Origin: Planctomycetota bacterium
Lineage (GTDB): Bacteria; Planctomycetota; Planctomycetia; Gemmatales; Gemmataceae
Direction: 5' to 3'
NCBI GenBank assembly: GCA_003671255.1
Contig: QWPF01000005.1
Coordinates: 8,770 to 65,950 of the forward strand
DNA length: 57,181 nucleotides
Below, piece by piece: positions 1 to 57,181 of this stretch. The notes beneath the pieces are model-generated. The model made no database searches and was not told where the DNA came from. It saw only the letters and a program-made list of their open reading frames with translations. How positions within the stretch are numbered: position 1 is the stretch's first letter; every line of letters begins with the position of its first letter. The translations under genes were made by a program, and so were the position numbers.

Positions 1-3000
1 TTGTGCTGCTGATGTTAGCGTTCAAGAAATCTAAGCCTTGCGTTTTAACATCAATACCGGTCCCTGCAATTAAGTCATCCAATCTTCCAATGGATCCACT
101 AATTAAAGCGCCGGTTCCGCTAATGCTTCCAGCAGACTTCAAGGAAATTGCACCATCCCCGCGAATAGCGTCCACATTGCCATTGAGTACTATATTCCCA
201 AAATTCGTGGTCTGAATGTAAATGTTGGATGCGCCATCAGAAACGACACCGCCTGCACCAACGATCAGGGCTCCAGCATTGGTGAGTTCAATCTCACCGG
301 AACCGCTACTCGCAGCGGTGCCAATGGTAGACACCTTAGAAAAAGTAACATCCCCACCACCGGTTTGGGCAAATTGAATGATTTTAAGTTGCCCAAGGCT
401 TGAAGTCGTTTCTTTCGTTGTGAGAGAAGATACGGTGACGGCTGATGCTGATGTGTTGTTGATGACAATCGTGCCATTACTGGAATCTGCTGCAATTGAT
501 TGAGAAGCCAGATTGAGAGCCGTCGTGTCACCAATTCCGGATAGTGCAAGCAGGGTGATGGATGGAGTAGTTATCAAACCCGAACCGTTAATGGATCCAG
601 CACTCAGGTAGGTTGCAGCGGTACCTTTGGTTTTGATGATATCGGTTAGAACCAAAGCGCTGGTGCTGTTACTTGTTCCAAGAATATTTGCTGTGAAAGA
701 TTGATTGGCTGCGCCTGTGGTTATTGCAGATAAATCCACTCCGCCTGGGCCTATGGTTACTGAATCAAGTCCAGAATTGCCAACAATAACAAGCCCTGCA
801 AAATTAGCCAAAGTGTTTAAATCTAGGGTGATAGTTTTGGCGGTGTTATCAATAGTGATACCGGTGCCACTGCCGGTGATAGTGCCCGTTGTTCTGGTTG
901 CGGTAATCGTCAGGGTGGAACCAGCAAACGCAGTGTGGAAATCCGTTATGGCAGTGCCAGCGGAAGAGAGGAACAAGCCAACCTGACCACTGGTGTTGAC
1001 TGCGACAACGACATCATTTTGAACAGTTGGGGCGATATAAGCATATGAGCCGATATCGTTGTTAATGCGTGCGAAACCTCGCTGATCGAGATCTGGTGTA
1101 ACTAAAAGCGTTGTGCCAATGGCGGCACTACCAGCGCCCAAAGCCATGGTAAGGTTTGGCCCGCCGTTGTTTTGTAGAAGGCCAAGGTTTATTTGCGAGG
1201 AAGATTTTGTGGTGGCCCAAGCACTTACAAGTAATCCTGTTTGGGTAACGAGGTTGTTTGCTGCAGTTGCAGAACCAATAAGGTTTACAGTGCCACTGCC
1301 AGCGTAATCGCCACCGCTAGTGCTATTGGCGATAATGGTGTTGGCAATGTTGAGGGTAGAACCGGTGAAGTTGTATATGCCACCGCCGGGTTGAATTGCG
1401 GAATTGCCCGAGAGGGTGGAATTGGAGATCGTGCCAACGCCTCTGTTGTAAATGGCGCCACCTCGGCCAACACCTTGTATAGCAGAATTTCCGGATAGGG
1501 TGGAATTGTTCAAGGAGAAAGTACCACCAAAGTTTTCTATACCACCTCCAAAGGTAGCAGAATTGTCAAAGAAGGTGGAATTCGAAATATTAAGGCTGCT
1601 TCCGTTTGAAATTCCGCCACCACCATATGCGGTATTGCCCGAAAGGGTAGAGTTTAAAATAGTGAGGGCGCCCTCATTTCGTATGCCTCCACCGCTTCCT
1701 TTGCCATTGCCATCGTTCGCAATATTGGCAGAAAGCTTAGAATTGGAGATGGTAAGGTTCCCCCGGGTTAAAATACCACCGCCATAAGATGCGGAGTTGC
1801 CCGAAATTTCAGAATTGGAAATGTTAAGAACACCACTACTATTATTGTAAATGGCGCCGCCGTTTTGGGTTGCTGAATTGCCTGAGATGGAGGAATTGGT
1901 AACGGTGAGGGTGCCTGAGTTCCAGATGCCACCACCAAAAGATGCAGAATTGCCGGAGATGGTGGAATTGGCAATGGCGAGGGTGCCGGAGTTATTAAAG
2001 GCACCGCCGTTGCCAGAGGTTTGTGCCCCAGATACAGTAACGCCAGAGATAAACAGATTGCCGCCAGAAGCGATGTTGAAGATACTAAAGCCACCAAGAT
2101 TACCATTGATGTTGAGGTTGCTTGCGCCAAGGCCGGTGATCGTTACAGTGCCTGCGGTACCACCAGAAACCGAAGTGTTTGCACTAACAATATTGGGTAA
2201 TGCGCCAGCAAGGGTGATGGTGTAAGGATTGGCCCCTGTTAAGTTGACACTTATCTGATCATTACCTGGGGTGGTGTTGGCCAAAGTAATGGCTTCTCTT
2301 AAAGAAGTTAAATTATCTGAAGGATCAACCGTATCCAAAGTGGTGGTAACTTGAATACCGAAGGAATAAGCACCAATATCGGAGGTGGTGCGATTGATGC
2401 CACGCTGATCTAAACCATTTACAGGGGATGCATTACTAACGGTTGCATTGCCAGCGTTGATGGCAGCACTGCCGGCACCGAGGGCTAGAGTTTGGGTTGG
2501 GCCACCATTGTTTTGTAGTGGGCCAAGATTGAGTTGTGCACTTGTAACGCTTTGCGCCCAAAGATTAGTAGCACTTGAAGTGGCTTGGGTAACAATGTTG
2601 TTTGCTGGAATAGTAGGGTTGTTAATGTTACCTGAAGAGATAAGGTTCACGTTACCGGTGCCAGCGTAATCATTTATGGGCGAAGATGAGTTAATTACCG
2701 TGCTATTAGCAATGATGGTGTTGGCAATGTTGAGGGTGCCGTCGTTGTATATGCCTCCACTGCTTATTACGCTGTTGGCATTGCTTCTAGCAGAATTACC
2801 CGAAAGAGTAGAATTTGTAAGCGTAACAATACCAACAATTCCATTGGTTTTTTGGTTAAAGAGACCGCCACCTAAGGTTACTGCGGAATTTGCTGAAAAT
2901 GTTGAATTACTTATGGTAGAAGTACTATTTGAATCATTGAAAATGCCGCCGCCGAAGTTTGCCCTATTGCCCGAGAGGGTGGAATTGGCAATGTTGAGGG

Positions 3001-4861
3001 TGCCGTTGTTGAAGATGCCGCCACCAAAGTCCCCAACAGTATTGCCTGAGATGGTGGAATTGGAAACGGTGAGGGTGCCGGAGTTATTAAAGCCCCCGCC
3101 ATTGCCTGTGGTTTGCGCCCCGGAAACTGTCACGCCAGAGATGGTTAAATTACCACCAGTAGTAACATTAAAGATGTTGAAGTTACGAGTGGAGTTATTA
3201 ACATTTGTTGGGTCGCTGCCACTAATGGTAAGCGCGGAAGCGCCAAGGCCGTTGATGGTCAGGGTGCCTGCGGTGCTTACATTCAAAATAGTAGGCAGGG
3301 CAGCAGCCAAGGTAATGGTGTATGGGCTGGTACCAGTTAAATTAAAATTAATGTCATCATTACCAGGGTTGTTGGCAAGAGTAATTGCTGCATCGAGAGA
3401 TCCTGTGCCGGAAGCTGCAGTGGTGGTAACTTGAATACCGAAGGAATAGGCACCGATATCAGAGGTGATGCGATTAACGCCACGCTGATCCTTTCCAGAT
3501 ACCGGCGATGCGTTACTTATGGTGGAATTACCCGCAGCGATGGCGACGCTACCGAGAAGAAGGGCCTGGGTGAAGGTGGGGCCGCCATTATTTTGTAGAG
3601 GGCCAAGATTGAGTTGTGCACTGGTAACGCTTTGCGCCCAAGCGCTTGTAGCACTAGATGAAGCTTGGGTTACAATGTTGTTTGCTGAAATAGTAGGGTT
3701 GTTAATGTTACCGGAGGGAATAAGGGTTACGGTGCCGCCACCGGCGTAATCACCGCCGCTGGTGCTATTGGCAATGATGGTGTTGGCAATATTGAGAGTG
3801 CCGCTGTTATTGATGCCGCCGCCGTTGCTAGATGCAGAATTGCCGGAAAAGGTGGAATTGGTGATGGTGAGGTTATTGCTATTGCGGATGCCGCCACCGT
3901 TACTTGCAGAATTGTTAGAAAGGGTGGAGTTGGTGAGGGTGAGGAGGGTGCCGCTGTTGTAGATGCCACCGCCGCTGCTAGATGCAGAATTGCCGGAAAG
4001 GGTGGAATTGGTGAGTGTGAGATTACTGTTATTGAAGATGCCGCCGCCGTGCCTAGCAGCAGAATTGCCGGAAAGGGTGGAATTGGAAACAGTGAGGGAT
4101 CCGTTATTATGAATACCGCCGCCGCTGCCACCGCTGGTGGTTGCAGAATTGCCGGAAAGGGTGGAACTGGTGAGGGTGATGGTGCCAAATTTGTTGCTGA
4201 TGCCGCCACCGTATGTCGCATTATTACCAGAGAGTGCGGAATTGGTAACGGTGAGGGCGCCGTTATAGTTAAATATAGCGCCACCAAAGGTGCCTGCAGA
4301 ATTTCCAGAAAGTGTGGAATTTGAGACGGCGAGTGTGCCTTGATTATTAAAGGCTCCACCACTTCCGGAAGTATATCGGGCGCCGGAAACAGTCACGCCT
4401 GAAATAGAAAGATTACCACCAGAGGCAATGTTGAAGATATTGAAGTTACGGCTGGTATTGCCCCCATCCAAACCACTGATAATCAGGGAAGAAGAACCTG
4501 GCCCATTGATGGTAAGGGTGCCAACGGTAGTGCCTGTTCCAGTACCAGTGCCAGAAGCTGTTGCGTTTGCATTCAAAATGGTAGGGAGTGAAGCGTTGAC
4601 CGTATTGTTCAGGGAATTAAGCGTGATGGTGCCTGTTATGCTAAAATTAATGATGTCATCGCCTGGGGTGGCATTGGCATCAATAATAGCTTGCCGAAGA
4701 GATCCAGTGCCTGAATCAGCGGTACTGGAAACAATAATGGGGGTATTTGAAGGCGTGATTCTATCTTCAAGATAAATAAGTTGAGGAGGGCAAAGAAAAT
4801 AGCTTGGCCTACTTTTTGATGTTGTCAGGCCTTTAAAAATATGCCTAAAAAAATTTCTCAT
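1..4861 (-). CDS. Giant secreted beta-helix repeat protein (C-terminus outside window)
   Basis: The minus-strand frame starting at ATG 4861 reads open to the window edge (about 1620 codons, no stop), so the gene is partial at its C-terminus. A GGAAG ribosome site lies 7 nt before the ATG. Near residue 30 is a YLEDRITPS motif, like the LEDR/LEPR motif at the start of many planctomycete surface proteins. Three tandem modules follow. Each has a start like SGTGSLRQAI..AN, a series of N-S-T-x-S-G-N-S-A..GGGI(Y/F)N repeats (roughly 7, 4 and 8 copies), and an end like NNGGPT..AL...SAAI..G....DQRG.(N/A)R...DIGAY. The DQRG sites lie near 3480, 2400 and 1080. After about 1040 the sequence changes to Ser/Thr/Gly-rich hemagglutinin-like strands. 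Known: such repeats form right-handed parallel beta-helices of the choice-of-anchor/polymorphic-outer-membrane type. Inferred: a cell-surface or exported structural or adhesive protein. Substrate unknown. Confidence 0.88.
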   Translation of the reverse strand, partial: MRNFFRHIFKGLTTSKSRPSYFLCPPQLIYLEDRITPSNTPIIVSSTADSGTGSLRQAIIDANATPGDDIINFSITGTITLNSLNNTVNASLPTILNANATASGTGTGTGTTVGTLTINGPGSSSLIISGLDGGNTSRNFNIFNIASGGNLSISGVTVSGARYTSGSGGAFNNQGTLAVSNSTLSGNSAGTFGGAIFNYNGALTVTNSALSGNNATYGGGISNKFGTITLTSSTLSGNSATTSGGSGGGIHNNGSLTVSNSTLSGNSAARHGGGIFNNSNLTLTNSTLSGNSASSSGGGIYNSGTLLTLTNSTLSNNSASNGGGIRNSNNLTITNSTFSGNSASSNGGGINNSGTLNIANTIIANSTSGGDYAGGGTVTLIPSGNINNPTISANNIVTQASSSATSAWAQSVTSAQLNLGPLQNNGGPTFTQALLLGSVAIAAGNSTISNASPVSGKDQRGVNRITSDIGAYSFGIQVTTTAASGTGSLDAAITLANNPGNDDINFNLTGTSPYTITLAAALPTILNVSTAGTLTINGLGASALTISGSDPTNVNNSTRNFNIFNVTTGGNLTISGVTVSGAQTTGNGGGFNNSGTLTVSNSTISGNTVGDFGGGIFNNGTLNIANSTLSGNRANFGGGIFNDSNSTSTISNSTFSANSAVTLGGGLFNQKTNGIVGIVTLTNSTLSGNSARSNANSVISSGGIYNDGTLNIANTIIANSTVINSSSPINDYAGTGNVNLISSGNINNPTIPANNIVTQATSSATNLWAQSVTSAQLNLGPLQNNGGPTQTLALGAGSAAINAGNATVSNASPVNGLDQRGINRTTSDIGAYSFGIQVTTTLDTVDPSDNLTSLREAITLANTTPGNDQISVNLTGANPYTITLAGALPNIVSANTSVSGGTAGTVTITGLGASNLNINGNLGGFSIFNIASGGNLFISGVTVSGAQTSGNGGAFNNSGTLAIANSTISGNSASFGGGIWNSGTLTVTNSSISGNSATQNGGAIYNNSSGVLNISNSEISGNSASYGGGILTRGNLTISNSKLSANIANDGNGKGSGGGIRNEGALTILNSTLSGNTAYGGGGISNGSSLNISNSTFFDNSATFGGGIENFGGTFSLNNSTLSGNSAIQGVGRGGAIYNRGVGTISNSTLSGNSAIQPGGGIYNFTGSTLNIANTIIANSTSGGDYAGSGTVNLIGSATAANNLVTQTGLLVSAWATTKSSSQINLGLLQNNGGPNLTMALGAGSAAIGTTLLVTPDLDQRGFARINNDIGSYAYIAPTVQNDVVVAVNTSGQVGLFLSSAGTAITDFHTAFAGSTLTITATRTTGTITGSGTGITIDNTAKTITLDLNTLANFAGLVIVGNSGLDSVTIGPGGVDLSAITTGAANQSFTANILGTSNSTSALVLTDIIKTKGTAATYLSAGSINGSGLITTPSITLLALSGIGDTTALNLASQSIAADSSNGTIVINNTSASAVTVSSLTTKETTSSLGQLKIIQFAQTGGGDVTFSKVSTIGTAASSGSGEIELTNAGALIVGAGGVVSDGASNIYIQTTNFGNIVLNGNVDAIRGDGAISLKSAGSISGTGALISGSIGRLDDLIAGTGIDVKTQGLDFLNANISST

Positions 4862-5103
4862 TCTTAAACTTCCAATCAAGGATTACCAAACATCTAGAAA
4901 CTTGAGCGCAGTTGCTAGAGATCGGCTTAAAACCAAAGTTGCCATTAGACTTTTTGAGCCAGCTTTAATGTTAAAGCATAAATAAAACCTGTCAACTTGC
5001 TTGCCACGAAAAATTGGCTTATTCGCCCTAATTTACCTAATCCCACCATGGTGATTTTTAATACTGAATAAACACCAAGCAGAGGAAGCAGAAGAGAAAA
5101 AAT

Positions 5104-5190
5104 TAGCCACGGATTAACACGGAATTTCACGGAAAAGACAGAAGCAGAAGAAAGAATAAGCGGAAGAATTTGCCACGGATTTACACGGAA
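5104..5190. repeat. Paired CCACGGATT-N-ACACGGAA motif with GAAGCA tracts
   Basis: The motif GCCACGGATTAACACGGAA begins at about 5106 and recurs as GCCACGGATTTACACGGAA at about 5172, differing at one base. A further ACACGGAATAAAGAACAC fragment follows near 5213. The spacers are purine-rich GAAGCA/GAAGAA tracts. From memory, similar CCACGGATT..ACACGG sequences are dispersed in many bacterial genomes. Copy number in this genome cannot be seen from one window. Confidence 0.6.
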
Positions 5191-5283
5191 GGAAGCAGAA
5201 GCAGAAGCAGAGACACGGAATAAAGAACACATAATTCAGAGCATGATGCGTGAGCGACGGTTTAAATATACGGTATGGGGTGG

Positions 5284-5350
5284 GCCCCTTCGACAAGCTC
5301 AGGGACCGGGGGGTTCTTTCGATACGGTCAGTGAGCTTGCCGAACTGGCC
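5284..5350. repeat. REP-like palindromic element
   Basis: The left arm CCTTCGACAAGCTCAGGGACC (from about 5288) and the right arm GGTCAGTGAGCTTGCCGAACTGG (from about 5327) are imperfect inverted copies around an ~18-nt loop. The core TTCGACAAGCTCA pairs with TGAGCTTGCCGAA at one mismatch. The CTTCGACAAGCTCAGG core is, from memory, a very common intergenic repeat in environmental bacteria. It probably belongs to a dispersed REP/MITE-like family. Confidence 0.65.
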
Positions 5351-5534
5351 GATATTAGTTGCACTAGGGTGAAAGACACCGCCAGGGTGATAAATGCCAA
5401 GACTGGAACTCCGCATACGCGAAGTTGACATTGAAGCGGGTGCAAAATCCAAAGGTTCAAATGGAGGAGTTGCAGTGGGGCTTCCCCATCGCAACTACTC
5501 TGTCTTTAAACAAACCCCTTATCAATTAATGGAA

Positions 5535-5570
5535 TTAAAAAGAAGAGACCCACCCAGCGCAGTGGGTGGG
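5535..5570 (-). terminator. Rho-independent terminator of the sulfate transport operon
   Basis: Read on the minus strand, CCCACCCA and TGGGTGGG form an 8-bp GC-rich stem around a 6-nt loop (5549-5570), followed by TCTCTTCTTTTTAATT. It lies about 150 nt downstream of the cysA stop and no other gene intervenes. Confidence 0.65.
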
Positions 5571-5585
5571 CTTAGGGGCATTTAT

Positions 5586-5674
5586 AAGAGGGTTGGGAGT
5601 TGGGGGAAGAAAAAGAGAAATGGTTGGAATAACAGTAAGAGGGAAGAGGGTTGGGAGTTGGGGGAAGAAAAAGA
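5586..5674. repeat. 31-bp perfect direct repeat
   Basis: The unit AAGAGGGTTGGGAGTTGGGG plus GAAGAAAAAGA occurs at 5586-5616 and again at 5644-5674, a 58-bp period. The intervening sequence is also purine-rich. It looks like a local tandem duplication in non-coding DNA. Confidence 0.8.
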
Positions 5675-5688
5675 ATAAAAGAGAAAGC

Positions 5689-5720
5689 AAAAGCAAAAGC
5701 AACACAAAAGCAAAAAGTCT
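5689..5720. repeat. AAAAGC simple repeat next to the cysA stop
   Basis: Short AAAGCA/AAAAGC units are repeated about five times directly after the cysA stop codon. This is a low-complexity tract with no visible function. Confidence 0.6.
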
Positions 5721-6774
5721 AGATCATGTAATCGGGGGTAAATATTCGGAGTCGTTTTGGTTGAATATAAACGACTTGCCCTGCAGCGACATTAAGCTCT
5801 TTGAATTTCGCAAAGTTAACCTCAACAAATACACGCGCTGTAGAATCCAAATCTTGAAGATGAATCCTAACCACAGGGCCTGCAGGATTAATATGAAATA
5901 CTTTAGCAGGTAGAGAATCACTTGCAGAGGGCGTGATTTCTATTTCTAGCTCGTAGGGCCTTACATAAATAGTATTGGAACAAAAATCTTTTTCGGGAGG
6001 GCCTTTGGTAGCACTGTAGCCTGTTATTTTTGGTAAGCCATCTGCAATGATGCCTTCAAACACATTAACCTGCCCGAGAAAATCCATAACGAAGGCATTG
6101 GCTGGGTTTTCAAATACTTCGGTAGGGGTGCCAATTTGTTCGATTTTTCCACTGCGCATAACGACAACAGTATCCGCAACTGCAAAAGCTTCTTCCTGAT
6201 CATGAGTTACGAAAACGCTGGTGACATGAATTTCGTCATGCAGCCTGCGGAGCCATTCGCGCAATTCTAAACGAACCTTTGCATCGAGAGCGCCAAAGGG
6301 TTCATCCAGCAAAAGCACTTTAGGTTGGGCGGCAAGGGCGCGGGCAAGGGCAACACGCTGTCTTTGGCCACCTGAAAGCTGGGAAGGGTACCTGTTTTCA
6401 AGCCCTTCAAGCCGGATGAGGTGCAGTAATTCTTTGACCCGCACGGATATTTTATCTTTCGCAACACCCCGTACACTCAGGCCAAAGCCGATGTTATCAA
6501 AAACGGTGAGATGCCTAAACAAGGCGTAATGCTGAAAGACAAAACCAACATTACGATCCTTGGCAGATTTTGAAGTAACTTCTTCATCCCGGTAAAGCAC
6601 CGAGCCTTCGTCAGCGTTTTCAAGGCCAGCGATGATGCGAAGGAGAGTTGTTTTACCAGAACCTGAAGGGCCAAGTAATGCGACGAGGTTGCCATCTGGA
6701 ATATGAAGGCTGACTTTATCAAGTGCGCTAAAGCCGCCAAACTTTTTACTCACATTTTTAACAGAAATGCTCAT
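5719..6774 (-). CDS. cysA: Sulfate/thiosulfate ABC transporter ATP-binding protein CysA
   Basis: This is the ATPase that powers sulfate or thiosulfate import, acting on the inner face of the cytoplasmic membrane with CysT and CysW. The 351-residue protein has a complete nucleotide-binding domain. It shows Walker [12 protein letters not shown] near residue 36, the Q-loop in FVFQHYALF, the signature [15 protein letters not shown], Walker [13 protein letters not shown] and the H-loop in [14 protein letters not shown]-like C-terminal region of about 110 residues follows, and length matches the family. Its ATG overlaps the cysW stop by 4 bases (ATGA), which suggests coupled translation. It is the last gene of the sbp-cysT-cysW-cysA operon. 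Molybdate or other oxyanion transport is less likely because the operon carries two separate permeases and an Sbp-type binding protein. Confidence 0.93.
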
Positions 6775-7706
6775 AACTTTTCCCCCTCATCGGATTGCTG
6801 ATGCACCATATTCTTTTCAAGATAAGTTTTAACCCCAAGGGTGATCAACGCTAAGAAGGTAAGCACCGAAGCAAGTGCAAATGCTGCAGGCATATCGTAT
6901 TCCTGAAATAACTTTTCAACACGCAATGGCATAGTATCGTTTAAGCCTGAAATCCTACCCGAAACAACGTAGACCGCACCAAACTCTCCCATCGCACGGG
7001 CATTGCAAAGAATAATTCCATAAACAAGCGCAAGGCGAATGTTGGGAACGGTAATGCGCCAGAACATTTGCCAACCGTTCGCACCCAAACTTACCGCAGC
7101 AAGTTCCTCTTCTTCGCCATAAGCTTCAAGAACAGGAATAAGTTCGCGAACAACATAGGGCAAAGTGACAAAGCAGGTGGCAAGCACAAGGGCAGGGGTG
7201 CCAAATAGAATTTGCATATTATTCTTTGAAAGCCAATCACCCATCCACCCCTGCATGCCAAACATAAGAACAAAAACAAGCCCAGCAACAACCGGCGAAA
7301 CAGCAAGTGGCAAATCCATGAGAGTGAGAAGAATGGTTCTACCGGGGAAGCGAAAACGGGCAATGGCCCAAGCAGCAGCAACGCCAAAGATAACGCTAAG
7401 AAAAACAACCCTTGGTGCAATAGAAAGGGTGAGGAGAATGGAGTGCCTAGTGTTGGGATTACCAAAAAGGTTATCGAGATAAACGAAAGGTCCTTTTTCA
7501 AACGCTCTGAAAAACACATGGAACACAGGTATGCCGATGATAAGGGTCACGACCCCCAAAGCAAGAATGGTAAGCAGGTATCGAAGCCAAAGAGGATCTT
7601 CGGGCCTTTTCTTTTTCAATGGAACAATGTTAGTCGGATTATTTGCCAAGGCGCTTGCTCCAGATTTCAATGGTGTTGATGAAAGCGAGGAGAAGAAACG
7701 AGGCAA
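6771..7706 (-). CDS. cysW: Sulfate ABC transporter permease CysW
   Basis: One of the two membrane subunits of the sulfate importer. The sequence has about six hydrophobic segments and the permease loop that contacts the ATPase ([26 protein letters not shown]). The [16 protein letters not shown] segment near the C-terminus is typical of CysW. The start is uncertain. The longest frame begins at 7706, which would overlap cysT by 68 bases. A TTG at 7649 has a GGAG 8 nt upstream and gives a protein of about 292 residues with a short cytoplasmic tail, closer to family length. The stop overlaps the cysA start. The call rests on permease motifs plus operon context. Confidence 0.92.
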
Positions 7707-8463
7707 TCAACAAGATAGTAGCAATGGCGGTGGCTTCTGGGAAAGCCATTTCCTCGAGCCTGGTTACGATAAGAACAGGCGCAAGTTCTGTTTTGTAGGG
7801 GATATTACTGGATACAAATATAACCGAACCATACTCGCCCAATCCTCTTGCAAACGCCTGGGCAAACCCGGAGAGTATCGCAGGAAAAACCGTGGGCAAC
7901 AAAATGCGCAGAAAAATCTGAAGGCGACTGGCACCCAAAATGGATGCGGCCTCTTCGACTTCGGGCTCGATCTCTTCCAACACCGGTTGCACGGTGCGAA
8001 CCACAAACGGAAATCCAGTAAAAACAAGCACCCAAACAATTGCGAATTTTGTATAAGCAGCATTGATTCCAAGAGGCACCAGATACTGACCTAGCCAACC
8101 ACTTTCAACATAAAGGCTCGAGTAAACCAAACCTGCAACTGCGGTGGGAAGCGCCAATGGCAGATCGATCATGGCATCCACCAATCGCTTGAAGGGGAAT
8201 TCATAACGAACAAGAACCCAGGCAACTAGAAACCCAATCACTGCATTGATAAGAGCCGCGATAAAAGCAGTGGTGAAGGTAAGGGAATAAGCGGCACGGG
8301 TTCTTTCACTCCAGACGATGTTCCAAAACTCGGTAGGGGAGAGAGATGCAGCCGTGATAAAACAAGCGGAAAGCGGAATAAGCACGAGCAAGCTTAGGTA
8401 GGTGACGGAGTACCCAAGGCTTAAACTAAGGCCAGGAAGTGGACTACCTTTTTTAGGTTGCAT
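7639..8463 (-). CDS. cysT: Sulfate ABC transporter permease CysT (CysU)
   Basis: The partner membrane subunit of CysW. From ATG 8463 (MQPKKGSPLPG) it is about 274 residues, the usual CysT length. Longer frames up to 8616 would overlap sbp and add a non-family N-terminus. Six hydrophobic segments are visible, with the ATPase-contact loop EEAASILGASRLQIFLRILLP and the conserved GLGEYGSVIFVSSNIPYKTE that marks CysT. It follows the sbp stop after about 40 nt and overlaps the beginning of cysW, so the four genes form one transcription unit. Confidence 0.92.
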   Translation of the reverse strand: MQPKKGSPLPGLSLSLGYSVTYLSLLVLIPLSACFITAASLSPTEFWNIVWSERTRAAYSLTFTTAFIAALINAVIGFLVAWVLVRYEFPFKRLVDAMIDLPLALPTAVAGLVYSSLYVESGWLGQYLVPLGINAAYTKFAIVWVLVFTGFPFVVRTVQPVLEEIEPEVEEAASILGASRLQIFLRILLPTVFPAILSGFAQAFARGLGEYGSVIFVSSNIPYKTELAPVLIVTRLEEMAFPEATAIATILLIASFLLLAFINTIEIWSKRLGK

Positions 8464-8503
8464 AGAAGCTACCAAACTCTTGTCTAAAAAACGGCAGGCA
8501 ATA

Positions 8504-9571
8504 CTAGCGCTTGCCTTCATTGCGGATGGCCTTAAACACCTGGTCGAATATACCATCTTCTGCAAAAAAAACCGACTGCACTTCAGCCCACGAATTTCCC
8601 ACCACACTAAGATCAAAAAGTTTCATGGGTGGAAACTTGGATTCAAATTCTTTGGCAATCAAAGGATCAGAAGGCCGGTAGCCATTTTTCGCAATGATAC
8701 GCTGGGCCTCTGTCCCGTAATAAAAGTTAAGATAGATTTCAGCAAGATCTCTCGTACCCTTGGAATCAACATTAGCATCTATAACAGCAATGGGGGGTTC
8801 AACCTTGATGCTAATAGAGGGGTAGACAATGTCGAGTTGGCCCTCGGATTCCTTGACAGCCATGAGCGCTTCGCTTTCAAATGAAAGCTGAACATCGCCG
8901 ATTTTCTTTTGAAAAAAGGTGACTTGGGAAGCCCGTGCAGAGCCATCCATCACGGGAACATTTTTGTAGATGTTTTTAAGGAATTCGCGAGCCTCAGATT
9001 CTGAGCGCCCCTTTTCCAACATATAACCCCAAGCACTAAGAAAAACCAATCTACCATTGCCCGATATTTTTGGATTAGGTGTGATAATACCAACGCCTGG
9101 CTGACCCAAATCATTCCAATCCATGATCTTTTTGGGATTACCTTTACGAACGAGAAAAACAATCGCAGTGGCCCAAGGAGGAGAAACCACGCCTTTCGTT
9201 TTTTCCCACCCAGCGTGGAGAAGTTTTTTCTTGGCAATGGCTTCCATATCAGTAAAAAGTGCGAAAGAAGCGACATCTGCTGGCAAACCATCTGCAATGG
9301 AACGCGCCTGACTGCCCGATCCCCCATGCGACTGAAAAATCTGAACATTCCCACCTTTAAATTTTTGCCAATCTAGAGCAAAAGCCTCGTTAATTTCGTG
9401 AATAACTTCACGAGTGGGATCGAAAGAAACATGAAGCAGTTCGAGAGTGGTAGAAACAGCGCGTTTTTGGATGGGTTGAATTGCAAAGAATAGAAGCAAA
9501 AATGCAACGAAGCCACCAAATAAAGCAGCATTCGTACCCGAAAATAAGAATTCGAAATTGAACCTTTTCAT
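8504..9571 (-). CDS. sbp: Sulfate-binding protein (Sbp/CysP family)
   Basis: The extracytoplasmic receptor that delivers sulfate to CysTW. A single hydrophobic N-terminal segment (about residues 13-32) acts as signal or anchor. It is followed by the family core: VSFDPTREVI, QSHGGSGSQARSIADGLPADV, NPKISGNGR..FLSAWGY and a C-terminal YGTEAQRIIAKNGYRPSDP. These are hallmark segments of sulfate-binding proteins. Two starts are possible, GTG 9589 and ATG 9571. The ATG gives the more usual N-terminus (MKRFNFEF). It is the first gene of the operon and is transcribed divergently from accD. The upstream gap is AT-rich and must hold the promoter, but no convincing -35/-10 pair was identified. Confidence 0.92.
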   Translation of the reverse strand: MKRFNFEFLFSGTNAALFGGFVAFLLLFFAIQPIQKRAVSTTLELLHVSFDPTREVIHEINEAFALDWQKFKGGNVQIFQSHGGSGSQARSIADGLPADVASFALFTDMEAIAKKKLLHAGWEKTKGVVSPPWATAIVFLVRKGNPKKIMDWNDLGQPGVGIITPNPKISGNGRLVFLSAWGYMLEKGRSESEAREFLKNIYKNVPVMDGSARASQVTFFQKKIGDVQLSFESEALMAVKESEGQLDIVYPSISIKVEPPIAVIDANVDSKGTRDLAEIYLNFYYGTEAQRIIAKNGYRPSDPLIAKEFESKFPPMKLFDLSVVGNSWAEVQSVFFAEDGIFDQVFKAIRNEGKR

Positions 9572-9868
9572 TGAAATAAAGAACCCCACAAAACAAATAT
9601 CACAATCATTATCAATTTAGTAATATTTGTTCATCCTGTGAAGGCCAATCTCTGCAAATTTTGTTAATTTGATCATAATATTTCTAAAAAGAAGCATAAA
9701 AACAAGGATAGCGACCTTTTTTTGACTTTTCATTCGATTTAAACCTATTGTTGCATTACGATTTGCGGAATAGCGATAAGATCTTTGCTGAAATACCTTA
9801 AATGACTATGATTAATACTTAGTGAAGGATCGCAACAGAAATATCCAAGGTTACAGGAACCGCAAGTT

Positions 9869-10723
9869 ATGAATCCGGGTGATGTAAACCAGCCAAGCGC
9901 ATTGTCAGGTAGACCTAAAAGAGGGGTTCCCGAAGGACTTTGGGTTCGCTGCCCGGGGTGCAAAGCCAGCCTTTTTCGCAAAGAAATGGAAAACAAGTTT
10001 AATATCTGCCCCGAATGCGATTACCACTTCTACATACCTACAAAAGAACGAATCGATCAGCTATTAGATGAGGATAGCTTCGAAGAATGGTTTCGAGATC
10101 TTCGCCCATGCGACCCACTAGGGTTTAAAGATCGAATCCCTTACAAGGAAAGAATTTTATCGGAGCAGGCTAAAACCTCGCTTCTTGATGCCGCCGCTGT
10201 GGGTAGAGGTTTTATTCGAGGCAGGCCAGTCGTAGTTGGGATAACCGACTTCGCATTCATGGCAGGCTCGATGGGATCTGTGGTGGGCGAAAAACTTTGC
10301 AGGGCAGCTGAAGAAGCAACCCGTTTAAAACTGCCTCTGATTTTCGTCAGCGGTTCCGGCGGTGGTGCACGCATGCAGGAAGGCATTCTTTCCTTGATGC
10401 AAATGGCCAAAGTTTCTGCAGCACTTGGCAGACATCACCAAGCGGGGTGCTTATATATCAGCGTGCTAACCAACCCCACGATGGGTGGCGTTGCTGCAAG
10501 TTTTGCTTTTCAAGGCGATATAATTATTGCAGAACCAGGCGCACTTATTGGCTTTGCAGGCAAGCGCACGATCTGGAACACCGTTCGACTAGAGCTACCA
10601 GAAGGCTTCCAAACCAGCGAATTTTTAATGCAACATGGGTTTGTTGATCGAATTGTACATCGTAAAGATATGCGAACCGAAGTTGCCACCATGGTCGATT
10701 ATTGCGAAAAAGCCAGCAACTAG
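9869..10723 (+). CDS. accD: Acetyl-CoA carboxylase carboxyltransferase subunit beta
   Basis: Transfers the carboxyl group from carboxybiotin to acetyl-CoA to make malonyl-CoA, the first committed step of fatty-acid synthesis, together with AccA (not in this window). The 284-residue protein carries the N-terminal zinc ribbon with Cys28, Cys31, Cys47 and Cys50. The crotonase-like carboxyltransferase core shows [12 protein letters not shown] and [13 protein letters not shown] for the oxyanion holes, then [12 protein letters not shown] and [19 protein letters not shown]. Length fits the family. The gene stands alone, divergent from sbp and convergent with rsmE, with only 5 bases between the two stops. 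Confidence 0.95.
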
Positions 10724-10728
10724 TAACC

Positions 10729-11433
10729 CTAACTACTATGAATGGCAAGGCCTGCCAAAACAACAGCAGCAGTTTCTACCCTTAAGATAGTTTTCCCGAC
10801 GCAGATAATTTTAAGCCCTTTATCCAAGGCCAACTTTACCTCGGCTGGAGAAAACCCACCTTCAGGGCCAATCCAGATGTTCACTTTTTCGATTGGGCCA
10901 CGAACAATTTTACCTGATGACTCCTCCTCAACATTTGCAAACAGATTCAATTCGGAATGATCAATGTTTTGTAAAGATTCCGTAAAGGTGATAGGTTCAG
11001 CAATCTCCATGAACTGATTTCTGAGGCATTGTTTACTGGCCTCGATAACACTGCGGCGCAATTTATCGGTATTAATCTGCTTGGCCTTGATTACCGAATA
11101 TTCGCAATCAAGGGGAACAAAGCGGAAAACACCTATCTCGGTGAGTTTTTCGATAAGAAAATCGCAGCGCTGGGCCTTTGGAATCGATGCAAAAATGGTG
11201 AGCTTAACCTTGGGTTCACGGCAAACCTCTGCTACAGATTTAACATCCAAGAGCACGCGACTTTTTTTAGCTTCGAGAACTTCAGCAGAAAATTCTCTGC
11301 CATCCCCAGAAAACAAGGCAATCAAGCTGCCTGGGGTAATTCTGGAGACAACGGCAAGATGGTGAGCCTCGGGGCCCCGCAGCTCCATCGTCCCCAAGGT
11401 TATTTCCAAACTGGTGTAGAATCGTTCCGACAT
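10729..11433 (-). CDS. rsmE: 16S rRNA (uracil-1498-N3)-methyltransferase RsmE
   Basis: Methylates U1498 of 16S rRNA using S-adenosylmethionine. The chosen ATG at 11433 gives MSERFYTSLE and a 234-residue protein of family length. The open frame extends to 11622, but the extra residues are Ser/Cys-rich and unlike the family. Visible are the N-terminal PUA-like part (RGPEAHHLAVVSRITPGSLIALFSGDG) and the SPOUT-fold knot region with KLTEIGVFRFVPL, IWIGPEGGFSPAEV and ILRVETAAVVL, which bind the cofactor in a trefoil knot. It is convergent with accD. Confidence 0.93.
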   Translation of the reverse strand: MSERFYTSLEITLGTMELRGPEAHHLAVVSRITPGSLIALFSGDGREFSAEVLEAKKSRVLLDVKSVAEVCREPKVKLTIFASIPKAQRCDFLIEKLTEIGVFRFVPLDCEYSVIKAKQINTDKLRRSVIEASKQCLRNQFMEIAEPITFTESLQNIDHSELNLFANVEEESSGKIVRGPIEKVNIWIGPEGGFSPAEVKLALDKGLKIICVGKTILRVETAAVVLAGLAIHSS

Positions 11434-11518
11434 AGTTGCTATTTCCTGTCCCAATATTAAGTCAACCGATATGCTTTTAAGGCCGTTTCTTAAAGCCCAG
11501 AGGTTAACCGAGGTTTTC

Positions 11519-12241
11519 GTGTCCAACACCCATAATCCTACAAGTAATTTGCACCTTACCAGAAAACAACTCGATGAACTCGATGTTTTAGTGCAAAAAA
11601 TGCTCAACCTTCCCGAGGCCAATATTCCTGCTGAAGCCCCTCAAAAAGCTGAGCCAGACTTTTCATCGATGGGAATATTTTCGCCAGGCGAAGCACCTTG
11701 GGCACCAAAAATAATTGAACCCAGCACCATTCCACCCGCAACGGCGCCTGCAATCGCTCAAATTCCAAAAGAAGAATATAAGCCAGTAGTTCTGCAATCA
11801 ATACTTAACAGGCAACCTCAAATCCCCGAGACTTCACCTCCCAAAATCGAAAAAGGGCAAGCCGAATCCACGCATCAACATGAACCGCTATCAGGCTGGA
11901 AACCCTCGCCTTTAACTTGGGCGCCTCTGGCCCAATCATGGGAAAAATTACGCCAAGAAGAACTCCAAAAACAACAAAAAGAAATAAAACCGCTAGCACA
12001 ATCAAACGAACTTCCGACTGAAATTCTAAAACCAACTCCCTTGGCAGTGCAACTTGATATAAACACGAACAAGGGTTCAACTCCCTTAAATTTCAGCTCA
12101 AAAAGCGAACCCACTGAAAGAAAAAAACGCTCCAAATTAAAAACTGTGCTGCTTGATGCGGTTGGGTTCTTGGGGATCATTCTTTTTGTTTGTGCCGCTG
12201 CTTTATATTTAAGCAGTTCTTTCGGTTGGCCTATGAAATGA
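11519..12241 (+). CDS. Pro/Gln-rich protein with C-terminal membrane anchor
   Basis: Not a named family. The GTG at 11519 follows a GAGG at 7 nt and gives a start reading SNTHNPTSNLHLTRKQLDELDVLVQKMLNLP. The open frame could begin at 11471. An N-terminal helical motif (LTRKQLDELDVLVQKML) is followed by about 150 residues of low-complexity Pro/Lys/Gln-rich sequence. After a basic patch (ERKKRSKLK) comes a single hydrophobic segment (FLGIILFVCAAALYLSSSFG) near the C-terminus. This arrangement suggests a tail-anchored, mostly disordered cytoplasmic protein. It lies just upstream of two other membrane genes and may share a transcript with them. Function unknown. Confidence 0.7.
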   Translation: MSNTHNPTSNLHLTRKQLDELDVLVQKMLNLPEANIPAEAPQKAEPDFSSMGIFSPGEAPWAPKIIEPSTIPPATAPAIAQIPKEEYKPVVLQSILNRQPQIPETSPPKIEKGQAESTHQHEPLSGWKPSPLTWAPLAQSWEKLRQEELQKQQKEIKPLAQSNELPTEILKPTPLAVQLDINTNKGSTPLNFSSKSEPTERKKRSKLKTVLLDAVGFLGIILFVCAAALYLSSSFGWPMK

Positions 12242-12300
12242 ATTACTGTATCCTGTTGTAAGTTAGAAAAAGAATTCGATGGACAGGAACTACCTCCGAA

Positions 12301-12870
12301 ATGAATCTTACCGACGAAAATTTACCCGAACCCAAAATCGCACCTGTGAATTACAGCATCTTTGGAGTGCCTGGGGCACTATTAAGCTATCTTGTTCCTG
12401 GGTTGGGCCAGATTTTTCAAGGCCGTATTGGCAAAGGCCTGCTTTTCTTTTTCTGCGTCAATGGCTTATTTTACTACGGCATGATGCTAGGCCAATGGAG
12501 CAATGTTTACCTCCCGCGGGCAAAAAACCTTCCTCCCATGTCTCTTCCTTTCAATTTCAAAATCCCCAACTGCATTGGTTATAGAATGCAATTCGCAGGG
12601 CAGTTCTGCATAGGGATATCAGCATGGCCCGCCATTTACCAAAACTATAATTACGATGAAGAATCAGATCCTCCGCTTGATCCTTATCTAGGCAAATATC
12701 AACGCACACCTCCTGAAACTGAACTGAACTTATTGCAAAATAGAAGCGACCGATCTTGGGATCTAGGTTGGGTATACACGGTCATTGCAGGGGTATTAAA
12801 CATCATGGTCATCTATGATGCTCTTATGGGCCCGGTTTTGCTTATCCCTGATAAACCAAAAGCTAAATAG
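12301..12870 (+). CDS. Small multi-pass membrane protein, TM2/DUF6677-like
   Basis: A 189-residue membrane protein. Its core PGALLSYLVPGLGQIFQGRIGKGLLFFFCVNGLFYYGMMLG resembles the glycine-rich hairpin of TM2-type and DUF6677-type proteins, which are frequent in planctomycetes. A second hydrophobic pair lies at the C-terminus (WVYTVIAGVLNIMVIYDALMG). Between them is a polar loop of about 70 residues with several Cys and Tyr. The family assignment is from memory. No catalytic motif is visible. The next small membrane gene starts 11 bases downstream, so the two are probably co-transcribed. Confidence 0.7.
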   Translation: MNLTDENLPEPKIAPVNYSIFGVPGALLSYLVPGLGQIFQGRIGKGLLFFFCVNGLFYYGMMLGQWSNVYLPRAKNLPPMSLPFNFKIPNCIGYRMQFAGQFCIGISAWPAIYQNYNYDEESDPPLDPYLGKYQRTPPETELNLLQNRSDRSWDLGWVYTVIAGVLNIMVIYDALMGPVLLIPDKPKAK

Positions 12871-12881
12871 GAATTTGATTG

Positions 12882-13088
12882 ATGGACCCAATCGTGACAC
12901 CGATTATTGCTGCTGGATATTACTGGCACCTGCCTATTTTAATTCTTGTAATCAGCCTTGTTTACAGCGCAACCCGCCATGATGACTGGAAAATTATCAG
13001 CATTGAAGCCTATCGCTGGGGTGTAAGAATGCTTTCGTTTCTTGGCATGATCGGGCTGTTTCTTTACATAATTACTTTGCTGCCCTAA
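12882..13088 (+). CDS. Small membrane protein, about 68 residues
   Basis: ATG 12882 is preceded by AGGAA about 8 nt upstream, and a TTG three bases earlier is also possible. Two hydrophobic segments (HLPILILVISLVYSA and MLSFLGMIGLFLYIITLL) flank a charged loop with TRHDDWKIISIEAYRWG. It directly follows the TM2-like gene and probably works with it. No named family was recognised. The good ribosome site and tight spacing support it as a real gene. Confidence 0.65.
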   Translation: MDPIVTPIIAAGYYWHLPILILVISLVYSATRHDDWKIISIEAYRWGVRMLSFLGMIGLFLYIITLLP

Positions 13089-13090
13089 AT

Positions 13091-13116
13091 AAAAAAGGAT
13101 GGCATAAAAGCCATCC
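13091..13116 (-). terminator. Rho-independent terminator of the TIGR03000 gene
   Basis: On the minus strand, a 7-bp GGATGGC/GCCATCC stem with a 6-nt loop is followed by six T residues. It lies about 45 nt past the stop of the minus-strand gene at 13163. Read on the plus strand it lacks a T tract. Confidence 0.7.
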
Positions 13117-13162
13117 TCAAATCTATCTCAGATTCTATCTTCAAATTTAAAACCTTTGTTGA

Positions 13163-13771
13163 TTACTTTAGCTTAACAGAGGCGCCCTGTTTATCAGCAT
13201 CGATAAAGCTTGCAGTAATACGATCGCCTGATTTAAGAATCACTTTTTTAGTATCAACAACTTTAGTGCCATTTTGCTCGATCTCAACTTTCAACAGGTA
13301 AGAATAAGTTTTATCAGATTCGAGCTCAGGTGTTATGAAAGTACCAAAACCATCACTCACCGCAAATGGTTTACCATCAATAAACAAGGTAGCATTAGAA
13401 GGAATTTCAACAAAAAGCCTGGCCTTATTTGAAGTAGAAGACTGTTTCTTTTCCTCTACCTTAGGAACAGGCAAAACTTCCTCAACCGGAGCTACTGGTT
13501 TGCTTCTCGGGATGACACTAGCAGGCGATGAATACATTGGGTTCTTTAAATACGGCCCATAATAAACCCCGTTACCGGTTCCCTTATAAGAGTAACCAAA
13601 TCCTGTTTCATAATAAGGCCCGTAATTATACGATGCCCCATAACCACCACCATATACCCCATTCCGATAGACATAACCGCCATATGCGTTTACTGCATAA
13701 GCTTTCTTTAAATGCCATGCTGGAGCTTCAGAATTGCCCGCCATGGCAGCAAGTAAAATGACACTGTACAT
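13163..13771 (-). CDS. Secreted Tyr/Gly-rich protein with TIGR03000-type domain
   Basis: ATG 13771 follows GAGGTG at 4 nt. The frame can be read four codons further upstream from a TTG, but the ribosome site argues for this ATG. A short hydrophobic N-terminus (MYSVILLAAMAGNSEA) is a probable signal peptide. It is followed by a Tyr/Gly-rich stretch of about 65 residues and a Pro/Lys linker. The C-terminal domain reads ARLFVEIPSNATLFIDGKPF..DGFGTFITPELESDKTYSYLLKVEI, which matches the planctomycete TIGR03000 domain as I know it (a PEGA-like small beta domain). Probably exported to the periplasm or cell wall. Role unknown. It is a single-gene transcript with its own terminator. Confidence 0.75.
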   Translation of the reverse strand: MYSVILLAAMAGNSEAPAWHLKKAYAVNAYGGYVYRNGVYGGGYGASYNYGPYYETGFGYSYKGTGNGVYYGPYLKNPMYSSPASVIPRSKPVAPVEEVLPVPKVEEKKQSSTSNKARLFVEIPSNATLFIDGKPFAVSDGFGTFITPELESDKTYSYLLKVEIEQNGTKVVDTKKVILKSGDRITASFIDADKQGASVKLK

Positions 13772-13953
13772 AAAACACCTCAATATAAAACGATACTCAA
13801 AGCACTAAAACCAGAATCGCCCCACTCTACCTATCAAATGTTACCCAAAATAACCGATATTCAAGAAATAATGGTCAAACTCTTTCTGATATACTGACTA
13901 TATTCAAGGAAGCACCACAATAATCGTTAACAACTAAACAACCTACGAACCCT

Positions 13954-15117
13954 ATGAAACCAATATACCTTGATTACAACGCAACAACCCCCATCGACCC
14001 AAGAGTTTCGAAGATAATCTGCGATTCCCTTAACAAAGATGATTTTGGGAACCCATCAAGTACCCACGCCTATGGCAAAGCCGCAAAGCTTATTGTAGAA
14101 ACTGCTAGACAAAAGCTTGCGAAATCCATCAACGCAGAACCCGAAGAAATAATATTCACAGGGGGTGGTACCGAGGCGAGCAATCAGGCAATATTGGCAA
14201 CCATGATGGCAGATTTGACAGGTTTTCTAAAAAGGATGTTTGCAAGAAAAGGGCACTTAATCATAAGTGCGATCGAGCACCCAGCAACCTACAAGCCTGC
14301 ACAATATCTTGCATCGTTGGGATTTGAAATAAGCACCGTGGGTGTAGATCGCCAAGGCATGGTAGATCCAGAAGAAATCAAAAAAGCCATTCGCAAAAAC
14401 ACCAAGCTAATTAGCATCATGCATTCGAATAACGAAGTGGGTACATTACAACCGATCGAGAAAATCGCAGAAATCGCCCGATCTAAAAACATTTTGTTTC
14501 ACTCAGACGCAGCCCAATCCACAGGAAAAGTCCCGCTAAATGTCAAACAACTGGGTGTTGATTTTCTAACCATCGCAGGGCACAAACTATATGCCCCAAA
14601 AGGTATAGGCGCATTGTATATTCGAAAAGGGGTAAACATAGGGCCTTACCTTCATGGGGCAGGCCACGAATCTGGTTTAAGAGCAGGCACCGAAAATGTG
14701 CATTACATTGCAGGCCTAGGCGAAGCCGCGCTGATTGCAACTGAAAATATCGCCCAAGAAACTACCCGCTTAACAAGCCTCAGAGAACAACTTTTCCAAG
14801 GGTTAAAAAAAGAGCTAGGTGATAAAATTGTGCTTAATGGTCACCCAACCCTGGGCCTGCCAAACACTCTTAATGTAAGTGTCCTTGGTTGCAAAGGTTG
14901 GGAAATATTAGAGCAAACGCCTGAAATCGCAGCGTCAACCGGGTCTGCATGCCATGAAGGCAAAGTATTGTATTCCGCTGTTTTATGCGCAATGCTCACC
15001 CCACGACACCAATCAGAAGGGGCATTACGACTTACTCTGGGCCGGTATTCAACAGGGGATGAAGTAGCACAAGCGACAGATTACATTTGCAAAACTGCCC
15101 GAAAACTTATGGCGTAA
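13954..15117 (+). CDS. Cysteine desulfurase, NifS/IscS type
   Basis: A PLP enzyme that removes sulfur from cysteine as an enzyme-bound persulfide for Fe-S clusters, thiolated tRNA or cofactors. Visible are the start IYLDYNATTPIDPRV, the GGGTEASNQA phosphate loop, SAIEHPATYKP with the PLP-stacking His, and HSNNEVGTLQPI. The PLP lysine is in AGHKLYAPKG and the catalytic cysteine in ASTGSACHEGK. The 387-residue length and short active-site loop fit group I (NifS/IscS). No scaffold protein (IscU/SufU) is adjacent, so a specific role cannot be assigned. It stops one base before the convergent ABC exporter gene. Confidence 0.9.
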   Translation: MKPIYLDYNATTPIDPRVSKIICDSLNKDDFGNPSSTHAYGKAAKLIVETARQKLAKSINAEPEEIIFTGGGTEASNQAILATMMADLTGFLKRMFARKGHLIISAIEHPATYKPAQYLASLGFEISTVGVDRQGMVDPEEIKKAIRKNTKLISIMHSNNEVGTLQPIEKIAEIARSKNILFHSDAAQSTGKVPLNVKQLGVDFLTIAGHKLYAPKGIGALYIRKGVNIGPYLHGAGHESGLRAGTENVHYIAGLGEAALIATENIAQETTRLTSLREQLFQGLKKELGDKIVLNGHPTLGLPNTLNVSVLGCKGWEILEQTPEIAASTGSACHEGKVLYSAVLCAMLTPRHQSEGALRLTLGRYSTGDEVAQATDYICKTARKLMA

Positions 15118-15118
15118 G

Positions 15119-16876
15119 CTAAAACTCTTTGGAGCGAAGGTTTTGTGATCCCATCGCCATGGGGATGAGAGCCGCCATCAAGCCAATCACCGAACCGCTG
15201 GCAATGCCTGCAATAATAAAAAGAATGCCAGTAAACGAAGGATTGGAATAAGTTTCCCCGGTGTGATTCATATGCCAGATTCCAGAAATCAAACCCATTA
15301 AGAGGATGAGAAGAAAAAGCGAGATCACCAGATTAAGAGTGCCCCCGAAGCCTGCAGCAATTTTTGAAGGATCGGTCTCCTTGAAGTTAGGCAGGCAAGC
15401 CCCCAAACCAACGCCCAATGCACAGATCGCAATGCTTGCAACAAGGGTTGTCCAAATATGTACAAGGTGATAATCAAAAGGCATTTTCAACATAAAATCA
15501 CTAAAGATAACCAGAAGAATCGCAATAGGTGTGGTGCTCCAGAAAGCAAAATGAAACTTGGCCCAGAGAATGGATTCACGCGGCATAGGCACCAATCCAA
15601 GTATCCAAAAATTCTTACCTTCAAGACTAATCATTGGAAAAACAAATCTTCCAATATAAGTACATTGAAGCAACGAAACAGCAAATAAATTGAGCATGCT
15701 AACCCCATTTTGATAAGGCCATGTCACCTCGCCGCGAAAGGATCTGCGAACACTTCCAAAATAAAGGAAAAGAAGGAATCCAAAAACAAGCACCTGCACC
15801 CACTGCCTTGGCTCCCTGCGAAATGCACGAAAATCTTTGAGTATAAGCGCCCTTCTTGCGGAACCAAGAAATCCAAGAGCTCTTTCAAATAATCGATCCA
15901 GAAAAAAGGGCTTACTCGACTTCTTCGAACCCGATCCAAAAGCAATCATCCTGTCAAATGCCTTGCGATAAAGCACCTTGGAAAGCAATGCACCGCCAAG
16001 ATAAAGCATCATCCCATTCGACCAAATTAACAAAAGATTAAAGTTGGCGCTGGAAACATCGCCACGCCCCGCAGCCCGAAGCCCCCGGGAAATCCAATAA
16101 GAAGGCAGACCCGACCATCTTGAAAACTCAAACTGCCTGAGTGTTGCATCAACAAACTCACGATCAATACCATCTTTCTTTACCGAACTGAAAAACCTTC
16201 CCATGCCTGAAAGCACAAGAAACACAAATGCAACCACCATAATACTGAAGAACAACTTTTTCCCTTTTGGTAAAAGCCCTGCTATCAATAGACACAATAC
16301 AGCACCTATCGAACCGGGAATCAGCACATACCCGAAAAAGAAAAAAGGCAGGTAGATATAAAAGAGAATCGGCGAATCTGCAACGACCCCAAAAGCAATA
16401 AGGATCGGGCTGCCTAATATAACAAAAGCCCAACTGCTAAAACCAATGGCTTCCACAAATCGGTAAGCAAAAATGCGATCAGCCTTAATGGGCTTCGTAA
16501 GCAAAAAATTAGTTTCAGGAGAAGAAAACAACCCGCCATACAAAATCATTCCGGAAGAAAGCACGAGCAAAGAGCCAAGCGATAAAAAGAGCAGGTCAAA
16601 CAAAAGGCCGATAACGCCGCCACCCAAGGGAAGTTTTTGAGCCTTAAGAAAGTTAAACCCCGCAAGGCTGGTACCAAAAACCAGCCCCCAAATGATAAAA
16701 CTACAAAGCAACAAAACTAAAGGCCTAATGAGCAACACGCCCTTAAGAGCAGCAAACAAATTAGCGAAGGTGCGCATTCTCATTTTGAACAATGCAAAAC
16801 CTGATGCGGGGTATGCCCCCGGTTCTTGAAACTTAGAAAGTTCGTTCAAATTTGAATGCTCGTTAAAGCTTTTCAT
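15119..16876 (-). CDS. ABC-2 type exporter membrane subunit
   Basis: A membrane protein of about 585 residues with around a dozen hydrophobic segments in two halves, separated by a polar region with RALILKDFRAFRREPRQWVQVLVFG. The NFLLTKPIKADRIFAYRFVEAIGFSSW segment is typical of ABC-2 permeases of the putative ABC-exporter class. ATG 16876 (MKSFNEHSN) has GGAG 6 nt upstream. A slightly longer frame begins at 16894. Its start lies inside the end of the ATPase gene (overlap at 16863-16876), consistent with one transcript. Inferred role: export, with the adjacent ATPase, of an unknown substrate. Confidence 0.78.
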   Translation of the reverse strand: MKSFNEHSNLNELSKFQEPGAYPASGFALFKMRMRTFANLFAALKGVLLIRPLVLLLCSFIIWGLVFGTSLAGFNFLKAQKLPLGGGVIGLLFDLLFLSLGSLLVLSSGMILYGGLFSSPETNFLLTKPIKADRIFAYRFVEAIGFSSWAFVILGSPILIAFGVVADSPILFYIYLPFFFFGYVLIPGSIGAVLCLLIAGLLPKGKKLFFSIMVVAFVFLVLSGMGRFFSSVKKDGIDREFVDATLRQFEFSRWSGLPSYWISRGLRAAGRGDVSSANFNLLLIWSNGMMLYLGGALLSKVLYRKAFDRMIAFGSGSKKSSKPFFLDRLFERALGFLGSARRALILKDFRAFRREPRQWVQVLVFGFLLFLYFGSVRRSFRGEVTWPYQNGVSMLNLFAVSLLQCTYIGRFVFPMISLEGKNFWILGLVPMPRESILWAKFHFAFWSTTPIAILLVIFSDFMLKMPFDYHLVHIWTTLVASIAICALGVGLGACLPNFKETDPSKIAAGFGGTLNLVISLFLLILLMGLISGIWHMNHTGETYSNPSFTGILFIIAGIASGSVIGLMAALIPMAMGSQNLRSKEF

Positions 16877-17633
16877 CCTGCTCCAATTTTTCATGTGTCA
16901 TCTTCAAAAACACCTCTTCAAGTGACCCCCCAGTTTCGGATTGCTCCCTAAGCGATTCAAGAGAACCACATGCAACCAATTTCCCCTGAAAAATGATGCC
17001 AATGCGATCTGCAACCTCTTCAACGATGTCAAGCGAATGAGAAGAAAGAAAAATCGCCTTGCCTTGATCAGCTTGATTTCTAAGCACATCCTTAAGCTTC
17101 CTGACACTTTTCGGATCTAATCCAACGGTGGGTTCATCCACCACAAGAACCTCAGGTTCATGAAGCAAAGCAGAAGCAAACACCATGCGCTGCCTCATTC
17201 CGTGCGAATAGCGCTCAGTTAAATCATCGATAAATTCCTCGAGGCCAAACAGCTTATTAACCTCAACTATTTTTTGAGCAATCAGACCCCGCTGCATTCC
17301 ATAAACATCACCGATGAATTCTAAAAACTCTCTGCCGGTAAGTTTTTCGTAAAGAAAAGGAAGATCGGGGACATAACTAATAAGGCGTCTAGCTTGATCA
17401 CCCTGGGTTTTAAGATCATAACCACAAATTTTAATGGACCCCGAACTTGGAAAAAGCAAACCACATAACATTTTGATGGTCGTGGTTTTTCCTGCCCCAT
17501 TAGGGCCAAGAAAAGCAAAAAGCTCCCCTCTTTTTATAATTAAATTCATATGGTCGACCGCAAGCTTGTCGCCATACTGCTTGCTAACATCAAGGATTTC
17601 GATTGCAGGTTCCGCATTGGAAAAAATAGTCAT
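16863..17633 (-). CDS. ABC transporter ATP-binding protein (ABC-2 exporter)
   Basis: A complete ABC ATPase of about 256 residues. It has Walker A GPNGAGKTTTIKML, Q-loop VPDLPFLYEKLTG, signature YSHGMRQRMVFASAL (a variant of LSGGQ seen in ABC-2 ATPases), Walker B VLVVDEPTVGLDP and H-loop FLSSHSLDIVEE. The likely start is ATG 17633 (MTIFSNAEPAIE). Longer frames reach back into the upstream gene. It energises the membrane subunit encoded directly downstream with overlapping ends. The substrate is unknown, and drug, lipid or polysaccharide export are all possible for this class. Confidence 0.88.
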   Translation of the reverse strand: MTIFSNAEPAIEILDVSKQYGDKLAVDHMNLIIKRGELFAFLGPNGAGKTTTIKMLCGLLFPSSGSIKICGYDLKTQGDQARRLISYVPDLPFLYEKLTGREFLEFIGDVYGMQRGLIAQKIVEVNKLFGLEEFIDDLTERYSHGMRQRMVFASALLHEPEVLVVDEPTVGLDPKSVRKLKDVLRNQADQGKAIFLSSHSLDIVEEVADRIGIIFQGKLVACGSLESLREQSETGGSLEEVFLKMTHEKLEQDEKL

Positions 17634-17647
17634 TGAACATCCACGCA

Positions 17648-18514
17648 TTAGTTTAAACGAATCAAATCCCACTCCATCGATTCAGATAACCGGTTTTTCT
17701 GCCTGATCACCATTCCGTTTTGCACACCAACCCAAACGGTAGACTCAAGGTCGCTCCCAGTATAATCAATTATGATGCAAGGAATTTTTTTCCCTCCCCA
17801 CATCACATCAACGATATCATTTCGCACTTTAGCAATTACAGATCCCGTGCCTTGATCCAAACCCCCTTGGGCAACTCCAGAAGAAAATGCCAAGGAAAGG
17901 GGATCAAAGAAAGGTTGCTTCCAAGTGCGCCCAGGGTAAAGGCCAAGAATGCGATGAACAGGCAAAAATGGCTGAAAAACTGATCCAGAAACCGGAACGT
18001 CCATAGACTCAAGCTTAAAAGTCCGTTCTCCCAAACGGCTATCCACCTTAACCTCGGGCCTAAGCAAACCATTGGAAACTTCGCCACTAATCTCTAATGT
18101 CAAAGGAAAATCAGAACCTCGGAGCGATTCAATTTGCACTTTGGCCTGCAACCCAAGCATATCGCCATCCCGATGAACACGAAATTCATTGCGCATCAAC
18201 TTAAGGCCCAAAAAATCCCGCGCAGGCTTCAACCCTGCATTTGTAGGTTGGGAGTATTCAGCCCAAAGCCAAAATTCATCTTCCTGATTGTCTACCAAAG
18301 TGACACCCGTGCGAAGTTTCAAAAACTCTTCGCCACGAACTAACACCTTCCAATTGACAACTGGGCGCAGATTTCCCGCTTCATCGGCAAGATCAACATT
18401 AAAAGAGGGAGGCAGCCCAGAACGAATCCTAGGAAGTATTTCAGTATAAAAAAGTGATGTGTTAGCCACAATAAATAGCATAACGATCATCACACTTATC
18501 AATCTTGGTGGCAT
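17648..18514 (-). CDS. Membrane-anchored hypothetical protein of the ABC exporter operon
   Basis: A 288-residue protein with one N-terminal hydrophobic segment (VMIVMLFIVANTSLFY) and a large, beta-rich extracytoplasmic part. I do not recognise the family. The C-terminal half reads IIDYTGSDLESTVWVGVQNGMVIRQ, a strand pattern seen in periplasmic lipoprotein-carrier-like or DUF3108-like folds, but this is only a resemblance. It is first in the operon. The ATPase start follows about 15 nt after its stop, so it probably assists the exporter outside the membrane. Confidence 0.7.
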   Translation of the reverse strand: MPPRLISVMIVMLFIVANTSLFYTEILPRIRSGLPPSFNVDLADEAGNLRPVVNWKVLVRGEEFLKLRTGVTLVDNQEDEFWLWAEYSQPTNAGLKPARDFLGLKLMRNEFRVHRDGDMLGLQAKVQIESLRGSDFPLTLEISGEVSNGLLRPEVKVDSRLGERTFKLESMDVPVSGSVFQPFLPVHRILGLYPGRTWKQPFFDPLSLAFSSGVAQGGLDQGTGSVIAKVRNDIVDVMWGGKKIPCIIIDYTGSDLESTVWVGVQNGMVIRQKNRLSESMEWDLIRLN

Positions 18515-18661
18515 GAATCGTTCCTATTTGTTAAAAATAACATTAGACAGTTTTTTATATAGGATGAAACTAACACTTCATAGGCTGGTTACTCATAGAA
18601 TTTCTTTGATATTTATTAATCAAGCTTTTTAAACAACCAAGGTGGAAGCAGGAAACCTAAT

Positions 18662-19789
18662 ATGACTGAGAAAAAACTTGTTGTTGGTGTACCTGCGGAA
18701 ATCAAAAACCACGAATACAGGGTTGCAATAACTCCGGTAGGGGCGGATGAACTTTCTAGGGCAGGGCACCAAGTCTTAATTCAAACGGGCGCAGGATTGG
18801 GCAGCGGTATTTCAGATCAAGATTACCTTAAGCATGGCGCAACCATCATTAAAACACGCGAAGAAATCTGGTCACGAGCCGACATAATTGTAAAAGTCAA
18901 AGAACCCATGGAGTCAGAATGGCCTTTGATGCGAAAGAATCAGGTTATTTTTACTTACTTCCATTTCGCTGCAGATGAAAAACTCACACAAGCCGTGATG
19001 AAAAGTGGAGCGACCGCAGTTGCTTATGAAACCATCAAAGATTCGTCCGGGCACCTGCCACTGCTTACCCCAATGAGCGAAGTCGCGGGAAGAATGAGCA
19101 TTCAAGAAGGGGCAAAATATTTGGAAAGACCGTTCGAGGGCAGGGGAATACTGTTAGGCGGGGTTCCCGGAGTTGCACCTGCGAATGTTGTTATTTTAGG
19201 GGCAGGAATTGTAGGTTCAAACGCTGCCAAAGTTGCAGCGGGGCTTGGTGCCAATGTCACTTTGTTAGATATCAACCTAGACCGTCTTAGATATCTCGAC
19301 GATGTTATGCCTAAAAATGTAACAACCTTATTCAGCGATAGGCATAGCCTGAGGCAAAGCCTTGCGACAGCAGATCTACTGATTGGTGCGATTTTAATTC
19401 CCGGAGCTAAAGCGCCTCATTTGGTAAAACGAGAAGACCTTAAAATAATGCTTCCCCGTGCGGTGATTATCGATGTTGCAATCGATCAAGGTGGGTGTGT
19501 AGAAACTTCAAGGCCCACTACGCACCACCAGCCAACTTTCATCGTTGACGATATTGTTCACTACTGCGTGACAAACATGCCCGGTGCGGTGGGAAGAACC
19601 AGCACCTTTGCGCTGACAAATGTAACACTGCCTTTTGTACTGCAACTCGCAAAAATGGGTATTCAAACCGCTGCTGAAAAAAACCACGCCATAGCTTCTG
19701 GCATCAATATTTCCGAGGGCAAAATAACCAACAGCGCAGTAGCCCAAACCTTTGGCTTACCATTCTCTCCGATTGCAGGATCAAACTAA
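18662..19789 (+). CDS. ald: Alanine dehydrogenase
   Basis: Catalyses reversible NAD-dependent deamination of L-alanine to pyruvate and ammonia. The 375-residue protein shows the N-terminal substrate domain (VPAEIKNHEYRVAITP), the substrate-binding lysine in KVKEP (about residue 80) and the catalytic His in YFHFAAD (residue 101). The Rossmann glycine motif is VVILGAGIVGSNAAK and the C-terminal part has VDDIVHYCVTNMPGAVGRTST. These are hallmark segments of Ald. A purine-rich ribosome site (AAGGTGGAAG) precedes the ATG. Its TAA stop overlaps the xseA ATG by one base, so it leads the long plus-strand operon. Confidence 0.95.
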   Translation: MTEKKLVVGVPAEIKNHEYRVAITPVGADELSRAGHQVLIQTGAGLGSGISDQDYLKHGATIIKTREEIWSRADIIVKVKEPMESEWPLMRKNQVIFTYFHFAADEKLTQAVMKSGATAVAYETIKDSSGHLPLLTPMSEVAGRMSIQEGAKYLERPFEGRGILLGGVPGVAPANVVILGAGIVGSNAAKVAAGLGANVTLLDINLDRLRYLDDVMPKNVTTLFSDRHSLRQSLATADLLIGAILIPGAKAPHLVKREDLKIMLPRAVIIDVAIDQGGCVETSRPTTHHQPTFIVDDIVHYCVTNMPGAVGRTSTFALTNVTLPFVLQLAKMGIQTAAEKNHAIASGINISEGKITNSAVAQTFGLPFSPIAGSN

Positions 19790-21039
19790 TGCCGATTGAT
19801 GGCCCCAAAGAAGACAACTTTTTCATTTCCGTAAGTCAGCTAAACACCTTGGCAAAAGACTTACTGGAAGGGCAATTCCCTTCGCTTTGGATCGCTGGAG
19901 AAATATCAAATCTTTCTAAGCCTGCATCTGGGCATGTTTATTTTTCCCTTAAAGATGAGCTATGCAGTGTAAGGGCGGTGATATTCAAAGGGCATGCACT
20001 AAAGCATGGCCGCAACCTGCAGGAAGGAAAAAAAATAATCCTTCGGGGCAAGCCAAGCCTTTACGCTGCAAGGGGCGAGTTTCAAGTCATTGGCGATGAT
20101 GTAAAACTCATGGGGATCGGTGAGCAAGAACTTCTTTTAAGGCAACTCAAAGAAAAACTGAAAGCAAAAGGATACTTCAATCAGGAAAGGAAAAGAGCGA
20201 TTCCTCCTTTTCCAAATCGCATTGGATTAGTCACAAGCGCAACAGGTTCAGCTGTACGCGACATGCTCGAAGTGTTGGGAAAACGATGGCCGATGGCAGA
20301 AATCTGGATTTCTCCCGCAAGAGTTCAAGGCGACGCTGCACCCTCTGAAATCGCCAAAGCGATAAAATTACTCAACTGCGCCAGCCTGATTGAAAATTCG
20401 AAAATCGATGTCATGGTGGTAGGCCGAGGTGGGGGCAGCTCTGAAGATTTGTGTGCCTTTAATTCAGAGATTGTTGCAGATGCGCTTTTCGAATCCTTAA
20501 TTCCAACCGTTAGTGCGGTGGGCCATGAAGATGATTTTACACTCGCAGATCTTATTGCAGATTTAAGAGCCCTCACCCCCACCGAAGCTGCAACCAGAAT
20601 ATCACCTAACCAATACGAAATCGTAGAACATCTCAAAGCATCAGCAGAGTACATGCATCAGGCTGCATCGCTTAAAATTCAAAAATTCCAACAGCATTTA
20701 AAACTCCTCTCCACCCGAAGATGTTTACAAAAACCGTTGGATTATTTGAACCAAAAATCCCAACGCTTTGATGATACTATTGAGAAGTTTAATCGTACTT
20801 CCAGCACTTTTTTGCGCCAAAAATCTGATAAAGTTGCATCCTTCATCGAAAAGCTGCAATCCCTTAGCCCGCTTAATATCCTTACTCGAGGCTACAGCAT
20901 CACCATGAAGGCAAAAGAATTTGAATCTGATAAAGCAACAGTAATTGTGTCTGCGGAAGTTTTGGCCCTGGGCGACTTGCTTTGCACTAGGTTGCACAAT
21001 GGAACGATTATCAGCGAAGTTAAAAAAATTGAACCCTAA
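19789..21039 (+). CDS. xseA: Exodeoxyribonuclease VII large subunit
   Basis: The catalytic subunit of the nuclease that degrades single-stranded DNA into oligonucleotides, working with XseB. The N-terminal OB fold reads FPSLWIAGEISNLSKPASGHVYFSLKD. The nuclease core holds NRIGLVTSATGSAVRDMLEVL, VMVVGRGGGSSEDLCAFN, PTVSAVGHEDDFTLADLIADLRALTPTEAA, then a coiled-coil region and the C-terminal LNILTRGYSI. At 416 residues it is near family length. The start codon overlaps the ald stop by one base (TAATG). xseB follows after 25 bases. Confidence 0.95.
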   Translation: MPIDGPKEDNFFISVSQLNTLAKDLLEGQFPSLWIAGEISNLSKPASGHVYFSLKDELCSVRAVIFKGHALKHGRNLQEGKKIILRGKPSLYAARGEFQVIGDDVKLMGIGEQELLLRQLKEKLKAKGYFNQERKRAIPPFPNRIGLVTSATGSAVRDMLEVLGKRWPMAEIWISPARVQGDAAPSEIAKAIKLLNCASLIENSKIDVMVVGRGGGSSEDLCAFNSEIVADALFESLIPTVSAVGHEDDFTLADLIADLRALTPTEAATRISPNQYEIVEHLKASAEYMHQAASLKIQKFQQHLKLLSTRRCLQKPLDYLNQKSQRFDDTIEKFNRTSSTFLRQKSDKVASFIEKLQSLSPLNILTRGYSITMKAKEFESDKATVIVSAEVLALGDLLCTRLHNGTIISEVKKIEP

Positions 21040-21064
21040 CCATCATTTGGAGAGATAAAGCATC

Positions 21065-21367
21065 ATGGCAATCAAAAAAAATTCAGCCCAAAAGTTCGAG
21101 TCCTCGCTCAGCGATCTTGAAGAAATTGTCCGAGAACTTGAAAACAGTCAGATCGATCTTGATGAACACCTTAAACTTTACGAAAAAGGCATTCGCCTGA
21201 TTCAAAGCTGCCAGCTAAGCCTGAAGGAAGCAGAACAAAAAATCCAACTATTAAGCGGCGTTGATGCATCAGGGCAACCCTTGCTGCAGAAATTCAACCA
21301 TGAATCCACTGAAGGAAAAGAGCAACAGGGATTGTTTTCTGTAGAAAAAGACAATCTTCCCAGTTAA
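21065..21367 (+). CDS. xseB: Exodeoxyribonuclease VII small subunit
   Basis: A 100-residue helical partner that multimerises on XseA. The FESSLSDLEEIVRELENSQIDLDEHLKLYEKGIRLIQSC segment is the classic XseB signature. A GGAGA ribosome site lies upstream of the ATG. The C-terminal tail of about 30 residues after the helical core is low-complexity. It sits directly behind xseA, as in many bacteria. Confidence 0.93.
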   Translation: MAIKKNSAQKFESSLSDLEEIVRELENSQIDLDEHLKLYEKGIRLIQSCQLSLKEAEQKIQLLSGVDASGQPLLQKFNHESTEGKEQQGLFSVEKDNLPS

Positions 21368-21515
21368 CTTGATCGACAAAGGTTGCCTGATCGCTATTAT
21401 TTCACAATTGCTTAGGTGAAGCTCGCAAAGGTTCGATATACCTAGTGGAAGTGCCCTGCAATTTAGTGCTAGTATAAGACCTTGGTGTTTGCCCTTGGTA
21501 TTTAAGGAAACAAGA

Positions 21516-22466
21516 GTGCTGCAAAAGATATCCATGGATCAGGATAATTTCCTTAGTATTTGGAAAAACCTTGCATCCAAAGTTGATACTCATCTAAGTA
21601 CTTGCCTTCAACCGCAAGATGGTATGCCCGTTCGTCTACTAGAAGCCATGCGTTATAGCGTACTAGCCCCAGGCAAAAGACTAAGGCCTATTCTTGTTTT
21701 ACTGGCATCAAACGCCTTTGGTTTTGAAAACACAAACCCTTGGCCTGCTGCTTGCGCTGTTGAATTTATTCATGCTTATTCTTTGATTCATGATGATCTG
21801 CCTGCTATGGATGATGATGACCTTAGGCGGGGCAGACCGACTTGCCATAAAGTTTATGGGGAAGCCCTCGCAATTCTTGCAGGCGATGCGCTTCTCACAA
21901 AAGCCTTCGAAGTGCTTGCAAAGAGCTACCCGGCCTTTGCTGGTGCTGAATGCTGTTTGGAATTAGCAAAAGGGGCAGGGGCCAGTGGAATGGTTGGGGG
22001 CCAAGTAGAAGATTTGGCATGGGAAGGAAAACCGGGTGTACGGGGCGAAGATCACCCTAAAGAAGCTACAGTAAAGCACTTAAAGAATTTGCATGATCGA
22101 AAAACAGGGGCCTTGATTCGTTCGAGTCTAAAATTAGGAGCCATTGTCTCATTTGCCAGCCAAAACCGAAAACCCCCAGAAGATTTGTTGCAGATACTTG
22201 ATAATTACGGTCAAAACATAGGGCTTGCCTTTCAAGTTACCGACGATCTTCTCGATGTTCTAGGAAAATGCGAATCTGCAGGAAAACGAGTTGGAAAAGA
22301 CGCGCAAAAGGGTAAACTAACCTATCCGGGTTTATTGGGGATTGAGCAGAGTAAACTTTTAGCTGGTGAACTTTGTAAAAACGCTCAGCATCTGGCAAGC
22401 CAACTTGGACCCAATGCTGCGCCCCTCATGGATTTGGCGGATTACCTTGTTTCTCGAGATCATTAG
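21516..22466 (+). CDS. ispA: Polyprenyl (farnesyl/geranylgeranyl) diphosphate synthase
   Basis: Condenses isopentenyl diphosphate with allylic diphosphates to build short-chain isoprenoids. The first Asp-rich motif is DDLPAMDDDDLRRGRPTCH and the second DDLLDV. The conserved GKRLRPILVLLA and KAFEVLAK..GGQ segments are also present. GTG 21516 has AAGGA 7 nt upstream. ATG 21534 (MDQDNFLS) is an alternative, and the longest frame begins at 21489. The chain length cannot be fixed from sequence alone, but the gene lies directly upstream of dxs, a common ispA arrangement. Confidence 0.92.
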   Translation: MLQKISMDQDNFLSIWKNLASKVDTHLSTCLQPQDGMPVRLLEAMRYSVLAPGKRLRPILVLLASNAFGFENTNPWPAACAVEFIHAYSLIHDDLPAMDDDDLRRGRPTCHKVYGEALAILAGDALLTKAFEVLAKSYPAFAGAECCLELAKGAGASGMVGGQVEDLAWEGKPGVRGEDHPKEATVKHLKNLHDRKTGALIRSSLKLGAIVSFASQNRKPPEDLLQILDNYGQNIGLAFQVTDDLLDVLGKCESAGKRVGKDAQKGKLTYPGLLGIEQSKLLAGELCKNAQHLASQLGPNAAPLMDLADYLVSRDH

Positions 22467-22529
22467 GTACAATGAATTTACAATCTGGCAATTGACGCCG
22501 GGTTTTTGGATGCACAAAGGATAGTTGCA

Positions 22530-24443
22530 ATGCACAGAATTCTTCCGAAAATTGAAGGCCCCGAAGATCTTAAACTCCTTGATAACCAGGAGCTCGAGAT
22601 ACTTTGTCAAGAAATGCGGGACGAATTAGTTCGAGTATTAAGTTTAAGGCCTGCCCATTTCGCTAGTAATCTTGGCGTGGTGGAATTATGCGTTGCACTT
22701 CACTTAAGTTACGATTTCTCCAAAGATCGCATCATCTGGGATACCGGGCATCAGATTTATCCCCATAAATTAATTACCGGGCGCTACCGCAATTTCGACA
22801 CCATCCGCACCAAGGGTGGACTCATGGGATACCCCAATCCCGCCGAAAGCGATTTCGATCTTTTTATGACGGGACATGCTGGTTGCAGTCTTTCCACCGC
22901 TCTTGGATTAAAAGTTGGCGATGACCTAAACGGCAATACCGACAGGCACAGTATCGCAGTAATAGGCGATGGCGCCTTACCCTCGGGGATCGTTTTTGAG
23001 GCACTTAACAACGCAGGAGGTCTCAACAAGAATTTTCTCGTTATCCTTAATGATAATGAAATGTCGATCTGCCCAAGGGTCGGGTCGCTTGCCAAATGCC
23101 TTGATCAAGCAAGATTAACCTCCCTTTACCAAGATTCAAAACGACAGCTAAAAGATCTTCTCGAAAAGATTCCTTTTGGCGGTGTAGCCAAACAAGCCCT
23201 TGAGCAGCTTAAAGACGGACTTAAAGCATCGTTGATGGGTGGAAGGCTATTTGAAGAATTTGGCTTCCGCTACTTTGGCCCTATTGATGGCCACGACTTA
23301 CCCGGAATGCTTAAATGGTTTGCAGACATCAAAGAACAAAAAGGCCCGATTCTATTGCATGTGCTCACTCAAAAAGGATGCGGAGTACCTCAGGCTAGCG
23401 AAGATCCGGTTACATTCCATACTCCTCCTGTTTTTGAAAAAGTAGGACCTGAACGAACCCTTATTTCCATGAAACGCGGGGGCAGCAAAGGTTACACCGA
23501 TGCTGTTAGCTCAAGCATTTTTAAAATCATGCAGGAAAACAAGAAGGTTTCCGTCATCACTGCCGCCATGTGCCAAGGGAATAAACTTGAGAAGATTCGT
23601 GAAGTATTTCCCGAGCGCTTCTTTGATGTGGGCATATGTGAATCCCATGCCGTTGCTTTTGCTGCGGGCCTTGCGAAAACAGGTAATCGACCTATTGTTG
23701 ATATCTATTCAACTTTCTTGCAACGATCTTTTGATCAGGTTTTCCAAGAAGTATCTTTACAAAATCTACCTGTACTCTTTTGCCTAGATCGTTCGGGGAT
23801 CACGGGCCCTGATGGCCCCACACATCATGGCGCTTTCGATAACACCTACATGCGCGTTTTTCCCAATATGACAGTGATGGCACCTGGTGATGAACTTGAT
23901 GTTGAACCGATGATTCGCCTTTCGTTAGCTCATAATGGGCCCACCGTAATTCGTTACCCAAAAGCCAACCTCGAACGCATCAAACGCGATTTTGTACCTC
24001 TTGAAATTGGACAAGCTGAGGTTATTGATTGGGGCGAAGATATCATTCTTGTTGCATATGGAACACTCCTTGTCGAGTGCTGCAAAGCTGCTGAAATTTT
24101 ACGCGAAGAAGGCATGCATGTTGGTGTCATTAATGCACGGTTCTTAAAACCATTGGACAAAAACACCTTGTTTAAAGCCATGGAAGAAGCCAACCTTGTC
24201 ATCTCCGTCGAAGAAGGATCCTTGGAAGGAGGATTTGGCAGCGCTATCCTTGAAGCCGCCAACTCTGCTGGCATTGAAACCCGTAAGTTAATCCGACTTG
24301 GACTGCCAGATCATTTCGTTGAACACGGCGAACGAGGTGAACTCCTCCACGACTTGGGACTTGATGCCATCGGCATTGCCAACGCTGCTAAGCAGTGGTT
24401 TGCAAAGGATGTTGGCGCCTCCAGACAAATCCTAGGCAAATAA
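22530..24443 (+). CDS. dxs: 1-deoxy-D-xylulose-5-phosphate synthase
   Basis: The thiamine-diphosphate enzyme that starts the MEP isoprenoid pathway by joining pyruvate and glyceraldehyde 3-phosphate. Visible are FASNLGVVELCVALH, WDTGHQIYPHKLITGR, the ThDP motif GDGALPSGIVFEALNNAG..NDNEMSI, and FRYFGPIDGHD. The transketolase core follows with DVGICESHAVAFAAGLA and DRSGITGPDGPTHHGAFD. From ATG 22530 the protein is about 637 residues, normal for the family. AGGA lies about 9 nt upstream. A TTG at 22506 gives eight more residues. nadK starts 20 bases after the stop. Confidence 0.95.
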   Translation: MHRILPKIEGPEDLKLLDNQELEILCQEMRDELVRVLSLRPAHFASNLGVVELCVALHLSYDFSKDRIIWDTGHQIYPHKLITGRYRNFDTIRTKGGLMGYPNPAESDFDLFMTGHAGCSLSTALGLKVGDDLNGNTDRHSIAVIGDGALPSGIVFEALNNAGGLNKNFLVILNDNEMSICPRVGSLAKCLDQARLTSLYQDSKRQLKDLLEKIPFGGVAKQALEQLKDGLKASLMGGRLFEEFGFRYFGPIDGHDLPGMLKWFADIKEQKGPILLHVLTQKGCGVPQASEDPVTFHTPPVFEKVGPERTLISMKRGGSKGYTDAVSSSIFKIMQENKKVSVITAAMCQGNKLEKIREVFPERFFDVGICESHAVAFAAGLAKTGNRPIVDIYSTFLQRSFDQVFQEVSLQNLPVLFCLDRSGITGPDGPTHHGAFDNTYMRVFPNMTVMAPGDELDVEPMIRLSLAHNGPTVIRYPKANLERIKRDFVPLEIGQAEVIDWGEDIILVAYGTLLVECCKAAEILREEGMHVGVINARFLKPLDKNTLFKAMEEANLVISVEEGSLEGGFGSAILEAANSAGIETRKLIRLGLPDHFVEHGERGELLHDLGLDAIGIANAAKQWFAKDVGASRQILGK

Positions 24444-24463
24444 CTCATGGACCGGTGCCCCTG

Positions 24464-25306
24464 ATGAAAATTTTCATCCTCGGAAATGCCCAACGACCTG
24501 GGGTAACTACCCAGTCCGAAAAACTTCTTCCTTTGCTTGAAAAGCACTTTGAAGTTGTGCTCGTTGATCTTGATCAAAAAGAAGACCTATCCAAATACAA
24601 AGCTGATTTTACTTTTGTTTTGGGCGGCGATGGTGCCATCCTTCGTGCAGCTAGGCAAATGGGCTACAATCAGATACCCGTACTAGGCATCAACCTTGGG
24701 CGCTTGGGCTTTCTTGCTGATCTTAATACTGCAGAACTTGAAGAATGCATTCCTGAGATTGCTAATGGTAATTTCAGAATTACAAATCATTTGATGTTTG
24801 AATGCTTTACCGATACCAAAGATAAGCCCGGACCTTTCCTTGGCCTTAATGAAATTTCCATTCATTCTGGTGCACCTTTTCATATGATCGAAATCGATTT
24901 GATTGCTGATGAAGAACCCGTTTGCACTTACATGGCTGATGGATTGATCATGAGTACGCCAATCGGTTCAACGGCTTACAATCTGTCTGCGGGCGGCCCT
25001 ATTTTAAATCAAGAAATCGAAGCATTTGTCATTAATCCCATTTGCCCTCATGTGCTTACAAGCCGCTGCGTTGTCGATTCTGCTTCAAAGGTTTACAATT
25101 TGGTGATGAACCGAGTTACTAAGGGGACCAGCCTCGTTATCGATGGGCAGGAAAAAATCCCTCTGGTAAAAGGCTCTAAAATTACCTTTAAAAAGGCTCC
25201 GGTCAAATTTCAATTAGCCAAAGTGCCTAATAAGAATTTTTATCGCACTCTTCGTGAAAAATTGAACTGGGGCGTTCATCCAAATTACCGCAACCAATCC
25301 ACCTAA
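24464..25306 (+). CDS. nadK: NAD kinase
   Basis: Phosphorylates NAD to NADP in the cytoplasm. It has the GGDG motif (FVLGGDGAILRAAR), the NE motif (LGLNEISIHSG) and TPIGSTAYNLSAGGPI, the conserved NAD-kinase segment. The C-terminal beta-sandwich reads VIDGQEKIPLVKGSKITFKKAP. ATG 24464 gives MKIFILGN and 280 residues. The open frame extends back into dxs, but the added residues do not fit the family. The tight spacing after dxs and before the acylphosphatase gene (4 bases) indicates one transcript. Confidence 0.94.
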   Translation: MKIFILGNAQRPGVTTQSEKLLPLLEKHFEVVLVDLDQKEDLSKYKADFTFVLGGDGAILRAARQMGYNQIPVLGINLGRLGFLADLNTAELEECIPEIANGNFRITNHLMFECFTDTKDKPGPFLGLNEISIHSGAPFHMIEIDLIADEEPVCTYMADGLIMSTPIGSTAYNLSAGGPILNQEIEAFVINPICPHVLTSRCVVDSASKVYNLVMNRVTKGTSLVIDGQEKIPLVKGSKITFKKAPVKFQLAKVPNKNFYRTLREKLNWGVHPNYRNQST

Positions 25307-25310
25307 CCTC

Positions 25311-25592
25311 ATGCAAATAAACAACTTATACACCATAAATGCTACTTTTTCAGGATTGGTCCAAGGTGTGGGATTCCGACAATCTGTGCTCCAAATCGCT
25401 CAGCATTTCGAACTCAAAGGCAGGGTTAAAAACCTTGAAAATGGCACCGTGGAACTCATTGCGGAAGGAGACCGGGAAAAGGTTGACTCCTTCCTTAAAA
25501 TGGTGCAAAATAGATTTCATAATAACATCACACAATTACAAGTTAATGTTATTTCTTCTCTTGGTTATGTAGACTATAAAATAGAATATTGA
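25311..25592 (+). CDS. Acylphosphatase
   Basis: A 93-residue protein of the acylphosphatase fold, which hydrolyses carboxyl-phosphate bonds of small acyl phosphates. The signature FSGLVQGVGFRQSV contains the phosphate-binding loop and catalytic Arg. GRVKNLENGTVELIAEGD carries the conserved catalytic Asn (KN). Length matches the stand-alone enzyme. It starts 4 bases after the nadK stop. A biological substrate cannot be inferred. Confidence 0.9.
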   Translation: MQINNLYTINATFSGLVQGVGFRQSVLQIAQHFELKGRVKNLENGTVELIAEGDREKVDSFLKMVQNRFHNNITQLQVNVISSLGYVDYKIEY

Positions 25593-25622
25593 AGTGCTGT
25601 TTTACCTGAGGCTTTGCATCTA

Positions 25623-26846
25623 ATGAACTTATCGTTTCAACAATGGATGATAGAATCCGGTTTTGTCTGGGCGCAATTTTTGGTCGCAATACCTTGGATG
25701 GTTACTCTTTTCTTTTCAGAAAATAGCTCCTCGGATAAACCCAAATCTTCAGCTTTGTTAACCACTTTGGTAACCATGTTTATTCTCGGAGGAATTTTTC
25801 CTCCCATCTTCCATACCTTCCTTCAAGAAACCAACAGTATCGAAACAGCGGGCAGGGTTTATGGTGGCGTCTTTCAAACACAACTCATTCTCGATACCTT
25901 TGTTCTTACTTTTTTCATCCTCCTCAAAATTTGGCCCAAAGGTGGCGCTGTTGCTCAAGCCGCTTTTCGTGAAGGCATTAGGCAACCTATGTTTTGGCTT
26001 CTTTCAAGCCTTGCCCTTTTTGCCCTCCTTGTTTCTCCCTTTATTCCTTACTTCACCTTCGGCGAAGATCTCATCATGGTCAAAGAATTGGGTTACGATA
26101 CCATCATGCTTGCAGCGGTGGTGTTTGGAACCTTAGCAGCTAGTATTTCTGTAAGTGAAGAAATCGAAGGACGTACCGCTGTCACACTCATGAGCAAACC
26201 GATTTCCCGCAGGCAATTTCTTCTGGGCAAATTTGTAGGCATCCTGCTTTCTGCTTTTCTCATGTCTTCTATTTTGTTTGTCGTATTTCAATCCATTCTT
26301 CTTTACAAACATTGGCTCGACAGAATGGATCCTGTTGCAAACCCAGAGTGGATCAAACTCTTTTTATCCAATTCGACTCTTCCATCCGAAACTAAAGATC
26401 TCATTAACGGTCTTGCCTTCTGGATTCAACACACTCTTGAAACCTTCCCAGGTCTTATTCTTAGTTTTTGCCAAGTGAGCGTTTTAGTTTCGATCTCCGT
26501 TTCTCTTGCTACCCGTTTACCTATGGTTGTAAATCTTAGTACCGTTCTCGTAATCTATTTCCTTGCTCACCTTACCCCCGTATTAGTTGCAATCGGTGAA
26601 AAATCGAAAGCTACCGACCCTGATTCTCCTGTCTCGCGACTTCTTGGATTCATGGCGGGTGTCTTCGATTTATTCCTGCCTGGCTTGGAATTTTTCCGCG
26701 TGGGACCTGCCATCGTTGGCGATACGCCTCCAGATTTTATTCCCTTTGCCATTTATGTTTTATCGGTCAGTTTCTACGGATTAATTTACACTACAGTTGC
26801 ACTTATTGTCGGCCTGATTTTGTTTGAAGATCGAGATCTGGCTTAG
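25623..26846 (+). CDS. ABC-2 type permease
   Basis: A multi-pass membrane protein of about 407 residues. The segment SVSEEIEGRTAVTLMSKPISRRQFLLGKFVGI is the conserved coupling region of ABC-2 permeases. At least seven hydrophobic segments are visible, with a long loop between the two halves (LDRMDPVANPEWIKLF). ATG 25623 is chosen because GAGG lies about 11 nt upstream. A TTG at 25614 gives three more residues. No intact ATPase gene is adjacent: the next gene encodes a degenerate ABC exporter. It likely pairs with an ATPase encoded elsewhere. Substrate unknown. Confidence 0.8.
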   Translation: MNLSFQQWMIESGFVWAQFLVAIPWMVTLFFSENSSSDKPKSSALLTTLVTMFILGGIFPPIFHTFLQETNSIETAGRVYGGVFQTQLILDTFVLTFFILLKIWPKGGAVAQAAFREGIRQPMFWLLSSLALFALLVSPFIPYFTFGEDLIMVKELGYDTIMLAAVVFGTLAASISVSEEIEGRTAVTLMSKPISRRQFLLGKFVGILLSAFLMSSILFVVFQSILLYKHWLDRMDPVANPEWIKLFLSNSTLPSETKDLINGLAFWIQHTLETFPGLILSFCQVSVLVSISVSLATRLPMVVNLSTVLVIYFLAHLTPVLVAIGEKSKATDPDSPVSRLLGFMAGVFDLFLPGLEFFRVGPAIVGDTPPDFIPFAIYVLSVSFYGLIYTTVALIVGLILFEDRDLA

Positions 26847-26887
26847 TTTGTTATTCGCCATGGATTTGGCACTTACACGGGTGGGAT

Positions 26888-28711
26888 ATGCCCGATATTA
26901 TTGATCATGAACTGTATTTTTTCAAACTCATCAATTATCGTTCCGGCGACCGATGGTTGCGTTACATTACTTTTCTTCTATCCTTTCTAAAATACGCAGC
27001 GATTTTATTTGTTTTGTTTCTTTGCTGGTGCACCTGTTTTTTTCTATTTTCAGAAGCAATTCCATTTTCAAAAGATGGAACCATATTAACAACAGAACCC
27101 AAAACCTCTTCTGCCATTGTAAATCATTTTTGGGATTGGATTTCCCTTCATGGTTGGGGTCCTAATCCTCAAGTTGCTATTTCAATCCTCATTCCATCTT
27201 TAAGTTTCTCTTTCCTTCTAATCCGTTTGCTTGAACAATCCATTTGTTATTACGGTGCAGAAAAGCAACTCTCATTAATACGAAAAGTTTTCTATCAAAA
27301 CGAATTTTTGAAATCTCAACAATCATTGCTAAATAATAGTAATCCTATTTTTGATGTCGACAAACTCATTGCAAATACTGGCGAACTTCTACTAATTTAC
27401 ACCTCAAAAATCCAACCCACCATTATTGCAATAATTGTTTTTACAACTGCTGGTTTGATTGCCAACACCGCGCTATATCTTGTTTTTTCAGGCTTATTCT
27501 TTCTCATTCTTGCAATTCAGGCTATTCTTGCACTCAAATTCCGCACTCTCCTTCAAGAGCAAGAAACTTCGTTCCGAGTTGAATCCACATTGTTTCTAAA
27601 ACTTTACAATGCAATGTCTTTCTCTAAGGCTTTTGGACTTTCTCACATTTGGCTCGAAAAACTTTCTCTTGCATCTTACAACCATCTAAAAACAAAACTT
27701 AAAATCAATTTCTTCTTCAATCTTGAGCAATATCTTGGATACTTCTGCTTCATCCTCTGCCTTGGGATTTTTCTTTTATTATCTGAAATATTCATCTCAT
27801 TTAAAATTGCAAACGCACCCGATTTATTTGTCTCGGGAACTATCGCTTTCCTTACTGCATTTTATTCTAAATTCTTAATCGACTGCAAAACCACAATGAT
27901 TGAAAATTACTCTTCAACCACTGATCTATTTAAAAAATTAGAAGATAAATCTGGGTTTTCACAAAACGATAATGGATCACTTATCTTCCCAGTTTTCAAA
28001 ACAATTCATTTAGATTCGATCTCCATTAACAATAACCTCAACGACACCCTTATTAAAGATCTCACTCTTAACATCGAAAAAAACTCCCGCATAGGTTTTG
28101 CTGGTCTCCAAAAAGAACAACGCACCGCAATGGGATTACTCTTATCATGTTCCCTTACTCCCGACATGGGCGAATTGCGCTTTGATAACACCAACGCAAG
28201 AAGCTTAAATATCAATTTAATTCCAAAAGAAATTACTTTCGTTTCAGAACGATTTGAAATCATGCCTGATTCTTTTAAAAACATCATCTGTAATTACACT
28301 CAAACCCCGGACTGGCCTAGGATGCTGGATGCTGCCAAAAACACAAATATTCATGCTAAATTACTTGCTCATCCGAACTGCTATGAGCTTTTTTATGATC
28401 CTGATAACAACTCTTTTGATTCGGTTTTTCAATACCTTCTGGGTATTACACGATCCGTTTATCTCGGCGCAAAAACACTTATCTTAGAAGAACCAATTAT
28501 TATCGACCCCACACAAAACCAAGATTTGATTAATTCTGTTTACGAAAAAACACTCACAGGCAAAACCATTGTTTTCCTTGGAGGTTGCGAAGCAACTTTG
28601 TCTTCTTGCGATAAAATTTACTTGTTTGAAAACAAAAGGGTAATCGCATCAGGCACGCACAAAGCCCTTTCTCAAGATTACCCTGGATACCATTTGGTCA
28701 AAAATCAATAA
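26888..28711 (+). CDS. ABC exporter-like protein with degenerate nucleotide-binding domain
   Basis: A 607-residue protein with the layout of a type I exporter half-transporter: about six hydrophobic segments in residues 30-360, then a nucleotide-binding-like domain. The ATPase motifs are eroded. Walker A reads GFAGLQKEQ (Lys kept, the following Ser/Thr replaced by Glu). The Q-loop Gln is Glu (FVSERFE). LSGGQ is absent (NSFDSVFQYLLG). Walker B is TLILEEP. The H-loop His is replaced (VFLGGCEAT). The ending VIASGTHKALSQDYPGYHLV still matches exporters. The frame is intact and AT-rich, so this is not a fresh pseudogene. It could be a non-hydrolysing partner of a heterodimer or a regulatory relic. 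It overlaps the convergent M24 peptidase gene by 7 bases. Confidence 0.75.
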   Translation: MPDIIDHELYFFKLINYRSGDRWLRYITFLLSFLKYAAILFVLFLCWCTCFFLFSEAIPFSKDGTILTTEPKTSSAIVNHFWDWISLHGWGPNPQVAISILIPSLSFSFLLIRLLEQSICYYGAEKQLSLIRKVFYQNEFLKSQQSLLNNSNPIFDVDKLIANTGELLLIYTSKIQPTIIAIIVFTTAGLIANTALYLVFSGLFFLILAIQAILALKFRTLLQEQETSFRVESTLFLKLYNAMSFSKAFGLSHIWLEKLSLASYNHLKTKLKINFFFNLEQYLGYFCFILCLGIFLLLSEIFISFKIANAPDLFVSGTIAFLTAFYSKFLIDCKTTMIENYSSTTDLFKKLEDKSGFSQNDNGSLIFPVFKTIHLDSISINNNLNDTLIKDLTLNIEKNSRIGFAGLQKEQRTAMGLLLSCSLTPDMGELRFDNTNARSLNINLIPKEITFVSERFEIMPDSFKNIICNYTQTPDWPRMLDAAKNTNIHAKLLAHPNCYELFYDPDNNSFDSVFQYLLGITRSVYLGAKTLILEEPIIIDPTQNQDLINSVYEKTLTGKTIVFLGGCEATLSSCDKIYLFENKRVIASGTHKALSQDYPGYHLVKNQ

Positions 28712-29895
28712 TCGTTAAGGATTGGCACGATAAACTTTTGTGGGTCGCCACCGGTTACATGAATTTTCTTGTCCCAGTCCACAAAAACATTCACTTCGCT
28801 TCGTACACCAAACTCTTCAAGATAAATCCCAGGTTCAATGGAAAACAAACTCCCAGGCAATATCTTTCTTGTATCTAAAGTCTCTAATCCATCAATATTC
28901 GCCCCATTACCGTGGGTCTCCTTACCAATCGAATGCCCCGTTCGATGGCAAAAATATTCCCCATAACCAGCTTTCACAATCACTTCTCGTGTCACATTAT
29001 CAATTTCCCAGCCTTCAACTGGCGTACCTTCCGCAAAAACTTTTCTAACTTTATCGATTGCTGCATCACGGGCCCGAGCTACGATATCAAATATTTTCGT
29101 ATACTTTTCAGGCACGACTTTCCCTACGAATCCGGTGCGAGTCAAGTCGCTATAAATACCTTCTGGATCGTTTAACTTAGCCCACAAATCAACAAGTATA
29201 AAATCACCCTCTTGAATCTTTCGATCTGTTTCATTCGAAGTGGAATAGTGTGGGTCGCCACTATGCGAATTAACTCCTACTATCGGTGCATGATCTGTAA
29301 ACAAATTATTTTTGGAAAAATGCTCCATGATAATTCTAATGACATCACTTTCCTTGATTTCATTTTTATTCCGTATGGATTCTGCAATAAAACGAAAAAC
29401 CACCTCATAGGCCTCTCGTGTATGAATTGCAGCATCAAGATGGTTTTGAAATTGCTTTTTATTCAGGCAGGATTCAAATACCTGTATCAAATCACCTGAA
29501 GAAACCACATCAACCCCTAAGGATTTTACGAATTCAATTGTTCCAGCATCAACTCGTGAAAGGTACGGGATGGCATTATTGGGGGAATACTCCATAGCGA
29601 TTCTTTTTTTGCCTTCTAAAACATTTTTTAAAGAAGACTCCAATTCCTGCCATCGAAGATATATAGTTGAAATACCAGGATAGGAAGCAAGCGCACCTGG
29701 TTCGATCTTGTGATTAATTTTTACAGGGTCACCACTTGCAGGAATAAAATAAAACCATCGCCTGGATAGAAAAAGCTTTTCGGATAACCCTAGAACCCGC
29801 CTTGCCAATGGGTTGCAAAACCGGAAATCATAAAGCAACCAGCCATCTAAACCGAATTCTTTTAATTTTGCTTGAATCTTTTCAAGGGAAAACAT
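28705..29895 (-). CDS. M24 family Xaa-Pro aminopeptidase/dipeptidase
   Basis: A cytoplasmic metallopeptidase that cleaves peptides next to proline. The N-terminal creatinase-like domain is followed by a pita-bread catalytic domain with all five metal ligands in place: Asp in LVDLWAK, Asp in IYSDLTRTG, His in CHRTGHSIG, Glu in SIEPGIY and Glu in VRSEVNV. Substrate-side His residues are in VNSHSGDPHY. At 396 residues it fits bacterial PepQ/YpdF-like enzymes. The exact specificity (aminopeptidase or prolidase) cannot be read. It is divergent from tadA across a 113-bp AT-rich gap. Confidence 0.88.
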   Translation of the reverse strand: MFSLEKIQAKLKEFGLDGWLLYDFRFCNPLARRVLGLSEKLFLSRRWFYFIPASGDPVKINHKIEPGALASYPGISTIYLRWQELESSLKNVLEGKKRIAMEYSPNNAIPYLSRVDAGTIEFVKSLGVDVVSSGDLIQVFESCLNKKQFQNHLDAAIHTREAYEVVFRFIAESIRNKNEIKESDVIRIIMEHFSKNNLFTDHAPIVGVNSHSGDPHYSTSNETDRKIQEGDFILVDLWAKLNDPEGIYSDLTRTGFVGKVVPEKYTKIFDIVARARDAAIDKVRKVFAEGTPVEGWEIDNVTREVIVKAGYGEYFCHRTGHSIGKETHGNGANIDGLETLDTRKILPGSLFSIEPGIYLEEFGVRSEVNVFVDWDKKIHVTGGDPQKFIVPILNDY

Positions 29896-30008
29896 GTCTC
29901 ACCTACAATCTTTTAAAAAGTAAATTTTAAACCTCAAGCAACATAGGTTATAATCTAATGTAATTGATTAATTTTACCCATTATTATAAATATTGAAATT
30001 AGATTATC

Positions 30009-30530
30009 ATGGATATGGATCAATTCAATCTTGAACTTTCCGATCCAATGCATCAATTCCATTTGATGCATATGGAAATTGCTCTTGAAGAAGCTAGAGC
30101 TGCTGAACAGGAAGACGAAGTGCCAGTGGGCGCTTTGATTGTTTCTGCTAAAGCGGGCATCATTGCTAAAGCTCATAACCAAAGAGAATTGCTTAAAGAT
30201 CCCACCGCGCATGCAGAGATGATCGCCATCACCCAAGCAGCACAATATCTCCAATCATGGCGCCTTGAGAATTGCATATTGTATGTCACACTCGAACCTT
30301 GCCCCATGTGCGCTGGGGCCATTGTTCAATCGCGTATTCCATGGGTCGTTTATGGTTGCATGGATCCCAAGGCGGGAGCTTGCCATTCCCTTTATAATCT
30401 TTTGAATGACCCGAGGCTTAACCACCGAAGCAGGGTAGTCTCCGGAGTACTTGAAAACGAATGCTCAAGCATTCTTTCTGAATTTTTCCAGAAAAAAAGG
30501 AATAACCGTAAAGGTTCACCCAAACTGTGA
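30009..30530 (+). CDS. tadA: tRNA-specific adenosine deaminase TadA
   Basis: Deaminates adenosine-34 to inosine in tRNA-Arg(ACG), widening codon reading. The zinc and proton-shuttle motif is [10 protein letters not shown] and the second zinc motif is [11 protein letters not shown]. The VPVGALIV start of the fold and the [26 protein letters not shown] segment are TadA-specific. At 173 residues it is slightly longer than the usual enzyme because of an N-terminal Met/His-rich extension ([21 protein letters not shown]). A start at a later ATG within this extension is possible. Confidence 0.93.
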
Positions 30531-30630
30531 TAATCAGAGGGCGTTTTAATTTTTATATTTTCAAACTCTTAACTCATTTTTAATCCTGTGGTAGATTCCT
30601 TTTGATACCATTTTTTAAAGAGATTTTATC

Positions 30631-32310
30631 ATGCGAATATTCATACTAACCTGCGCTTTATTCTTTATTGCTTTTAATGCAAAATCGGCTGACAATCTCA
30701 GAATTTTTTCACAACCCGAAATCCCCTCCCAAGAAGTTCTTGACAGGCTAAATCTTAAGATGATGTGGCGTGCCTTCTCTCCCATGGAAGGAAAGCGTGA
30801 TGGTTATCACGATGTTCAGATCTCAGAAAACCAGATAATTGCTCAAACTAGAAGCGGCACGATTGTTGTTTTTAATTCGGAAACTGGTGAAGTCATTTGG
30901 AAAACAAATTTCGGTAAACCTTATCAAGTTTTTTACAACCTTGCTTTTAATGATAAATTTGTTTTTGCGGTCAACGAAAATGACCTGTACGCTTTGGACA
31001 GAAAAAACGGAAGTATAGCTTGGCAATCAAGCTTTGGGTTATCAATTTCTGCACCTCCCTCCGTAGACAAGCACCATCTTTTTCTCTCTGGATCAAATGG
31101 GAGAATTTATTGTTATGCTTTGCCTCTTTTCAAAAAGAATGGTCAATTTTCAGGTTATGAAAAATCAGACTTTTTTAATCGAATTACCAAAAAAGCCATT
31201 GTTGATGTTCCCGATGATAATCCGGAATCTAACGCCCTAGCGCCCGCCTATGGTGTAGGGTCTACGCGTTCAAGAGGGCCGCAACCAAAACTCATTTGGG
31301 AATTTCAAACCAGACTTATTTTAAATTACCCTCTTCTCGTTACAGAAGAAATTGTTTCTGCTGTTGGTATTAAAGGCGACTTAGTTGCCCTTAACATCCA
31401 TTCAGATCTAGGCCATACCACCCTTGAAACAAATCCAGGTTATTCCGCAGATAAGGCAGTGATTGTTCCGCCTTCGCGTTATGAATCAATTGCTTATATT
31501 GGCTCCATGGATGCCTGTTTACACGCTTTTGATTTGCAAGCCGGGAAACTTCTTTGGCGCTACACCATTGGCAGCACTGTTCACCATCGCCCATTTGTTA
31601 CCGATAACGAAATATTTGTAACTGGTGAAAAAAATGGATTGGTTAAACTTTCTCGTGAAACCGGATTACCCATGTGGAACATCAATAACGGAAATCGATT
31701 CACCTCTGCCCAAGAAAAATCTGACCGTATTATTGCTGCAAATTCTAAATTCCTTTACACTCTCGATCGAAGTGGAAAAATGGTGATCATCGATCGAACC
31801 AATGGCGCATATTTAACCACTTGGGATGTTCACGATTTTGTTTTTCCCGTGGTCAACCGTACCAATGATCGCTTATTTTTAGCTGCTAATAATGGATTAA
31901 TCATCTGCATGCGCGACCGGGATTTTACTAAACCCATGCTTCATATTAAAAAATCCCTTTCAACAACTCCCGATTCGGTTCCAACGATTGATGCACCAGT
32001 TCCGAATGATATCCTTAAAAAAATACTTGAAACTAAAATCAAAGAAGAGGAAGGCGTTGAAAAGCCTCTTCAAGAATTACTTGATGAAATTACTAAGAAA
32101 TATAATGTTAAATTTGAAATCAACAAAAAAGCTTTTGCTGCTATGATGATCCTTGATGCAGACAAAAAACCTGTTAAAGCTCCTGCCGCTGATAATATCC
32201 CTTTAGCAGTGTGGCTCACGGGGATTTTAGACCCATTAGGCATTACCTACCAAGGGGTTGTAGACACTATCCTTTTATTCCCTGCAGAAAAACCGATTAA
32301 AGACAAATAA
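30631..32310 (+). CDS. Secreted PQQ-like beta-propeller protein
   Basis: 559 residues. The signal peptide is IFILTCALFFIAFNAKSA. A repeat of blades follows with the pattern VFNSETGEVIWKTNF, YALDRKNGSIAWQSSF, HAFDLQAGKLLWRYTIG and LSRETGLPMWNINNG, typical of PQQ/BamB-like propellers. No quinoprotein catalytic motifs were recognised. The last about 90 residues (PLQELLDEITKKYNVKFEIN..PLAVWLTGILDPLGITYQ) resemble the small STN/secretin N-terminal type domain common in planctomycete proteins. Probably a periplasmic scaffold or sensor. It ends directly against the convergent HEAT gene with no gap. Confidence 0.8.
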   Translation: MRIFILTCALFFIAFNAKSADNLRIFSQPEIPSQEVLDRLNLKMMWRAFSPMEGKRDGYHDVQISENQIIAQTRSGTIVVFNSETGEVIWKTNFGKPYQVFYNLAFNDKFVFAVNENDLYALDRKNGSIAWQSSFGLSISAPPSVDKHHLFLSGSNGRIYCYALPLFKKNGQFSGYEKSDFFNRITKKAIVDVPDDNPESNALAPAYGVGSTRSRGPQPKLIWEFQTRLILNYPLLVTEEIVSAVGIKGDLVALNIHSDLGHTTLETNPGYSADKAVIVPPSRYESIAYIGSMDACLHAFDLQAGKLLWRYTIGSTVHHRPFVTDNEIFVTGEKNGLVKLSRETGLPMWNINNGNRFTSAQEKSDRIIAANSKFLYTLDRSGKMVIIDRTNGAYLTTWDVHDFVFPVVNRTNDRLFLAANNGLIICMRDRDFTKPMLHIKKSLSTTPDSVPTIDAPVPNDILKKILETKIKEEEGVEKPLQELLDEITKKYNVKFEINKKAFAAMMILDADKKPVKAPAADNIPLAVWLTGILDPLGITYQGVVDTILLFPAEKPIKDK

Positions 32311-33114
32311 TTATTTACTGCTGCCCGATGTTTGAAATATCTTCTGCAGAAAACCGGGCTGGGGCTCTTTGTTTGAAGTATCGTGAAGATATTTCGCCCA
32401 TGTTTCATAATTCGCAGGAAAATTCTTGCCTGTTATACTTTCTAATGAATCCCTGCAACAATTTACCAATGCCACATCTTGTTCGCTTTGTAATACCGAA
32501 AGTAAACTTTCTGATGCTTGATATTCCTTGTATTTACCTAATGCTTTGGCAGCTATAATTCTTTCATCAACTTTTTGCTGGCGATCCTGCTCAGAACCCA
32601 CCACTGCTGGTTCTTTCAATACCTTAACCAATAACTCCAAGCCTGATGGGCTTCGCACTTCACCCAATGAATTTAACACCTGACATTTTATTACCGTTGC
32701 AGTATCTGGATTAAAATTTGATGCCCTATAGTAAGCATCTTTTAAAACTTCGGGCGTGCGCGAATCCTTGAATGTACGAAGGGTTGATATCGCTTGAAGC
32801 CTACATATTGCTTGACGGTCTATTAATGCAGCATCTGATAGTATTTTGAATACTTTTTCTTGTTCTTCCGCGGTACCTTTATTCGACAATGGTTCTTTAA
32901 GCGAAGCTAGCGCTGCAGATCTCTTATCGCCGTCCACACTTTTTTCTAACACTACCATTGGCGGATCAGGCGGAAGAAATAAATTCTTAATCCGAAAATC
33001 CCTACTGGTAACAGAATCCCAGAATGATGCGCATCCTGGGGCTACAACCATCAACCCAATTAGCAAGGATCGCACGATAATTCGCTTGCCTACTCTTATT
33101 TGATAAAAACCCAT
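32311..33114 (-). CDS. Exported HEAT-repeat protein, possible lipoprotein
   Basis: 267 residues with an N-terminal basic and hydrophobic segment (IIVRSLLIGLMVVAPGC). Cys28 could be a lipid-attachment site, but Pro at -2 is unusual, so this is uncertain. The body shows HEAT-like helical pairs: AICRLQAISTLRTFKDSRTPEVLKDAYY, VLNSLGEVRSPSGLELLVKVL and IIAAKALGKYKEYQASESLLSVL. The C-terminal GKNFPANYETWAKYL motif is seen in other planctomycete HEAT proteins (from memory). Likely a periplasmic protein-binding scaffold. Convergent with the PQQ gene. Confidence 0.75.
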   Translation of the reverse strand: MGFYQIRVGKRIIVRSLLIGLMVVAPGCASFWDSVTSRDFRIKNLFLPPDPPMVVLEKSVDGDKRSAALASLKEPLSNKGTAEEQEKVFKILSDAALIDRQAICRLQAISTLRTFKDSRTPEVLKDAYYRASNFNPDTATVIKCQVLNSLGEVRSPSGLELLVKVLKEPAVVGSEQDRQQKVDERIIAAKALGKYKEYQASESLLSVLQSEQDVALVNCCRDSLESITGKNFPANYETWAKYLHDTSNKEPQPGFLQKIFQTSGSSK

Positions 33115-33355
33115 GTTTGTTTACCAACTTTTAATGTTACTACGCCCAAATTGTTAAACTGTTCCACTACAAGCGATCCTGATAGCCTTGATAAGATTTT
33201 TCTTCAATACGAGTTTATACCTTTCTCAGTAAAAAACTGCCCGACCTACTCTCAGCATTTACCCATAAATACCAAATTTGACAATTTATCATGTACTTAA
33301 GCAATTTTCTCACATAACCTCGAATTTCTGTTCATTTCATGCAATACTACCTCTT

Positions 33356-34762
33356 ATGGAAATCGAAGAATTTACTGCACTTGTCCATATTACTCAAAAA
33401 CTTGGCCTTATTTCTCCTTTTGTTGCCGAAGAAGTGCTCGCACATACCCGAATAAGTAACAGCAAGTTTATTGATCCAAAAATTTTAACTGAACATAACC
33501 ATTTGACTGATTGGCAGATTAGTAAGATTGTAGCAGGTGATGGCACCATGCTTTTATTTAACGGATATCACCTTCTTTTTCCGATTGGGCCAGGAAAATT
33601 GGGGCGAACTTACAAAGCCAGGAAAATTGATACCGGAGAACTTGTTGCGTTAAAAGTCCTCAGAAAAAGACACGCCAATAACAATGTTGAAATACTTAAA
33701 TTTTTACGCCAGGGCGAAATACTCAAAGATATTAACCACCCCAACATTGTTAAAACTTTAGATTTATTTCCAGGCACAAAAAACATACCACCCTACCTAT
33801 CTTTAGAATGGATGAAAGGCGGGTCAGTTTATGACTGGCTTGAAATAAAAACTTTTCTTAGTTGCCCCGAAGCTTGTCTTATTATGGAAGAACTAAGCAA
33901 AGGTTTTTTATTCTTACAAAAGATGGGGATATCACACGGGAATTTCTCAGGGGCAAAAGTACTGCTGGACAATCCTTCCCACCCTAAAATCAACAATTTT
34001 CGTTTTGGATCAATTTTTGACCCGCAAACAGGGCAGATTAATAACCAGAATTCGTTGTCCTTTGATTATGCGGGTTTAGCAAGGCATTCAGGAGAATCTT
34101 CCGGCCCTAGTCAATCAGATATTTTTTTTGCAGGGTGTCTTTTTTATCACCTTCTTACAGGAAAATCTCTCCTCCCAGGTTCTTATCAAAAAAGAAAAGA
34201 AATGTATAACAAGAATGAATTTAAATTTATTTTCAACACAGAGTTCGAAAAAACACTCCCCTCAGAAACATTGCCTATTATTAAAAACATGATTTCAATC
34301 GACCCAAAATCACGCTACTCCGACTTTCTTCAAGTTCAAATTGCAATTCAATCCATCAGAAAAAAAATTCAAGCGGAGTATGGCGTAAATCCATCAGAAA
34401 ACGGTTCGACTATTTTTTTGGTGATTCGTAATGATAAAAAAAGGCAACTGATCAAGGCTTACATGCAAAACAGGGGGTTTCGAATTTTGCAAGCAAACAA
34501 TCTTGAACAAGCCCTTACTGTTTACAACCGGGAACATTTCAAACACCTTATAATCGAATTGGATAGTTATCTTTCCATTAAAGAAACTTTTTCAAAAATG
34601 ATAATTGAATCAGAACTGTGCAGACGCTTTCTTCATACTATTTTTCTAGTGGGTAAAAAGAAACCACTGCACATCCCTGCAAGGAATGGCAACACTTTCA
34701 TTGAAACACCAATCGATTTTTCATTAGTTATGGAAAAAATCATGGCTCATGAAAAATCATGA
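33356..34762 (+). CDS. Pseudokinase fused to a receiver-like domain
   Basis: About 468 residues from ATG 33356 (the frame is open from 33278). The N-terminal region (ITQKLGLISPF..LTEHNHLTDWQISKIVAGDG..LLFNGYHLL) is the helical module typical of planctomycete Hanks kinases. The N-lobe keeps GPGKLGRTYKA and the ATP-site Lys (VALKVL, residue 100). The catalytic loop HRD..KPxN is HGNFSGAK (H194, with Asn in place of the catalytic Asp), and DFG is NFRFG. So it should lack phosphotransfer. Residues from about 350 (IFLVIRNDKKRQLIKAYMQNRGFRILQA..) resemble a response-regulator receiver, also degenerate in its acidic cluster. Inferred: a signalling scaffold. It overlaps the convergent uracil-DNA glycosylase gene by 6 bases. 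Confidence 0.75.
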   Translation: MEIEEFTALVHITQKLGLISPFVAEEVLAHTRISNSKFIDPKILTEHNHLTDWQISKIVAGDGTMLLFNGYHLLFPIGPGKLGRTYKARKIDTGELVALKVLRKRHANNNVEILKFLRQGEILKDINHPNIVKTLDLFPGTKNIPPYLSLEWMKGGSVYDWLEIKTFLSCPEACLIMEELSKGFLFLQKMGISHGNFSGAKVLLDNPSHPKINNFRFGSIFDPQTGQINNQNSLSFDYAGLARHSGESSGPSQSDIFFAGCLFYHLLTGKSLLPGSYQKRKEMYNKNEFKFIFNTEFEKTLPSETLPIIKNMISIDPKSRYSDFLQVQIAIQSIRKKIQAEYGVNPSENGSTIFLVIRNDKKRQLIKAYMQNRGFRILQANNLEQALTVYNREHFKHLIIELDSYLSIKETFSKMIIESELCRRFLHTIFLVGKKKPLHIPARNGNTFIETPIDFSLVMEKIMAHEKS

Positions 34763-34765
34763 GCC
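34744..34765. terminator. Bidirectional terminator-like hairpin overlapping two stop codons
   Basis: GGCTCATGA and TCATGAGCC form a perfect 9-bp stem around AAAA, spanning the last codons of both convergent genes. A T-containing tract follows on each side (TAGTTTT on plus, ATGATTTTTT on minus), so one hairpin may end both transcripts. Confidence 0.55.
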
Positions 34766-35557
34766 TAGTTTTGGCAGTACTCTTCCAAGGTGAGAAATCA
34801 AAAACTTCATGTCTTCCCACACTTCTTTTTTCTTTTCAGGGGTACGCAATAAAGATAAAGGATGATAGGTGCATAAAACTTGGATACCTTTCCAATCATA
34901 AAATTTCCCTCTTAATTTATTGACCGGAATTTTAGTATCTAATAGATTTTCTGCAGCACATGACCCAAGACAACAAATCACTTTTGGCTTTACCAATGCC
35001 AGTTGTTTTTCAAGAAAACCTCTACAGTTGGAAACTTCGCTAGGTAAAGGCAATCGCTTATCCGGGGGCTTGCAACTTATAATATTTAGAAAGTAAACTT
35101 CGTCACGCGACAAACCGCAGGCCTTCAGAATTTTATCCAACAACAAACCATCTTCACCAACAAAAGGCAACCCTTTTTCATCTTCAGCACTACCCGGGGC
35201 TTCCCCAACAAAACAAATATCTGGCTCTATTTTACCAACACCAAAAACCGTATTCTTTCTTGTTTGGACAAGTTGAGGGCATTTCACACAATTTGCAACC
35301 TCCTCTTTGAGCAATTGCAATAATCCTGTTTTTTTCTCAAGTGAATGCAAAACCGAATGAGTCGAACTTTTTTCAGGCAAGGGAAGATTTGTTACTGCTG
35401 CCTCACCATCAACAGGAGGAGATTTATGGGCCAAGCCCTCACTTATTTGCAAGGTTGAATTATTATTATTCTCGAGCCATTCAACACCCGAAAGCCTGAG
35501 GCTTTCAAGATGCATCTGGATTTGTTTGTGTAACTCTCTGGAAGAAATATTCTGCAC
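34757..35557 (-). CDS. Uracil-DNA glycosylase, family 4 (Fe-S type)
   Basis: Removes uracil from DNA in base-excision repair. The C-terminal about 190 residues show the family-4 pattern: CVKCPQLVQTRKNTVFGVG with the first two Fe-S cysteines, the water-activating/uracil-binding GEAPGSAEDEKGLPFVG, NIISCKPPDKRLP and NCRGFLEKQL with the remaining two cysteines, and HPLSLLRTPEKK with the His motif. An N-terminal extension of about 75 residues is polar and poorly conserved-looking, as in other members of the family. It shares a probable bidirectional terminator with the pseudokinase gene. Confidence 0.9.
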   Translation of the reverse strand: MQNISSRELHKQIQMHLESLRLSGVEWLENNNNSTLQISEGLAHKSPPVDGEAAVTNLPLPEKSSTHSVLHSLEKKTGLLQLLKEEVANCVKCPQLVQTRKNTVFGVGKIEPDICFVGEAPGSAEDEKGLPFVGEDGLLLDKILKACGLSRDEVYFLNIISCKPPDKRLPLPSEVSNCRGFLEKQLALVKPKVICCLGSCAAENLLDTKIPVNKLRGKFYDWKGIQVLCTYHPLSLLRTPEKKKEVWEDMKFLISHLGRVLPKLGS

Positions 35558-35667
35558 GCATCAACTCCAAGACTGAACAATAGATTTTTAATAGCTTATT
35601 CAATAATGTTTCATTAGGTATTTTATACTGTATCAGAGCATTGCGCCTGAGTTTCTGGAAAAACATC

Positions 35668-36567
35668 ATGCAAAAAGATGATCTTTTTAATATCGGTTTA
35701 ATCCAGATGGCTTGTCAGCAAGATCCCAATAGGAATCTTGAAAAGGCGCTTGCTGGGATAGACGAAGCTGCATCTAAAGGGGCGCAGATTATTTGCCTGC
35801 AAGAACTCTTCCTAACTCCTTATTTTTGCCAAATTCAGGACCCCTCATTATTTGAACTGGCAGAACCAATTCCAGGGCCGACCACCGATGCGCTGGCAAG
35901 TTGTGCCAAAAAAAACCGCTGCGTTATTATTGGGTCCATTTTTGAAAAACGGGCACCTGGGCTTTATCACAATACTGCTGTAGTTATTGGCCCCGATGGT
36001 AATATCATTGGAATTTATCGCAAAATGCATATTCCTGATGACCCACTCTTTTACGAAAAATATTATTTCACTCCGGGAGATCTTGGCTTTAAATCATTTA
36101 AAACTCCTTTTGCTGAAGTAGGCATTCTTATTTGCTGGGATCAATGGTACCCAGAAGCTGCCAGACTTACTGCACTTGAAGGTGCAGAAATTATCTTTTA
36201 TCCCACTGCTATAGGCTGGCATTCTCACGAAAAAGAGATCTACGGCAAAGCGCAAACAGAAGCTTGGCTAACAATGCATCGTTCCCATTCGATCGCAAAC
36301 GGGATTTATGTTGCAGCAGTGAATCGAATAGGCCAAGAAAAAAACAGTGCAGGGGGAGGTTTAGAGTTTTGGGGAAATTCCCATGTATTAAATACATACG
36401 GGGGCTATCTGCATCACTCTAAGGAGCAGAAGGAAGAAGTAATTGTAACTAGCTGTTCTAGAAAGATGATTGAAGAAACCCGTAGGAACTGGCCCTTTTT
36501 CCGGGATCGAAGAGTTGATTTTTATAAAGGGATTTCAAATCGCTGGAATAGCAAAACATCTTTATAA
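35668..36567 (+). CDS. aguB: N-carbamoylputrescine amidase
   Basis: A nitrilase-fold amidase that hydrolyses N-carbamoylputrescine to putrescine, CO2 and ammonia. The catalytic triad is visible: Glu in LQELFLTPYF, Lys in YRKMHIPDDP and Cys in LICWDQWYPEAAR. The YEKYYFTPGDLGF and WHSHEKEIYG segments are typical of AguB rather than of general nitrilases. ATG 35668 (MQKDDLFN) gives about 299 residues. A TTG start at 35641 is also open. No agmatine deiminase (AguA) is present in the window, so the rest of the polyamine route must lie elsewhere. Confidence 0.88.
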   Translation: MQKDDLFNIGLIQMACQQDPNRNLEKALAGIDEAASKGAQIICLQELFLTPYFCQIQDPSLFELAEPIPGPTTDALASCAKKNRCVIIGSIFEKRAPGLYHNTAVVIGPDGNIIGIYRKMHIPDDPLFYEKYYFTPGDLGFKSFKTPFAEVGILICWDQWYPEAARLTALEGAEIIFYPTAIGWHSHEKEIYGKAQTEAWLTMHRSHSIANGIYVAAVNRIGQEKNSAGGGLEFWGNSHVLNTYGGYLHHSKEQKEEVIVTSCSRKMIEETRRNWPFFRDRRVDFYKGISNRWNSKTSL

Positions 36568-36623
36568 AAGGTAGTGATATGTGGCTATGCACAATAATAA
36601 AGATTTTATAACAAGAAAGGTAA

Positions 36624-36648
36624 AAGGGGTTTTGGGCGAAAACCCCTT
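36624..36648 (+). terminator. Hairpin downstream of aguB, possible terminator
   Basis: AAGGGGTTTT and AAAACCCCTT form a perfect 10-bp stem around GGGCG, 57 nt after the aguB stop. The T tract expected for Rho-independent termination is missing directly after it (CGACTTTAAC), so termination activity is uncertain. Confidence 0.4.
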
Positions 36649-36852
36649 CGACTTTAACATTCGATTTTTTAAATACTTAACAAACAATAAAGAGATCTGG
36701 GCGAAACGCTTTAATTGCAAGTTAAGCATAAAGTAAATAAATGCTAAGTTATATATGCAAATAGTATGCCAATTAATACACCAAACTCAAATAGATGACA
36801 AACGCCTTAAAATGCTTGGTATTCCTACAGAATAAACTTTAAATCCCAAAAG

Positions 36853-36886
36853 CAAAAAAACACCAGCCGAATAAACCGGCTGGTGT
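36853..36886 (-). terminator. Rho-independent terminator of the DUF3500 gene
   Basis: On the minus strand ACACCAGCCG pairs with CGGCTGGTGT (10 bp, 7-nt loop) and is followed by seven T residues. It begins 28 nt past the stop codon of the DUF3500 gene. This is the clearest terminator in the window. Confidence 0.85.
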
Positions 36887-36913
36887 CGGAAAAACCGTCT
36901 ATTGCAGGTCTGG

Positions 36914-37969
36914 TTAATTTCGAGTGCCGAAATCCCCTTTGGCAGCTCTCCAAGCACTATGAATATGATTAGCGGGATTTCCACTGCCATCGGCTTGCAT
37001 ATTTAAAAATTCGATTAAAAAGTCGGGACCTTGAAGCCTGTAAGTATAAGGGTCACCCGGTTTTGATTTATCAATGGCATAGCTAAAATCAATTTTTGCA
37101 AAATCAGGGCCAACAAGTCTGGTCGCCTCTTTTTCAGCAAAATCGACTGGAAATCGATTTGAATAGGCTTGGATCAAATCCTGAACGATTTTCTTTTGCT
37201 CGGGATTTAATGCGCCAGATTCCAACCCTTTTGAAAAAGCAGGGGCTACAGATTTACCTTGCTCAATTTCTGCAAACAACTTATCGGTAAAGGCTATTTT
37301 CTTTTGCTCATCAGAAAGGGTCGCAATCAATTTCTTTGCAAAATCTTCAGTTTCTGGAAGCGTTCGAAGTCCTTTTTTACCACCATTTAATACCAAAGCT
37401 GGGTTAGCCCCAAAAAAGGAAGGCGTTGCGCTAACCACTTTATTACCTTCGATCACAAAGTTTAAAGAAAGGTGGTGGCCTTCAAAACGCCAGCCCCATT
37501 TTTTCCCTGCAGCAGGCGTCCCAAAAACAGATACAAAATACCATTCAGAACTCCGGATGTTGGTGCCATTTTTCTCGTTTTCTTTTAAAACCTGTTCCAG
37601 CCCCATGATTCCTCGAACTCTGGAATAACCTTCTTTGCTGGTACCCGCTTGAACCATGCTTAGTGCAAGTTGCTTTTGATCCGCTGACATTTCTTCCATA
37701 CGCAAACCTTTTCGCGTAGGATTTTTAGCTTTATCTTGCAGTGGAACAAAATTCCAATTGGTTCGTTCTGAATCCTCAAAACTAAACAAAGCTTTTTTCT
37801 TCTGATCTGCTGACAAAGAAGCTGAAAACTCATCAACTGCTTTAGCCATTGCACCTGCAGTTTGCAGATTTGTATCAGCATTAGAAATTATCGCTGTTAC
37901 AAGTACTATGGCTGTGCAAATCACAGAACCTGTTTTTATCCACAATTTGTTTTTAAATAAGGATGACAA
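36914..37969 (-). CDS. Secreted DUF3500 family protein
   Basis: About 351 residues with a basic then hydrophobic N-terminus (KTGSVICTAIVLVTAIISNA), a likely signal peptide. The conserved DUF3500 segments are visible: FSFEDSERTNWNFVP, GIMGLEQVL, SSEWYFVSVFGTPAAGKKWGWRFEGHHLSLNF and ATPSFFGANPALV. The C-terminal FLIEFLNMQADGSGNPANHIHSAWR is also typical. Biochemical function is unknown for the family. Start: a TTG at 37969 has GGAG 7-8 nt upstream, while the frame extends to a TTG at 38008. It lies just behind greA on the same strand, and both may share a transcript ending at the terminator near 36860. Confidence 0.85.
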   Translation of the reverse strand: MSSLFKNKLWIKTGSVICTAIVLVTAIISNADTNLQTAGAMAKAVDEFSASLSADQKKKALFSFEDSERTNWNFVPLQDKAKNPTRKGLRMEEMSADQKQLALSMVQAGTSKEGYSRVRGIMGLEQVLKENEKNGTNIRSSEWYFVSVFGTPAAGKKWGWRFEGHHLSLNFVIEGNKVVSATPSFFGANPALVLNGGKKGLRTLPETEDFAKKLIATLSDEQKKIAFTDKLFAEIEQGKSVAPAFSKGLESGALNPEQKKIVQDLIQAYSNRFPVDFAEKEATRLVGPDFAKIDFSYAIDKSKPGDPYTYRLQGPDFLIEFLNMQADGSGNPANHIHSAWRAAKGDFGTRN

Positions 37970-38016
37970 TTGACTTTCTCCAAAAAAAAATATTGTTGAA
38001 ACAACCAAAAAACGGG

Positions 38017-38496
38017 CTATGGGAAAGAAATTTCTTTCACTTCGTAACGCAATATACCTTTGGGCACCTTAAACGAAACCATGTCACCACATTTCTTACC
38101 TAGCAAAGCCTGACCGCGAGGACTGGATGATAATATTTTATTGTTGTCGTAGTCTTCATCACCTGGTCCAACGAACTCGTAAGTTTCTTCTTCGCCTGAA
38201 TCCAAATCTTTGATAACAACGCGTGCGCCAAAAACGACCTTATCCGAAGGAAGGCTACTTAAATCCACAATAACAGCTCGAGCGAGTTTATCTTTAAGAC
38301 CATCAACTCTTGCCTGCAGCATACCCTGATCTTCACGAGCTGCATGATATTCTGCGTTTTCGCTAAGATCACCCAGAGCTCGAGCATCGGCAATACGCGT
38401 AGCAATTTCAATCATTTCCGAATTTTGCATTCGATTTAATTGGGCCATTAAATTTTCGTAACCCTCTCGGGTCATCGGGACGCGTTCTATTGTCAT
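38017..38496 (-). CDS. greA: Transcript cleavage factor GreA
   Basis: Rescues backtracked RNA polymerase by stimulating cleavage of the nascent RNA. The N-terminal coiled coil reads MTREGYENLMAQLNRMQ, with the acidic tip ARALGDLSENAEYHAAREDQ (the D..E pair that enters the active site), and the FKBP-like C-terminal domain has ILSSSPRGQALLGKKCGDMVSFKVP. At 159 residues it is a normal length. A strong hairpin sits in its leader, 24 nt before the ATG (listed separately). Confidence 0.95.
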   Translation of the reverse strand: MTIERVPMTREGYENLMAQLNRMQNSEMIEIATRIADARALGDLSENAEYHAAREDQGMLQARVDGLKDKLARAVIVDLSSLPSDKVVFGARVVIKDLDSGEEETYEFVGPGDEDYDNNKILSSSPRGQALLGKKCGDMVSFKVPKGILRYEVKEISFP

Positions 38497-38519
38497 TTCT
38501 TCACCACATACAAATAAAT

Positions 38520-38552
38520 ATCATGATGCGGAATAACACTCCGCATCATGAT
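38520..38552 (-). promoter_or_regulatory. Long hairpin in the greA leader
   Basis: ATCATGATGCGGA and TCCGCATCATGAT form a perfect 13-bp stem with a 7-nt loop, ending 24 nt upstream of the greA ATG. On the minus strand it is followed by ATATTTATTTGTATG, a weak U-rich tract. It could be an attenuator, an RNA-processing site or an upstream terminator. If the promoter lies downstream of it, it would be DNA-level only. Confidence 0.5.
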
Positions 38553-38605
38553 TTGATTTAAAACTCTACCAACAAATTATATTAAATAGCAAAAACGAAG
38601 AAATT

Positions 38606-38671
38606 GCCATCTTTTATTTAAAACCCATTCAATTTTGTAATATAAAGTGTCATATTCATTTAAAAGATGGC
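38606..38671. repeat. 11-bp inverted repeat, 44-bp spacer
   Basis: GCCATCTTTTA (38606-38616) and TAAAAGATGGC (38661-38671) are exact inverted copies in the greA/38808 divergent gap. Function unknown. Confidence 0.5.
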
Positions 38672-38807
38672 GGAAAGATGCTTTGTCTTCGCCCCAATTG
38701 AAAAACATCAAATTATTGTCAAAAATTGGTTAGAAGGGATTGATTTTACAAAAATCCATGCGAAACTTAAATGAGATGATAATTTCTTAGGGTAAATTGA
38801 AAGAACT

Positions 38808-39062
38808 ATGAAGAAAAAATCTAAAAAAGATGAAGCAAAAGTGCTAGGTTTTGTTGGATTGGGCCTTGATAACAAGGATGATCACCAGCGTATAACTAAT
38901 TGCGAACATTTTTATTTGGTAGGTGGATCAGAAGAAACCCACGAAAGAATGCAAGATACTGCAATTCGTTTTTCTGAATCATTAGAAAAAAAAGGTAAAA
39001 GGCTCGAAGATACCTGCCCTAAAGAAGCCATCGATTTGCTGCGCGATTCGATGCGAGACTAG
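38808..39062 (+). CDS. Small soluble protein, 84 residues
   Basis: Charged, Lys/Glu-rich protein: GFVGLGLDNKDDHQRITNCEHFYLVGGSEETHERMQDTAIRFSESLEKKGKRLEDTCPKEAIDLLRDS. No Pfam family is recognised. The compact middle motif (HFYLVGGSEETHERMQ) and the regular helical end look like a conserved protein, and I believe similar ones occur in other planctomycetes, but this is from memory. No signal peptide or membrane segment is present. It lies 44 bases upstream of the esterase gene and may be co-transcribed with it. Confidence 0.6.
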   Translation: MKKKSKKDEAKVLGFVGLGLDNKDDHQRITNCEHFYLVGGSEETHERMQDTAIRFSESLEKKGKRLEDTCPKEAIDLLRDSMRD

Positions 39063-39106
39063 ATAATCCTACCCAGAACTACAACTTCAAAAACAGAGAA
39101 ATTCTC

Positions 39107-41134
39107 ATGCTGTTGACACGCATTACCAGGCTTGTTTTTATAACGCTATTAATGGGGCTTGCTATATTTCCTTTGCCCTCCTTTTCGCAACAGGAAACCG
39201 GGAAAAAACAAGTTAAAGAACTTAATCTCAAAGAGGAACTTGCCAACCTTACTACCAAAAGAAATCTTATTGCTAAAGAACTGGAATCACTTAAAAAAAA
39301 CCAGACTTACGAGCACGATTTACCTGATATCGAAATTTACATCAAAGCTATCGATTGGCTTTTTCGAACCAAAGATTTTGATCAAAAAGACATCTTCAAG
39401 AGGGCCAATTTTATTGCGGAACAAGGCATCGCCAGAGCCTCAAAGCTACAAAACAATCAAAGACCCTGGCAATCCACCTTCAACACACCTCTTGCACGAG
39501 CTTACCGATCAACAATCGATGATTCTTTACAAGCTTACGCAATCATTTACCCTAAAGATTTTGGTTCCAACAAAACAAAGAAGTACCCGCTGCATCTCGT
39601 ATTACATGGTAAAAACGAAAAGCTAAACGAGGTCAATTTTCTTTACGAAAACCGTGGTGAAAAAGCTCTTTCAAACGATCAGGATTTTATTCAACTTTCG
39701 ATTTATGGCAGGGGGAACAATGCTTACCGCTGGGCGGGGGAAACCGATCTCAATGAAGCAATCCAAAATTTTACAGCACAAGAAAAGCGCCTAGGTCGAG
39801 AGCACCTGATTGACACCTCACGATTTGTTGTGAGGGGCTTTTCCATGGGTGGGGCAGGGAGTTGGCATCTGGGTTTACATCAACCAGACCGCTGGTGCTT
39901 GATGGGCCCTGGAGCGGGTTTTACAACTACACACGGTTATGTTCCGAATTTGCCTGCGATACTTCCTCAACAACAAGAATCGTGCTTGAGTATTTACGAT
40001 GCCTATCTTTATGCTGAAAACGCGTTCAACATTCCTGTGGTCGCTTATTCAGGGGAGATTGATAAACAAAAGCAAGCTGCAGACATCATGCAAAAACACA
40101 TTCAAAGTTTTGGTATACCTATGGAACACCTTATTGCGCCGGGGTTGGAACATAAATTTCCACCGGAATGGCAACAAAAAGCGTTTGCTGCATATGCACC
40201 GCACATAGCCAAGGGCAGGGCAGTCTATCCGGAAAAAATCAAATTCGTAACCTACACACTAAAGTACCCAAAATGTGATTGGGTGGAAATTCTCGGATTA
40301 AAAAAGCACTATCTTCGATCAAGAATTGAAGCATCATTTAATGGGCAAAGCTATCAACTACAGAGCGAAAACATTACAAAAGTAGCAATCAGTTTACCAA
40401 GCGACAAAAGTAATACGACATTGTCAGGAAAATCAATTGCAATAACTTTTGATGGGCAAAAAATCTCCGCTACGCCGCTATCAGTTGATGGCTCCATGAA
40501 AATTATTCTAGAAAAGAATGATAAGGACATCTGGGCCATAGTTGCGCCTAAGAGTGTGGTAAAGAATACCAAGGTTCCCGGGATACAAGGCCCTATTGAC
40601 GACGCATTTACCAAGGGTTTTTTATGTGTAACAGGAAGTGGCACGCCATGGAATGAACTAGTGCACAAAGCATCGATTGAAGAACTTGAACGATTCAAAA
40701 AAGATTGGGAGTTATTTTTCAGAGCGGAGCTTCCGATCAAAAAAGATTCCATGGTTACTACAAAAGATCTTGAAACAAAAAACCTGATTCTTTTTGGAGA
40801 TGGCGGGTCAAATGCATTGATTGCTAAAGTTTTGCCCGGGGCTCCAATCCAATGGAATAAATCTTCGATTGTGATAAAAACAAAGACATACACAAGTGCA
40901 GAAAACATGCCTGCTTTTATTTTTCCCAGTCCCTATTCAAGTAAGAATTATGTAGTGATCAATAGTGGACATACTTTTCGCACTGAAGATTTAAAAGCGA
41001 CAAATGCGCTTTTATTCCCACGCTGGGGGGACTATGCGATTTTAAAAATCAGCCCGGGAATGCCCTCGAAAAACGAGTTGCAGATATCAGGAATTTTCGA
41101 TGAGTTTTGGGCTTTGACCGAACAACCAAAGTGA
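39107..41134 (+). CDS. Secreted alpha/beta hydrolase (esterase/peptidase-like)
   Basis: 675 residues with a signal peptide (LVFITLLMGLAIFPLPSFSQ), a coiled-coil helical region (residues about 25-75), then an alpha/beta hydrolase domain. The nucleophile elbow is GFSMGGAGSWH, an acid candidate lies in VAYSGEIDKQ and the catalytic His in GLEHKFPPEW. HLVLHGKNEKLNEV is the oxyanion region. The pattern is like PHB-depolymerase/feruloyl-esterase or prolyl-oligopeptidase-type proteins of planctomycetes. The C-terminal about 300 residues are beta-rich and contain LVHKASIEELERFKKDWELFF and KNLILFGDGGSN, as in two-part planctomycete peptidases. Substrate unknown. Confidence 0.78.
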   Translation: MLLTRITRLVFITLLMGLAIFPLPSFSQQETGKKQVKELNLKEELANLTTKRNLIAKELESLKKNQTYEHDLPDIEIYIKAIDWLFRTKDFDQKDIFKRANFIAEQGIARASKLQNNQRPWQSTFNTPLARAYRSTIDDSLQAYAIIYPKDFGSNKTKKYPLHLVLHGKNEKLNEVNFLYENRGEKALSNDQDFIQLSIYGRGNNAYRWAGETDLNEAIQNFTAQEKRLGREHLIDTSRFVVRGFSMGGAGSWHLGLHQPDRWCLMGPGAGFTTTHGYVPNLPAILPQQQESCLSIYDAYLYAENAFNIPVVAYSGEIDKQKQAADIMQKHIQSFGIPMEHLIAPGLEHKFPPEWQQKAFAAYAPHIAKGRAVYPEKIKFVTYTLKYPKCDWVEILGLKKHYLRSRIEASFNGQSYQLQSENITKVAISLPSDKSNTTLSGKSIAITFDGQKISATPLSVDGSMKIILEKNDKDIWAIVAPKSVVKNTKVPGIQGPIDDAFTKGFLCVTGSGTPWNELVHKASIEELERFKKDWELFFRAELPIKKDSMVTTKDLETKNLILFGDGGSNALIAKVLPGAPIQWNKSSIVIKTKTYTSAENMPAFIFPSPYSSKNYVVINSGHTFRTEDLKATNALLFPRWGDYAILKISPGMPSKNELQISGIFDEFWALTEQPK

Positions 41135-41372
41135 CATGACCAAAATCGGTCACTGATAAAAAAGCAATCCATACATTTGAAAAGACCGGATTAATCGATA
41201 TCTTTCGACAACTTCAAATCTATTCTTTCAACTGTTTTTCCCATCTTAATTCCTATTCCCTTAGAATAAGAATGACTATTTGTGGTATTAATGCTAGCGA
41301 TTTAAAATAGCGGGCAATTATAGGTGCTATATTTTACAAATCGCATCGGGTTCCAATTAAAGGAAAACATCT

Positions 41373-42968
41373 ATGGATATGGATAAACTTGTTTCACTTT
41401 GCAAAAGAAGAGGTTTCCTTTTTCAATCGAGTGAGATTTATGGCGGGCTTAACGGGTTTTGGGATTATGGCCCTTTGGGAGTCGAATTAAAACGAAACAT
41501 CAAGGAAGCTTGGTGGCAAGATATGATTTCGGGCCACAATGAACTTCTTATCAGCGACGGGGCGCCGTGCGAACACCAAATGGTAGGTATCGATTGCAGC
41601 ATCATTATGCATCCCCAAGTTTGGAAATGTTCCGGTCATTATGATCTATTTCATGACTTTATGGTTGATTGCAAGGAATCAAAAAAACGCTATAGGCATG
41701 ATCAGGTGCGGGGTCGGTGGGCACTTGCAAAAGAACAAAGGGTATTTATTGCAACGCAATCAGGGGGGGATGAAGGGCTTCAAGAAACAGAACAAAAAGC
41801 TCTTAAGTTTTTCAACCTTCGCGCAAAATCATTGGAAGAAATATCTTGGGATGGGCCCCTGGTTTCGCTTGTAACCATCACCGATTTTGACAAAGTGCTT
41901 GGCCCTGATGCAAAAATTTTGGGTACACTAACTCCGCCACGCGAATTTAATCTAATGTTTAAGACAATTGTTGGAGCAATGGGTGGCGAAGAAAGTTCAG
42001 CATTTCTAAGGCCCGAAACTGCGCAAGGGATTTTTGTTAACTTTAAAAATGTAGTTGATTCATCCAGAGTAAAAATACCCTTTGGGATCGCCCAGATTGG
42101 CAAAAGCTTTCGAAACGAAATCACTCCTCGAAACTTTACTTTTAGATCGCGCGAATTCGAACAAATGGAAATCGAGTTCTTCTGCCATCCAAGCCAATCT
42201 TCCCAATGGTATAAATACTGGCGCGATCGTAGATACAAATGGTACACCGATCTTGGATTATCTTCTTCCAGATTACAATTACGCGACCACCACAAAGAAG
42301 AATTAAGCCATTACTCCTGTGGCACTGCTGATATCGAATATGCGTTTCCCTTTTTACCTCCGGGTGAATTTGGGGAACTCGAAGGCATCGCCCACCGGGG
42401 TGACTTCGATCTTAAGAGCCATATGGAGGGCAAGTTAGTCCGATCTGGTGATGAACTAATTGTCGAGCAAGGCGAAGATGGCAAACCCAAACATCGGGGT
42501 TCTGGCAAAGATCTTCGATACTTTAATGATCAAACGAGGGAACGATTTATTCCTCATGTGATCGAACCTTCAGCAGGAGCAGATCGAGGCACATTAGCTT
42601 TTCTTTGCGAAGCCTATTTCGAAGAGGAAATCGAAGGAGAAACCAGGGTTGTCTTGCGCTTGAACCCAAGAATTGCACCCATCAAAGCTGCAATTTTCCC
42701 ACTCGTCAATAAAGATGGGATGCCTGAAAAAGCTAAAGCTATCTACGGCGATCTTAAAAAAGAATTTGCAGTGTTCTTTGATGATGGTGGAGCGATTGGC
42801 AGAAGATATCGCAGGCAGGACGAAATAGGCACACCTATTTGCATCACCGTTGATGGCCAAACGAATCAGGATAATACTGTTACTTGGCGGAATAGAGATA
42901 CTTTAGAGCAAAAACGCATTCCCATTGAAGCACTGAGGGAAGAACTGCGAACCTTGCTAAAACCCTAG
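41373..42968 (+). CDS. glyS: Glycyl-tRNA synthetase, homodimeric type
   Basis: Charges tRNA-Gly. This is the single-chain dimeric form (eukaryotic/archaeal-like GlyQS), not the alpha2beta2 GlyQ+GlyS enzyme. The class II motifs are present: LNGFWDYGPLGVELKRNI, SAFLRPETAQGIFVNF, IGKSFRNEITPRNFTFRSREFEQMEIEFF (motif 2) and VIEPSAGADRGTLAFL (motif 3). The C-terminal anticodon domain contains APIKAAIFPLVNKDG and RYRRQDEIGTPICITVDG. At 531 residues it is a little longer than many bacterial members. AAGGA lies 9 nt before the ATG. No T-box leader is visible in the 238-bp upstream gap. Convergent with the rluD-type gene. Confidence 0.93.
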   Translation: MDMDKLVSLCKRRGFLFQSSEIYGGLNGFWDYGPLGVELKRNIKEAWWQDMISGHNELLISDGAPCEHQMVGIDCSIIMHPQVWKCSGHYDLFHDFMVDCKESKKRYRHDQVRGRWALAKEQRVFIATQSGGDEGLQETEQKALKFFNLRAKSLEEISWDGPLVSLVTITDFDKVLGPDAKILGTLTPPREFNLMFKTIVGAMGGEESSAFLRPETAQGIFVNFKNVVDSSRVKIPFGIAQIGKSFRNEITPRNFTFRSREFEQMEIEFFCHPSQSSQWYKYWRDRRYKWYTDLGLSSSRLQLRDHHKEELSHYSCGTADIEYAFPFLPPGEFGELEGIAHRGDFDLKSHMEGKLVRSGDELIVEQGEDGKPKHRGSGKDLRYFNDQTRERFIPHVIEPSAGADRGTLAFLCEAYFEEEIEGETRVVLRLNPRIAPIKAAIFPLVNKDGMPEKAKAIYGDLKKEFAVFFDDGGAIGRRYRRQDEIGTPICITVDGQTNQDNTVTWRNRDTLEQKRIPIEALREELRTLLKP

Positions 42969-42971
42969 GCA

Positions 42972-44045
42972 TCAAACCTTTTTATGTAATCTTAACGCTT
43001 CCAGCGTTTGCTGGATGTCTGAGGGTACTGGAGCTTTTATTTCTAACAACTGATTAGTACGCGGATGCTTAAACCGCAATCGAAATGCATGAAGGGCTTG
43101 GCGTCCAAGAAGCAAGGAATCTTCTTCCTCGTTCAGATTCGGAGCAAAGCTTTTCATGTGTATACTATCGCGTCCGCTGTAGATTTTATCTGCTAAAACA
43201 GGATGACCGATACTCGCCAAATGCACCCGAATTTGATGGGTTCGCCCAGTTCTGGGTTGCACCCTTACATAAGTAAAGCCTTTAAACCGCTCGATTACTT
43301 CATAATAACTGCAAGCTTCTTTCGCATCTTCATTCTCTTCATCATCGGTAACCATCATTTTCACCCTGTCGGACGAATGATGCGCTATTTTCGCCTCAAT
43401 GTAATCGCTATCCCGATCTATAACACCTGAAGTTATTGCTATATATTCCTTAAACACTTTTCTATGCTCAAACAACATTGATAACTCGCGGTGTGTCTGT
43501 TCATGCTTTGCTACAAGAATTACGCCGCTAGTATCTCGATCTAGCCTATGAACTATTCCGGGTCGATAATCCCCATTAACTGTGCTTAATGTTTCGAAAT
43601 GAAATCGCAAAGCATTTACCAGTGTTCCACTCCAATGGCCTTTGGCAGGGTGAACAACCATATTGGGGGGTTTATTGATTACTGCGAGGTATTCATCTTC
43701 GTAAACAACATCCAGAGGGATATTTTCGGCCTGAGGTGCTGAACGCGTCGCGACAGGAGGTATTATTTTGATGAAGTCGCCATGCTTGACTCTGTAGCTC
43801 GACTTGGCTATTTTCTGATTAACAGTTACCCCGCCGCCTTCTATCACCCTTTGAACAACAGCACGGCTATAGTCAGGAAATTGCATGACAAGAAATTGAT
43901 CTAGTCTAACATTTTCAAGCCTTATTTTGGCATGAACATCTATTTCACGCGGGGCAGGAGGCTGAGCTTCAGCATCAGGGGTTTCGATTTCTGCAAATTC
44001 AGTTTCATCCGTATCAATATCATCAATTGGTTCAAATTCATCCAT
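42972..44045 (-). CDS. Large-subunit pseudouridine synthase, RluA/RluD family
   Basis: Converts uridines of 23S rRNA to pseudouridine. An acidic N-terminal tail of about 35 residues is followed by an S4 RNA-binding domain (RLDQFLVMQFPDYSRAVVQRVIEGGGVTVN) and the catalytic domain with GIVHRLDRDTSGVILVAK (catalytic Asp in HRLDRDTSG) and VQPRTGRTHQIRVHLASIGHPVLAD. This matches RluD, but RluC and others share the motifs, so the exact target is not certain. The preceding gene on the same strand ends 5 bases upstream, so the two are probably one transcript. Confidence 0.88.
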   Translation of the reverse strand: MDEFEPIDDIDTDETEFAEIETPDAEAQPPAPREIDVHAKIRLENVRLDQFLVMQFPDYSRAVVQRVIEGGGVTVNQKIAKSSYRVKHGDFIKIIPPVATRSAPQAENIPLDVVYEDEYLAVINKPPNMVVHPAKGHWSGTLVNALRFHFETLSTVNGDYRPGIVHRLDRDTSGVILVAKHEQTHRELSMLFEHRKVFKEYIAITSGVIDRDSDYIEAKIAHHSSDRVKMMVTDDEENEDAKEACSYYEVIERFKGFTYVRVQPRTGRTHQIRVHLASIGHPVLADKIYSGRDSIHMKSFAPNLNEEEDSLLLGRQALHAFRLRFKHPRTNQLLEIKAPVPSDIQQTLEALRLHKKV

Positions 44046-44050
44046 TATAA

Positions 44051-44671
44051 TTAATCAAAATTCTTATAGAAAGTCGCCAAATCAACCTGGTTATCCTGAA
44101 GATTTTTCAGGTATTTAACCGCAAGGACACCCGCCCCTGTTTTATCGGCCAACAAACTTGCCTGCGTATAGCAATCTTTTGCTTTATCAAAATGCCTGAG
44201 TGCCTCGTGACCTTTTCCTGCATTAAGAAGGGATTGCGCTTTGAGTTCAAGATTCAATAACGGGTCATTAATTACCAAATCATATAGCTCGATGGCTTTT
44301 TCAATATTGTTCGTAGCTTCTTTTTTAATCTCGAGGTTGGTGCTTGCAAAAAGAGTCATGCCTTGGGCAAGCAAAACCCGGGCAGCTTCAACTCTCGCTA
44401 TTAAAGCCTGACTCGTACCAGAATTATTTTTGGCAAACTCTTGCAGTGCCGCAGATTGCTGACTGGCACCCAAACCCGCCCAGCGCTTTGATTCTTCTTC
44501 AATGGCATTTTTTGAAATATAGGTGACGGTAAAATATATTGTGCTAAGCAAGATCAATGAAATTGCTGCGACAATGATTTTTTTTCCGTGCACTTCTGCG
44601 AAATCCGCAAAAGACATTCTCATGGAGTCAACTTGAACCAACTGGTTGTGTGGCTGCTCTTGTGTAGTCAT
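44051..44671 (-). CDS. Single-pass membrane protein with TPR-like region
   Basis: ATG 44671 follows GGAGAAGGA, a strong ribosome site. About 206 residues: a short cytoplasmic N-terminus, one membrane segment (IIVAAISLILLSTIYFTVTYI), then an extracytoplasmic helical region with TPR-like units (IEKAIELYDLVINDPLLNLELKAQSLLNAGKGHEALRHFDKAKDCYTQASLL). The topology resembles YfgM/tetratricopeptide ancillary proteins of the Sec translocon, but the similarity is structural only. It is co-transcribed with the pseudouridine synthase. Confidence 0.7.
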   Translation of the reverse strand: MTTQEQPHNQLVQVDSMRMSFADFAEVHGKKIIVAAISLILLSTIYFTVTYISKNAIEEESKRWAGLGASQQSAALQEFAKNNSGTSQALIARVEAARVLLAQGMTLFASTNLEIKKEATNNIEKAIELYDLVINDPLLNLELKAQSLLNAGKGHEALRHFDKAKDCYTQASLLADKTGAGVLAVKYLKNLQDNQVDLATFYKNFD

Positions 44672-44786
44672 TCCTTCTCCAAACAATTTGAACTTCTAGG
44701 GCTCAATGTTAAATACGATTAAGTTGTTATATGGAAAATATAAAGGGGATTTAATGATGGGTCAATCGCAAGCAATATAGAAAGGA

Positions 44787-45185
44787 CTAATTCTTTTCAG
44801 GTAACTGAGCTTCATAACCTATTTTCTTGATAGCTTTTGCAAGCGTATCTGCTTCCATACTTGCCTTGGAACCACCAACTCCAGCTCGAACAATGGCAAC
44901 ATACCAAAAGCGAAGCCTATCTCTTTGAGGCAACTCCGCTGATTTCAAACCAAGAGTTTCAACATCATCTGGATTCCAACGATTCTTTTTTAATTTCTCT
45001 GAAACTTGCTTGAATGTCAAACCATTGGAAAGAACTTGCCCACTTTCATCGGTAATCCGATAAGCCACCAATAAATTGAGCAAGCCCAAGAATCTTCCTA
45101 AGTGAAGAGACTTGGTTTTTATAGCTAATAAAAATTGGTCAATAGAATCCATGAACTTAATCAATTCAGCAAAATCACCTGTCAC
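44787..45185 (-). CDS. Small hypothetical protein, 132 residues
   Basis: No family recognised. It starts with GTG 45185 or ATG 45152 (MDSIDQFL). The sequence is mixed helical and charged (ITDESGQVLSNGLTFKQVSEKLKKNRWNPDDVETLGL..LRFWYVAIVRAGVGGSKASMEADTLAKAIKKIG), with no signal peptide or membrane segment. Composition is like that of its neighbours. It sits 115 bases upstream of the TPR gene on the same strand, without evident coupling. Confidence 0.5.
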   Translation of the reverse strand: MTGDFAELIKFMDSIDQFLLAIKTKSLHLGRFLGLLNLLVAYRITDESGQVLSNGLTFKQVSEKLKKNRWNPDDVETLGLKSAELPQRDRLRFWYVAIVRAGVGGSKASMEADTLAKAIKKIGYEAQLPEKN

Positions 45186-45524
45186 AAATCAACACCCGAC
45201 CGAATCGGAATAGCAAAGCAATTTGCAACTGTTTGTAAGCCTAGCATAAGACCACAATCAGAAATATAGGGAATATTGGCAATTTGACCGCTTTGTACTA
45301 AATATGCCGATTTTAACAGAATCCCCCATGTTTTCATTCCTTTTTAAAGCAAAAATAATCCCTATTTTGATGTTTTGTCAACATATTTAGTCAATTAGAT
45401 ACAACTTTTGTCAGCTGAACAATCCAAGCCCACGCTGTTTTTTTCCCTGCTAAGCTTCTCAAACTACTTTTTTGCTTTACATTAGACGCAGGATTAATGA
45501 TTTTTCTTTACATTGGAGGCCAGG
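45186..45524. other. AT-rich divergent intergenic region
   Basis: No gene, tRNA or clear repeat family is seen. A CTTTACATT..GCAGG-like segment occurs twice near 45475 and 45507, the second copy supplying the GGAGG ribosome site of the next gene. Promoters for both flanking genes are expected here. Confidence 0.5.
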
Positions 45525-46511
45525 ATGGTCAAAGCAAAAAATAAGAGTTCTTCATTTCTTTATGAACCAAGGACTCCTTTTCCAAAACTTCCCGAGGTCC
45601 GCTTTCACGATACACCCGAACGAAGTTTGTACCATCTTTTCGATACCGCAAAAGAAAGCATCTATGGCATTAATCTTGCTAAAAACTGCCCCTTTCAACC
45701 TTCCCACCCACTATTAAGCATGAATTTTGAAATGCTTGATTACAGTTTGCCCAGGCAACCAGAAAGAAACGCTAGCTGGGAAACAAAATTCTGCAAAAAG
45801 TTACCAGATTCAATCCTAATCGGACAAAACTACGAGCCTTTTGCGCCCTTTGAAAAAACCAGAACTCTTGCAATAGCATTGGGGAAATTCTTGGTAAATC
45901 AAGGTTTCAAAATTTGGTTTCAAACCCGGACTATGCTTGACCTAGAACTCTTCGAAACTTTGCTTTATTTAGAAGAAAAAGTGCAACTGCTCCTACCTTT
46001 TCACACCTTAAACGATCGAATCGCAAAATTGATCGAGCCTTTTTCTCCTGCTCCAACTTCTAGAATTAAACAATTGGAAACACTAAAGAACTTAGGCATA
46101 CCCTTCGAGGTTTCCCTAGATTCGCTTATCCCCGGTTTAAATGACACAAAAGCAAACCTTTTCCCCTTACTTGAATCTCTCGCAGATAAAGGCGTAAAAA
46201 GAACCACTATTTCTTTCATGAACCTTCAATCTGAGACTCTTTCTCATCCAATCAAACAAAATTCTCAGTTTTTTTCCTTATGGGAGGCAGGAGTTGACTT
46301 CGAATTCCCAGATCTTCGCACCAGAAAATTACTTAACTCTCACTATCGCAAAGCAAAATACTCGGAAATAATGACTTGGGGCAAGCAAGTAGGTATCCAA
46401 ATAGTAGTCGATGGTATCGCAAACCCCGACTTCGCACGAAGGTCGCCCTCCGAAGCTTATAGTGTTACTTCAAATCTTAAAGAACGGTATTTGGCACTTA
46501 CCAATGTATAA
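45525..46511 (+). CDS. SPL-like radical SAM family protein lacking two of three Fe-S cysteines
   Basis: ATG 45525 follows GGAGG at 6-7 nt. The 328-residue protein follows the layout of SPL-family radical SAM proteins (spore photolyase-like): INLAKNC near the N-terminus, then PDSILIGQNYEPFAPFEKTRTLAIALGKFL, GFKIWFQTRTMLDLELFETL, EPFSPAPTSRIKQLETLKNLGIPFEVSLDSLIPGLNDT and a helical end. In the family the first segment is CxxxCxxC binding a 4Fe-4S cluster. Here it is C55-P-F-Q-P59-S-H-P62, so two of the three cysteines are Pro. The enzyme cannot bind a normal radical SAM cluster. Whether it binds another cofactor or acts as a scaffold is unknown. Confidence 0.7.
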   Translation: MVKAKNKSSSFLYEPRTPFPKLPEVRFHDTPERSLYHLFDTAKESIYGINLAKNCPFQPSHPLLSMNFEMLDYSLPRQPERNASWETKFCKKLPDSILIGQNYEPFAPFEKTRTLAIALGKFLVNQGFKIWFQTRTMLDLELFETLLYLEEKVQLLLPFHTLNDRIAKLIEPFSPAPTSRIKQLETLKNLGIPFEVSLDSLIPGLNDTKANLFPLLESLADKGVKRTTISFMNLQSETLSHPIKQNSQFFSLWEAGVDFEFPDLRTRKLLNSHYRKAKYSEIMTWGKQVGIQIVVDGIANPDFARRSPSEAYSVTSNLKERYLALTNV

Positions 46512-46613
46512 CAATAATGGATTCAAATTTTTATCTCCAATCAGCTTCAAGTCTTGGTATAACTATTCAATTGAAATGGATGATTTAGGTTACTTTTAAA
46601 ACGGCAATTGAAT

Positions 46614-48737
46614 ATGGCAACAGGCTTCAACAAGATAGACATGGCAAAAACATATGAGCCAGCTAACACTCTTTATTCAAGAACTTTCATAGCTTTATTG
46701 GTGGCTCAGTTTCTTGCAGCTTTTAATGATCAAGCAATTCATGCATCAGCAATGTTTTTTGCAATTAACAAATCGACTTTAAACGAGGCGCAGGCAATTT
46801 CCCTGATGCCCATACTTTTTTATGCGCCTTGGGCTATTTTTTGCACCTTGGCAGGCTACCTTGCAGATCGCTACAGCAAGCAAAGCTCTTTGATTTTTTG
46901 GAAAATCGCTGAGGTTCTCATTACCGCAATTGCGCTACTTGGTTTCTGGCTAGGTACTCAGGATTATGATTCTGGACCATGGATAGTGCTTTCAACCGTA
47001 TTTCTTATGGGTATGCATAGTGCTTTTTTTGTACCTGCAAAATATGGAATCATGCCTGAAATCCTAAAATCGCACATGCTTTCCAAAGGCAACGGGCTGC
47101 TTGAATCACTTTCGTTTCTTGCGGTAATCATGGGGACCGTTTTTGGTGGAGTTTTATCCTACCATTATAAAGGACAGGAATATTGGATTGGGATCATCTT
47201 GTGCATACTTGCAATGATTGGGGCTATCGCAAGTTTTTGGATTGAAAAAATTCCTGCTGCAAACCCGAGCAGAAAGTTTCCTCCCTACCTCTACCAACCC
47301 GTTTACGCCAATCTTAAAGAAATGTTTCGTTCAAGGCCTCTAGCTATAGCTGTAATTGGTATCGCTTTTTTCACCTTCATTGTTGCATTTAGCAGAGCCA
47401 CTATTTACATGCATGGGGAATCACAATTGCCACGCTGGACTGAAGAAGAAACTAGTGTAATTGTTGGCATGGTTGCACTTGGGATTGGATTTGGCAGCCC
47501 ATTAGTTGGATACCTATCAGGCGGAAAAATAGAAATGGGCCTAATTCCCATTGGAATTACCGGGATGATCATTGGGTTGATAGGTGAAGCCCTGCTTCTA
47601 GACCATCTTAACTTTCTAATTGCTTTCATTATTACCACAGGCTTTTTTACAGGATTTTATGTAGTTCCACTTTTCACCCTGCTGCAAGATCGCGCCCCAA
47701 AATCAAGCAAAGGGGATGTCATAGCCACAAGCAATCTCATCAATGTCACTGGGGCAATTCTTGCATCTTTTTTATTCTTTGTGATTGTAAAGGTGGCACA
47801 TTTGTCTGGTGTTTGCCCAGAGATCCATCTAACCAAAATAACTGAGGGCAAACTTGAGTCCATCCAACTCGACCATGGTAGACCGATCAGTTACGGGCTT
47901 AGCTTTACCAATGCTGATGGTAACAAGACGGAAACATCTTTTAAAACCTCTCCAAAAACTGCCATCGACAACTTTTCCGAAGATGTGGTTATTGGTGCTG
48001 TAATCGTTGAAAAATCTTATCGGCTTGGTGGAGTGGAACACCGAAGATTGTATGAACAAAACGAAAGCCAAACACCAATGTTCGACAATCATTTTCTACC
48101 CAGATACCTTTTTCTTGTTGCGGCTTTTTTTACATTAGCCACCCTTGTTATTATAAGAATCCGCATGCCTGATCTTTTCTTGAGAACCATCCTATGGGGT
48201 TTCTTCTTTTCAAAATACAGTTTAAGAGCCCATGGTTTACACAATTTAAAAAGCCATGGCCCAGTCTTGATTGTTCATGAAGGAAACAGCCTTGAAGATA
48301 CCTATTTGATTCTTTCCGCAATTGACCGAACGCCAAGAAATCTTTTCAATGCAAAGCTCGACGCTGAAAACATCCCATCCTTTATCAATCGTTTGGCAAA
48401 AAAACACAGTCTGGCATGGTTGAATTCCAATGAATGCACCCCAGAGGAACTAAACCTGATTATTGCAAGAATCCGCAAAAACATTGGCAAACAGCATGCA
48501 ATATCACTGTCCTTGAATGGGCCTTGGATTCCTGGCATACTCGATTTGATCAACGAATTGAAAATCCCGGTGGTCCCTGTATTTATCTCACGGGCCCCGA
48601 ATCCAACAACCAAGGCAAGCAACATTGTCTACGTAAATTTTGGTAAAGAAATTAATTCAACAGTGGATCTGGAATCGTTGGCAATAGCCTGCAGGGAAAT
48701 TAAAGCCCCGGTTAACGGAGAGACTCCAGCGGTTTAA
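46614..48737 (+). CDS. MFS (LplT-like) transporter fused to a degenerate acyltransferase domain
   Basis: About 707 residues. The N-terminal about 420 residues are an MFS transporter of the LplT lysophospholipid type, with AAFNDQAIHASAMFF, LAGYLADRYSKQSSLIFWK, MGMHSAFFVPAKYGIMPEIL and FVPLFTLLQDRAPKSSKGDVIA-like segments. A polar insertion follows (about 420-500), then another membrane segment and a C-terminal domain resembling PlsC acyltransferases (GPVLIVHEGNSLEDTYLIL..GILDLINELKIPVVPVFIS). The catalytic NHxSxxD box reads EGNSLED, with Gly where the His should be. Inferred role: phospholipid transport across the inner membrane with a non-catalytic acyl-binding tail. It overlaps the convergent permease gene by 26 bases. 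Confidence 0.78.
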   Translation: MATGFNKIDMAKTYEPANTLYSRTFIALLVAQFLAAFNDQAIHASAMFFAINKSTLNEAQAISLMPILFYAPWAIFCTLAGYLADRYSKQSSLIFWKIAEVLITAIALLGFWLGTQDYDSGPWIVLSTVFLMGMHSAFFVPAKYGIMPEILKSHMLSKGNGLLESLSFLAVIMGTVFGGVLSYHYKGQEYWIGIILCILAMIGAIASFWIEKIPAANPSRKFPPYLYQPVYANLKEMFRSRPLAIAVIGIAFFTFIVAFSRATIYMHGESQLPRWTEEETSVIVGMVALGIGFGSPLVGYLSGGKIEMGLIPIGITGMIIGLIGEALLLDHLNFLIAFIITTGFFTGFYVVPLFTLLQDRAPKSSKGDVIATSNLINVTGAILASFLFFVIVKVAHLSGVCPEIHLTKITEGKLESIQLDHGRPISYGLSFTNADGNKTETSFKTSPKTAIDNFSEDVVIGAVIVEKSYRLGGVEHRRLYEQNESQTPMFDNHFLPRYLFLVAAFFTLATLVIIRIRMPDLFLRTILWGFFFSKYSLRAHGLHNLKSHGPVLIVHEGNSLEDTYLILSAIDRTPRNLFNAKLDAENIPSFINRLAKKHSLAWLNSNECTPEELNLIIARIRKNIGKQHAISLSLNGPWIPGILDLINELKIPVVPVFISRAPNPTTKASNIVYVNFGKEINSTVDLESLAIACREIKAPVNGETPAV

Positions 48738-50055
48738 TTCTCATTGCGGAAACTGCAGGCAAAAACCCGCCTACCATTCCCATCGCTACCGCAAAAAGTA
48801 TTCCACTAAAAATCAGCTTCATATCTACGGTAAGCCTGAGGAGAATGTTTTTACCACCACCAGCGCCACTGCTCATGATGCTACTTGCAGAAAATCCATC
48901 AGCAAAACTTCCAACGATACATCCCAAAACGCCACCGAAAAACGAGAGAAGAATGGCTTCAAGAAAAAAAGAAACGAGTATTTGCCAGGGAGCAAAACCA
49001 ACAATCCTTAGCACGCCAATATCCTTGCTTCGTTGACTAATCGCAGCAAACATCGTGTTCATAATTCCAAAAACGCCACCAATTGCAACGACTGCAGCAA
49101 CAAATAATATCGCAACAAGAAATTGTTTATTGGTGTTGTTCAATTTGTCGTAGTAATCTGTTTCAACAAATGCCTGCAAAGCCGCCTTCTTAAAATTTTT
49201 GACAATGTCCGTTGCAGTGGCATATGCAGCTTCTTTGCTATCAGTTTTAATTACAAGCGTAGTGTAAGTAACCTTGCCAAACCTTTCAGCAACAGTTTTC
49301 CACTTGGCCCAAATTTCAGAATCAAAAGTAGAACCACCTGAATCCATGATGCCTGCTACAACCCAATACTTATCTCCCATGTTAAAAACATCACCAACCT
49401 CCAGACTGGGCTTCATGTAATCTGGGCCAATTTCCTTGGCAATTCCTTGACCTAAAACAGCTTCTGTAGCATTAACTTTTCTGGGTTCCTTACCAGGTTC
49501 TGAAACAGTAACTTCCCTAACCCCACCGCCAGTATCCCCTGTGGAAAACCAGTCTCCAGACTTCAAAACCAGATGATGAACTTTTCCGGATCTTGCAGGA
49601 TCCAGAATCCCCCGGACCTGAATAAATCTCCTGCGCCTATCGCCTTTACGAGCGTGCAAGGGAATAGGTTGATTAACAATCACATAAGTTTCCCAACTGG
49701 TAAGGGGTTTCCCCAATTCATCACGGCTCACACCAGGATTAAATTCAATTTCACTAACATCGCTATAGCCCAAGTTGCTGAAGATTTCATCGGTGGCCCC
49801 ATCAGAAAGCACAATGATATTTTCAGGGTGCCCGCTACTTTCGGTCAATTTGTACATTCCGTTAACAAAAGCAAGCATCACAATTAGAACGCCAATCACC
49901 ATGGTGAAAGCAAGAGCTGTCATAAGAGAAATGGGCCAACGAACAATAAGATTTCGAATGCTATAATTGATGGGAACCTTACCAACCAAAGCGAGCAAAA
50001 TTGTAAAACCAACAATGGAAACAAGGGAAGTCGCAAGTATGGAAAAAAGACTCAT
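48712..50055 (-). CDS. ABC permease, MacB/FtsX type
   Basis: 447 residues with the FtsX/MacB layout: an N-terminal helix, a large periplasmic domain (residues about 70-310, including DEIFSNLGYSD and FDSEIWAKWKTVAERFGKVTYTTLVIKTD), and three C-terminal membrane helices with IMNTMFAAISQRSKDIGVLRIVGFAPWQIL, the coupling segment for the ATPase. It is the last gene of the efflux operon, 17 bases after the sister permease. With that permease it likely makes a heterodimer. The substrate (drug, lipid or peptide) is not known. Confidence 0.88.
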   Translation of the reverse strand: MSLFSILATSLVSIVGFTILLALVGKVPINYSIRNLIVRWPISLMTALAFTMVIGVLIVMLAFVNGMYKLTESSGHPENIIVLSDGATDEIFSNLGYSDVSEIEFNPGVSRDELGKPLTSWETYVIVNQPIPLHARKGDRRRRFIQVRGILDPARSGKVHHLVLKSGDWFSTGDTGGGVREVTVSEPGKEPRKVNATEAVLGQGIAKEIGPDYMKPSLEVGDVFNMGDKYWVVAGIMDSGGSTFDSEIWAKWKTVAERFGKVTYTTLVIKTDSKEAAYATATDIVKNFKKAALQAFVETDYYDKLNNTNKQFLVAILFVAAVVAIGGVFGIMNTMFAAISQRSKDIGVLRIVGFAPWQILVSFFLEAILLSFFGGVLGCIVGSFADGFSASSIMSSGAGGGKNILLRLTVDMKLIFSGILFAVAMGMVGGFLPAVSAMRIKPLESLR

Positions 50056-50072
50056 ATAAAGGCTCCGATAGC

Positions 50073-51443
50073 TTAAGAGATTCTAGCAAACACTTCAGAA
50101 ACCTTTACCCTGCATGCCGAAAGGGAAGGAAGTAAACTGCCCCCAAGAGCAGTGCTGATTCCAATTGCAGGCCCCCACCAGATAGCATCAATGGGAATCA
50201 TGAAAATAGGAAAGAATGCGATAGGAAACTTAATGCCTCCCGCCACATTATTTATAAAAACCGTAGTTGCAACAGAACTAAAAAGGCCACTAAATCCCCC
50301 AACCATAACCGCTTCACCAAGCACAAGAAAAAGAATCTGCATGGGCGTAAACCCAATGACTTTCATGACAGCGATTTCTTTTCTTCGCTCACGCACACTA
50401 ATGCTGATTGCAACAGCAATAATAAGTGCCATGGTTGCCAGAATAAAAGGCGCCAAAATCCATCGGAGTCCCCAAAGAAGATCTCGATAAGCATCAAGGA
50501 AAGTAGATATCCCCGATGAAGCAGTCTCCACTTTCACCGCAGGGCTTGTAAAAGAAGGAGAGTCAGTAATCTGGCTTTCAACTTTTTGAAAAACATCCTT
50601 GTCCGGAACCCTGATCCAAACAAGGTTCAAGTTTCGATTAGTCATAGGGTGTTTCGAATTTGGATTTTTCCTGTTATAGTCATCCATAGAATCGTTAAGG
50701 TAATCACGATTTAAAATGGCACTTTGGTTATAACGGCCTTCTGGAAATGAACCAATGATTTCAACTTCAAGATCGATGCCTTTGTAATTAAAGCTTGTAA
50801 GCTTGATGCGCTCGCCGACTTTTTTATTGATCGCCTGCAATCGTTCAGTGCCTACGATAATTTTGCGCTTATCCTTGACCATTTCCTCGCAAAGTTTATT
50901 GAGTTGATCTAATTGCGAGGTGCTATATTCTTCCATGCCGTCCATCATCTTGGTCATCTTCATAGGCTCCATGCTGAAGAAGAAGATGATGTTATCGCGG
51001 GTTTTTTTCTCAGGATCAATGGTCGCACCATAAAACTGCCAGGTCATCGCATCAACACTTTTGTCAATCTTATAATCCCCCTCTTTGCCCGGCGCGCCCT
51101 CTGAAAGGCTCGCTTCATATGCATAAGGCATCTGACTGGGGATCTGCCATTTCTCAGTAATTATCGCCTTGAAATCCTTGGCCTTTTCGGAAGTGACCAA
51201 GTTTAAAAACCAAAGCACAGTCCAGACCAATGTGACAACAAACACCAAAACAATCGAAGCAATTGCAGTAAGACTGGTACGAATAATATTACGCCTAAGA
51301 TTTAAAAACATAAGACGAAAGTAAAACAGATAGCTATTTGCAAATACAATGATTGCAAGGAAAGCAATCATACCAAGAACCAACGCACCCAATTGCAACG
51401 GGCTATCAAGAAATTCTAAAAGATACTTTTCGACATTGTTCAT
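50073..51443 (-). CDS. ABC permease, MacB/FtsX type, sister subunit
   Basis: 456 residues with an extra N-terminal membrane helix, then a helix (NIIRTSLTAIASIVLVFVVTLVWTVLWFLN), a periplasmic domain (about 90-330) and three terminal helices with VRERRKEIAVMKVIGFTPMQILFLVLGEAV, the conserved coupling motif. The organisation matches the downstream permease but the sequence is clearly different, suggesting ancient duplication and a heterodimeric transporter. The ATPase gene ends 11 bases upstream. Confidence 0.88.
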   Translation of the reverse strand: MNNVEKYLLEFLDSPLQLGALVLGMIAFLAIIVFANSYLFYFRLMFLNLRRNIIRTSLTAIASIVLVFVVTLVWTVLWFLNLVTSEKAKDFKAIITEKWQIPSQMPYAYEASLSEGAPGKEGDYKIDKSVDAMTWQFYGATIDPEKKTRDNIIFFFSMEPMKMTKMMDGMEEYSTSQLDQLNKLCEEMVKDKRKIIVGTERLQAINKKVGERIKLTSFNYKGIDLEVEIIGSFPEGRYNQSAILNRDYLNDSMDDYNRKNPNSKHPMTNRNLNLVWIRVPDKDVFQKVESQITDSPSFTSPAVKVETASSGISTFLDAYRDLLWGLRWILAPFILATMALIIAVAISISVRERRKEIAVMKVIGFTPMQILFLVLGEAVMVGGFSGLFSSVATTVFINNVAGGIKFPIAFFPIFMIPIDAIWWGPAIGISTALGGSLLPSLSACRVKVSEVFARIS

Positions 51444-51454
51444 GAATCTAATCC

Positions 51455-52177
51455 CTAAATACCAGCGTTGCCGGTGACATAAGAAAAGTTTCTGGAATCC
51501 TTGACGAGCTTGCCTTTTTCAAGTTGCAATACACGCTGTGCACGAGCAGCAGACCTTGGATCATGAGTAACCATAATGATGGTTTTCCCCAAAGTTTTCT
51601 GAAGAATCCCCATTAAGTCAAGGATCTCATCTGCAGATTTTGAATCCAAATCCCCAGTAGGTTCATCCGCAACAATCAATTCGGGATCGGTCACTATCGC
51701 CCGAGCGATACCAACACGCTGTTGTTGCCCTCCAGAAAGTTGACCCGGTATATGATTGATGCGTGAAGACAACCCAACAAGATCAAGAACATTCATAACC
51801 TGGGCTTTTCGCTGAGCCCTAGTCATAGGCAAAAGAAGCAATGGCAGTTCAACATTCTCGTATGCAGTTAAAACCGGTAAGAGGTGGTAGAACTGAAAAA
51901 CAAAGCCCACATGCCTGGTTCGCCACGAGGCAAGCATTGATTCACTCATCTTACTAATAAGATTTTTCCCTACGGTAACAGTGCCACTGGTAGGGGTATC
52001 AAGACCAGCAATGATATTAAGAAGAGTTGTTTTACCAGAACCACTAGGGCCCATAAGAGCCAAGAATTCCCCGGATTCGACCTCGAGAGTCAACTCTTCA
52101 AGGACCTCAATTTTTTCACTGCCTCTGCTAAAGCTTTTGGTGAGATTTTCAACTCGAACAACAATATTTTCAGACAT
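51455..52177 (-). CDS. ABC transporter ATP-binding protein, MacB/LolD type
   Basis: About 240 residues with complete ABC ATPase motifs: Walker [20 protein letters not shown]-loop [22 protein letters not shown] (a segment typical of LolD/MacB ATPases), signature [16 protein letters not shown], Walker [13 protein letters not shown] and H-loop [16 protein letters not shown] 52177 (MSENIVVRV) has AAGGA about 5 nt upstream. It powers the two FtsX-type permeases downstream. Confidence 0.93.
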
Positions 52178-52198
52178 AATCATCCTTTTTAAGATTGC

Positions 52199-53446
52199 TT
52201 AGTTGGAAGATTGATCTTTCATAAAAGAAACAATCACACCCATATCGGGCTTTAAATAAACACCCTCTTCTTCGGGCGCAACTTTAATTTTAACCCGAAC
52301 AGGAATGGCACCTTTACCGCGATCAGCGATAGGCATTAATCTAGAAATCGTACCTTCGTAGCCTTTAGGATGGGCCTTTAAGAATGGTGCATAATTTTGA
52401 AAAGCTTCGGGCATAACCAGGCATTTTTGCCCCTTAAAAACTGAAGCTACATCCCGTTCTTGGATGGAAAGATCAACTTCAAGATCTGTGAGATCTGCCA
52501 TTTCACAAAGGGATGCGGAAATATTAAAAGCAGCAGGATTGATAATATTTCCTTCCTCGGATTTTTTTGTCAGAATCACGCCCGATACAGGAGCAACTAT
52601 AACGCAATTATTAAGCCTCCATTGAGCCTTCGCTAAATCAGCAACCGCTTGATCAACCTCAGCTTCTGCCGCTTTGAGTTTCTCTTCTCTTGGCCCCTTG
52701 ACCATTAAATCATAAGCGGATTTCAACTTGCTGCACTTTCGTTCAACCCCTTCAAAACTAAATGAAGCGACATCCATTTCGCGCTGAGAAAGAGAAGCAG
52801 ACCCTGTGAGCCTGCGATTTCTAACCAAGTCTGATCGTAGTTGCTCAAGGTTTGAAAGGCTTTCAAGATACTCCTGTTTCGACTGCTCGATTTCTTCAGG
52901 CCGATTCCCATTTTTGATTTCCAACTTTCTTTGGGTTGCAGCTTGCAACACAGCTTTAGCTTTATCAAAATCGGCCTTGTAATCAACGGATTCAAGTACA
53001 GCCAAAATATCGCCTTTTTTTACTCTTTTCCCTTCTTCGACATAAAGCTTTTCAATCATCCCGGGAACTTTCGGACTGACTTGAATCTGATGCATGGGGA
53101 TGATATACCCTTTGGCTTCAAGAACAATATTTTCTTTTCCTTGAACAGGGGGCTGCGAAGATTTTTCAGCAACAGTTTTGACCGTATCTGTTCCCGTCGA
53201 TTTGCTTGATTGACTGGAAAACTTTTGCTGGCCAGAATCTGCTCCAGTGGGAGTCATTTTATAACTCCTCCAAGCCATCAATCCTGCTACACCCATCATG
53301 ATGACGCAAAGGCCCCATGCAAAAAGGGTAGATTTAGGCATCGATTGAGATTCTGCAACAGAATTAATTTTGAGCGATTTAACCCGTTCTTCCAAACTAG
53401 CATTATTATTTTTTGGAACCGATTGGGAAGTATTAAGAATGTTCAT
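52199..53446 (-). CDS. Periplasmic adaptor (HlyD/MacA-like membrane fusion protein)
   Basis: 415 residues. One membrane segment lies near residue 45 (FAWGLCVIMMGVAGLMAW). A lipoyl-like half (KGYIIPMHQIQVSPKVPGMIEKLYVEEGKRVKKGDILAVLESVDY) is followed by a long coiled-coil hairpin (about residues 160-270) and a second lipoyl half with VIVAPVSGVILTKKSEEGN. The beta-barrel and C-terminal part include IPVRVKIKVAPEEEGVYLKPDMGVIVSF. It links the inner-membrane ABC complex to an outer-membrane channel, which is not encoded in this window. The ATG overlaps the tetR stop by 4 bases (ATGA), so translation is probably coupled to the regulator. Confidence 0.9.
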   Translation of the reverse strand: MNILNTSQSVPKNNNASLEERVKSLKINSVAESQSMPKSTLFAWGLCVIMMGVAGLMAWRSYKMTPTGADSGQQKFSSQSSKSTGTDTVKTVAEKSSQPPVQGKENIVLEAKGYIIPMHQIQVSPKVPGMIEKLYVEEGKRVKKGDILAVLESVDYKADFDKAKAVLQAATQRKLEIKNGNRPEEIEQSKQEYLESLSNLEQLRSDLVRNRRLTGSASLSQREMDVASFSFEGVERKCSKLKSAYDLMVKGPREEKLKAAEAEVDQAVADLAKAQWRLNNCVIVAPVSGVILTKKSEEGNIINPAAFNISASLCEMADLTDLEVDLSIQERDVASVFKGQKCLVMPEAFQNYAPFLKAHPKGYEGTISRLMPIADRGKGAIPVRVKIKVAPEEEGVYLKPDMGVIVSFMKDQSSN

Positions 53447-54117
53447 CGAGGAACTCCTTCAGATCTTTTCTTTTTGGCAACTTGTTTATTAAGACCAAAC
53501 TTAGACTTCATATAAGTAAATAAAATGTTTAAAACCAAATCGCACATGATTTTAGGATCAAAGGCATCGGGATCAGCGGCCCTTTGCATGGAAAGCCCAT
53601 GCAAAACAGCCTCGATCAAAGTCGCAAGGTTGCGCAAATCCAAGGAATTGGTAACGGGAGCAAACTCTTGGATTAAATCTCCCGTTATTTTAATGCGCCA
53701 TTCTTCATACAAAGCACTGAGCCTTAAGCGAAAATCGGCTCTATGTGATATTTGAGAAAGAAAAGTGTATTGGAGAGCATGAAAACCATCGCCCTCCACG
53801 GGTCTTGCAAGCACATTTTCAATAATTCGAGAAATGCGCTCCCAACCTTCTAGCTGATCAGCAGAAGGCTTTCCAGTTTTTTTATCCTGAACTTGAAAGT
53901 CGAGTTGCATCAAGAAAAGGAAGCGGTCAAAAACAGCCAGCAAAATATCTTCCTTCGCAGGAAAGTAATAAGTAAGCTGACCCCGGCTCATGCGCGCTTT
54001 CTTTTCAATTTCAGAAAGCGAAAAGTTCTGCAATCCTTGCTGCGCAATCACACAAACAGCAGCATCGACAATCTGCTCCTTGCGAATGAATGAAATATCA
54101 ATACGACTTTGATTCAT
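53443..54117 (-). CDS. TetR family transcriptional regulator
   Basis: 224 residues with an N-terminal helix-turn-helix (KEQIVDAAVCVIAQQGLQNFSLSEIEKKARMSRGQLTYYFPAKEDILLAVFDRF), a classic TetR pattern, followed by a helical ligand domain with no recognised specificity. It is the first gene of the efflux operon and its stop overlaps the adaptor start. A promoter and a 7+7 palindrome lie just upstream (54140-54185), so it likely represses its own operon and is released by a ligand related to the exported substrate. Confidence 0.9.
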   Translation of the reverse strand: MNQSRIDISFIRKEQIVDAAVCVIAQQGLQNFSLSEIEKKARMSRGQLTYYFPAKEDILLAVFDRFLFLMQLDFQVQDKKTGKPSADQLEGWERISRIIENVLARPVEGDGFHALQYTFLSQISHRADFRLRLSALYEEWRIKITGDLIQEFAPVTNSLDLRNLATLIEAVLHGLSMQRAADPDAFDPKIMCDLVLNILFTYMKSKFGLNKQVAKKKRSEGVPR

Positions 54118-54139
54118 GATATAAAGCTCAAACTACGAT

Positions 54140-54185
54140 TAGACTGAACAGTCTATTTATAGTCCAACCGGTTTTACCCTGTCAA
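54140..54185 (-). promoter_or_regulatory. TetR operon promoter with operator palindrome
   Basis: On the minus strand TTGACA (54180-54185) and TATAAA (54156-54161) are 18 nt apart, a near-consensus sigma70 promoter. Immediately downstream of the -10 box is TAGACTG-N2-CAGTCTA (54140-54155), 22 nt before the tetR ATG. A TetR dimer there would block initiation. A second short palindrome, AACCGGTT, lies in the spacer. Confidence 0.7.
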
Positions 54186-54217
54186 GGATTCTTGCCAATT
54201 TAAACAAATAATTTCAA

Positions 54218-56392
54218 TTAGGTACAACGGATTACAACCACGGTTGCGTTATCCGTTGCTCCTTCAATATTTGCAAGATTAACCAGCCTTCTTGCTGCCA
54301 TTTGCGCAGATTGCGCCTCATTGGCAAGCATGGTTTTAAGATCATTATTTGAAATATGATTGGTTAAACCATCTGAACAAACAAACACCCAATCCCCGGG
54401 AAGAACTCGGGCATGATAAATCCCAACTTCTACATCAGGCTGACCGCCAATTGCCTGTTGAAGTTCATTTTTCCGGGGGTGATCCTCTGCCTCTTCAGCA
54501 GTAATGCTACCTAACTCAACAAGTCGATTTACCAAAGTTTGATCTCTGGTAACTTGGATTAACTCACCTTGGGATAGATGGTAAACCCTACTATCCCCGA
54601 CATGGCCAACGACCAGATTTTTCCCATCAATGTATGCAGCTTCTGCAGTACAACCCATGCCCCGCCTTTTGCTACCAGGGGCCCGGGAAGCAGTAAAGAT
54701 TTGCCGATTCGCTTCTTTAAGCGCTGCTTTAAACAACTGCTTGCAAGCCTCAACATCAAGTTCAGCAGGGGCATGGCTTTCGCCTTTAGGCGGAGGGCTT
54801 GCAGCGTCATTAGTAAAGGCTGAACCTCCCGCAAATTGAGAGAACATTTTATGCAAGGTAAGGCTTTGCCTGAGGATCTGCATAGTCATGGCTGCAGCAA
54901 TTTCACCCGCCTCGTAACCGCCCATTCCATCTGCTAAAAACACCAATGCTGTATCTGTTAGATCATCCTGACGAGATTCAGTGGCATGCATGAGAGCAAA
55001 AGCATCTTCATTGCCTGTACGAACCATACCCGTGGTTGTCCAACTAGCAATTTCAAGCCTGCCCCTCTCCAAACTTCGGCCTACTGAGGCCAGCGTTGCG
55101 ATGAGTTCTGTAAACCCGCTTTTATCATCTCTTCCAGCTTCATCAGTGGGAAATCTGGCATGAATTTCGGTACGGAATGTTTTGGAAATCAACCGACCAA
55201 AGGCTGGGTGAATATCAGGGAATCGAGGTATAAAAGGCTTGGGCACGCCGGGTTTCTCGAAATCATTTTCACTCAATTCGCGGTGCAGTATTTCCAGAGA
55301 ATAAATCAGCGCACCAAAGCTATAAAGGGAAGGCCTAGGCGAAGTACAACCTTTGCCCGCCAACAATTCCGGAGGCGTGTATAAAGTGCCGCGCACTGGG
55401 CTGCCCGGTGGAAAAGGCAAAGGAAGAATTTCGAGCACATCTTTAAGTTTTAATTTACCTTCGCTGGTCAATACAACACTTTCGGGCCTTACAAACTCGA
55501 GAAAACCACCGACCTTATGCAGCGATGCCAAAATTCGAGCAAGGTCTTGCAAGTAAGAAAACCTTATGCCGGCGTTTTGGCTTTCATCGTCCCAGATCTC
55601 CCACAAATCTTTCCCAGTTGGAACTTCTACAACAAGATAATTAGTCGCATTTTCAGTGCCGCCAAATAGAACTTTGGGCAAGCCGTTTGTTTCTGCTGCA
55701 TCCAAGGTGGATCTCAACCAACCCAAATTAGGCCACATCAACAACTTTGGCATTTCTCGCGTTGCTTCAATTCCACTTGTTCCAGAAAGCAAAGCATCAT
55801 CAAAGCTTGGTAAAAAATCATCAGACTCATCTGATTCCGGAGGTGCAGCACTAGGAACCTCGTTTTGATCACCCACATCGGCTTGGGAATAAATCAAAAC
55901 ATCGACGGGACCGCCCGGGGCCGTGATATCCACTCCCGCTTGAATTTTTATACCCGCAAATTCACGAAGAATTTTAGCTGCCTTGTATCTGCCTGCAACC
56001 ACTATTTCGGAACCAACGACTGCACCAGAATCATCTGCAGTTAATCCATCGCCTGCAAGTTCCTGCTCTGTGAAATAATAACCGCAATCCTGACATGAAT
56101 TATGATCCTGCAACCTTTGAGAACCACACACCTTGCAAAGAATTATTCTTGCTTCAACCTTAGAATAATTTTGAGCAACTGGTTCTTCGGATGAAATGAA
56201 TGGTGGGGAATCACTTAGTTCACTTTGGGAAATGTTGACTGCAGAAACTTCTTCAGCCACCTCGACAGGCAAAGCCATGGGAATAAAGCCATCTGTCAAC
56301 TGATCTGCATTATCAACGGGCATTGCAAGAGGAACATCCCCATTCGAATCAGTTTGGGTTTCATGATCATTAGAAGAAGGTTCAGTATGCAT
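54218..56392 (-). CDS. PP2C phosphatase fused to zinc ribbon and pseudokinase
   Basis: About 724 residues from ATG 56392, which has GAGGTG 9 nt upstream. A disordered acidic N-terminus is followed by a zinc ribbon (CKVCGSQ..CQDCGYYF, residues about 86-105). Next is a kinase-like domain (about 135-430): the catalytic loop HRD is LEF (GFLEFVRPESVVL), DFG is replaced by DVL, and no VAIK lysine is evident, so it is a pseudokinase. The C-terminal PP2C domain (from about 450) is intact, with the metal-binding Asp/Glu in RTGNEDAF, FLADGMGGYEAGEIAA, GCTAEAAYIDGKNLVVGHVGDSRVYHL, VCSDGLTNHI and TDNATVVVIR. Inferred: Ser/Thr phosphatase whose pseudokinase and zinc ribbon direct targeting. It lies 49 bases behind the kinase gene. 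Confidence 0.85.
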   Translation of the reverse strand: MHTEPSSNDHETQTDSNGDVPLAMPVDNADQLTDGFIPMALPVEVAEEVSAVNISQSELSDSPPFISSEEPVAQNYSKVEARIILCKVCGSQRLQDHNSCQDCGYYFTEQELAGDGLTADDSGAVVGSEIVVAGRYKAAKILREFAGIKIQAGVDITAPGGPVDVLIYSQADVGDQNEVPSAAPPESDESDDFLPSFDDALLSGTSGIEATREMPKLLMWPNLGWLRSTLDAAETNGLPKVLFGGTENATNYLVVEVPTGKDLWEIWDDESQNAGIRFSYLQDLARILASLHKVGGFLEFVRPESVVLTSEGKLKLKDVLEILPLPFPPGSPVRGTLYTPPELLAGKGCTSPRPSLYSFGALIYSLEILHRELSENDFEKPGVPKPFIPRFPDIHPAFGRLISKTFRTEIHARFPTDEAGRDDKSGFTELIATLASVGRSLERGRLEIASWTTTGMVRTGNEDAFALMHATESRQDDLTDTALVFLADGMGGYEAGEIAAAMTMQILRQSLTLHKMFSQFAGGSAFTNDAASPPPKGESHAPAELDVEACKQLFKAALKEANRQIFTASRAPGSKRRGMGCTAEAAYIDGKNLVVGHVGDSRVYHLSQGELIQVTRDQTLVNRLVELGSITAEEAEDHPRKNELQQAIGGQPDVEVGIYHARVLPGDWVFVCSDGLTNHISNNDLKTMLANEAQSAQMAARRLVNLANIEGATDNATVVVIRCT

Positions 56393-56441
56393 CGAAAAAT
56401 CACCTCTAAAAGCATTAAGCAAATAATATTAAACCATAGGC

Positions 56442-57181
56442 TTATCGAAGCCTGTTACCACAATGAATACAGCATCGACTACCCATTCTGTTGTTTTTAC
56501 CACAGTAATAACAAGGCGGTGTGGAGTCGGTTAAGGGTTCAGCACATTTGCCACAAAAAGGCTGACGAACTTGATTCATAGAAGCACATTTCGAACAAGG
56601 CACTTCCTTCGTTACTTGCTTTTTTTCCAGATCTGCCTTGATTTCCCTAGCGCTATAATAACGTTCATTAGGATCTTCGCTTAAATTGACTTTAATCATT
56701 TCGTAAAGCCATTGCGATTTGGCAGGAATAGGGTTGGCGGTATCTTTCAGCATCAGATCGATTTCATGAACTGTAATGGAACCTTCGGGAACCTTACCCG
56801 TTACCAATTGGTAAAGGGTGCACGCAAGGGCAAAAAGGTCGCTTCGTGGTTCAGGTTTACCTGCAATTTGCTCCAAGGGTGCATACCCTTCGGTATAAAC
56901 TTTAGTCTTTGCAGCATGCCTGTCTTTTTGATTTTTGCCTAAGTCTCGGGCTGTACCAAAGTCAATCATCTTGATGGATTTTTTATCTTCGAGAAGCATA
57001 ACATTTTCAGGTTTCAAATCACGATGAACCAAAGGTGGCACTTGTGAGTGCATATGCTGAAGCACATCGCAAATACTGCGGCCCCACTCGATAACACTTT
57101 CAATCGGGAAAGGAGTATGGCCATTAGATTCAAGGATCTTCATTAAATCCTTACCCTTGATAAACTCAAGCACAAGATAGG
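56442..57181 (-). CDS. Serine/threonine protein kinase, C-terminal part (start outside window)
   Basis: The reading frame is open to the right edge, so the N-terminal lobe is missing. Seen residues begin with the hinge (YLVLEFIKGKDLMKIL). The catalytic loop HRDLKPENVML, the MIDFGTAR activation segment, and YTEGYAPLEQIAGKPEPRSDLFALACTLYQLVTG are intact, so this is an active-type kinase. The last about 55 residues contain two zinc ribbons with eight cysteines in C..C pairs (CSKCASM..FCGKCAE, CYYCGKN..CCIHCGNRLR). It is directly upstream of the PP2C gene, consistent with a kinase/phosphatase signalling pair. Confidence 0.9.
   Translation of the reverse strand, partial: YLVLEFIKGKDLMKILESNGHTPFPIESVIEWGRSICDVLQHMHSQVPPLVHRDLKPENVMLLEDKKSIKMIDFGTARDLGKNQKDRHAAKTKVYTEGYAPLEQIAGKPEPRSDLFALACTLYQLVTGKVPEGSITVHEIDLMLKDTANPIPAKSQWLYEMIKVNLSEDPNERYYSAREIKADLEKKQVTKEVPCSKCASMNQVRQPFCGKCAEPLTDSTPPCYYCGKNNRMGSRCCIHCGNRLR

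What the first reader, a model, noticed from the sequence alone, without database searches (positions are those of the whole stretch)
33356..34762. Pseudokinase joined to a degenerate receiver domain
The kinase keeps the ATP-site Lys and GxGxxG-like loop but has HGN instead of HRD and NFR instead of DFG. The C-terminal about 115 residues resemble a response-regulator receiver whose acidic pocket is not clear. A two-signal fusion in which neither half appears catalytic suggests a scaffold or allosteric hub linking Hanks-type and two-component signalling. I am not aware of a named family with this arrangement.
Basis: partly seen in the sequence, partly recalled or inferred. Interest (0 to 1): 0.6.

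Follow-up and report, generated by a model that had tools for sequence, protein, structure and literature searches.

The report
Dead kinase fused to dead receiver
In two genera of planctomycete bacteria known here only from metagenomes (two of the genomes are from lakes), a signalling protein that nearly all their relatives keep as a working kinase has lost the catalytic residues of both its halves, yet it is still strongly protected by selection, so it probably works by binding partners rather than by catalysis.

Summary
ORF 33356-34762 (+, 468 aa) is a Hanks-type kinase fold (Pkinase E=1.7e-30) followed by a receiver fold (AlphaFold pLDDT 85; Z=16 to KdpE). Both active sites are gone. Kinase: alphaC Glu→Gln119, HRD→HGN, catalytic-loop Asn→Lys, DFG→NFR; the ATP-site Lys and Gly-loop remain. 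Receiver: acidic pair→Ile-Arg, phospho-Asp→Glu401, Thr/Ser→Gly, Lys→Thr. The fusion is not unique. It belongs to an apparently unnamed, single-copy kinase-receiver family found in 39 of 40 sampled class-Planctomycetia genomes and, full-length, in none of 204 sampled genomes elsewhere in the phylum. Of 164 distinct family members, 155 keep all six kinase residues scored. The only 8 that lost them are the window's genus plus one sister genus; they form one clade (100/100) and are the only 8 with Glu at the phospho-site. Synteny with intact copies shows the window gene is the positional orthologue, not a side paralogue. dN/dS is 0.07-0.16, so it is not decaying. Best reading: a once-active kinase-receiver turned, in one lineage, into a non-catalytic scaffold or allosteric module. 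Partner and function are untested. Novelty: new variant of a known kind.

The parts
33356..34762 (+). 468-aa pseudokinase-receiver protein, including stop codon
   Evidence: ORF; same length and start in the complete congener copies
33356..33559 (+). N-terminal helical domain, residues 1-68, shared by the whole family
   Evidence: alignment; four helices plus a short fifth in the AF2 model
33560..34375 (+). kinase-fold domain, residues 69-340
   Evidence: Pfam Pkinase E=1.7e-30; best solved matches are PknB kinase domains
33587..33604 (+). Gly-rich loop GPGKLG, residues 78-83, retained
   Evidence: G80 identical in all 8 degenerate copies and about 100% of intact ones; G83 invariant in alignment A1
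33653..33655 (+). ATP-site Lys100, retained
   Evidence: invariant in degenerate and intact copies
33710..33712 (+). Gln119 in place of the alphaC Glu
   Evidence: Glu in about 100% of intact copies, Gln in all 8 degenerate ones
33935..33958 (+). HGNFSGAK in place of HRDxKxxN (catalytic loop), residues 194-201
   Evidence: the His is kept
33995..34003 (+). NFR in place of DFG, residues 214-216
   Evidence: the Phe is kept
34403..34759 (+). receiver-fold domain, residues 350-468
   Evidence: AF2 pLDDT 84.8 pTM 0.82; VIA Z=16.0 to KdpE receiver; family profile E=2e-11 to solved receivers
34424..34429 (+). Ile357-Arg358 in place of the receiver acidic pair
   Evidence: Glu at 357 in 95% of intact copies; Ile, Met or Ala in the degenerate clade
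34556..34558 (+). Glu401 at the phospho-acceptor Asp position, end of beta3
   Evidence: the only 8 Glu among 164 distinct members are exactly the degenerate clade
34652..34654 (+). Gly433 at the Thr/Ser position
34706..34708 (+). Thr451 at the pocket Lys position
   Evidence: Lys is rare in the whole family
32311..33114 (-). HEAT-repeat lipoprotein, divergently transcribed neighbour
   Evidence: Pfam HEAT_2 3.3e-7; the same divergent position next to intact orthologues
34757..35557 (-). uracil-DNA glycosylase, convergent neighbour; synteny marker
   Evidence: Pfam UDG 7.3e-35; conserved position

Best explanation
Shown by sequence: the gene is the positional orthologue of a single-copy kinase-receiver family conserved across class Planctomycetia. 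In the common ancestor of the window's genus and one sister genus, both active sites were lost, and the protein then stayed under strong purifying selection. Inferred: it now works without phosphotransfer, as a scaffold or allosteric subunit. The kinase fold is probably held in a fixed state; the HRD-His and DFG-Phe, which are spine residues in typical kinases, together with the Gly-loop and Lys are kept, so metal-independent nucleotide binding is possible. Together with the pseudo-receiver it would present a binding surface to a partner. Glu401 may hold the receiver permanently in its signalling state. A corollary is that the ancestral active protein probably already had a valued non-catalytic function, since the gene survived the loss of catalysis.
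For: Six-residue kinase signature intact in 155 of 164 distinct members; lost only in the 8 window-clade copies; the ninth exception is a contig-edge fragment. Degenerate copies are one clade, 100/100, single change, on a long branch of 2.58. dN/dS 0.07-0.16 for the whole gene and 0.03-0.12 for the receiver across six congeners, with no internal stops. 26 near-invariant columns, including G80, K100, H194, F215, D255 and R320, are unchanged while E119, D196, N201 and D214 are all replaced. Synteny HEAT(-) / gene(+) / UDG(-) is shared with intact orthologues in Limnoglobus roseus (L034) and a Baikal MAG (L068); tadA-PQQ-HEAT-gene with L039; gene-UDG-amidase with L040. No second full-length family member in any of the 8 genomes. 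Receiver fold confirmed.
Against: No biochemical data, partner or phenotype. The kinase half diverged fast relative to its neighbours (27% identity to intact orthologues, where UDG keeps 40-50%), so part of the change may be relaxed constraint rather than a new role. Lack of catalysis is inferred from residues only; some atypical kinases and SelO-type enzymes work with unusual residues. The test that catalytic columns are lost preferentially is only borderline (Fisher p=0.053, 5 of 5 against 24 of 50).
Confidence: 0.62

Rival explanations
1. The protein keeps a residual or different catalytic activity (weak kinase, AMPylation, or nucleotide hydrolysis) using K100 and the Gly-loop, as SelO and SidJ do in other pseudokinase folds.
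For: K100, G80, G83 and R84 are invariant in the degenerate clade, which suggests a use for nucleotide. Precedents of re-purposed pseudokinases are reviewed in PMC12599244.
Against: The catalytic Asp, the Mg-binding Asn and Asp, and the alphaC Glu are all replaced, most by the same residue in both genera. The catalytic-loop motif differs from SelO (HGxxxxDN with DYG/DFG).
Confidence: 0.2
2. A pseudogene drifting towards loss.
For: Long branch and lower identity than neighbouring genes.
Against: dN/dS 0.03-0.16, no internal stops in any of seven congener copies and one sister-genus copy (one of the congener copies cut off by its contig end), identical replacement residues kept across two genera.
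Confidence: 0.03
3. Phosphomimetic lock: Glu401 replaces phospho-Asp, so the receiver is permanently on and constitutively engages a partner, and the kinase domain is only a carrier.
For: Glu occurs at the phospho-site in exactly the 8 degenerate copies and in no other of 164. Asp-to-Glu can give phosphate-independent activity and is the commonest substitution in Asp-less receivers, 26% (PMC4395418).
Against: The rest of the pocket (acidic pair, Thr/Ser, Lys) is also gone, and Glu alone is often insufficient. Half of the family lost the Asp without gaining Glu.
Confidence: 0.2
4. Not the orthologue but a duplicated or transferred kinase that replaced it.
For: Only about 25% identity to intact family members.
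Against: Shared flanking genes on both sides with intact copies, same three-part layout, single copy.
Confidence: 0.03

Closest known systems
Planctomycetia kinase-receiver family found here (Limnoglobus roseus, Gemmata, Isosphaeraceae, Pirellula and Rhodopirellula orthologues)
   Same: N-terminal helical domain, PknB-like kinase, C-terminal receiver; single copy; synteny in Gemmatales
   Different: Others keep K-E-D-K-N-D in the kinase; phospho-site is Asp in most Gemmataceae, and Ser/Asn/Cys/Gly/Met in many others; never Glu
Hanks-type Ser/Thr kinases of the PknB type (Pfam PF00069; M. tuberculosis PknB)
   Same: Kinase fold, Gly-loop, ATP-site Lys, activation-segment and alphaF landmarks
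   Different: Catalytic Asp, metal-binding Asn and Asp, and alphaC Glu all replaced
Aspartate-less receiver (ALR) domains (RitR, ChxR, FrzS; PMC4395418)
   Same: Receiver fold without phospho-Asp; Glu is the commonest substitute
   Different: Here fused C-terminally to a kinase fold; acidic residue 1, Thr/Ser and Lys lost too; helix alpha4 not predicted
Bacterial pseudokinase families ActPs1-3, GLW, CP1, DYD, DLHK, and EssB/YukC (PMC12599244)
   Same: Kinase fold with several lost motifs; EssB/YukC is a non-catalytic scaffold
   Different: None is described with a receiver or from planctomycetes in that review; the VAIK Lys is retained here

Membership tests
Planctomycetia kinase-receiver family (defined here) | Full-length three-part layout, single copy, only one full-length match per genome | tested here: met
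Planctomycetia kinase-receiver family (defined here) | Conserved position next to HEAT lipoprotein and UDG in Gemmatales | tested here: met
Hanks-type protein kinase | Kinase fold with Gly-loop and VAxK lysine | tested here: met
Hanks-type protein kinase | Catalytic HRD Asp, catalytic-loop Asn, DFG Asp, alphaC Glu | tested here: not met
Hanks-type protein kinase | Phosphotransferase activity | not testable with these tools
   needs purified protein
Phosphorylatable receiver (Pfam Response_reg) | Receiver (beta/alpha)5 fold | tested here: met
   helix alpha4 is not predicted in the window copy
Phosphorylatable receiver (Pfam Response_reg) | Phospho-acceptor Asp with acidic pair and Lys | tested here: not met
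   I357, R358, E401, T451
Aspartate-less receiver (ALR) | Receiver fold lacking the phospho-acceptor Asp | tested here: met
Known bacterial pseudokinase families (ActPs1-3, GLW, CP1, DYD, DLHK) | Family-specific motif and partner-domain signatures | not tested
   no profiles of these families on hand; the review does not mention receivers or planctomycetes
SelO-type AMPylase | HGxxxxDN catalytic-loop form with DFG/DYG | tested here: not met
   HGNFSGAK and NFR

The most novel reading that the evidence does not exclude
The class-wide Planctomycetia kinase-receiver has a core function that does not need phosphotransfer. One lineage has run the natural kinase-dead, receiver-dead experiment and kept the protein, which makes the non-catalytic role of a universal bacterial Hanks kinase directly testable.
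Probability: 0.4. Interest if true: 0.72.

Novelty: new variant of a known kind. Interest (0 to 1): 0.56.

Why it matters
Bacterial pseudokinases are mostly uncharacterised, and few cases show an active orthologue, an inactive orthologue and the switch between them in one locus. Here intact copies in about 155 relatives and degenerate copies in two sister genera share position, layout and selection. This gives a comparative handle on what the kinase domain does besides phosphotransfer. It also exposes a single-copy kinase-receiver fusion found in nearly every Planctomycetia genome sampled, which I found no description of in the papers I could search.

Tried and rejected
Pfam on the window protein gives no receiver hit; only the family profile and the fold show it. 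Kinase paralogue or transfer: rejected on synteny and single copy. Pseudogene decay: rejected on dN/dS. Register shift making D403 the acceptor: it would break the hydrophobic beta3 pattern and the gap-free alignment; D403 is Glu in the sister genus. Partner from context: the HEAT lipoprotein is a conserved neighbour in Gemmatales only, and Pirellulales have a different ~920-aa secreted neighbour with no Pfam hit in the one copy scanned, so no class-wide partner emerged. Fisher test for preferential loss of catalytic columns: p=0.053, not claimed as significant. Literature: no paper found describing this fusion; the 2013 survey of planctomycete kinases cited in PMC8567305 was not read. Plasmid search: no full-length hit, only generic kinases.

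Full report
Observation. The ORF at 33356-34762 encodes 468 residues in one open frame. The complete congener copies have the same length and ATG, so the upstream TTG at 33278 is unlikely to be the start. Pfam gives a kinase domain at residues 72-322, E=1.7e-30. The Gly-loop GPGKLG and K100 are present. The alphaC Glu is also replaced by Q119, and the catalytic-loop Lys and Asn by S198 and K201.

The C-terminal part. In the family, 38 of 46 C-termini hit Response_reg. A profile of those C-termini hits solved receivers over their whole length, best E=2e-11. The window domain predicted alone has pLDDT 84.8 and pTM 0.82 and aligns to receivers at Z=16.0, 2.0 Å over 116 residues (KdpE). It is a receiver, with no helix alpha4 in the model of this lineage. 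The pocket is lost: I357 and R358 for the acidic pair, E401 for the phospho-Asp, G433 for Thr/Ser, T451 for Lys.

The family. A full-length relative exists in nearly every genome of class Planctomycetia sampled. In a phylum-wide draw, 39 of 40 class genomes had a match at E of 2e-91 or better. The 204 genomes outside the class gave only generic kinase matches that stop before the receiver. Within the window's family 81 of 95 genomes have it (my count), most of the rest being fragmented assemblies. It is single copy: in the eight window-clade genomes the next matches are generic kinases that end before the receiver. Named members include Limnoglobus roseus, Gemmata, Isosphaeraceae, Pirellula and Rhodopirellula.

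Where catalysis was lost. Of 164 distinct members, 155 keep all six kinase residues scored (K100, E119, D196, K198, N201, D214). Eight have lost E119, D196, N201 and D214, and seven of these also K198; the remaining one is a contig-edge fragment. The eight are the window's genus, which includes a Lac Pavin MAG, and one sister genus, Baikal-deep-G161. They form one clade with support 100/100 on a branch of length 2.58. The receiver is more labile: Asp at the phospho-site in 75 members, Ser, Met, Asn, Gly, Cys and others elsewhere, and Glu in exactly the eight degenerate copies. So Asp-less receivers are common in the family, but loss of the kinase is unique to this clade.

Orthology. In the window, a HEAT-repeat lipoprotein lies divergently upstream and a uracil-DNA glycosylase convergently downstream. 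The same order flanks intact copies in Limnoglobus roseus and a Baikal Gemmataceae MAG. tadA-PQQ-HEAT-gene is shared with L039, and gene-UDG-amidase with L040. The window gene is therefore the orthologue of catalytically intact kinases. Its kinase domain is 27% identical to theirs while intact copies are 50-61% identical to one another, and UDG keeps 40-50%: evolution sped up here.

Selection. Across six congeners dN/dS is 0.07-0.16 for the gene and 0.03-0.12 for the receiver (some dS values are near saturation). Among near-invariant family columns, 26 are unchanged in the clade, including G80, K100, HRD-His194, DFG-Phe215, D255 and R320. The replaced ones include alphaC Glu, HRD Asp and Arg, catalytic-loop Asn, DFG Asp and Gly. 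The enrichment for catalytic columns is only borderline (p=0.053). The pattern is that of a preserved fold without catalysis, not of decay.

How it likely works. Shown: orthology, loss at both sites, conserved fold, purifying selection. Inferred: the protein acts by binding, as a scaffold or allosteric module, perhaps with nucleotide bound without metal. Glu401 could hold the receiver in a signalling state, since Asp-to-Glu is the commonest change in Asp-less receivers and can be activating, though often not alone (PMC4395418). A non-catalytic pseudokinase scaffold has a precedent in EssB/YukC (PMC12599244). That the gene outlived catalysis suggests the ancestral protein already had a non-catalytic role. 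No partner is known.

Comparison and novelty. It is a member of the Planctomycetia kinase-receiver family by layout, position and copy number, and is not a functional Hanks kinase or phosphorylatable receiver by the residues tested. The recent review of bacterial pseudokinase families mentions no planctomycete or receiver-linked family, and a 2024 paper on planctomycete kinases does not use the words receiver or pseudokinase. Pseudokinases, Asp-less receivers and kinase-receiver fusions are each known kinds; the combination in one lineage of a class-wide family is a new variant.

Noticed in passing
window 54218-56422 (-): 734-aa protein with a PP2C phosphatase domain (E=3e-11) preceded by a kinase-like stretch that Pfam does not recognise; a second likely pseudokinase, next to an HRD/DFG kinase with zinc ribbons at 56442-57173 (-).
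   Followed up: partly
L182 (G000 contig C170, about 53.9-56.1 kb, - strand): The same genome has another kinase-receiver protein (710 aa): kinase with intact HRD and MAPE, then two receivers, the first apparently without the phospho-Asp and the second with it.
   Followed up: partly
L037, L060, L069, L105 and about 18 other Pirellulales loci: A roughly 920-aa protein of the secreted kind, with no Pfam hit in the one copy scanned, is divergently placed next to the intact kinase-receiver orthologue.
   Followed up: partly
window 32311-33114 (-): HEAT-repeat lipoprotein divergent from the gene, conserved in that place in several Gemmatales; possible functional partner.
   Followed up: partly
G027, G096, G097 (genus g22): All three genomes of one Gemmataceae genus lack a full-length family member; possible true loss.
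   Followed up: no
L052 and L035: MAG contigs labelled Nitrosomonadaceae and Singulisphaera carry copies that group with Pirellula and Gemmataceae respectively; probably mislabelled or mixed bins.
   Followed up: no
window 2676-4362: Two long ORFs on opposite strands made of repeated short motifs; looks like a tandem-repeat region with spurious antisense frames.
   Followed up: no

Follow-up and report, generated by a model that had tools for sequence, protein, structure and literature searches.

What becomes of a radical SAM protein when the cysteines that would hold its iron-sulfur cluster are missing? The question is raised by a gene in a 57,181-nucleotide stretch of planctomycete DNA, the whole of which is called the window here. 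Radical SAM enzymes are defined as a superfamily by their [4Fe-4S] cluster, without which SAM cannot be cleaved to the 5'-deoxyadenosyl radical; scattered homologues that lack the motif do occur among them. A first, sequence-only reading of this gene described an intact frame of the layout of spore photoproduct lyase (SPL) with a broken CxxxCxxC motif, and raised the possibility of a family that has given up radical chemistry.

The gene and its former cluster loop

The open reading frame occupies positions 45525–46508 of the forward strand, with the stop codon extending to 46511. Its 328 codons contain no internal stop and a GGAGG site lies 5 nt before the ATG (Table 1), in line with the intact frame and ribosome site noted in the sequence-only reading. 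Catalytic radical SAM enzymes bind their [4Fe-4S] cluster through CxxxCxxC; at this position the window protein reads K53-N-C55-P-F-Q-P59-S-H-P62 (C55 codon, 45687–45689), which bears out the described replacement by C55-x3-P59-x2-P62. The overlapping open frame across this stretch (45472–45717) does not contain CxxxCxxC, so a frameshift or alternative frame that would restore the cysteines is ruled out. Neither a second, intact copy nor a PA0069-type paralogue was found in the window genome.

Table 1. Features of the locus, in window coordinates
Feature	Position	Strand	Remarks
Ribosome-binding site, GGAGG	45515..45519	+	5 nt 5' of ATG; read from the sequence
SPL-like protein of predicted radical SAM fold, putatively cluster-free, 328 aa	45525..46511	+	Intact ORF; predicted radical SAM barrel with SPL as best structural match; genus dN/dS 0.17
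Former cluster loop, residues 46–64 (IYGINLAKNCPFQPSHPLL)	45660..45716	+	Aligned to CxxxCxxC of intact relatives; genus pN/pS 0.137, most constrained region
T134-R135	45924..45929	+	Aligned with T-K/T-R of intact relatives; kept by the intact members and by most cysteine-less ones
E171-P172 ... R180 block	46035..46064	+	Conserved through PA0069-type proteins
DSLIPGLND, residues 199–207	46119..46145	+	D207 invariant in the family
R275 ... Y279 ... N300-P301-D302	46347..46430	+	Subfamily C-terminal signature; absent from PA0069-type proteins
c5, divergent neighbour, 121-aa conserved protein	44790..45152	-	Almost universal in the family; serves only to anchor position
Co-directional MFS transporter with C-terminal extension	46617..48737	+	About 100 nt 3' of the gene; pairing also in two other genera

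The gene is present in all seven genomes of the window's genus (g1). The other six copies, whose public records are planctomycete metagenome-assembled genomes, are 57–74% identical to the window copy, and stops or frameshifts occur in none of the seven. GINL(A/T)KNCPFQPxHP is kept in 7/7 copies and CxxxCxxC in 0/7, which rules out a private decay in one genome. A narrower contig search (A5) gave matches from the window's genus only. One contig carrying the genus gene (L132, CAMDHK010000001.1; 73% identical) is titled Candidatus Kuenenia stuttgartiensis; the genome collection places this contig (G005:C1) in the window's genus, and the organism in the title appears to be a misassignment.

Across the seven genus members no cysteine but C55 is invariant, so by sequence a three-cysteine [4Fe-4S] site is impossible elsewhere in the protein too. 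From the absence of the cluster site we infer that canonical radical chemistry has been lost and that the protein has ceased to work as a radical enzyme. Selection, measured in the window's genus, gives a median dN/dS of 0.17 over usable pairs (range 0.14–0.29). By region, pN/pS is lowest in the former cluster loop (0.137) and rises through the barrel (0.22) and the C-terminus (0.32) to the N-terminus (0.44). Most neighbouring genes are under tighter constraint (RluD 0.05, GlyRS 0.02), so the window protein is moderately constrained; the low dN/dS, together with a loop that is the most constrained region, argues against a decaying gene.

Relation to radical SAM proteins

Curated profiles recognize the window protein weakly. 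Pfam Radical_SAM (PF04055) matches residues 121–207 only, with E = 0.006 and 17.2 bits, below the curated cut-off of 29.5 bits; the intact relatives L081, L082, L094, and L122 score above this cut-off and L090 falls just under it (27.2 bits). The NCBIfam model for PA0069 (NF033668) matches with E = 3.2e-12 and 46.1 bits against a curated cut-off of 360, and that for Rv2578c with E = 7.6e-9, far under its own cut-off. The radical SAM relation is real, though the curated profiles are weak, and it extends to the predicted structure.

The model of the window protein (mean pLDDT 78, pTM 0.78) contains a partial TIM barrel of radical SAM type; its input alignment included intact radical SAM relatives, which favours finding such a barrel. 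Foldseek against the PDB places the spore photoproduct lyase 4fhc first (E = 2.7e-7). The top PDB entries by VIA-align (Z 15–16) are those of SPL, RlmN, and the pyruvate formate-lyase activating enzyme: the SPL entries reach Z 16.2–16.3 over 262–271 residues, RlmN ties with them and the activating enzyme comes next. The intact relative L081 is modelled better (pLDDT 86) and retrieves the same top structures. In the window model, pLDDT drops below 50 at residues 59–70, where the former cluster loop ends. The structure check proposed with the sequence-only reading thus came out in favour of a barrel that is predicted to persist, with SPL as the closest fold.

At the level of sequence, an intact-led family profile found no PDB match at E ≤ 0.01. 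A genus profile found none at E ≤ 1, and weak, chance-level matches only above that; a PA0069-type query did no better than the family profiles. As a result, no radical SAM sequence in the PDB could be aligned confidently, and neither residue-level transfer from SPL nor a mapping of SAM contacts could be made. The SPL-family layout first assigned to the protein holds for the fold. The block quoted with it, EP.(A/S)P..RI...LIPGLND, is common to PA0069- and Rv2578c-type proteins, from which the window protein is set apart in a subfamily of its own.

T134, R135, E171, R180, D207, R275, and N300-P301-D302 are invariant or nearly so across intact and most cysteine-less members of this subfamily. 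This conservation suggests that the barrel mouth may still bind the ancestral ligand or partner.

Distribution and number of the losses

The wider set of homologues was gathered by searching the family, the order, and the phylum with profiles and from recovered loci. In the gene tree, the window subfamily is separate from PA0069-type proteins with 100/100 support, and its hallmarks are R-x3-Y and NPD near the C-terminus; the members from the order form one clade (95/100 and 100/100). Of the 29 aligned members that lie outside the order, every one keeps CxxxCxxC. Inside the order it is intact in five genera, namely g23, g19, g13, g53, and g32, the last of family f2 (loci L081, L082, L083, L085, L090, and L091). 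Tree, NPD signature, and shared position make the window gene an ortholog of the intact members of this unnamed planctomycete SPL-like subfamily. Most intact members outside the order (L094–L123) also carry extra cysteines in a C-terminal CGCKNPDI. These are absent from the order members, even where CxxxCxxC is kept, which indicates that the C-terminal cysteines were lost first.

Beyond the window's genus, at least five further genera in two families (f1 and f2) are cysteine-less. One cysteine is left in g1 and in g29 (L080); none is left in g22 and g25 (loci L084/L087 and L086), and the whole loop is gone in g34 of f2 (L088/L089) and in g50 (L125). The loci of g15 (L092, L093, and L127) are tentative members, which match the profile only over its later two thirds and have also lost the EP..P block; no Pfam or NCBIfam model matched L092, the g15 locus tested. 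The homologue alignment called for at the outset thus finds the loss throughout the genus and well beyond it. The notion of a family that abandoned radical chemistry gains support from this spread, from purifying selection in the genus, and from the modelled fold.

This distribution also bears on the suggestion, made from the sequence alone, that the remaining residues bind a different cofactor. A mononuclear site in a non-radical metalloenzyme could be formed by C55 and H61, with H37 and D40 as possible further ligands. All four residues are invariant in the seven genus members, down to 57% identity, and no region is more constrained than the loop. The other cysteine-less genera do not share them: L080 keeps the cysteine only and none survives in the genera of L084 and L086, so such a site cannot explain the wider cysteine-less group, and the loop is not confidently modelled. 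We regard a metal or other cofactor in the genus loop as unlikely.

The number of losses depends on which tree is followed. In the rpoB+rpoC species tree, the cysteine-less f1 genera fall in one derived clade (support 95), which also takes in two genera where the searches recovered no copy of the gene. The f2 genus g34 stands apart as sister to the intact g32 (support 95). The species placement of the intact g23 genome (G028), with an odd rpoC row and no usable rpoB, is tentative. Since the species tree separates the f1 clade from g34, two independent losses of the cluster cysteines are implied; this is the simplest account, and a probable one. Descent from one old cluster-free paralogue, or from a copy spread horizontally, would instead unite the cysteine-less proteins, and gene trees built without the loop columns do place all cysteine-less rows together (85/95 and 65/79). 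These rows are long branches, however, and the support for their grouping is modest; a topology with g34 beside the intact g32 survives an AU test (p = 0.27). No genome of the order sample was seen to hold both intact and cysteine-less forms. With the species trees pointing the other way, one paralogue or transferred copy is possible but less likely.

Divergence after the loss is rapid. Cysteine-less copies from different genera are 17–47% identical at RpoB identities of 60–86%, whereas intact members of the order are 48–62% identical at 77–88%; between genera, evolution is much faster in the cysteine-less copies than in their intact relatives. Their lower identity at similar RpoB divergence indicates that constraint changed with the loss, yet did not vanish in the genus. 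In L125 (g50; positions 2–1659), the MFS neighbour is 73% identical to that of the window and the adjacent radical SAM-like protein only about 22%, an apparent pair with sharply unlike rates.

Fast divergence between genera could also mean that the cysteine-less copies function weakly. At the extreme, catalysis was lost and the gene is drifting to disappearance, with the conservation in the genus merely residual. The patchy presence in the family and the progressive disappearance of the loop, with the EP..P block following in the tentative g15 members, fit such a course, as does the fast divergence. Slow decay sits poorly, in turn, with seven genus copies free of stops and frameshifts at a dN/dS of about 0.17, with a loop more constrained than the rest of the protein, and with persistence through a clade of several genera. 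We consider it improbable.

Genomic context, role, and known systems

The radical SAM-like gene lies near c5, c2 (TPR), and rluD in g1, g29, g22, g25, and g15, with an ABC exporter where the contig reaches; in the intact g23 (L081) the subfamily gene is also near c5. The 121-aa c5 protein is uncharacterised, with no Pfam match, and occurs as one copy each in 88 of the 102 genomes of the order sample, most of them without the radical SAM-like gene. A specific functional partnership is thereby ruled out, and the proximity of a gene nearly universal in the family marks position.

An MFS gene follows the radical SAM-like gene in g1, g29, and g50 (107 nt in the last). In g34 (L088, 7181–8506), the cysteine-less gene comes directly after UppS- and CdsA-type genes and before a DnaK-related gene, and the same gene families surround it in L089. 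With an MFS gene encoding a C-terminal extension after it in those three genera and a CdsA-type cytidylyltransferase gene before it in g34, the protein might work with its neighbours in membrane lipid handling. This proposal seems remote: g22, g25, and g15 have no MFS neighbour, Pfam detects no acyltransferase domain in the downstream MFS-type gene, and two such contexts among many genes could arise by chance. No conserved operon, ligand, or partner pointing to a specific role was found.

The reading that we favour, and hold to be reasonably probable, is that the window gene descends by orthology from an SPL-like radical SAM enzyme, that its [4Fe-4S] site was lost while the barrel stayed, and that its product took on a non-radical role, probably in binding or as a structural element. 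The remodelled loop would close the emptied cluster pocket while the barrel mouth, judging from conservation only, may still hold the ancestral ligand or partner. The present protein would then act in binding, in regulation, or as a scaffold, and if it is an enzyme at all, as a non-radical one. Because the fold appears to be kept and selection is maintained in the genus, the cysteine-less proteins very likely do a different, non-radical job. The broader claim, that a radical SAM barrel turned at least twice into a cluster-free family within one order, the emptied pocket becoming a new conserved site with a selected non-radical function, we judge to be evenly balanced.

The graded series within one order, from the intact motif through one cysteine and none to the absence of the loop, makes it possible to test directly what such a barrel can do without its cofactor, in which order its parts are lost, and by how much evolution speeds up afterwards. 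For annotation, the lesson is that a match to the barrel is no ground for naming a radical enzyme when the motif is missing. In the titles, abstracts, and term counts of the open-access literature searched, no direct precedent for a cluster-less radical SAM family appears.

Among known systems, spore photoproduct lyase (SplB; PDB 4fhc, 4fhg, and 4rh0) is the best structural match of both the cysteine-less model (Z 16 over ~265 residues) and the intact relative. The window model has its fold, but the protein is only ~9% identical, lacks the catalytic cluster cysteines of CxxxCxxC, and has no profile-level sequence match to SPL chains. The nearest named sequence families are the PA0069 and Rv2578c radical SAM proteins (NCBIfam NF033668 and NF038135), which share the T-K/R, EP..(A/S)P..R, and PGL(N/T)D blocks. 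The window protein differs from them in its score (46 of 360 bits), its separate clade (100/100), the absence of CxxxCxxC, and the presence of R-x3-Y and NPD, which PA0069-type proteins lack. The unnamed intact planctomycete proteins (L081–L083, L085, L090, L091, and L094–L123) share the subfamily of the window protein, with a full-length profile match that includes the C-terminal NPD and, in L081, c5 nearby. All of them keep the CxxxCxxC that the window protein lacks, and those outside the order mostly add the cysteines of CGCKNPDI.

Follow-up and report, generated by a model that had tools for sequence, protein, structure and literature searches.

In one order of planctomycetes, probably Gemmatales, we encountered a PP2C phosphatase that carries a zinc ribbon and a predicted pseudokinase in the same polypeptide, and whose gene lies in most cases directly beside that of an active Hanks-type Ser/Thr kinase. 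We propose, with a probability of roughly 0.5 for the proposal as a whole, that the two proteins are the "on" and "off" enzymes of a single Ser/Thr switch, in which the ribbon and the pseudokinase would act as an address tag for the phosphatase. As far as searched, this putative kinase-phosphatase switch is confined to the one order. Promiscuity is generally assumed for the Ser/Thr kinases and PP2C phosphatases of bacteria, and how the phosphatases find their targets is largely open; a built-in dead kinase, combined with a ribbon related to that of the neighbouring kinase, makes phosphatase targeting directly testable. Few functions are known for bacterial pseudokinases (PMC12599244, in excerpt), and the pseudokinase described here gains a clear candidate role and a set of partners.

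Domain architecture of the phosphatase fusion and its kinase neighbour

The window (the whole stretch of 57,181 nucleotides analysed) ends with the two genes, the kinase lying just upstream of the fusion, and their features are as follows:

54218-56392, minus strand: PP2C fusion gene, 724 aa from an ATG start (zinc ribbon, pseudokinase and PP2C)
56084..56137, minus strand: single zinc ribbon of the fusion, Cys 86/89/100/103, C-x2-C-x10-C-x2-C (CxxC-x10-CxxC)
55073..56011, minus strand: predicted pseudokinase domain, about aa 128-440
55739..55870, minus strand: disordered acidic linker in the pseudokinase N-lobe, aa 175-218, pLDDT <50
54221..55072, minus strand: PP2C domain, aa 441-724, with 13 of 13 checked catalytic or metal residues
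56442-57179, minus strand: Hanks-type Ser/Thr kinase, C-terminal 245 aa, cut by the contig end
57018..57026, minus strand: HRD codons of the active kinase
56460..56597, minus strand: C-terminal double zinc ribbon of the kinase, from its cysteine pattern

A TTG start at 56422 is unlikely for the fusion because an in-frame TGA precedes the ATG in five close relatives. The initial annotation had described the protein as a zinc ribbon, a kinase-like domain and a complete PP2C, and this description was confirmed: in an alignment of 40 sequences (the window's included), from which all residue counts for the PP2C and pseudokinase domains were taken, the 13 PP2C residues are kept in every sequence, as expected of a PP2C family member. 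The domain superposes on 2pk0 with a Z score of 31.7 (rmsd 2.0 over 242 residues) and is ordinary and Stp1-like. The fusion scores 206.6 bits against the Stp1/IreP equivalog NF033484, under the curated cut-off of 230, and 92.8 bits against the PRK14559 serine/threonine phosphatase (NF011149), under the cut-off of 374; the best stretch of the PRK14559 match falls in the PP2C part, and that family is itself matched in 6 of 14 control genomes. Two further PP2C loci are present in the same genome and could be the generalists.

Sequence and modelling point to a pseudokinase as the middle domain of the fusion, with the kinase fold kept and the catalytic Lys, the HRD Asp and DFG lost. The beta3 Lys is present in none of the 40 sequences, being replaced mostly by V, Y or L; the HRD His is likewise absent throughout and the HRD Asp is found once, while Gly is missing from the first and third columns of the glycine loop. 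DFG retains its Gly in six sequences and its Asp in 35, and both the APE Pro-Glu and the subdomain XI Arg are kept in all 40. The earlier statement that HRD and DFG are lacking is therefore right for HRD and for the Phe of DFG, and mostly right for its Gly, whereas its Asp is usually retained. An intact catalytic loop in homologues, which had been named as an observation that would overturn this assignment, was not encountered among the 40 sequences, and the pseudokinase is dead in the relatives as well.

Pfam detects a kinase fold in 31 of 39 fusion members at E up to 0.1, and none in the window's fusion protein at E up to 1. Profile-profile comparison aligns the fusion with the neighbouring kinase at E 4.6e-30 over 305 columns spanning ribbon and kinase, the ribbon and pseudokinase of the former being collinear with ribbon 2 and the kinase domain of the latter. 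A fold search with the whole model was filled by PP2C matches, and the pseudokinase was therefore predicted and searched alone. The AlphaFold model of the isolated domain (pLDDT 81.7) matches PknB with a Z score of 20.9 (rmsd 4.3 over 248 residues), and its top Foldseek match is PknG. A motif resembling DDFLPSFD was found in the linker by pattern search in 22 of the 40 sequences.

The pseudokinase is under purifying selection while catalytically dead. dN/dS is about 0.03 for pseudokinase and PP2C alike in the two computable within-genus pairs. The ratios are rough, because the other two of the four pairs were saturated and dS was 1.2-1.8 for the pseudokinase against 0.8-0.9 for PP2C. Constraint on the ribbon is looser than on the two domains, at about 0.2 over 37 codons. 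A recent origin of the pseudokinase by duplication of the neighbouring kinase is unsupported, the best other kinase scoring 54.4 bits and the best neighbour 43.9, in a comparison that included nine of the 18 other-kinase loci of the genome (plus-strand frames only) and in which the neighbour kinase of genome G027 was also counted under the label of another kinase.

The window ends where the contig ends, and hence the kinase lacks its N-terminus here. The end of a second contig of the same genome (C123) overlaps the end of the window by 360 bases at 97.5% identity and holds the glycine loop and the VAIK lysine of the kinase; an intact orthologue of 491 aa is encoded in genome G001. K200, HRD298-300, K302, N305 and DFG319-321 are invariant in 28/28 orthologues, as are 20 ribbon cysteines including those of the terminal double ribbon, which bears out the original view of this protein as a kinase with all catalytic motifs and two terminal zinc ribbons. 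The Pfam double-ribbon model matches the fragment in the window only under its cut-off. In PADLOC the kinase matches kinase models of phage-defence sets (PD-T4-6, E 1.2e-52) and the fusion matches one of these models at E 0.0009; both were read as general kinase similarity rather than as evidence of a defence role. The 49 nt between kinase and fusion contain no terminator-like and no same-strand promoter-like site, in a scan that yielded no more sites than shuffles do, and nothing was found within the window by Rfam at gathering thresholds.

Distribution, ribbons and the wider gene set

Of 102 genomes examined from the order, 41 have the kinase, always at a single locus. All 41 also encode the fusion, which adjoins the kinase in 38; G019 and G483, which are sister genomes, have the two genes separated, and G467 is undecidable at contig ends. 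Conservation of the pair in relatives, which had been proposed as a check, is thus the rule, and separation the exception. None of 391 genomes drawn from elsewhere in the phylum yielded a fusion above threshold, in a search that scored five candidates from each genome and applied a stringent threshold which diverged fusions may escape (the fusion of G480 was missed at it); 20 of these 391 are among the genomes listed, all as "same class". No bacterial PP2C-pseudokinase fusion was found among the open-licence PubMed Central papers listed.

Among the ribbons compared, the closest to that of the fusion is kinase ribbon 2, which lies outside the window (scores from 31.8 down to 3.8 bits), and the terminal double ribbon of the kinase reaches only a few bits. 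The proposed likeness between the ribbons of the two proteins accordingly stands for ribbon 2 and fails for the terminal pair on which it had been based; the up to 31.8 bits speak against unrelated ribbon families. The comparison was filtered for two or more CxxC motifs, and 890-aa ribbon proteins were hardly compared (only two were kept). All the ribbons have a common generic spacing, which counts against the address-tag proposal.

Each of the four Cys columns of the fusion ribbon is Cys in 34 of the 40 aligned sequences. Across 48 fusion genomes, ribbon and kinase are both present in 39 and both absent in five, with two having only the kinase, one only the ribbon and one being unreadable. 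Seven of the fusion genomes have no kinase match, and among these the ribbon is absent in five, present in G024 and unreadable in G466. Conversely, G027 and G480 possess the kinase and a ribbonless fusion, which argues against an address tag. Ribbon loss may track kinase loss: the counts are suggestive, with approximately two independent changes on the tree, too few for a test. The tree was built by a quick method and joins long branches to one another; it has about two ribbon changes and about three kinase changes.

The initial annotation had regarded kinase and phosphatase as a self-contained pair. They are instead part of a conserved set of wider membership, whose other proteins are an ArnA-like reader with ribbon and FHA domain, a membrane protein in which the FHA domain is degenerate, another ribbon protein and a vWA protein. 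Of 44 genomes of the order, 26 contain both vWA protein and kinase, two and two contain one of them and 14 contain neither; in nine genomes the vWA-FHA unit and the kinase-PP2C unit occupy separate places, with two more undecided at contig ends. The nearest PDB match of the ribbon-FHA protein is ArnA (E 1.3e-19), and seven of its eight phosphothreonine-site residues are kept in 14/14 sequences, the eighth in 13. The MIDAS residues of the vWA protein are intact in 19/19, and Thr408, Ser425 and Thr428 in its tail are likewise invariant across the 19 sequences. Its whole profile has BatB as the nearest PDB chain, ahead of ArnB, and a PDB search with the C-terminal profile did not find ArnB or anything relevant, which leaves orthology with ArnB unsupported. 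A TerF-like vWA model is matched in 14 of the 19 members (best E 1.6e-5; the sole member with a score shown lies under the cut-off) and ArnB_C weakly in four (best E 0.0018).

A putative Ser/Thr switch and its alternatives

In the proposed switch the kinase would phosphorylate its own activation loop as well as the vWA protein, the ribbon-FHA protein would read the phosphothreonine and the PP2C would reset the phosphorylation state. We infer that the ribbon and pseudokinase direct the phosphatase to the complex of the kinase: they would perform no chemistry and would hold the phosphatase where the kinase docks, probably through contacts of the ribbon with the vWA protein, by analogy with the ArnA ribbon and ArnB. 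The proposal draws on the presence of the fusion in 41/41 kinase-bearing genomes and its adjacency in 38, on the 49-nt gap between the two genes, on a dead pseudokinase joined to an intact PP2C with dN/dS of about 0.03, on the ribbon-kinase collinearity (E 4.6e-30), the closeness of kinase ribbon 2 and the co-absence of ribbon and kinase, and on the co-occurrence of vWA protein and kinase, the ArnA-like FHA protein, the intact FHA and MIDAS residues and the docking of ArnA on ArnB. Against it, the ribbon is under looser constraint, the pseudokinase shows no particular closeness to the neighbouring kinase, the vWA-FHA unit is elsewhere in nine genomes, the vWA protein is nearer to BatB than to ArnB and the contact made by the ArnA ribbon is rather weak by its authors' account.

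The pseudokinase might instead be a built-in sensor that plays no part in retaining the kinase and that, by binding a ligand, or a nucleotide in an unusual manner, turns PP2C activity on or off. Retention of the whole fold and of the DFG Asp in 35/40 sequences, the five fusion genomes without a kinase orthologue, and the modelling of ATP binding by bacterial DLHK pseudokinases without the beta3 lysine (PMC12599244, in excerpt) favour a sensor; however, the replacement of this lysine in 40/40 and the missing glycines of the loop do not, and the tight linkage to the kinase is left unexplained, so that we consider it rather unlikely. Another alternative is that the PP2C has the FHA or vWA protein as its substrate in place of the kinase, with the pseudokinase serving as a dock for the FHA protein, much as the MviN pseudokinase recruits FhaA (PMC12599244, in excerpt). 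In G012, G015 and G021 the fusion adjoins the gene of the ribbon-FHA protein and a kinase orthologue was not detected, although a distant kinase is encoded 3.4 kb upstream in G012; the partner of the fusion could therefore be the FHA protein; in most genomes with both genes, however, the direct neighbour is the kinase, and this alternative appears unlikely. Finally, the ordinary, Stp1-like PP2C domain would suit a generalist housekeeping phosphatase placed in the operon by chance with an inert kinase remnant, but an inert remnant is at odds with purifying selection and with fold and scaffold residues kept in 40/40, adjacency is kept across the order, and two other PP2C loci of this genome could be the generalists; we judge it very improbable.

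An extension of the address-tag proposal is decidedly doubtful: the set could be a bacterial relative of the Arn system, with kinase, phosphatase and phospho-reader using related ribbons on one vWA platform, and the dead kinase taking the seat of the live one in a competing see-saw.

Comparison with known systems

Both the TerY-P triad and the Arn switch of archaea are similar to the set, although features of each differ or were not borne out. PP2C phosphatases of the Stp1/PstP/tPphA type are single-domain or tail-anchored enzymes with the same catalytic domain and residues as the fusion, which differs in its 440-residue N-terminal extension. The TerY-P triad comprises a TerY-like vWA protein, a PP2C and a kinase with a C-terminal zinc ribbon (PMC11090510, in excerpt), and a kinase ending in zinc ribbons (28/28), a PP2C gene beside it (38/41) and a vWA protein are conserved together here too, the last in the same stretch in part of the genomes only. 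In contrast to the triad, the PP2C here carries a ribbon and pseudokinase, there are additional genes for an FHA reader, a membrane protein with degenerate FHA and a large ribbon protein, and in nine genomes the vWA gene is found elsewhere.

As in the Sulfolobus system of ArnA-ArnB, ArnC/ArnD and PP2A (PMC12852372 and PMC6509490, both in excerpt), a ribbon-FHA gene coding for an ArnA-like zinc finger and FHA protein is found beside a vWA gene, and a phosphatase and a Ser/Thr kinase accompany them. In the ArnA-ArnB cocrystal the ArnA zinc ribbon docks on ArnB, a contact that the authors judged rather weak, and bacterial proteins of ArnB-like architecture have already been named (PMC12852372, in excerpt). 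Where Arn has PP2A, the set has a PP2C fused to a pseudokinase, and the ArnB C-terminal domain is matched only weakly (4/19).

The cyanobacterial high-light phosphatase HltA (PMC9430166, in excerpt) is a different, group II PP2C and was discarded as a relative. Seven bacterial pseudokinase families are named in a review (PMC12599244), and MviN and others among them have lost catalytic motifs and kept the fold, as here; in its text "phosphatase" occurs once, in the reference list, and "Planctomycet" is absent. PknG with GarA/OdhI (PMC8546545, in excerpt) is an active kinase with TPR and no fused PP2C, unlike the fusion, but shares with the set described here a kinase with a rubredoxin-like domain beside its catalytic core and an FHA partner.

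The kinase and fusion genes at the contig end

The final two minus-strand genes of the window encode the PP2C fusion and a fragment of the adjoining Hanks-type Ser/Thr kinase. These and other features of the window are:

33278-34762, plus strand: a further Hanks-type kinase gene of the window, 494 aa
48712-54117, minus strand: region in which Pfam identifies a TetR regulator, an HlyD-type fusion protein and a permease of FtsX/MacB-like type; an ABC ATPase and another permease, recognised by eye, lie among them
54218-56392, minus strand: PP2C fusion gene, 724 aa, ATG start
55739-55870: disordered, acidic insert that separates beta3 from the C-helix in the N-lobe of the pseudokinase
56442-57179, minus strand: kinase gene fragment, where the window reaches the end of contig C137

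A TTG start of the fusion gene at 56422 is unlikely, because an in-frame TGA precedes the ATG in five close relatives. The genes at 48712-54117 come after the PP2C gene in the direction of transcription. In the genus, in the related genome G034 and likewise in G027 and G480, the fusion gene is followed by those for TetR and HlyD.

The end of another contig of the same genome, C123, overlaps the window end (57181) inside the kinase gene by 360 bases at 97.5% identity, and carries the start of the kinase, including the glycine loop and VAIK. The overlap contains nine differing positions and the C123 copy has a stop near its end, which is either a strain variant or an assembly error; the assembly breaks or mixes strains at this point. 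We therefore took the intact orthologue from genome G001 (491 aa) as reference. From its N-terminus this protein comprises an N-terminal ribbon, ribbons 2 and 3, the kinase domain and a double ribbon. All 28 orthologues retain the catalytic residues together with 20 ribbon cysteines.

Conservation of the kinase-fusion pair

Profile searches of the order (probably Gemmatales, 102 genomes), scoring up to 15 candidates per genome for the kinase and 20 for the fusion, matched the kinase in 41 genomes and the fusion in 47. G480 is the sole kinase genome without a fusion match, but a diverged fusion nevertheless adjoins its kinase, and both genes are therefore present in 41 of 41 kinase genomes. They adjoin in 38: 36 genomes have both on a single contig, in the same orientation and with the kinase upstream, and the other two are G480 and G031, the latter with a kinase truncated by a contig end. 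The kinase of G465 reads in two frames. The two genes are apart in the sister genomes G019 and G483, while in G467 contig ends hide their arrangement. Seven genomes possess the fusion without a kinase match, two of which (G024 and G466) are cut by contig ends inside the fusion. Of 391 further genomes drawn from the phylum, none yielded a fusion passing E 1e-25, with up to five candidates scored per genome and 20 of the 391 listed, all as 'same class'.

Ribbon, pseudokinase and phosphatase domains

The initial annotation proposed that kinase and phosphatase carry similar ribbons. The ribbons are indeed related, although the matching one is ribbon 2, N-terminal of the kinase domain and outside the window. 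The ribbon and kinase part of the fusion are collinear with ribbon 2 and the kinase domain of its neighbour (E 4.6e-30). When a fusion ribbon profile was compared with 158 proteins bearing at least two CxxC motifs in the fetched DNA, ribbon 2 topped all non-fusion proteins with up to 31.8 bits, against 13.3 bits for the best unclassified protein, 11.0 bits for the best ribbon-FHA protein and a few bits for the terminal ribbons of the kinase. The pseudokinase and neighbouring kinase domains show no special closeness, another kinase of the genome outscoring the neighbour.

All 13 residues checked in the PP2C domain are retained in 40 of 40 sequences, and the predicted fusion structure superposes on that of an S. 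agalactiae phosphatase (2pk0) with Z 31.7 and an rmsd of 2.0 across 242 residues. N-terminal to this domain lies the kinase fold. Even with E values up to 1 allowed, Pfam does not detect it in the protein of the window, but it does so in 31 of 39 fusion members (E up to 0.1); the stand-alone model of the fold (pLDDT 81.7) matches PknB (Z 20.9). The beta3 Lys and HRD His are absent from all 40 sequences, and the HRD Asp and DFG Gly are found in one and six respectively, whereas the APE Pro-Glu and structural Arg are retained in all 40 and the DFG Asp in 35. Two computable within-genus pairs gave dN/dS values, rough owing to high dS, of 0.03-0.04 for the pseudokinase, 0.03 for PP2C and about 0.2 for the fusion ribbon. 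A short DDFLPSFD-like motif recurs in the acidic insert of 22 of 40 sequences and is possibly a binding motif.

The wider gene set and its relation to known systems

Genes for a membrane FHA protein, an 890-aa ribbon protein, a ribbon-FHA protein and a vWA protein are found upstream of the kinase. The whole set forms one run in part of the genomes (e.g. G001, G034, G023 and G468). The vWA-FHA unit lies away from the kinase-PP2C pair in nine (G009, G010, G019, G026, G032, G037, G038, G040 and G041), and contig ends conceal its position in G018 and G042. In all 26 genomes whose vWA surroundings were read, among them 24 of the 28 counted as having the vWA gene, a ribbon-FHA gene comes after the vWA gene; in G042 it was recognised from no more than a short match. 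Among 44 genomes, 26 possess both vWA and kinase, two and two a single one and 14 neither, counts that are inflated by shared ancestry. In G012, G015 and G021, which have the fusion without a kinase orthologue, the ribbon-FHA gene directly adjoins the fusion.

The vWA MIDAS site is intact in 19 of 19 sequences. In the ribbon-FHA protein seven of eight phosphothreonine-site residues are present in 14 of 14 sequences and the eighth in 13. In all 22 sequences of the membrane FHA protein (locus L106, 6471-7388, and relatives) Glu or Asp takes the place of the phosphothreonine-site Ser; this protein also matches YscD-type domains, whose phosphothreonine site is similarly degenerate. Encoded before the kinase, it is a dead reader in the neighbourhood of a dead kinase. 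The 890-aa ribbon protein (L106, 3781-6456, and relatives), conserved between the two FHA genes, has no clear Pfam family; a shorter relative is encoded upstream of the vWA gene at six fetched loci (L098, L117-L120 and L133).

Most likely the kinase, PP2C and FHA reader constitute a phosphorylation switch centred on the vWA protein. Ribbons would dock kinase, phosphatase and reader onto this protein, and the pseudokinase would keep PP2C there. Arn provides a structural precedent for such docking in ArnA-ArnB: according to one study, the ArnA zinc ribbon by itself binds ArnB, weakly, the FHA domain binds as well once ArnC has phosphorylated ArnB, the reported phosphatase is PP2A, and an ArnB-like architecture is already published for bacterial proteins (PMC12852372). 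The best PDB match of the ribbon-FHA protein is ArnA (E 1.3e-19) and the nearest chain to the vWA protein is BatB; likeness of the vWA protein to ArnB is not established outside the vWA domain.

A 2025 review names seven families of bacterial pseudokinases; in its text 'Planctomycet' is absent and the single occurrence of 'phosphatase' is within the reference list (PMC12599244). The nearest known gene set is the TerY-P triad, described as vWA, PP2C and a kinase with a C-terminal ribbon (PMC11090510); actinobacteria, too, are described as having a kinase with a zinc ribbon together with PP2C and vWA (PMC7159879). The present set is set apart from these by its pseudokinase-PP2C fusion, its pair of FHA proteins and its split loci.
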